Shown: positions 1 through 31,047 of the stretch, in pieces
Layout: the number at the start of each line of letters is the position of its first letter
Numbering within the stretch: the first letter of the stretch is position 1
From: Cochliopodium minus
Taxonomy: Eukaryota > Discosea > Himatismenida > Cochliopodiidae
Length of the DNA: 31,047 bases
Assembly (NCBI GenBank): GCA_024220525.1
Contig: JAMYWO010000024.1
Coordinates: 153,910-184,956, forward strand
Direction of reading: 5' to 3'
The notes under the pieces: model-generated
The model's input: only the letters and a program-made list of their open reading frames with translations
Told to the model about the DNA's origin: nothing
Databases searched by the model: none
Translations under genes and position numbers: made by a program

Positions 1-402
1 ATTCTTTTCTTCTTTTTTCATTTGGAATAGGAAGTAAGTATTTTTATTTAATCAACAAACATTCAAATCATTCTTTTTTTCTTTTTTCATTTGGAATAGG
101 AAGTAAGTATTTTTATTTAATCAACAACAAACATTCAAATCATTCTTTTCTTCTTTTTTCATTTGGAATAGTTAGTAAGTATTTTTATTCAATCAACAAA
201 CAAACATTCAAATCATTCTTTTCTTCTTTTTTCATTTGGAATAGGAAGTAAGTATTTTTATTTAATCAACAAACATTCAAATCATTCTTTTCTTCTTTTT
301 TCATTTGGAATAGGAAGTAAGTATTTTAATTTAATCAACAACAAACATTCAAATCATTCTTTTTTTTCTTTTTTTCATTTGGAATAGAATGTAAGTATTT
401 TT
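1..402 (+). repeat. Tandem array of ~70-base intron-like units
   Basis: Five full units (1-69, 70-141, 142-214, 215-283, 284-355) and a sixth partial one (356 to about 402) follow one another without spacers. Units 1 and 4 are identical, and units 2 and 5 share the same CAACAACAAAC variant, so a block of units may itself have been duplicated. Each unit has a pyrimidine tract ending TTTGGAATAG, then three bases (usually GAA), then GTAAGTATT. That is an acceptor-like and a donor-like signal separated by three bases. The array lies just upstream of the TRAF-type gene and could be part of its 5' region. Confidence 0.9.
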
Positions 403-470
403 ATTATTTTAAAACAGAATTGATGATTTAATCATTCTTTTTCGAGAAAGTGTGAAAAATGTAATCACAG

Positions 471-1560
471 TATCTCCCATCACTCTTATGAAAAGATAAA
501 AGAAAGAGAACAAAAGAGATTAGAACAACAGATAATAGAAAAAGAGAGAATAAAAAGATTAGAATTGTTAGAAAAAGAAAATAAAGAATTATTATTAAAA
601 ATAGAAATACTTGAAAGAATGGATGAACAAAACAAAGAAATAATCATACAAAACAATCAAACAATCAAAAAAAACAAAGAAATATTCAAAGAAAACAAAG
701 AAAAAATAGAAGAATTCAAAAAAGTAGAAATAGAGAACAAAAAGAAAATGGAGGAATTGTCAGAGAAGATCAATTTTATTTCTGCAAAGATTGAAACGAC
801 GATCGAACAAAGTGCCAAAGAAGAAGAAAAACAAAGTTTCGTTTTTGTTGACGAAATAAAAAAGTTTCTTATCTGTTCTCTTTGCAAAAAACTATATGAA
901 GATCCCCAAATTTGTTCTGAATGCGATCTTTCTTGCTGTAAAAGTTGTTGTAAAAGTAATTCTTTCTGTCCTTTTGGTAAAATTTTTCTTTTTTTCAATT
1001 TTTTTTTTTTTTGTATCAATAAATTTAAATATTAAAAATAAAGATTTTTTTAAATCTTTTAATAATTTTAAATTATTTTAAATATTTTTAATTTATGTGT
1101 AAATTAATTTATTTAAATTACAAACTTGTGAATATCAAAAATAGATATACAAACTGCATTTTCTTAAATTAAAAATCACTCTAAGCAGTTTAAATAATTA
1201 TCAAAATTTTTCTTATTTAAATTTTTAATTTTTCTTGGTTTTATTTTGAGTTTAGATTGTAAAAATTCGAAAATGGAAACAAACAAATATTATCAAAAGA
1301 GAATCTCAAATTTGCAAGTGAACTGTTTGAGTTGCCAAAAAACAATGAAAAGGATTGATTTTGAAAAACATTCAGACTGCAAAACTTATTGCAGATGGAA
1401 AGATATGGTAGGTTGTACATTTCATGACACCAAGGGAATAACTTCTCTTCATGAAATTGATTGTGAGAAATACAAAAATTATCTCAACATCCAAAAAGAG
1501 AATTTTAATTTGGCTCTTCCTCGATACATTCAAGAATTGAGGAACATTCTTGATAAATAA
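471..1560 (+). CDS. Coiled-coil RING / TRAF-type zinc finger protein, 5' incomplete
   Basis: There are two exons, about 471-976 and 1256-1560. The donor is TTTG|GTAAAA and the acceptor TTTAG|ATTG; joined, they complete a CPFDC motif. The first exon begins with a Lys/Glu-rich coiled coil of over 100 residues. It then has a RING-like cluster (ICSLCKKLYEDP, ICSEC, CCKSCC, FCPFDC). The second exon carries a TRAF-type zinc finger (LQVNCLSC, EKHSDC, VGCTFH, LHEIDC). RING plus zf-TRAF proteins are typically E3 ubiquitin ligases or signalling adaptors; ligase activity here is inferred. The first ATG in frame is at 619, but coiled-coil coding runs without a stop from 427, so the real start lies upstream, probably in another exon ending before an AG at 469-470. 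No MATH/TRAF-C domain follows the stop at 1558. Confidence 0.75.
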
Positions 1561-1936
1561 TCCAAATTTTCAAAATTTAAATTGGATTTCTTTTCAATAA
1601 ATATAAATAAATTTCTTCAATTCGTTAAACCAATCTCAAAAAATTTTTCCATTTGCATAATATTTTTTTTTTCTATAAAATCTCTTAACAATGAAACAAT
1701 TCTGAAGGCTGAGAAGTTAGAGAAATTGGCTATTTTAGAAACTAATGCTGTTTTAGGAATACCTTTTCAAGTTTTGTATAATATTCATGTTGGTGTTTTT
1801 ACAAGATGATTTTCAAACAAGTTAAAAAGACATAATTGAGATCAAAATTTAAGTTTTTAATTTTGTGAACTAAAATTTCAAATTCAAAGAAATCGTGATC
1901 TAAATGAACAATAGAGTTCAGACAGAACTCTTTTAC
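1561..1936. other. Gap between TRAF-type gene and tRNase Z fragment
   Basis: A plus-strand open frame at about 1680-1809 reads as a plausible hydrophilic peptide (ILKAEKLEKLAILETN) ending in TGA. It has no convincing start, no clear splice partner and no family I recognise. The rest is AT-rich and shows nothing I can support. Confidence 0.4.
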
Positions 1937-2173
1937 TTATTCTCGCAAAGTATGAACAGCAACAGGATTGTGAGAAGTCTCACTTAACAAACAACGAGCT
2001 GAAAAATGAGACAAAATCAAATTTTTGGCGGAAATTTTTTTGGCAAAAGTTCCTGCCATCTCGCTTGTAGAATGTCTCACGTTTATTGGCTTTTCATTCA
2101 ATGATTTTTCATAAGTGCATTCGTGGTAGATCACATCACAATCCTTTGCTTCTTCTTCAATAGCACCATTCAA
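1937..2173 (-). pseudogene. tRNase Z / ELAC-like metallo-beta-lactamase C-terminal fragment
   Basis: This frame reads EEEAKDCDVIYHECTYE, then RHSTSEMAGTFAKKI and KNLILSHFSAR. That matches the final catalytic section of tRNase Z-type MBL nucleases: the helix before the HEAT/HEcT loop, the HST motif, and the LILTHFSxRY strand carrying the last metal-binding His. The enzyme removes 3' trailers from tRNA precursors. Only this section is present. An in-frame TAA lies just upstream with no acceptor before the first conserved residues, and no HxHxDH section is visible in the following kilobase. The 3' end stops about 14 residues after the HFSAR motif, short of the usual tail. I read it as a detached, dead fragment; an exon of a gene with very unusual splicing is a weaker alternative. 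Confidence 0.55.
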
Positions 2174-3062
2174 ATTTTATTTATAATTAAACATTGATTA
2201 GTTTCTTTATCTGAAATTCTCCACAAAAGATTCATTTATTGTTCTGGATCAAAAGATTTTCCAATCTAGTTGAGTGAAGAATCAAAGAACACTAATCTAA
2301 AAACCAACTGTGTAAAACTAGAATAGAAGTGAGGTTGTGCTGGTCTCACAAAGATGACACCTTCTAGAGGGAAATCCAACCCTGCAGAATTAATGTATTA
2401 ATAAAATGGAGAGTTGTGGAGCTCTTTACACAACTGCATTAAGCGTGGTAGAAAGAAGAACAAACTAAAAGAGGATTCAGTTTTTAAATCTATGAAATCA
2501 TCAAATTTTTAATTTATTGAATTGAACCCAATCAATGTTATCTGTTGTAAAGAGATTCCACGTTTAATAAAAAGGAAAAATTTTTAAAAATTTTATTTCT
2601 GGAATTAAAATTTTTTACTTCTCTTTGTGGAAGAATTTGGTTGACAATTTGGAGGATTGAAGGTTAAGTTTAATTGACAAAAATTATATTACAGAAACCT
2701 TTGGAGTACATAAAAGATGGGAATTCACCTTATGAAAATGAAAGTTCATCAAAATTTCTTTCTTCCTGAATACAACAAGATGGTATTCATTAAAACAAAT
2801 AGATTGGAAAGTCTAGTAATTTTATATCCCATAACAATAACTTAATTTATTTTTTAATTTTGTTTCTAATTTATGGAATCGATGTAAAATGAAATCCTTT
2901 TTAGAAATTGGAAAATTGAAAATAATTTTCAAAAAAAATTTGTCTAAAAAAATAAATAAAAAAAATGAATCAGAAATATAAGTAAAACAATTGACAATAT
3001 TTCCCATTTTTCATATTGATTAATTTAGAAGTAGAAAACAGAATAATGGTTATTCTCCAAAT
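2174..3062. other. Gene-poor stretch upstream of the kinase gene
   Basis: This is 889 bases without a supported gene. Around 2290-2470 the composition is less AT-rich than its surroundings. A plus-strand segment at about 2699-2769 follows a fair acceptor (TATTACAG) and reads KPLEYIKDGNSPYE... to a TGA; it could be a stray last exon but has no partner. No tRNA fold or recognisable snRNA could be supported by eye. The kinase promoter should lie toward the right end. Confidence 0.4.
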
Positions 3063-5994
3063 ATGGAAAGAAATCATGCAAATGATTCAAGGTATAATCA
3101 AGATTATCACCATTCAGATAGATATAACAGAAATGATAATTACTTAAATCACGATAAATACAACAAAAATTATATTCCATATCAAAATCATCCTCCAAGA
3201 AGGAAATATTCAAATGAAATTAATAGCCATGAAGAAAGAAGATATTTCAAAGATAATCACCACAGATATCAACCTACTTCTCCGGGATATTTTGACAAAG
3301 AAGAAAAGAATCATTCAAACAGTCCAACAAAAAGAAAAAGAATGTTAACCGTTAGAAATTTTTCCTTTTTATACTTTGATATTCAACAAATATCTAATTT
3401 TTCCGTTATTCATTATATTCTCTTTATTAAATACATTTGAACGAACTATCTTTTTTATAGCCAAATGCAAAAGAAACAAAAAGGAGAACACAACATTTAC
3501 CTCCTCATCAAGAAAATAGAAGAGATGATCTTAGAAGAGAGGAGGGAAGGAGAGAGGAAGGGAGGGAAATAAGAAGAGAGGAAGACCATAGGAGAGAAGA
3601 TCTTAGAAGAGAAGAGGGCAGAAACAGAAGAGAGGAGGGGAGGAGGGAGGAGGGGAGGAGAGAAGAGGGGAGGAGGGAGGAGGGGAGGAGAGAGGAGGGG
3701 AGGAGGGAGGAGGGGAGGAGAGAAGTGAAAAGGGATGAAGAGGGACATTTGTTGGGGAGGAAAGGAGAAGAATTGGGAAACAGATACGTGATAGAAAAAG
3801 AAATAGGGAAGGGAACTTTTGGTTCTGTTTTTGATTGTTTCGATAAAAAACTTAAAAAGAACGTGGCTATTAAAGTGATCAGAAATGTTGAAAAATACAG
3901 AGATGCCGCCAAAATTGAAATTGAAATTTTAGAAAAAATTCACAAATCCAACATCCCAGCTTATTCGAGGTAAATCAAAAAAAAAAAATTAGACCCTCCT
4001 TATTCTTATTTCTATTTTAACTCTTTTATTTATCAATTAATATTTAATTTAATTAATTTAAATTTAAATTAAATCATTTTATATTAATTTATTTAAATAA
4101 TTTAAATATTTAATTTATTAAATAATTGATAAATAATGAATAATTTTTAAATAATTTGATTAAAAAAAAGGGGATGCATAAAAATGATAGAGTGGTTTGA
4201 CTATGAGGGACACATAAGCATGTGCTTTGAAAAATACGGATCTTCTCTTTATGATTTTTTAAAAGATAATGAATACCGTGGTTTTTCTATTTATTTTTGC
4301 CGAAAATTCGCTTTCCAGATCATCTGCACCATTTCCTGTAAAAAACAAACTAAAACATAAACTAAAACTTAAAAATAAACACAAATATAAATTAAAACAT
4401 AAACTAAAACATAAATATATAAATTAAATATAAACATATAAATTAAAACATAAAAAAAACTTAAATTAAAACATAAACTTATATATAAACACAGATATAA
4501 TCTAAAACTTAAACATAAACACAAATATAAATTAAAACATAAAAAAAAACTTAAATTAAAACATATAAATTAAAACATAAACTAAAACATAAATTAAAAC
4601 ATAAACTAAAACATAAATTAAAACATAAACTTCTTTCCTTTTTTTATTTAATTTGTTATGACATTTGCTTTATTACAATAACTACTTTGTTATAATATTT
4701 ATTTTTTATTTAATTTATTTTAATATTTTCTTTATTTTAAAAAATTGATATTTAACAATTTAAAATGAAAGTCAATTTATATTTATTCATATTCATTTAT
4801 TTATTATTTTATTATTTTAAAAATTTATTTATTCATTTATATTTATTTAATAATAAATTAATATTTATATTTTATTATTTATTATTTCATTAATAAACTA
4901 ATATTTATTTATTCATTTATATTTATATAATAAAAATTGATATTATTTATTAAATGAATTGATATTTATATTTTATTTAATAACACTTATTTATAATTTA
5001 ATAAATTGATATTTATATTTTATTATAATTAAATGAATTAATATTTATATTATATTATAATTAAATGACAGTTATGCACAAGATAAATTTGATTCACACA
5101 GATTTGAAGCCGGAAAACATTCTGCTGGTGTCAGAAAATTACAAGGAAGACGGGAATGGGAAAAAGATACCAAAAAGCAGTGAAATAAAAGTAATAGATT
5201 TTGGTTCTGCAACATTTGAAGAAGAACATCACACAAGAATTGTTTCAACAAGACATTATCGTTCTCCTGAAGTCATTTTAAATAATGGTTGGAGTTTTCC
5301 TGCTGACATTTGGAGTATTGGTTGCATTTTAGTTGAACTTTTCACTGGTGATGCCCTTTTTCAAACTCATGACAACAATGAACATCTCGCCAGTATTCCC
5401 CTATTTCTTTTTTTTTTTGTCAAATAATCATTTTAAAATCTTAATTAATTTACATTTAATTTAAATTTAAATCTTCTTTTTGTTATCTTCATTTTAAATC
5501 TTATTTAAATCACCATATTTAGTTTTCTTAAACTAATTTTATTACATCTTATTCTTCTTGTTTTTTAATTTTAAATTCTATTTAAATTCTATTTAACTTT
5601 TTATTTTTTATTTTTTATTTTTTTTACAATTAAAATAGTGATGGAACATTATTTGGGAAGAATGCCAGTATCAATGATTAAAAAAGGAGGAGAGAAAAGT
5701 AAGAAATATTACGAGAATAACAAACTTAAATGGCCACAAATAGCGAAATCAGAAAAATCAATAAAAATAGTGGGGTCTCTTCCCAAAATTGAAAAATTAA
5801 TTCCCGATAAAGAATTTCTTCATTTGATTACCAGAATGTTAGAATATGATCCAAACAAAAGAATAAGTGCAGATGATGCAATTCTTCATCCTTTCTTTAA
5901 AATTCTTCACAACGACAAATTTTTTGTTGATATGATTCCTCCTTCTTTTCCTCTCCAACACAACGAAAATGATGACTCTGATTCTTCAAAATAA
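3063..5994 (+). CDS. LAMMER/CLK-family dual-specificity protein kinase
   Basis: Five exons (3063-3350, 3461-3969, 4171-4337, 5072-5392, 5639-5994) join in phase to 546 codons. The N-terminal ~215 residues are hydrophilic: His/Asn/Tyr-rich, then a long Arg-Glu-Glu-Gly repeat where metazoan CLKs have an RS domain. The kinase domain follows: [11 protein letters not shown] (glycine loop), VAIKVIR (ATP-binding Lys), [24 protein letters not shown] (catalytic loop), [14 protein letters not shown] (DFG plus the CLK-type acidic turn), [12 protein letters not shown] and [14 protein letters not shown], the LAMMER signature. Such kinases phosphorylate SR splicing factors in the nucleus. Upstream frame is open to 3024 after a TAG, but no extra exon is needed. 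The 734-base third intron is unusually long and repeat-filled. Confidence 0.93.
3537..3725 (+). repeat. Purine-only repeat encoding Arg-Glu-Glu-Gly units
   Basis: Nearly every base is A or G on the plus strand, built on 15-base units (GAGGAGGGGAGGAGG and variants) that encode REEGR-type pentapeptides inside the kinase N-terminus. The tract is in frame in the exon at 3461-3969. Long homopurine mirror repeats can form triplex DNA, and they vary in length by slippage. Confidence 0.85.
4344..4635 (+). repeat. AAAACATAAACT-type degenerate minisatellite in kinase intron
   Basis: Roughly 12-base units of the kind AAAACATAAACT and AAAACATAAATT repeat with many variants across about 290 bases of the third kinase intron. 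From about 4780 to 5060 the same intron continues with ATATTTATATTTTATT-type repeats. No coding signal is present. Confidence 0.75.
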
Positions 5995-6500
5995 ACTATT
6001 TCTATTATTTAATCAAATTTTCTTTTCATTAAATTTTTTTAACTATCCTCCTTTTTTTAAATAACAAATAACTTTGAATTTTGAAATTATAAAAAAAACT
6101 ATCAATACAACAACTATGTATTATTCCTAGACTTGAATAAGTGCACAGTGTATTATAAATATCATAAGAGTGAGTTTAATTAATCAAGGATTTTTATTGA
6201 AATTTGGGATCAATTTTAATCAAACAAAAAAATTTTCAATTCATTTATTAAATTAAATATTTATTAAAAATAATGACATTGTCAACAATTTCAATTGTAA
6301 CTTGACTCATTTTTTTAATTTTCAAGGATGTAAAATAAATGGTACATTACTTAGTTTTGAACGAAAGACATTCTATGATTTTTATTTTGAAAAATTTTGG
6401 TTATCTTTGCAATTATAAAAATTTTGTGATAAAAATATTAGAAATAAATTAATTTAATTCATTAACAACGGTATTTTATATCATCTAAAATTTATTTTAT
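5995..6500. other. Intergenic region between convergent kinase and uS12 genes
   Basis: About 500 bases of AT-rich sequence between the 3' ends of two convergent genes. It should hold both polyadenylation regions. No ORF, RNA gene or strong repeat was seen. Confidence 0.5.
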
Positions 6501-6932
6501 TTATGAACGTGGTTTATCTTTCTTATGAAGATAAAGAGCAAGAAGAGAAGTATTTGCAACTTTTACAACTTTAAAACGGACCCCCGGAATATCTCCCTTA
6601 GAACGACCGGATCTTCCGAATCCCGCAATGAGGACTTCATCGTTTTCATCAATAAAATTCAAGCAACCATCCATAGGTACGAAAGCAGCAATTTTTTTAC
6701 CATTTTTGATTAATTGCACACGAACACATTTACGAATTGCAGAGTTAGGTTGTTTTGATTCGATACCCATCTTTTCAACAACAATTCCCTTTGCATGGGA
6801 TGCTCCTCCCAATACGTTAGCCTTCAAAGTGCTTGACAAGTGAGCTTTTTTAAATTTCAAATCAGCCCATCTGTTTCTCATTCTTTGAGCTTTTAACTTA
6901 CGCCCTGCTCTAATACCTTTTGGTTTACCCAT
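6501..6932 (-). CDS. RPS23: 40S ribosomal protein uS12 (RPS23)
   Basis: A single uninterrupted 143-codon frame, the normal length for eukaryotic uS12, starting [14 protein letters not shown] and ending KKDKPRS. It contains the universally conserved [20 protein letters not shown] loop, which lies in the decoding centre of the small ribosomal subunit, and [12 protein letters not shown] and [13 protein letters not shown]. The Pro in QPNSAIRK is the residue hydroxylated in other eukaryotes. It is the only intronless sizeable gene in the window. It is divergent from TDP1 across a 400-base promoter region and convergent with the kinase gene. Confidence 0.98.
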
Positions 6933-7332
6933 CTAATTTTTTATTTATATATAAAATATTAATTTCTTGATATTTATTATACAAATTTTTATAAATTAAA
7001 AAAATTATGAGAATATGAGTATATTAATGAATGATTATTAAAGATATATTTATTCATAAATACAATAGGGTATGATAAATGATTTACCTATAGAGAATTA
7101 GATACTTTTTTTTTATTTTAAAATATAAATTAAGAAAAAATAAAAAAAATATAAAAAATTAATTGCATCCTATTCTTTTATGCTATTAAATTATATAATT
7201 AATAAAAAAAAATAAATAAAAAAAATTGAAAGAGAATTGATCAATATTAATTTTTCAAAAAAATAGAGAAGAATACAAACATTCTTTTCCTATCTCCTAT
7301 AACATACTTTAATTTCTTATTGGAAAAAGAAA
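6933..7332. promoter_or_regulatory. Shared upstream region of divergent uS12 and TDP1 genes
   Basis: About 400 bases separate the two start codons, so both promoters must lie here or in upstream exons. The sequence is almost entirely A/T with long A and T runs. I see no motif strong enough to call individually. Confidence 0.45.
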
Positions 7333-10053
7333 ATGAGGGAAAATTCGAAAAAACATTCAATAGAAAAGAATGATAATAAAGCATATAAAAAAAGAACAGT
7401 TGGAAAATCTGAATTGAATGAATTAAAAGATATCCTTAGAACAATTTTAGACAAGAAAATCAAATTATTGACAAATGATTTATTATTGGAAGCCCTTGAG
7501 CATACAAAAGATGTTCAATCAGCATCTGAAGAAATTTTAAAAATCTTTTTTGATAATCAAGATGAATTTTTTAAAAAAGGGAAAAATGAGAAAATTAAAA
7601 GTGATAACAAAAAAGGATTTATTTTACAATCCGATAATGAAGAAGAATACAAAAAATATTTAAAAAAACCAATAAGTGAGGGGTTTTATCTCAATTTCCT
7701 TCCTTCATTAAGTTTAAAGGTGAATTTTTTCAATAAAAAAAGTAATAATAAGATTAAATACTTAAACATGGATAGGATAATGAGGGATGTATTTCTTTAA
7801 AATCATTATTTGATGGAAATGAGGAAATAGGGAAGATGGTAATTTCGGGATTTGAAATTGATTTGGATTGGTTCCTCCTCCAACTCCCCCTTTTTGATGA
7901 TGATCATCATCCCATAAAACAAAAATCTAATTTAAAGATATTTGTATCTGGAAATCTTCTTCCCTCTTCATCTTTTTATCTCTCCAATCAATCGTACATA
8001 TCGAACAGCTCAACAAAGGGGAATGGAAATAATAATGGAGGGAATACAAAGAAAATCAAATTTGTTGGAGAAGAACAATCTTTTTCAAACTATTTCGAAG
8101 AGAAAAGAAGAGAAAAGAAAGGGATACACAAAGGAGATCAAGAGGAAGGGAGAGGAGTATATTGGGTTCAAAATAAAAGAGAAAAAGAAATGGGAAAGTA
8201 TGGTACTCTTCATGGTAAGCTCCTCCTTTTCTCTTCCACTCCCAATTATCACAATTATAATATCGTTGACAATAATGATAACAAAAATAACAATAATGTC
8301 AATTATAATAATCATAAAGTTAACAATAATAATAATATTGAAAATAATAACAATAATAAAAATAATAATAATAATAACAATTATAATAATGATAAAAACA
8401 ATAGTAAAAATGATAGTAACAATAAGAATGAAAAAGTTAATTATAACCAAAATAATGATAATTCAAAAAAGAATGAAGTGGGGAGAGAAGGGGAAAAATT
8501 GAGAGTAGTGATATCCACAGCTAATTTCACTTCTTCTGATTTTCTCACTAAAACTTGTGCTCTTTGGTTTTTCTTTATTTATTTATTTATTATTTTCATT
8601 ATTAAACATTTTTATAAAGGGTGAATTAGTGACGAGTATTCCTGGAAAATATTCAAAACATCTCTTTTCCAATATTAACGACAATAACAATAATAATGAT
8701 AACAATAATAATAACAATGATAACAATAACAATGATGACAATTATAATGATAACAAAAAAAATACTAAAAACAATATTAAAGATAATAATTTCCATCATT
8801 TTAATGAAAATAATGAAAATAATGTTAAAAAAGGAGAAAAGGTAAAAAAATATGGTAAAATGAGAATAAATCACCTTGTCAACCTTTTCAACAATAGTAA
8901 TGAGAGTGAGAGTAATAGTAATGAGAGTAAGAGTAGCAATAACAGTAAGAGTAATAGTGATAATGAAAAGGAGGAGAGGGAAGAGGGGAGAGAAGAGAAG
9001 AGGGAGGATATAATAGTGAATGTATCATCAATAGGAACTTTTTCAGAACATTGGTTAAAAAGTGTTGATGACAGTTTTAGAGGTTTATTTTTTTTATTCA
9101 TTATATTGTTATTTTTATTTTTATATTTATTTTTATTTTTATATTTATTTTTATTTTTATTCATTTTATATTTTTTATTCTTATTTATTTTTAATTTATT
9201 TTTATTTATTTTTATTTTTTTAAAATGTTAAAGGAAAGTGTTATGAATTTTCAATAGCTAATTTAAAAAAGAAAGGAAAAGAAGGAGAAAAGGAGAATAA
9301 AAAAGAAGGAAAGATGCACATTGTTTTCCCTTCTTCTCTTTTTGTTCTCCACTCTTTTACTCATTCTCTTTACTCCTCCTCTATAAATAAGAATGATAAT
9401 AACAGTAAAGGTAATAATAAGGATAACAAAAAGAAAAAGAATAACTACGGATTATTTTTGAAAAGTAATAATTTTTCTCCATTTTTGAAAACATGTTTAA
9501 GACAATACTCTCCTTTTTCTTTTAGACATGTAAACTTTTCCTTTTTTGACTTTAATACTTGTTCATTAATAAATAGTATTGGAGGGTCATTTTTTTTTAT
9601 TATTATTTTATTTTAAATTTTTTTTTCTTTGAAAAGAATTTTCTTCCACATTTAAAAATATACATGTCATTGAATAGAATTATAAAAGGAGGAGAAGGGG
9701 AGAAAGAAGGAGAAGAGTATGAAAATAAGGAAATAGAAGGGAGGAGATATGTGGTAGTAAATTGGATTTTGTTGACATCATGTAATTTGTCTATCCCCGC
9801 ACAAGGTTCTTCAACAGATAAATTGTTTGAAGTTCTTTCTTTTGAAATTGGAATATTTTTTGCTTCCAAAAAAGGAGAGACAGTGTATCTTTTAAATGAA
9901 CCAAATTCTTTCTCTTCTTCCCCTTCTCTTTTTTATCATATGGGTGTCAAATATGTTGTTTTACCTGTCCCTTTTCTTTTTCAAAATTTAAAAAGTTTTG
10001 AACCAAACTCTCCTCCTTATTTTTTTAATCTTCCCTTAAAAAATAACAAATAA
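7333..10053 (+). CDS. TDP1: Tyrosyl-DNA phosphodiesterase 1
   Basis: Five exons are inferred: 7333-7719, 7776 to about 8566, 8620-9082, 9234-9529 and 9637-10053, for about 783 residues. TDP1 hydrolyses 3' tyrosyl-DNA links left by trapped topoisomerase I, using two HKN motifs. Motif 1 is GTLHGKLLLF with the downstream Asn in LRVVISTANFTSS. Motif 2 is LPHLKIYM with Asn in LLTSCNLS; the usual Trp after it is replaced by Gln. Other family landmarks are VTSIPGKY, NVSSIGTFSEHWL, MHIVFPS, FEIGIFF and LPVPFLF. The N-terminus has a weakly UBA/CUE-like helical stretch (ALEHTKDVQSASEEILKIFF). Asn-rich insertions interrupt the domain at about 8250-8490 and 8680-8830. The apparent stop at 7798 lies in an alternative frame and is removed by the 7720-7775 intron. 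The 8567-8619 junction has no canonical in-phase donor and lacks about 60 residues found in human TDP1. Confidence 0.88.
8250..8490 (+). repeat. AAT/AAC trinucleotide-rich tract coding poly-Asn
   Basis: Imperfect AAT and AAC codon runs inside TDP1 exon 2 encode an Asn/Lys-rich insertion of about 75 residues. It lies between the first HxK motif and the strand carrying its partner Asn. A second, shorter tract of the same type lies at 8680-8830 in exon 3. Confidence 0.8.
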
Positions 10054-10169
10054 ACACAAAGATACTTAAAACAAAGAGGTTCATTGACCTTGGATCAATT
10101 AGAGTTTAATTTTATAATTTGTTTAATTTTATAGTTTTGTGTAAAAAAAAAAAAAGATAAATAAAATAA

Positions 10170-13100
10170 TTAATCGTTTGAAAGATAAAAGTAGTTTCCT
10201 TGCTCCTTCTGTTCTCTATCATTGACAGAATCAAACTTATTGATACGAGGTCTCCAATTATCCTTATCTCTTCTAAAAGTGACTTTGAGGGTTTTAAGGA
10301 AAGAGTTCATACCTATCAAAAATTTAAAAATGATTTTAAAAAAAAATTAAAAATTAAAAAATAAATCAAAAAAAAAAGAATTGTTTTTTTTACCACTCAA
10401 AAGGGATTCCGGACTACGAGCATTACACTTAACGGAAGGTTCACCATCAAAAACGATAACTCTGTCAGCCAAATAGGTGGCCATGATGAAATCGTGTTCT
10501 ACAATGAAAGCAGTCTTTTTGGAGTGCATGATAAATCTTTTAATCACTTTGGATGCATTGATACGTTGTTCAGAATCCTTTTTTAAAAAAGATTAATAAA
10601 TTAAAAAAAAAAAAATTAAATTAAAATTAAAATTAAAATTAATTAAATTAAAATTAAAATTTAAAAAAATAATAATTTTTTTTTTTACCAAATAAGCAGA
10701 AGGTTCATCAATGAGATAAATGTCAGCAGGTTTACCCAAAGCCAAAACCAAAGCGACACGTTGCAACTCTCCACCAGAAAGATTTTTTACAGTCAAATCG
10801 AGAAGAGGCTCAATGATGAGGGGTTTGACGACATCAGAAGAAAACTGAGAGTGGGTCCATGCATTTTTAATTTTGGTGTTTAACAACTCTTTCACTGTTC
10901 CACTGAATTTTGGTGCGATTGTTTGTGGTTTGTATGACACGTTCAATGTTGGCACTTGGTATCCCTCGTCTGGTGTTATCTTTCCTGTTTTTTTTTTTTT
11001 TTTTTTAAAAAGAAATATATCAAATTAAAAAAATTAAAAAAATCAAAAGAGAAATAATGAAGAAAATTTAGAAATGAAAATAAATGTTCCTAAAAAAAAA
11101 TTTATAAAAAAAAAATTAATAAAACATAGACAAATCTTTTAATAAAAATTATTAAGAAATCAGGGTTGAAATTCAAAAAAAAAATTTAAATATTAAAATT
11201 ATCTCACTTTTAAAATTTTGAAAAAAAAAATATTTCAAAAAAATTATTTTTAATTTATTTAAAAATTTTGAAAAAATTTGTAATAAAAAAAAAGAAAAAA
11301 GGAAAATTACCAGCAAGCATTTGAATGAAGGTAGTTTTTCCTGTACCGTTTTCACCCAACATGACGATGATTTCAGAAGTGTTGAAGGAACCTTTGTCGA
11401 CAGAAAGTTGGAAAGTTTCTCTCGTCTTCTTCATTGAAGGATAATTAAAACAGTTTTCACGTTTACTTTCTTCCAAATGATCTGTCACCTTTTTTTAATT
11501 AAAGAATGTTTTTAAAAATAAAATAAAAAATAAAAAATGAACAATTAAATAATAAATAACAAAATAAAATAAATAATAAATAACAAAAACTAAAATAAAA
11601 ATAATAAATTAAAAATAAAAATAACAAAAAAAGTTATATTAAAATAAAATATTATAAATAAATAAAAAATTAAAATTAACAAAAAAGTAATAGAAATAAA
11701 TTTAAAATAAATTTAAAATAAATTTATAAATATAAAATATTAATAAATAAAATAAAACAAAAAAAAAATAATAGCAATAAATTTAAAATAAAATTTTAAA
11801 TAAAAAATGATAAATATAAAATAAAAAGGGTTTCTACCCTGAAAGAAAGGGAAGTTTCTCTGAAGCGGAGATTTTCGGTAGGAACTTTTCCTTCCAAGAA
11901 AATGTTGATGCCTTCTCTGACACCAAAAGGTAAAGTGACAACACCGTAAGCACCAGGCAAACCATACAAAACGCAAACAAAGTCACTGAGGTAATCCAAA
12001 ATGGACAAGTCGTGTTCCACACAAATCACAAACTTTTGAGGAGTTAAAAGACTTCTTATCGTTCTTGCTGCTTTCAATCTTTGTGAAATGTCCAAATAAC
12101 TACTTGGTTCGTCAAACATGTACACTTCTGCTTCTTGGACACAACTTAATTTTTTTTTAACAAAAAAAAAAGTTAATGTGTTTAATAATAATAAAAAATT
12201 AATACACTAATATGTAATAATAAAAAATTAATACACCAATGGAAAATTCAATTAAATTAAATAATGGTGTAAAAATAAATTAAAAATAAATAAGCAAAAT
12301 TAATTGAAAATAATGAATGAATTAATAAATTTTAAAAAAAGAACATTAAATTAAACAATAAATATAACAAAAGAAATTGTTTAATAAATAAATAAACAAG
12401 AAATTAAATAAATCACAAATAAAAAATAAATGGATTGTTCAAAAAATAATCAAAAAAAAAAGACTTTAAAATGAACAATAATGAAATTAAAAAATTAAAA
12501 AAGATTAAAGAAATTAAGAAATTAAAAATAAAAAAGATTAAATAAATAAAGGGAAAAGAGTACACAGTACAAATAGCAAAACGTTGCAATTCACCACCAG
12601 AAAGTTCTTCGACATTTCTCTCCAACAACTTTAAGAGATCCAAGGATTCATAAAAAGTTTGTTTCATCTTTTTATCATCTCTTTTTTCTATGATCTTTCC
12701 GATTTGCCCTTTCACTGCTTTAGGAATGGCATCGACGTACTGGGGTTTGATGACTGCTTTCACTTCGTCTTGGAGCACCTTGGTGAAATAGTTTTGCAAT
12801 TCACTTCCTCTGAAGTAGGTCACTACCTCTTCCCAGTCTGGTGGTGACTACAATTTTTTAAAAAAATTTGAATGATGTAAGAAAAAGATTTAAGAAAATT
12901 ATTCAAAAAAAAAAAAGATTTTAAATAATAAAGAGATGAGATTAAAATTTGTTTTTAGTTAATTATGATCGATAATTGGATCAACATATACAAATGATAA
13001 TTTGGATCATTGATAATTATATGGGTATTTGAAAAGTTGAGATATAAAAATTGATCCAAATTATATGGCGCACATTAAATTCTCACAAAAAAATTTGATT

Positions 13101-14037
13101 CTTTTGTGAGAAATAAGTATGGCAATTTAGAGATGTTCAAAAGTTTACAACAGTTTAAATTTAGTAAGCTAATAATTAATATCCGCTCACAAAGTTGTAA
13201 ATTTTGGACATGTCTAATGGCAATTGTAATTTGTTTCAAATATAAAAGATATTATATTGTGAGATCCAAGATTATCATTATTATTGATCCATTTTTATAA
13301 ATTTTTTTTTTGATTAATTTTTATACATAAGCAAATTGTGTATTATATATAATCAAGAAATAAAGAGTTTTGTAAATTGGATTTAGGATAATTAGAAACT
13401 ACAAATAGAAAATTTTACACTAAAATTTCCCAAATTTGGTTTCAATTTGAGAGCCAAGATTTTGAGTGCAGTGGATTTTCCTTGAAAGAAAAGTTAAGTC
13501 TTATTTTTTTTTGATTTAATTTACATTATATGCTTACCAATACCATTGGTTCCTACCAATCCTAAGACTTCACCAGGTCTTGGAGTTGGCAATCTGTGTA
13601 ATTTAAATCCATTTTGCCCATATCTGTGGGTGGTCTCTTTCTCGAGAGATTTTGGAAGATTGATGATTTGAATAGCATCAAGAGGACATTTCTTTACGCA
13701 AATACCACAACCAATACATAATTCTTCAGATATAACTGCAATTTTTGATGTTTTTTTCACTTCAATACATAATTTTCCTGCAAATCAAATAATATAAAAT
13801 GGGTTTCAAATATTTAAATTTATAAAATAAATAATTAGGAAAATCATTAAATATATTTTTTTATTCTCTTTTCTTCATATGAATTTATCCATATATATAA
13901 TTAATATAATTACCCAATTTAACCACAGGACAGTTTCTTTTGCAATCCAAATTACATTTTTTTGGTTTACAACGATCTTCAGCTACAATAGCAATTCTTG
14001 TTAATTTTTCATTTTTATCTTTCTTTTTGCTTGACAT
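10170..14037 (-). CDS. ABCE1: ABCE1 / Rli1 ribosome-recycling ATPase
   Basis: Nine exons (14037-13914, 13777-13538, 13480-13419, 12847-12564, 12144-11838, 11488-11311, 10984-10689, 10577-10394, 10312-10170) join in phase to 605 residues, the normal family length. The N-terminus carries both 4Fe-4S clusters (CKPKKC...CKRNCP and [12 protein letters not shown]). Nucleotide-binding domain 1 has [18 protein letters not shown] and [12 protein letters not shown]. Domain 2 has [18 protein letters not shown] and [12 protein letters not shown]. The hinge/C-terminal [13 protein letters not shown] is also present. ABCE1 splits post-termination 80S ribosomes in the cytosol. Every catalytic element is intact. 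One intron (12848-13418) is much longer than the others. The gene is convergent with TDP1 and in tandem behind the HTTM gene. Confidence 0.98.
12848..13418 (-). other. Long ABCE1 intron with a possible dispersed repeat
   Basis: This 571-base intron between AGT|GTAAAA and TTGTAG|TCACCA is bounded by exons whose phases match. Unlike its neighbours it is not plain A/T filler. It contains three ordered blocks (ATGATCGAT, TACAAATGATAAT, GATCCAAATT) that recur in the same order in the Crinkler-type gene intron at 21176-21269, suggesting a shared short mobile or dispersed sequence. Confidence 0.45.
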
Positions 14038-14304
14038 ATTTTTGGTATTGAGCAAATATCTCTCTTATTTTTTTTTTTAAATTTTTCTTGTGATGATTTT
14101 TTTTTGTTGATTCTAATATTTTTCTTAATTATTTCCATTATGGTATGAGCCAAAAGAAAAAGATCCCTTTAAAATAAAAAAAAAAAGGAAACTATTTGAG
14201 TTGGAATTGAATTGGAAAACTATTTGCTTCACATCAAGTATATTTAAAATTCAAACTTTCTTGTGTTGATTTGTTATATCTTTATTATTTATTTTAAATA
14301 TTTT

Positions 14305-17300
14305 TTAATATTCAGGTTTTTTGTCGAAACATTGATGGGACCAAATAACGCGAGGATAATAGCGAAGAGGAAGACCTCCAAGATTGATACTTTCAGAACC
14401 CTCCATGACTTGAAAGTTCCACAATTTTTCAGGAGTGAGAGGATGTCTTTTGTTCCATTCTCTACAAACATACCTCCCAAACAACAGTCTTATATCCCCA
14501 TATCCCGATCTTAGCCCATTTTCGTAGTATTTGAACCATCTGTGATTTCCAATTGATTCATGGAATGGTTCTGGAGGATTTCCCGTATATTGTGATCCTT
14601 GCCAAGTAAACATCCCTCGATTATCAAAAATATCAAATGTTTGATTATTCACCATTTCAGCTAAAAAAAAAGAATTTAAAAAAGTAAATTAAAATAAAAA
14701 AATAAAAAATTATTATAAAAACAAATAAAAATAAATAAAAATAAAATAAAATAAATAAAAATGAAATAAAATAAAAATAAAATATATTTTATTTAAAAAA
14801 TAAAGAATAAGAACCTTTAATATTTAACCACCAATTAGAAGTTGGGGGATGAGGAGAAAACATGTTCCATTGTTGGTCCAATCCTTTAAAAATTTTTTAT
14901 TTTTATTTTTATTTTTATTTAAATGAATATTTTTTTTTTTACCAGTCAAAAGACCAACGAAATTGAAAGAGGGATGGAGAACATAAACACCAGTAGATCT
15001 CAAATTCCACAAATATACGTAAAAAAGCAAGAAAAAGATAAAAAAATTGAGAAAAAAGTGTTTGGTGAGATGAAACGTTTCTCTGAAAATAACTTTCTCT
15101 TTCTTTTTCTTCATTAAATAATATCTGACTTTTTTTTCATTGGAATTTTCTTCACCAAGCAAACTGTCATCAGAATTTTTGTCATTATTATTTTTTTTTT
15201 GATAATTATTTTTATCATTTTTATCTTTGTTAGCGGAATTATTTTTTAAAGAAAAATGAAAAGGGAAAAAATGATTTAAAAATAAAAAAAATTTGTTAAG
15301 AAAGGAGATAAGAAAAGGGATCATGGAAAAGACAGGGAGAATGAATTTCGACAAAAGACCAATGAAATGGCTTCTCTTCATCATCTCAAAAACTCCCTCC
15401 ATGTTTTGTTTAGATTGGAAATGGTGAGGATCATCGTTATCTTTGGAGAGTATCAGTAAGAAGAAAAGTTGCGAAATATTCTCCGTCTCCAAAATTTTTT
15501 CAATTCTGTTTTTTTTATTCAAAAATTCTTTTTCATCTTCGTTTAAATTATCATTAAAATTATTATTATCAAAATTATTATTATTAAAATTATTATTATC
15601 ATTTTTTCTAAAATAAGAAGAAACATCTATTATTTTTTTATCATTAAAATGAATAACTTCTTCACCATTTCCATTTTCATTCGAAAAATTTTCATTTTCA
15701 TTTTCATTATCATTTTGATTTTTGATTTTATTTTGAATTTTGTTATCGATGAAATGTTTGTGTAGAAAAAGGAAATGAGTGTTGTGAGGCAAGAAAAAGA
15801 CAGAGTAGATCATCATGAAAAAACAGGACACGTAATTTTCTTCATTCAAAAAAATCTCCATTTTTTCTTTTTCACAGGACACCACGTTTCTTTCCCTCAC
15901 CTTTCTCTCCAGAAAGTCCCATAACATCTTAGGGAGTGATCCTACCAATACCTTTATTTTTTATTGTAACATTATATTAATCTTTTATTTTTAATTTTGT
16001 TAATCTTTTAATAAATTTAATTATTTTTATCAACTTTCAGTCATGATTAATTTTTTATTATTTTTTATTTTTTACTTTTAAAATTTTTTAATTTTTTAAT
16101 TTTAATTATTTTTTTATATTTTTTTTATTTTTATTTTATTTTTTTAACCATATATTTATTATTCATATTATTTTTTGATTTACTATTCTTATTATTTTTT
16201 TCACTTTTATTAATTTTATTAATTTACATTTATTTGAATTTTATTTATTTTTATTTATTTTATTTTTATATTTTATTTATCAAAATTTTTTTTTTTTAAA
16301 TTTTTTTTTACAGAGCTAGGATACCAAAAAAAGACACCGAGATACATATTAGTACCCAAACCAATGTGCATGAGCAAGAAGCCGAGACTACCTATAAATT
16401 TACACCATCCTATTTTGAAGGGAGACAACAAAAGAAAACTTCCCCAGTACTCCCACTTTGTAACCAAAAATGTCAACACTTTCAATGCACCTGGATAATT
16501 CAACATCTCCAATGCCATTCCTGTTTGAAAATATTTCCTTCATTAAAAAAAAATAATGAATAAAAAAAAAAATTAAAAAAATTAAATAAAATATTTTGTT
16601 TACAATTTTAAAAAATATGAAAAATGTTTTAGAAATAAAAATGAAGTTTTTATTTCAATTTTTATTTTAAAATTTTGAAAAGTATCCAAATTGAATTAAA
16701 TAAATTAAATGAATATTTGAAAATAAAAATCTAAATGAAAATCAAAATATATGAAAATAAATAGATGATTTAAAAAAAATTAAATTAAATTAATTTTTTT
16801 TGCACAAAAAATAATAATAATAGAAAAAAAAAAATAAAAAAATATTAAAAAATAAAAAACTTATAAAAAATGGATTTTTACAAACTTAAAGCGTATTGGG
16901 TGGCTTCATATGAGGAAACCCAAGCTGCTCCAGTTTTGAAAAAGACGGAGAAATAGTAAAGGAAAAATATCTGAAAATAAAAAGACACTGATGCAGCATT
17001 AAAAAAAGAGTTATCTTTCTCGTCCAATTTTTTGAATGGATGCAAAAGTGAGAAATTAGGATTTACTTCTCTTGCATTATCCGTTTCTAATTTAAAGAAA
17101 AAGCGTTTTTTTTTATTTTTTTATTTTTTTTTATCATTATTTATTTTTTTGATTTTATTTATTTTGTTATTTTGATTTTTGATTTTTTGATTTTATTACT
17201 TTAATTTTTATTTTTTGATTATTATTATTTATTATTTATTTATAATTTTTTGATTATTTGATTATTTTATTTTTTGATTATTTATTTTTTTGATTTTATT

Positions 17301-18262
17301 TATTTTGTTATTTTTTGTTATTATTTTTTATTTTATTATTTATTATTTATTTATAATTTTTTTATTATTTTATTATTTTATTTTTTTATTTATTTTATTT
17401 TATTTTTTTTTATTACTTTTTATTATTTTTTTTTCAAATTTTTTGGTTATTATTTTTTTATATTTTTTTACTTTCATTTGAAAAAGGATCTTTTTTCCAT
17501 TGTTCGAGTACGTAATCAATGGAATATCGCTTTCCCATGGGCAGAAAAAGCAAAAAAAAGAGAATGTTTCTCATATAAATGTCTCCATTACTCAAAACGA
17601 AAGGATTTCTAGCTTGCAATGAAATCATCATATACCAAAGAACAATCCCACTAATCCTCGTTTTGTATCCTAAAAATAAAATTAATTTTTGTTTTATTTA
17701 TTACATTTTTATTTATTTTATTAATTTATTTATTGATTTTTTTTTTTTACCCACCAACCAAAATAAAATGACGAGAATGTGGAACAAAAATATGAGAGTC
17801 ATAAATACATGATTTCCTGTGGTGAAATGAATAGGAAGTCTATAATTATTTTCCCTTTAAAAAAAATTTCAATAATTCAGTGAAATGAGATTTGTTTTTA
17901 TCATCACCATCTTAACATTGCTAATGATCTCAAAATAACTCCTTTGTCAGTGTAATGTGCCTTTAAATCGAACATTCTATCAATCATATCTCCTATCATC
18001 ACCAATGAAAAGACTATTCTGAACACTGCCAATCCTCTGAAAAGAATATATTCAAATTAAAATGTTAATAATTTCAATATATGGATGATATGATTTGATG
18101 TTATGTGGATGGGAGAAAAATATTTTTTTTTTATAATTTTATTTTTGGATTCAACTTTTCCCATTACCTCAAATCAATTGAAAAAGTATCTCTGATCCTC
18201 CCAAATACCCCACTTAAAGTACAAAATTCTTTGAATCTGTTTGTTCGCAAGATATTTTTCAT
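14305..18262 (-). CDS. HTTM-domain (vitamin K-dependent gamma-carboxylase-like) membrane protein
   Basis: Nine exons (18262-18168, 18036-17908, 17854-17751, 17669-17472, 17086-16886, 16520-16312, 15951-14943, 14883-14815, 14660-14305) join in phase to 789 residues. HTTM landmarks appear in family order: LAVFRIVFSLVM, FDLKAHYTDKGV, MISLQARNPFVLSNGD, LFLPMGKRYSIDYVLEQW, YYFSVFFKTGAAW, LVGSLPKMLWDF, LDQQWNMFSPHPP, then a soluble tail of about 120 residues. The family comprises multi-pass membrane proteins related to gamma-glutamyl carboxylase; most lack a proven reaction, so no substrate is assigned. The Lys in FFKTGAAW aligns with the carboxylase catalytic-base region. Between LPKMLW and the C-terminal block there is an extra segment of about 300 residues, hydrophilic and Asn-rich with two or three further hydrophobic stretches. 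Donors GTTTGT and GTGATG are assumed for two introns because only they preserve phase. Confidence 0.88.
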
Positions 18263-20153
18263 TTTTTTTATATATCTTAAAAAATTTTTTTTCATTACAT
18301 TTGTAGACTTATCAATTGAAAGCAATTTGATAGTTTAAATTTCACTTGATTAATCTGTTGAAAAACAGTTGAATTTTAATAAATAAAAAAAAATATTTTA
18401 ACAAATTTTATTCTATTTTTCTTTGTGCTCTTCTGATTCATTGGATAAAGAAGGAATGTGTTAGAAATAAGGAGAAAATCTAATTATGACCTTTTCTTTG
18501 AATACGAATTACCATCAATAATTCTTGTTTTATTAAGGTATTTCCAGTGGATTTGTTAAAACATCATTTTAAACCCACTAAAAGACTATTTATGTGATGA
18601 GCAATTTAAAAAGAACAAATCACAAAAAAAGTATAAACGAAAAAAAGAAAAGAAAAAGGAACAACCAAAATAAGATTGAAATGAGGGTCAATTTGAAACA
18701 CTAACAGAATTGTATTCTCAAATACAATTTCAGCAAACTCAAACAATCATTTCTCGGCTAATCCTTCCAAAATTTTTGTTCCATGTTGGAGAACCAAACT
18801 TTTTTCTCTAAGCCCAAATTGAAGAATTACAATATCAATTTGTGAGGTGTTTTTAAAAAATAAAAAAAAAATCAGATGAAAAAAATTTTTAGATATTTCA
18901 ATCAACAATACAGAAAATTTATCAAATAATATGAAAGATAAAAAAGAACCAAAGCCATATATAGAATATAGGTTAATCAAATGATCTTTCCAAGGGATTC
19001 AAAACAATGAAATGGAAAGTAAAATTACGTAATTCAACTGGATATTGGGAAATACAACCTTTGGCTTCTTCAATAGATACAACTAGAAGTTACTATAGAA
19101 TTGGAAGAGGGAAAAAATAGTTTTGCCAAACTAACCATCGTAAATTTTTCCTCACAAAATACATTGCAGAAATAGATTTAGACAAACAAATAAGCAAAAT
19201 AAAATTGAAACTCTTTTGCAGATCCTATCCTATTCCATTGAAAATTAAATTCTATATATTTCAGGAATTTATGGAAATTAATATGCAAAAAAAAATGATT
19301 TCAATTGGCAAGATATCTGTGATTTGATCATTTCAAATGAATACGAAAAAATATTCTCACAAACCAAAAAAAATTGAACCTCAAAAATCAAATAATATTT
19401 TAATTTATTTCTCAATTATATGGAAAACAATAATTAACAGATTATATAAATACAATTCCTCAAGAAGTTGAATCATACCTCAAGAATTCAAACTTATACC
19501 AATAATAAAATCTCAATAGTACCACATAAAAAATTTGTGAAGAAATGGAACTGGGAGAACATGAAAATAAGTTAGAGGAAGTGTCTGATTGGTGTAACAT
19601 AAATCTCAAGCAGATTCTTGATTATTACATCCAGTGGTAAGTTAATAAAGTAAATATTGTTGCTGAACTAATTGAAATTATTTTATACATTATTTTTAGT
19701 ATATAAGAAGAGGTGGCAATGATTTTGTGCGTTTTACAACATTAATTGAAATTTCTCAAGAAAGTGTATAATAAAATGTCCAAAAATAAAAAGAAATAAA
19801 ACAATACAGATTGAATAAAGAAAATAATACAATCGGAACTCCAAGGAATCTAATCAAATGGATTGAAGAGAATGATAATTAAATTTGATTTGATTGTTTT
19901 CCAGAAAACAGTATGATTGACAGTTTGAGAAGTTGTAATTAAAATTTTTGGAATCCACCATATGGTAGTAGGTCAAGTGGGATTAAACAATTTATTTTAT
20001 GAAAAAGATACAAACAATAAAATAACTTTCTTTTTAATACCAAATAATTCAAGTACAAATTATTACAATCAAAAAAATCATTGTTGGGTGTTTTCCAAAA
20101 AAAGTAATGCCATTCATTTCAAATATTAAGATAAGGTAAAATTATTAAATAAA
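18263..20153. other. Gene-poor region with exon-like debris
   Basis: About 1.9 kb has no gene I can assemble. Four pieces look coding but cannot be linked. (i) Minus strand 18747-18845 reads LQFGLREKSLVLQHGTKI... to a stop. (ii) Plus strand about 19012-19127 reads MKWKVKLRNSTGYWEIQPL... to a TAG. (iii) Plus strand 19545-19636 starts with ATG and ends at a good GTAAGT donor, but no downstream acceptor keeps the frame. (iv) Plus strand 19962-20129 is a 55-codon ORF (MVVGQVGLNNLFYEK...). I recognise none of them. Decayed gene copies or a decayed mobile element would explain the pattern. Confidence 0.45.
19962..20129 (+). CDS. Small hypothetical ORF upstream of Crinkler-type gene
   Basis: A 55-codon ATG-to-TAA frame with non-repetitive composition (for example NQKNHCWVFSKKSNAIHF) ends 24 bases before the Crinkler-type start codon. 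I recognise no domain. It may be a last-exon remnant of a decayed gene rather than an independent gene. Confidence 0.25.
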   Translation: MVVGQVGLNNLFYEKDTNNKITFFLIPNNSSTNYYNQKNHCWVFSKKSNAIHFKY

Positions 20154-23100
20154 ATGGATAAAAAACTTCTTGACTCTTTACTTGAAAAAAATGGAATGGA
20201 AAATATTAAAGACACAATCGAAAATGTTTTAGGTGTTGAAAAAATAGAAGATTTTTTGAAATTGAGTGAAAAAGATATAAAGAATCCAAAAATTCGTGTT
20301 GTCGATCAAGTAAAATTAAACAGATTGATATCAAGTCTTAAATATAAAGATATAATAGAGAAAGGAATACATACTGAAGTGGTTGAATTGTGCAAAAGTA
20401 TAGAAAAAATAAATGAAGATGATATGAAGAAATATAATGTAACATTCATTGATGATAAATACAAAATAGAAGATTTTTTGCAATTGAGTGAAAATGATAA
20501 AAATAATCCAAAAATTCGTGTTGAATCAAATCTTAAATATAAAGATATAATAGAGAAAGGAATTCATACTGAAGTGGTTGAATTTTTCAAAAGTATAGAA
20601 AAAATGGATAAATATGATAAGAAGAAATATATTGTAGCATTTATTGATAATAAATACATCACAAAGGAAGATATAAAAAAGATAAATAAAGAAGATTTGG
20701 AAAAAATGGGAATAGTAGGGAATCACATAAAATTAATAATTGAATCAAAATTGGTAAAAATTTTTTATAATTAATTTTTTTCTTCAAAAAATTCTTTGAA
20801 TACAAATTTTCCTCATTGAAATATTAAATTAAATTATCAATGCTTTTAACAATACCAACAGCAAGGAAGCCATATTGTTTCCCTTTTAGAAGAGGGGAGA
20901 TTTGAAGCTCTTAGAATTATGATGGAAAAACAACCTTGGCTCAAAGAAAAAGAAATCCTTCAAATCAAGAAAGATGCAAGAAAACAGATAAGTCTCTCTC
21001 GAAACTTCGGAAACTGGGGCTTCGAAGGGACAACCCAACTTCTTTTAGAGTTTTTGAGAGGTATTTTCAGAATAGATAGTAAAGAATCTATCATTACCAT
21101 CGTAGGAGGATCAGGAAGTGGGAAGGTAAATTTAATAAATAAATATTTTATCGTTCAAAAAATTTGTCAGCAAAAAATGATCGATATAAATCGACAATAA
21201 TCAATAAATACAAATGATAATATGAAAATTTGATTTCATATGTTAAGATGATAAAAATGATCCAAATTTTAGGAAAATGTTTATTTTGTTTATTAAAAAA
21301 AAAGTCTTTCTCTATTGATACAATTTGCAAAGGATTGCTTGAAGAAAATTTCAATGAGATATTGATTAAAAATCTCTCAGCTAAGGAAGATTTCACACAT
21401 ACTCTTCAAATGTACGAAAAATACAAATCTTTCATTTTTCCAATTGCGATTACTTTAAATATGTGGTCTTCATATGAAAAAATATATATCAAAAATAAAG
21501 ACAATGTACTCACAGAGGCTGAGCTCATAGACAACGTTCATCAATTGGTTGGAATTAGGATCTTGTATCAGTTGTAAAAAAAATTATTTAAAACAAATTA
21601 ATTTTTCGAAATTATTTTAATTGAAAATTTTTATAGGTTTTACGATTCACCAAATGCCTACGGTGATTTCCAAAGACTATTCACCAATTTCAAGCTCTCA
21701 TTACAGTTTGTTTTCAAATTCACCGAGTATTACTTGAGAAGAAAGATAGATAAAAAACAAATTATATACATAGCATTGATTATCGATGATCACAAGTTGT
21801 TTGATAAACCAGAATTTCTCAGGAAAACAGTGAAAAATGAAGTCATTAATTTCAATTTGAACAGTAGTACTTCCAAAATTAGATTTGCTTTTTCTGCTCA
21901 CTTGCCCAAAGATTATTCATACGATACAGCAATCTTATTGCCCTGTCAAACAGAATCATTTCCTCTTAAAACTGCCCAAATGATTTTGAAGGAGTTTTGG
22001 GATTTGAGAGATGCAAATAGAAGGCTCATTCTTTCAGTTTATAAACACAAAAGAGGATTGGAATATCTTTATTCTTTTTTTAATAGTCACAAAGAGTCAA
22101 GTGAAAAAACGACTCATCTTATCACTGAATTTTCTCATGGAGGAATCAACGAAAAGAGTTACTATCAAAAAGGATTGGATCATCTTTTTAATTCTTTAAA
22201 GGTATATAAACATTCATCTTCCAATCTTTTTTTTTAATTTGTTTAATAATTTAAAAATCATCTTTTAATGCATTTTTAATTTTATTTTTTAAATATAATC
22301 TAATTTTAAATGTTTCTTTTTTATTTTTTAAAAGGTTTACCTTTCAGGCGTTACCTTCGAATTCGTTGAGGCTTGTTTAGGGAGAAAAGTACTTGTTGAT
22401 GAAAGTTTTGTTGTGAAATCAGGTAGAGTAGATATTTCCCTCCCGAGCGATTACGTTTCCCGTGGATTTTTTGTTAATAACAGCCTTACAACAGATAAAC
22501 CATTTTATCCTGATTCCACTGTGTAAAATTTTTTTTTGTGTATTTTATTTCAAATTATATTTTTCAATAACAAAATAAATAATATAAAGTTTTTACAATT
22601 TAATTTATTTTATTTCAAATTTAATTTTTCAAAAAAATAATATTGTAGTGCTTGGCTTTATACATACAGCAAAATGAATGAAAACTCTGATCTTGAACAT
22701 GAGAAAACCTTTTCAGATTGCATCAAACAAATATTGAGTTCTACATATGATGCAAAAAGTAACGAGATCTTTGTAATAAACGTTGTCTTTTTGAAATTGT
22801 ATGGACTCCAAAAAAGAGGTGTAGTAAAAATAAGCTTGTTTGAGCTCTTCGGAGAGTCTTTGAGATATAACAATACTTTACCAAACAAGTCTGTCAAATT
22901 TGACACAATTGATCCCCGTAATACATTTATTCTTCTCCAAAAAAATAATTTCAAGATTGTTTCTCAAAATTACCAAATGAACAATTTTGTTAACAATGTC
23001 GAGCTCTTTTCAATTGGTTCACTTACAAGCTTTGAGGAGGGAAATAAGGGATTTGACCAATTCTATTCTCTTTTGGTTGAAATTGACGGGGAGGTGGATT

Positions 23101-23831
23101 GTCTCGATATCTTCTTGGAAGCTAAAAGGGAAATAAAAGATTTGAATTTGGACACCGTTTCAGCAAAGGCTCTTTTAATCACACAACAGTTTGAGTCACT
23201 CTATCTTCATAGAAAAGAAACTAAATTCAAAAAAATACTTTTGTGGTCAACTAAGAATGATCTCAGTTACGAGAGAGTTACAAAAGCTTCCAAAAATATC
23301 AATAACATCCACGACAATAATTTGCCTCATGGTCATTTTTTTATTGAGAATTACAACAGAGCTTTCGGAAAAACTTTAACCACATTCGTGATTGATGGAG
23401 AATCAAACAAAAAGATAAAAATGAAACAAAAAGAGACTGTTGAATCAAAAAAACTTCAACCATTGAATCTAAGTAAACGTATTGAAGAGATGAATGTTAC
23501 TGAATTGAACAAAAAATTGGGTATAAATAATTTAAAAAAAGGATCTTTAAAAAAAGATAAGATAAACATGATTAATGGAGCTCTGGAGCAACAGAATGAA
23601 ATAGAAAATAAAACCAAAAATAATGAGAATAATCCCACTCCGGTATTGAAAAAACCTCAAACATCGGTTCAAAATGAAACCAAAAATAATGAGAATATTC
23701 CCTCTAACAAAAGAAAAACATCAAACCAACCTTCAAATAATCAAACTAATAAAATAATAAAAAAAGAAGAAAAGGAATTTACGAAACCACAGATGACAAC
23801 AATCAAAAAAAAAAAAAAAGAAAAAAAATAA
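20154..23831 (+). CDS. SAM-like / P-loop NTPase / nuclease-like protein of the Crinkler-RHS type
   Basis: Six exons (20154-20753, 20862-21125, 21305-21570, 21637-22201, 22335-22522, 22649-23831) join in phase to 1021 residues. Residues 1-200 are repeated SAM-like segments ending KINKEDLEKMGIVGNHIK. Next is a P-loop ATPase with Walker A VGGSGSGKS (about 280-289, split by an intron after the Lys) and Walker B IYIALIIDDHKLF (D427-D428). Residues about 640-890 contain VDCLDIFLEAK (D778/D781, E785, K787), fitting a PD-(D/E)XK nuclease core. A SAP-like helix pair (RIEEMNVTELNKKLGI, about 905-940) and a Lys-rich tail with likely nuclear signals finish the protein. NTPase plus REase-like nuclease is the architecture of Crinkler-RHS effectors, known from oomycetes, fungi and free-living protists. 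Family assignment rests on motif order and is an inference; DNA cleavage and nuclear location are untested. Confidence 0.72.
20235..20645 (+). repeat. Recent internal duplication in SAM-like header
   Basis: Two in-frame copies, about 20240-20460 and 20462-20645, share long near-identical runs, for example AAATATAAAGATATAATAGA and CATACTGAAGTGGTTGAATT. Both encode KIEDFL.LSE then NPKIRV, then LKYKDIIEKGIHTEVVE. The first copy has about 36 extra bases coding VDQVKLNRLISS that the second lacks. The high base-level identity points to a recent event. Confidence 0.85.
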
Positions 23832-24243
23832 GAAATCAAATTAAGTGAAAATCTTGAATTCTCTTCAAATTATAATGAACCTTTCCTTCAACTTTCAAAA
23901 TAAAATTCTTAAAGTTTTATGTTTATTTTGATGATTATCAAGTTTTTTATTTTTTTTTTGTGGAATAGAAAGCTAAAATTTTAAATCAAATTGATTCTTC
24001 CCGATATTCATAAACTAAAAACTTTTGCAAATTTATATCTTTTCAATGTATATCGAAACTGCAATTCAAGAAAATGTTACCGATCAACTCTTTACTCTGG
24101 GCAAATAAGTCTTTGAGTGTCTATAAACTCGATGTGTTTTCTTACTCGTTTCCCACTTCAAGTCACAACCCCAAGTCCATTAAATGAGAATAGATATTTC
24201 AAAGATAATCAAAAAAAAAAAAAATTGTGATCAAAAAAGAAAA
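23832..24243. promoter_or_regulatory. Intergenic region upstream of TRAPPC3
   Basis: About 410 bases between two tandem genes must hold the Crinkler-type 3' end and the TRAPPC3 promoter. Bases 24060-24190 are less AT-rich than the rest. ACCCCAAGTC at 24168-24177 is the exact reverse complement of GACTTGGGGT at 24285-24294 in TRAPPC3 exon 1. No ORF or RNA gene was seen. Confidence 0.4.
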
Positions 24244-25173
24244 ATGAACGTTCAAAAGAAAAATCACAAACAACTTGGGGAAAAGACTTGGGGTCAAGTA
24301 GAAAAAATTGTAAAAATACTTTAATAAAATTGCTTTATATAAAATTTTTTTCATATTCCTTTCAAAAAAAAAAAAGAATTCTGAATTATTTTGTTTGACA
24401 TATGGAGCAATTGTATCTCAATTATTAAATGATTTTGAAGATGTTGATCAAACAAATAAACAATTAGAACAAATGTAAGAAATTTTAACCTATTTTAGTT
24501 ATTTGAACAAATATTTGTTGATATTTAAAAATATTCTTCATCAATTAAAAATTTTCTAAACATGAACAAAATATTACAACTTTGTAGTGGATATAATATT
24601 TAAACTTATTATATTCAAAGTTGTGATCATGAATAAAACTCTTATAATTTTTTTATGTTCTAATATCAGAATTAAAAACTTAAATTTGCTTTGAATAAAG
24701 GGGATATAACATAGGAAAAAGGATAATAGATGAATTCATGGCCACAAGTGGATCAGGAAGATGTAAAGACTTTGAAGAAACAGCAAAAGTGGTAGCAAAA
24801 GTAGGATTCAAGATGTTCTTGGGAATAACAGCAAACATAGTGAAAAAAGATTGGAATAAAGAAAAAACAGATTTCATTCTTCAAATAGACGAAAATCCTT
24901 TGATCCCTTTCGTAGAATTACCAGAGGAATCTAAAGATTTGAAATATTGCAACATGCTTTGTGGTGTTTTGAGAGGCGCTCTTGAGATGGTTCAGATGCG
25001 TGTAGAATGTGAATTGATCAAGGATAAATTAAAAGGTGATGATACCACCCAAATCAAAGTTGTTTTATTGGAGAAATTGAACGATGAAATTCCTGTTGGA
25101 GAAGGTATATATAAAAAATTTTAATTTAATTTGACTAAGCCCCTTTAATTTATTTTAAAATAAAGATGATTAA
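24244..25173 (+). CDS. TRAPPC3: TRAPP complex subunit 3 (TRAPPC3 / Bet3)
   Basis: Four exons (24244-24309, 24377-24474, 24701-25104, 25166-25173) join in phase to 191 residues, close to yeast (193) and human (180) Bet3. Landmarks: LGEKTWGQVEKI|NSELFCLTYGA across intron 1, GYNIGKRIIDEFM, GSGRCKDFEET with the Cys that is acylated in other Bet3 proteins, FKMFLGITANI, NPLIPFVELPEE, and NMLCGVLRGALEMVQM. The final exon is 8 bases and supplies the end of VGEDD plus the stop, matching the family's short IPxGE(E/D) ending. Bet3 is a core subunit of the TRAPP complexes that act as Rab GTPase exchange factors and vesicle tethers at the Golgi. It is convergent with the LIM gene, 129 bases apart. Confidence 0.96.
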
Positions 25174-25302
25174 AGATGAAATGATTGGGAATTGTAATTC
25201 AAGCCAAAATGTTTTGGAATTTTATAAATAATTTGTTTAAAAAATTTAATAAAAATAAAGAATTTAATTCAAAATTGTTTTTTATAATACTATTTTTTTT
25301 TA

Positions 25303-28300
25303 TCATTTGCAATTTCCACAAAAGATTTCATTCTTTTTGACGAAAACATCATCTTCCAAAGAAGATCCACAGCCAGAACAAGTGAAACAATCAGGATGAT
25401 ACAAAAGATCATTGACCTGTTCGAGATCCCCCTCGATCACCTTCTTACATCTCGTACAAATCTCCTCTTCCTCTTCAATCTCCTTCACATCCTTTTTAGT
25501 TTCAACGATTTCTATAGTATTTTTGTTAGTATTAGTAACAGTATTAGTAGTATTTGTATTGGTTGTAGTTGTGGTGTTTAAGGAGGTGTTGGATCTGTTT
25601 TTTTCTTTGATGTTGCAGGGAGCACAGAGGACTTTGTTTTGAAAGGTGAAGAACTTGATTTCGGCAAGATTTTTGTTACAGATTTGGCAGTTGAAGCATT
25701 CGTCGTGGTAGTCTCTTCCCAAAGCAGAGATGGAGTCTTCTGTAATCTCTTTTTTGCAACCGAAACACTCCACTACCTCTTCTTCGTAAACAAAATCCTC
25801 TTCTTTTTTGGGTGATGGAACTTTTTCTTCTTTAGTTGTTTGAGTATCTACAAAAAAATTAAAATTAATTTAAAAAAATAAAAAATAATTAAATATTTAA
25901 AAAAATTAAAAATATAAAATAAAATAAAATTAAATAGAAATAAAAATAATACCTAATTTTGGTGTTTCAGGTTGCTTTATTATTCCTTGTTTGTTGTCAA
26001 GAGGACAGCTTTTACAGAACAAGAGGGAATTGGAGAGGAGGTAGGAGTCCTCATCGAGATCTTTCTTGCAGACATTGCATTTGAAACAGGAAACGTGGAA
26101 ATCAAAGTCTTCTCCTATTTGAATGAGATCTTCGCATCCTATTTCATCACTGCACACCGAACAAAAATGTGTTGGAACACAATCCTCGCAATCTAAAGTG
26201 AAAAAAAAAATTAAATATCAACAAAAAAATTAATTATTAATATAATAACAAAGAAACTGAAATAATTTTCAAATAAAAATAAAATAAAAATAAAAATTTA
26301 ACTTTAAAACAATAAATAAAAAATAAGAAAATAATTTTCAAATAAAAATAAAAATAAAAATAAAAAAATAAGTATATTAAATCTCTGAAAAAAAAAATAA
26401 ATCTCTTTGAAAAATAAATAATTTCAAATAAAAATAAAAAAATAAGTATATTAAATTGGATCAACAATAAATTGAATTAACAAATAATAAATTTTTAAAA
26501 GAAAAAATACATACAAGGTAAACCATTTTCTTCAATGAAACCTTCTTGCAACTTTTGAGAACTCTTACAAACAGTACAAACGAAACAAAGAGGATGAAAC
26601 TTGTTCTCAGCAAAAGTGACAAAAGAAGAAGTGATGCCCTTCTTGCATGCTTCACATAACACCTTGTTTACTTTCTCGTCGCAAGAATGGCAGATGGGTT
26701 GGTTGTTGTGGATCACAAAGTGGTCGGAGAGGAGGTCCCCACATTCTCCGCAGCGGAAGCAAGAAGAATGGTACATTTTCATTTCTTCGTTCACTTCTAT
26801 TTCCACAAACTCTTCTTCTCCTATCTCTCCTGTTTTTTTTATTTTTAATTTTTTAATTATTTTTAATTTTTTAATTATTTTTTTTGAAATATTATTTGAA
26901 ATGTTTTTTATAAGTTAATTTTTTTTAAAATATTTATTTAAAATATTTTATTTATTTTTTTACGAAATATTTTTATTTGATTTTTTTTTAAATATTTTTT
27001 TTTATAAGTTGATTTCAGTTTTTTTGTTTAAATATTTGATTTTTTTTGGGCAGAGTTTTAAAATTTTTTTATTTTATAAAAGTAATTTTTAATTTATTTT
27101 TTAAATTTAAATATTTTTTTTTTATTTAATTTTTGTTTTTTTTTACCATCACAAACACAACATTTTTCACCATCAAAAAAGTGAACACACTCAGAACAGA
27201 TGTAGAGGGAGGGTTCCTGAGGGTTTTTGAGGAAACCCTTTTCGTTTCTCAAAACTTTTTCGCATTTGCTGCACGTGAAACAATCGAAATGATAAAATTT
27301 GCTGTCTATTTGCAAAAACTCTTTCTCCGCAATATCTTTTTTACAACTGAAACATTGATCCTAAAATTAAAAATTAAAGATCAATATTAATTTTTTTTAA
27401 TCAAACTTTTTTTTTTTTATTTTGTTATTATTTTTTTAATTAAAATTAATTTTAATCAAAAATTTTTTTTTAATATTAATCAAAATTTTATTTTATAGTT
27501 ATTTTTTTGTTTGATTTTTAAAAGAAAAATTTGTTAGTTCAAATATATAATCAAATTTCTTTAAACAATTTATTTTCATTTTTCAATATTTTTTATTTTA
27601 TTTTATAATTTCATTTTTTTAATAATTTTTTTTCATTTTTCCATTGTTGATTATTTTTTGAAATTTGAATTATGTTTTTTTATTCGAATTTTTTTTTTTT
27701 TTTTAATGTTATTGTTGAATATTTTTTTAAAATTTTAAAAATTTTATATTTTTTTAAAAAAAAAAAAGATGTACAGTGTTTCTCTTGTTAAAACAACGAA
27801 CACAATAGAAAAAGCCATCAATAGGAACCAAACCCTCCTTGATTTTAATTTCCAACTTGCACTCAACACACAACAAACAACGAGAATGATAAAACTCGTT
27901 TTCTACAAAAGCGATTTCTTTACGTTTTATTTTCCCCACAAACTTGTCGTCACAAACAGTGCATTTTTTTTCTGGTTTTTTTTCCAAGAAAACATTTTTC
28001 GAGAAAAAATCATCGAAAAAAGATTCTATGTCGCTGTTCTCACTTTCGCTGTCACTGTCACTACTGTACAAAGAAAATAATTTTTTAGAAATACAAAAAA
28101 AAAAATAATAAATTGAAATCAAACTAAATTTTTGTTTTATGTTTTAATAAAAAAAAAATTAAATTGAAATTAAAAAATGTCAAATAAAAATGTCAATTCA
28201 AAATCATTTTAAAAAAAAAATACAAAAAAAAAATACAAAAAATGTTATTTAAAAAAAAGAAAAAGAAAAAAAAAAACTAAAAATGATAATATTTGAAATA

Positions 28301-29579
28301 TAAAAATTAAAAATATTATAATTTTCTGAAAAAATATTGTTTTTTTTTTTTAAAAAGGAATTACCCGTTTTCTTGGTCGCTCTCGTTGTGGGAATGGTTA
28401 TGTTGATCCAGACTCTCCTCACCAAAATCATCTTTCTCATCTTCCTCATCTTCTTTATTTTCATTCTTGTCGAGAACATTTACATTTGTGTCTTTATTTT
28501 CAACAATATTAACATTAATATTAATATTAATATTAATATTATTATTTACATTAATATTATTATTTAAATTATCATTATTATTTTCATTATTATTTTTATT
28601 ATTAATGTTATTCTCATTATCATTATTATTTTCATTATTTTTATTTTCTTTGGTGTTGTTTTCAATGGAGGGGTTGTTTTTCTTCAGGATGGGAGTGCTT
28701 TCATTGAGTAACTTGCTTTTGAGGTGGTTTTTCTTGTCCATTGCTTGATTTCCTATCGACAAATTACAAATTTATTCGTTTATTGAATTTATTTTTTGAA
28801 TAATTAAAATATATAACTAATTTTTTTTGTTTTCATGTTTTATTTTACAATTCTTCATTTTTATTTATTTTTTTGATCAAAAATTTTTTATTTCACAATT
28901 CTTCATTTTTATTTTTTATTTATTTTTATATGATTTTTAATCAAGATTTTTTGTTTTTGTTTTTGTTTTTGTTTTTGTTTTTGTTTTTGTTTTTGTTTTT
29001 GTTTTTGTTTTTGTTTTTATTTTTTATTTTTTTACCTTTTTCATCATTATTGAAGTTTTCATCTTCTTCAAAGAAAGAATGATCAAAGGTAGAAAATCTG
29101 CTTGCAGAAAGATCAGTGAGGTTATAATAAGAATCGCTGGTGTTGAAAGGGTCCAAAGTGGAATTGTTAAACTTGGATTCCCTCATGGAAGGTGAGTCGA
29201 AGAAAGTGTAGTCTGTAGTTGGTGATAATTCTTTCCCTATTTCTTTTCCTTCTAAATTTTTTACCGCAACTAAAAAAAAAATCAAATAAACACCAATTTG
29301 TTTTATTTTCTTTTTCTTTATTTTTAAATTTATTTCATTTTATTTTATTTTTTATTTTTATTTTTAGAGAGNTCTCCTACTATAACCCCAACCTAAAAAG
29401 CAACCCTAACCTCAGCACCAATACCCTCGAAAAGAATATACACCTCAACTAATAACTATTTACAACGAAAAAAAAAAAACAAATTAGGATAAGGTAAAAT
29501 TTGGAATTCAAAACTAACTCGTTTCGATTTGAAAGATGATAAAAATTTTCAGACCACTTCTTTGGACTTCAAACCACAT
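25303..29579 (-). CDS. Protein with seven LIM domains
   Basis: Seven firm exons (29269-29036, 28752-28365, 28063-27775, 27360-27147, 26829-26515, 26192-25953, 25847-25303) join in phase. A tentative first exon (29579-29519, MWFEVQRSGLKIF..., donor GTTAGT) also fits the phase and would give about 761 residues. The N-terminal third is acidic, Ser/Asn-rich and disordered, with a poly-Asn run and a SDSDSESENSD stretch like a CK2 target. Seven LIM double zinc fingers follow, beginning CTVC, CFSC, CCVC, CEAC, CSVC, CFGC and CTRC, each with the central His/Cys-x2-Cys and a closing C-x2-C. LIM domains bind proteins, often at actin structures. The paxillin/LIM-only-like role is an inference; no catalytic domain is present. 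A Thr/Asn-rich linker separates LIM 6 and LIM 7. Confidence 0.9.
28501..28660 (-). repeat. AAT/AAC codon run (poly-Asn) in LIM protein
   Basis: Imperfect trinucleotide and ATTAAT hexanucleotide repeats in the exon 28752-28365 encode an Asn/Ile/Glu-rich low-complexity segment in the disordered N-terminal region. Confidence 0.75.
28947..29018 (-). repeat. (AAAAAC)n hexanucleotide microsatellite in LIM intron
   Basis: About eleven copies of AAAAAC on the minus strand (TTTTTG on the plus strand) lie 18 bases inside the intron after the donor at 29035. It is non-coding in the supported model, although the frame stays open through it as Lys-Asn repeats if the intron is retained. Confidence 0.85.
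29372..29452. other. Ambiguous base and locally C-rich patch
   Basis: One undetermined base lies in AGAGAGNTCTCC. The 80 bases to its right are unusually C-rich for this genome (two AACC..AACCT motifs). They lie in the putative first intron of the LIM gene. In plus-strand frame they read YYNPNLKSNPNLSTNT, but no gene is supported. An assembly join or patch is possible. Confidence 0.6.
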
Positions 29580-29663
29580 TCTTCAATTAAATATAAAAAA
29601 ATATTTTTATCAAATAATGAACAGATTCAGAATTTACAAATTTTTTTTTGTTATTTTGATTAA

Positions 29664-30721
29664 TCATCTTTTGTGAATATTTTGTGATAAGGAAGGGTTG
29701 AGACCAATGGAAGGGTTCCTTACGAAATAGACACCCTTTGGAAGATCTTCATTTTTCATATTGCAAATTTTTTTTGGTAATTTTTTTGGTGATTTATTTG
29801 GAGACAAAGTTGATTTTTGTTGAGATAAAGGAAGATGAGATAAACTATTGTCGTTAGTGGAGAGATCATTTAAAGGTTGATTGGATGAATTGTTTTCTGA
29901 GTTAAAATCTTCTATAGATTCAACAAAATCAGCATTGATTCTGTCATTTTTGGGATCCTCGGATTTGGCTTCATTTGGAAGGGGAAAAAGATCATTGAAC
30001 AATACTTTTCTGAAAACACTTTCAACTTTGATTGGTTGGTTTGGAGAGTATTTTTTGATTTTCTTAGTTTTCGAAGATTTAGAAGAGGAAGGAGAAGAAG
30101 GAGAGGAAGTGGATTTTCTTTTAGGAGTTGGTTTCTTTGTCGTAGAATCGTTACTATCTGAAGAAGATGTGAGGGATCCCCCTGGAGATTCAATAGAGTT
30201 GACATTAACTTTTTTATCAGAAGAAGGGGAGAAAGATGAAAAAGAGAATTTTCTTTTTTTTTGGGTAAAGTCTGTTGAGGGTGATAAAAGAGAAGATGAG
30301 TTTGTGTTATTGTTATTATTATTCTCCAAAGAATCAACAGGTTTCTGGGGAGAGTTTTGGTGATGTATTTTGTGTGTTTTAACTTTGCATTCTTCCTTTT
30401 TTTTTTCACAAAATTTCCCTTTCTTTCCTATTGGAGCATTGCAATCTTCTTTTAATGAGACATCCTTACCATCATAATTGTTACTATTATTATTATTGAT
30501 ATTATTGTTTAGATAGTCAATAGATTCTTCGTGGAGAGACTCAGGTTTATCAAATGGAGGCAAGTCATTCTCCCTTCTGTGTGAATTGATGGTGCATTCA
30601 TCTTTATTTTTGTTGCAAAATTTCCCATTTTTCACATTTATTGGAAAATTAGAGGATTCTTTATATAGTTTCTTGGGAGAGATAAAGATATTATTGTTAT
30701 AAATATTATTATTATTATTAA

Positions 30722-30764
<43 letters not shown>

Positions 30765-31047
30765 ATTATTATTGTTATTATTATTATTTTCTTTGTTATT
30801 TTCATTTGTAAAAGGGATAGGGTCATAATTAGCAATCCAGATGAGGAGATCAATATCAATAGGGATGTTTGTATTTTTGGAGATAATTTTTGAATTTGAA
30901 TGAAAAGAATTCCACTTTTTTATTACTTCCTCCAAAGTGGTGAATTCTTTTTTTGATTTATCTTCTATTCCTATGAAAATGTTCTTTTCAGTGTTAGAAG
31001 AAGGAAGAAGGGCAGATAGAAGAACACCGCTATCATGTCCTGCATTG
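29664..31047 (-). CDS. Asn/Ser-rich protein with duplicated Cys/His motif, 5' partial
   Basis: The frame is open from the right edge of the window to a TGA at 29664-29666, at least 460 residues, with no intron and no start visible. The edge-proximal part is the most ordered (SALLPSSNTEKNIFIGIED, PIDIDLLIWIANYDPIPF). After a poly-Asn tract come two related motifs. One is NGKFCNKNKDECTINSH. The other is CNAPIGKKGKFCEKKKEEC followed by KVKTH, that is C-x10-C-x6-C-x4-H. The second has a full set of four possible zinc ligands; the first lacks the leading Cys. The C-terminal half is Ser/Lys-rich with basic clusters (KPTPKRKS, KTKKIKKY) that look like nuclear signals. I do not recognise the family. 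The Cys/His spacing resembles short SCA7-like or C3H-type zinc modules, and a nuclear role is a guess. Confidence 0.7.
30690..30800 (-). repeat. (AAT/AAC)n tract coding poly-Asn
   Basis: A long ATT/GTT trinucleotide run on the plus strand encodes about 35 nearly uninterrupted Asn residues in the partial right-edge protein. It is the purest trinucleotide repeat in the window. Confidence 0.85.

Follow-up and report, generated by a model that had tools for sequence, protein, structure and literature searches.

A probable Crinkler-RHS-like gene with a SAM header, whose paralogues carry different headers at one phase-0 intron

Does a six-exon gene that places SAM-type repeats in front of a P-loop NTPase and a nuclease-like domain belong with the Crinkler-RHS-type (CR) proteins, and if so, how did it come by its header? 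Zhang et al. 2016 is reportedly the defining work on CR proteins as a class that joins an NTPase to an REase, and to our knowledge the origin of new headers in this class has mostly been inferred from domain lists. In the parts of the published accounts available here, a division of labour is proposed for Crinklers, with a header, an NTPase as regulator and an REase as toxin; signal peptides are described as rare among Crinkler-type proteins, which are present in free-living eukaryotes too (PMC5289972, PMC6131194, PMC11064341). The window analysed here is a stretch of 31,047 nucleotides with a GC content of 24.9%, corresponding to positions 153910-184956 of contig C24 (C and a number label contigs of the same assembly of 44.65 Mb and 598 contigs). 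The neighbours of the gene resemble ordinary host genes: a protein kinase (3461-3973, +), a tyrosyl-DNA phosphodiesterase (7776-10053, +), by eye an ABCE1-like ATPase (10347-13784, -) and a LIM protein (25303-25869, -).

GT-AG splicing of the + strand yields several open models, one of which keeps GSGSGKS, ends exon 3 at 21570 and encodes 1021 residues followed by a stop. This gene occupies 20154-23831 with six exons and five GT-AG introns (Table 1). A preliminary description of the locus had proposed a gene of this size and exon number, and this gene is real; the spliced model is open, and four of its five introns match those of paralogues. At the stop-triplet frequency of the window, the open frame of exon 6 (394 codons) has a chance probability of about 1e-12. 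The last residues of the protein are uncertain because of a long A run near 23806-23820.

Table 1. Features of the gene, in window coordinates, with the evidence for each.
Feature	Position	Strand	Evidence
Exon 1, header of some three SAM-type repeats	20154..20753	+	SAM_1 match, SAM profile versus PDB, relatives in genome
Third SAM repeat (Pfam match)	residues 152-195, about 20607-20738	+	SAM_1
Intron 1, header/core junction, phase 0	20754..20861	+	Position and phase identical in C70, C6 and C50, where headers differ
Exon 2, core start to P-loop GGSGSGK (21105-21125)	20862..21125	+	Core 32-35% identical to three paralogues
Exon 3, P-loop S, then ITLN strand	21305..21570 (or 21573)	+	P-loop intron between GK and S in 4/4 genes
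Exon 4, second half of NTPase; IALIIDD (Walker B-like, 21770-21790); RDANR and KHKR motifs	21637..22201	+	Conserved alignment columns; profile match to second NTPase family
Exon 5, FEFVEACLGRKV segment between NTPase and nuclease-like core	22335..22522	+	Fused to exon 4 in paralogues (intron 4 absent)
Exon 6, from nuclease-like core through SAP-like helical pair and polybasic tail to stop	22649..23831	+	Long open frame; paralogues conserve the nuclease part
E667 (EIFV), candidate motif I glutamate	22764..22766	+	Invariant in 4/4
D764 (GFD), candidate catalytic aspartate	23055..23057	+	D in 3/4; N in C50
E785-A-K787, candidate ExK motif	23118..23126	+	E and K invariant in 4/4
SAP-like helical pair (putative)	23478..23585	+	Visual inspection; C70 has a similar segment; nothing in Pfam at E<=1

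The SAM-like repeats that had been noticed in the header are borne out by profile comparisons. Pfam's SAM_1 (curated cut-off 23 bits) matches the exon 1 frame at 34.0 bits (E 3.8e-8) and the entire spliced protein at 24.5 bits (E 3.5e-5). Solved SAM domains in the PDB are matched at E 1.1e-7 by a profile of seven SAM pieces, of which this exon supplied three and other loci four. SAM domains are common in this genome, where 65 of 92 scored candidates match at E<=0.001, and therefore SAM alone is not diagnostic. When the genome was searched with the third repeat, 14 of the 18 scored candidates were matches, two of them the gene itself; the best others lie on C40 (E 2e-13), C176 (7e-12) and C164 (9e-8), in exons 44-49% identical at the amino acid level, and the remainder reach 9e-4 or weaker. 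C40 and C176 carry NTPase and nuclease-like cores of other types than that of the window, and at C176 the repeat precedes a different NTPase gene (49% identity in amino acids, 71% in DNA over 180 bases). A DNA search of the genome with most of exon 1 matched nothing beyond the gene itself, because of which we regard the header as shared in the form of a diverged relative and not of a recent copy.

Behind the header, the VGGSGSGKS, IALIIDD and LEAK motifs are all present as the preliminary description had them; in the protein, GGSGSGKS falls at residues 282-289, AITLN at 336-340 and IALIIDD at 422-428. Searching the genome with the core gave 19 matches out of 19 scored, six of which are the window gene, and identified cores of the window type on C70, C6 and C50 (35, 35 and 32% identical, respectively). 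All four genes have GGSGSGKS or GGLGTGKS together with a DD or DE strand, and P-loop, acidic Walker B-like strand and ExK motif are conserved throughout the three paralogues. As judged from exon lengths, the four genes share introns 1, 2, 3 and 5 in both position and phase (0, 0, 2 and 2), and intron 4 is absent from C70, C6 and C50, where the coding sequence is continuous. Of the catalytic residues proposed previously, E785 and K787 hold in every gene, whereas D778 is replaced by F, Y and Y, and D781 by S, S and S, in C70, C6 and C50. An E/D/ExK pattern is conserved, in which D764 and E667 suit a PD-(D/E)XK arrangement better than D778/D781 as catalytic candidates.

What does this core resemble outside its own genome? 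For the window protein and for pieces of C70, Pfam lists nothing at E<=1 from nuclease, Crinkler, RHS or SAP families, and the SAP-like tail described earlier is not upheld, with no SAP family at that threshold for either exon 6 or the C70 tail. Pfam, NCBIfam and PADLOC return weak matches only for the core, mostly at the P-loop. No relative was found by a sequence search of the PDB with the core, nor by protein searches with the core singly and as a four-row alignment (0 matches among 7997 scored candidates each), and none of the matches to the core pattern in bacterial or archaeal contigs (62) or viral contigs (262) was confirmed. Pfam's Crinkler profile PF20147, a Ubl header, has 0 matches in the genome and likewise 0 in 14 control genomes. 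Trypanosome RHS proteins are a multigene family of P-loop NTPases with truncated copies, and their profile (RHSP, PF07999) matches nothing in the genome and nothing in the window protein at E<=1; the control gave no match either. Unlike CR proteins, the window core is without a relative found outside its genome, and therefore membership in their family rests on architecture and motifs. Single-sequence AlphaFold models, at a pLDDT of 38.8 for exon 6 and 35.6 for exon 1, are too poor for a reading of the fold.

Within the genome, the NTPase part does find a counterpart. In hhalign, the window-type NTPase (four rows) aligns with the NTPases of C7, C40, C41 and C310 over 236 columns at a probability of 86% and E 5e-6, and of 200 column-shuffled decoys not one scored as high. 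Once the P-loop is excised, 168 columns align with a score of 23.8 (probability 3%, E 0.013), which one of 200 decoys reaches. A comparison in which the C7/C40/C41/C310 side had three rows rather than four aligned the P-loop alone. The two NTPase families would thus appear to be related, through a similarity that we regard as real but weak. Alignments of the window type are shorter with two other P-loop families, the C176 type (44 columns, E 0.0038) and a dynamin (39 columns, E 0.043). The nuclease profile, compared with other local nuclease-like domains, does not rise above its decoys, 13 of 200 scoring as high.

A census of paralogues with other headers, which the preliminary description had suggested, did find relatives of the core with differing headers in the same genome. 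In C24, C70, C6 and C50, the four genes in which the junction phase was modelled, a separate header exon joins the core at a phase-0 intron. This header is of the SAM type in C24 and C50, and of an unrelated type of 80-81 residues in C70 and C6. That of C50 scores slightly under the SAM_1 cut-off (21.5 bits, E 3.1e-4), and its 5' end is incomplete, since the exon holds no in-frame ATG and one unread base; that of C70 and C6 has no Pfam match better than E 0.008. Sister cores carry different headers at the same intron, and headers therefore look exchangeable between toxin-like cores.

BLASTN comparison among 12 loci locates these changes. The cores of C6 and C50 are 87% identical in DNA and their headers are unrelated, with the switch falling within intron 1: homology begins upstream of the core exon, by 92 bases in C50 and by 73 bases in C6. 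The header region of C6 is in turn 92-97% identical to C298, C262, C40 and C70, and the headers of C298 and C40 agree at 99.4% over 179 bases. Neither C262 nor C40 has a core of the window type: downstream of the header, C262 has a kinase-like ORF (Pkinase below its cut-off at E 1.5e-3), and C40 has an NTPase and nuclease-like core of another kind. No more than residues 2-61 of 80 are matched in the C40 copy, and contig C298 stops some 1 kb beyond its header. Furthermore, a header on C38, followed by just a piece of the nuclease part, matches that of C50 at 86% over 181 bases, a piece of the C40-type SAM exon (97.6% over 85 bases) lies immediately upstream of the C6 header, and C7 and C262 have some 230-250 bases after the C6-type header in common at 88-90%, with differing cores. 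Such similarities probably reflect a reticulate history whose breakpoints lie in the junction intron. A mobile element within that intron was considered and is not supported, as the 232-base piece of C7 and C262 is full-length in those two alone and the other 22 of 24 matches measure 41-48 bases. Elsewhere in the genome, 22 places carry such a short piece of C7:281869-282100 with 88-93% identity, and the 39-base core of the piece is absent from the window at up to 3 mismatches.

The header of about 80 residues was found in six of six scored matches (C70, C6, C298, C262, C40 and C7), and the cores downstream of it are of several kinds; its C7 copy is only 33% identical. A ubiquitin- or PB1-like character was suspected by eye alone, has no Pfam support and is not claimed as its fold; its best match in the PDB, LIC10831 (E 0.0019), presumably a leucine-rich-repeat protein, looks spurious. 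Cores of the C7 type gave 22 matches from 29 scored in 15 contigs, several of them weak, and those of the C176 type nine matches from 15 scored in five contigs. A protein search with the C176-type core returned three relatives among 7354 scored candidates (E 6e-83, 1e-65 and 5e-34), and C176 and two of these three share the motif G(R/K/V)(V/I/F)DFY...KKW..EF, which we take to resemble Crinkler REases; Pfam names no nuclease there.

We hold it to be rather probable that the window gene is a member of a Crinkler-RHS-like family, with an exchangeable header, a P-loop NTPase, an REase-like nuclease core and a basic tail, and that it acts accordingly. The CR-type reading of the preliminary description is partly supported, by the architecture, the exchangeable headers and the profile alignment of the NTPase with a second NTPase family of the genome; no Crinkler, RHS or nuclease profile matched. 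Like CR proteins, as far as the accounts at hand describe them, the window protein has an N-terminal header followed by a P-loop NTPase and a candidate REase-like nuclease, and its headers vary (PMC5289972, PMC6131194, PMC11064341). Unlike the Phytophthora Crinklers, which in those same parts have a Ubl header, the window gene has SAM repeats for a header, and exchange occurs here at an intron whereas there it is placed at the HVLVVVP coding motif. Its most likely role would be that of an NTP-controlled, SAM-assembled DNA nuclease against invading DNA. The SAM repeats would oligomerise the protein, binding and hydrolysis of NTP would license the nuclease, and the basic tail would retain the protein in the nucleus or on DNA. 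The nuclease may then act by cutting DNA, and the most plausible setting is a conflict with transposons, viruses or other cells. New combinations of header and core would arise by recombination in the junction intron, which would shift a whole header exon and leave the reading frame undisturbed.

The header types of this family also stand upstream of other NTPase and kinase-like cores. On a broader proposition we are evenly divided: that the genome holds a modular repertoire of conflict proteins, in which header exons act as mobile cassettes and recombination in one phase-0 junction intron joins SAM and other headers in frame to unrelated NTPase-nuclease, kinase-like and other cores. If true, the arrangement would parallel, by way of an intron, the cassette exchange seen in bacterial polymorphic toxins, and its core family would be known here alone.

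A different reading, in our view unlikely, is that the protein is an immune switch inside the cell, comparable to STAND/NLR or SAMD9 proteins, in which SAM would oligomerise, the NTPase would switch and the nuclease would kill or shut down the infected cell, with the likeness to Crinklers due to convergence or shared ancestry. STAND/NLR-like and SAMD9-family proteins differ from the window protein in domain order and content. As described in the accessible part of one source, they do likewise combine SAM with a P-loop NTPase and an effector domain (PMC5445408). The order SAM, NTPase, nuclease-like would suit such a switch, and so would the lack of a signal-peptide-like stretch: among the 11-mers of residues 1-60, the most hydrophobic averages only 0.77 on the Kyte-Doolittle scale, which, as a measure of hydropathy and not a signal-peptide predictor, is in line with the absent signal peptide noted before. 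The same holds for C176, where the same SAM repeat goes with matches to AAA_14 (E 5.6e-7) and, below its cut-off, NACHT (E 2.1e-5), and for the company of SAM or weakly SAM-like exons with ankyrin-looking repeats at C108 and a dynamin-like GTPase at C299. However, the window protein has no C-terminal repeat domain, its NTPase, unlike those of STAND/NLR and SAMD9 proteins, is without a STAND profile match (no STAND, NACHT, NB-ARC or repeat family at E<=1 among the Pfam profiles), and exchange of headers on an NTPase and REase-like core is the Crinkler-RHS pattern.

Could the copies instead be mainly selfish or decaying, as RHS-like by-products of recombination with no present host function? The models of C6 and C50 end at in-frame stops, kept unaltered, before the tail, and C50 moreover has GFN for GFD; detached header or tail pieces occur at C164, C38 and C325; and dN/dS, estimated by NG86 across the cores, is 0.64 for C6/C50 (666 codons). 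The window gene and C70, however, are open through all modelled exons, the latter to its stop, and dN/dS is 0.45 for C6/C70 (660 codons), 0.45 for C50/C70 (716) and 0.43 for C24/C70 (783; dS about 1.6). We judge this reading to be quite improbable, though values of 0.43-0.64 are moderate constraint only, which counts against the explanation that we prefer. That header and core are two adjacent genes, for which the header exon of C164 without a core might speak (no + strand ORF of at least 100 residues further downstream within the stretch read), is very hard to credit against a 108-base GT-AG phase-0 intron at an identical position in four genes with different headers.

Returning to the Crinkler-RHS-like reading, C6 and C50 make up a natural pair, with nearly the same core, two headers and a switch inside one intron. 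This pair, and the recent header copies near other cores, therefore make exon exchange directly testable. A literature search of titles and abstract openings, with few subscription papers, turned up neither SAM headers nor header exchange through introns for Crinkler-RHS proteins, which is weak evidence of absence. If the organism is free-living, these genes bear on whether Crinkler-type nucleases serve in internal defence, as opposed to being secreted effectors only.

Several further loci place similar modules side by side. At C176, a phase-0 join (AAG/gtaaat ... aaag/CCC) is possible by eye. On C193, a SAM match (60225-60407) is followed, about 2 kb downstream on that strand, by a weak match to the nuclease part of the C7 type (57811-58206, E 0.0023). 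P-loop ORFs follow a SAM exon at C121 (E 6.2e-7) and a weak SAM exon at C41 (E 0.0019), the latter locus starting with a stretch that looks like CAP-Gly by eye; the P-loops of the C41 and C121 ORFs read GASGIGKTR and NSPGFGKST. The SAM exon of C108 (E 4.3e-7) comes after its ankyrin-looking repeats, which were recognised by eye, and at C299:40000-42634 the weakly SAM-like exon (E 0.0067) comes before the dynamin-like GTPase ORF (Dynamin_N E 6.5e-13). The kinase-like ORF of C262, of 715 residues with HGDIRLRN and DFDYSG, is preceded by the shared header and by two exons of weak SAM likeness (best E 0.002-0.014). Finally, C325:37000-40164 holds a detached copy of the polybasic tail of the window gene, 87% identical over 255 bases and without a core.
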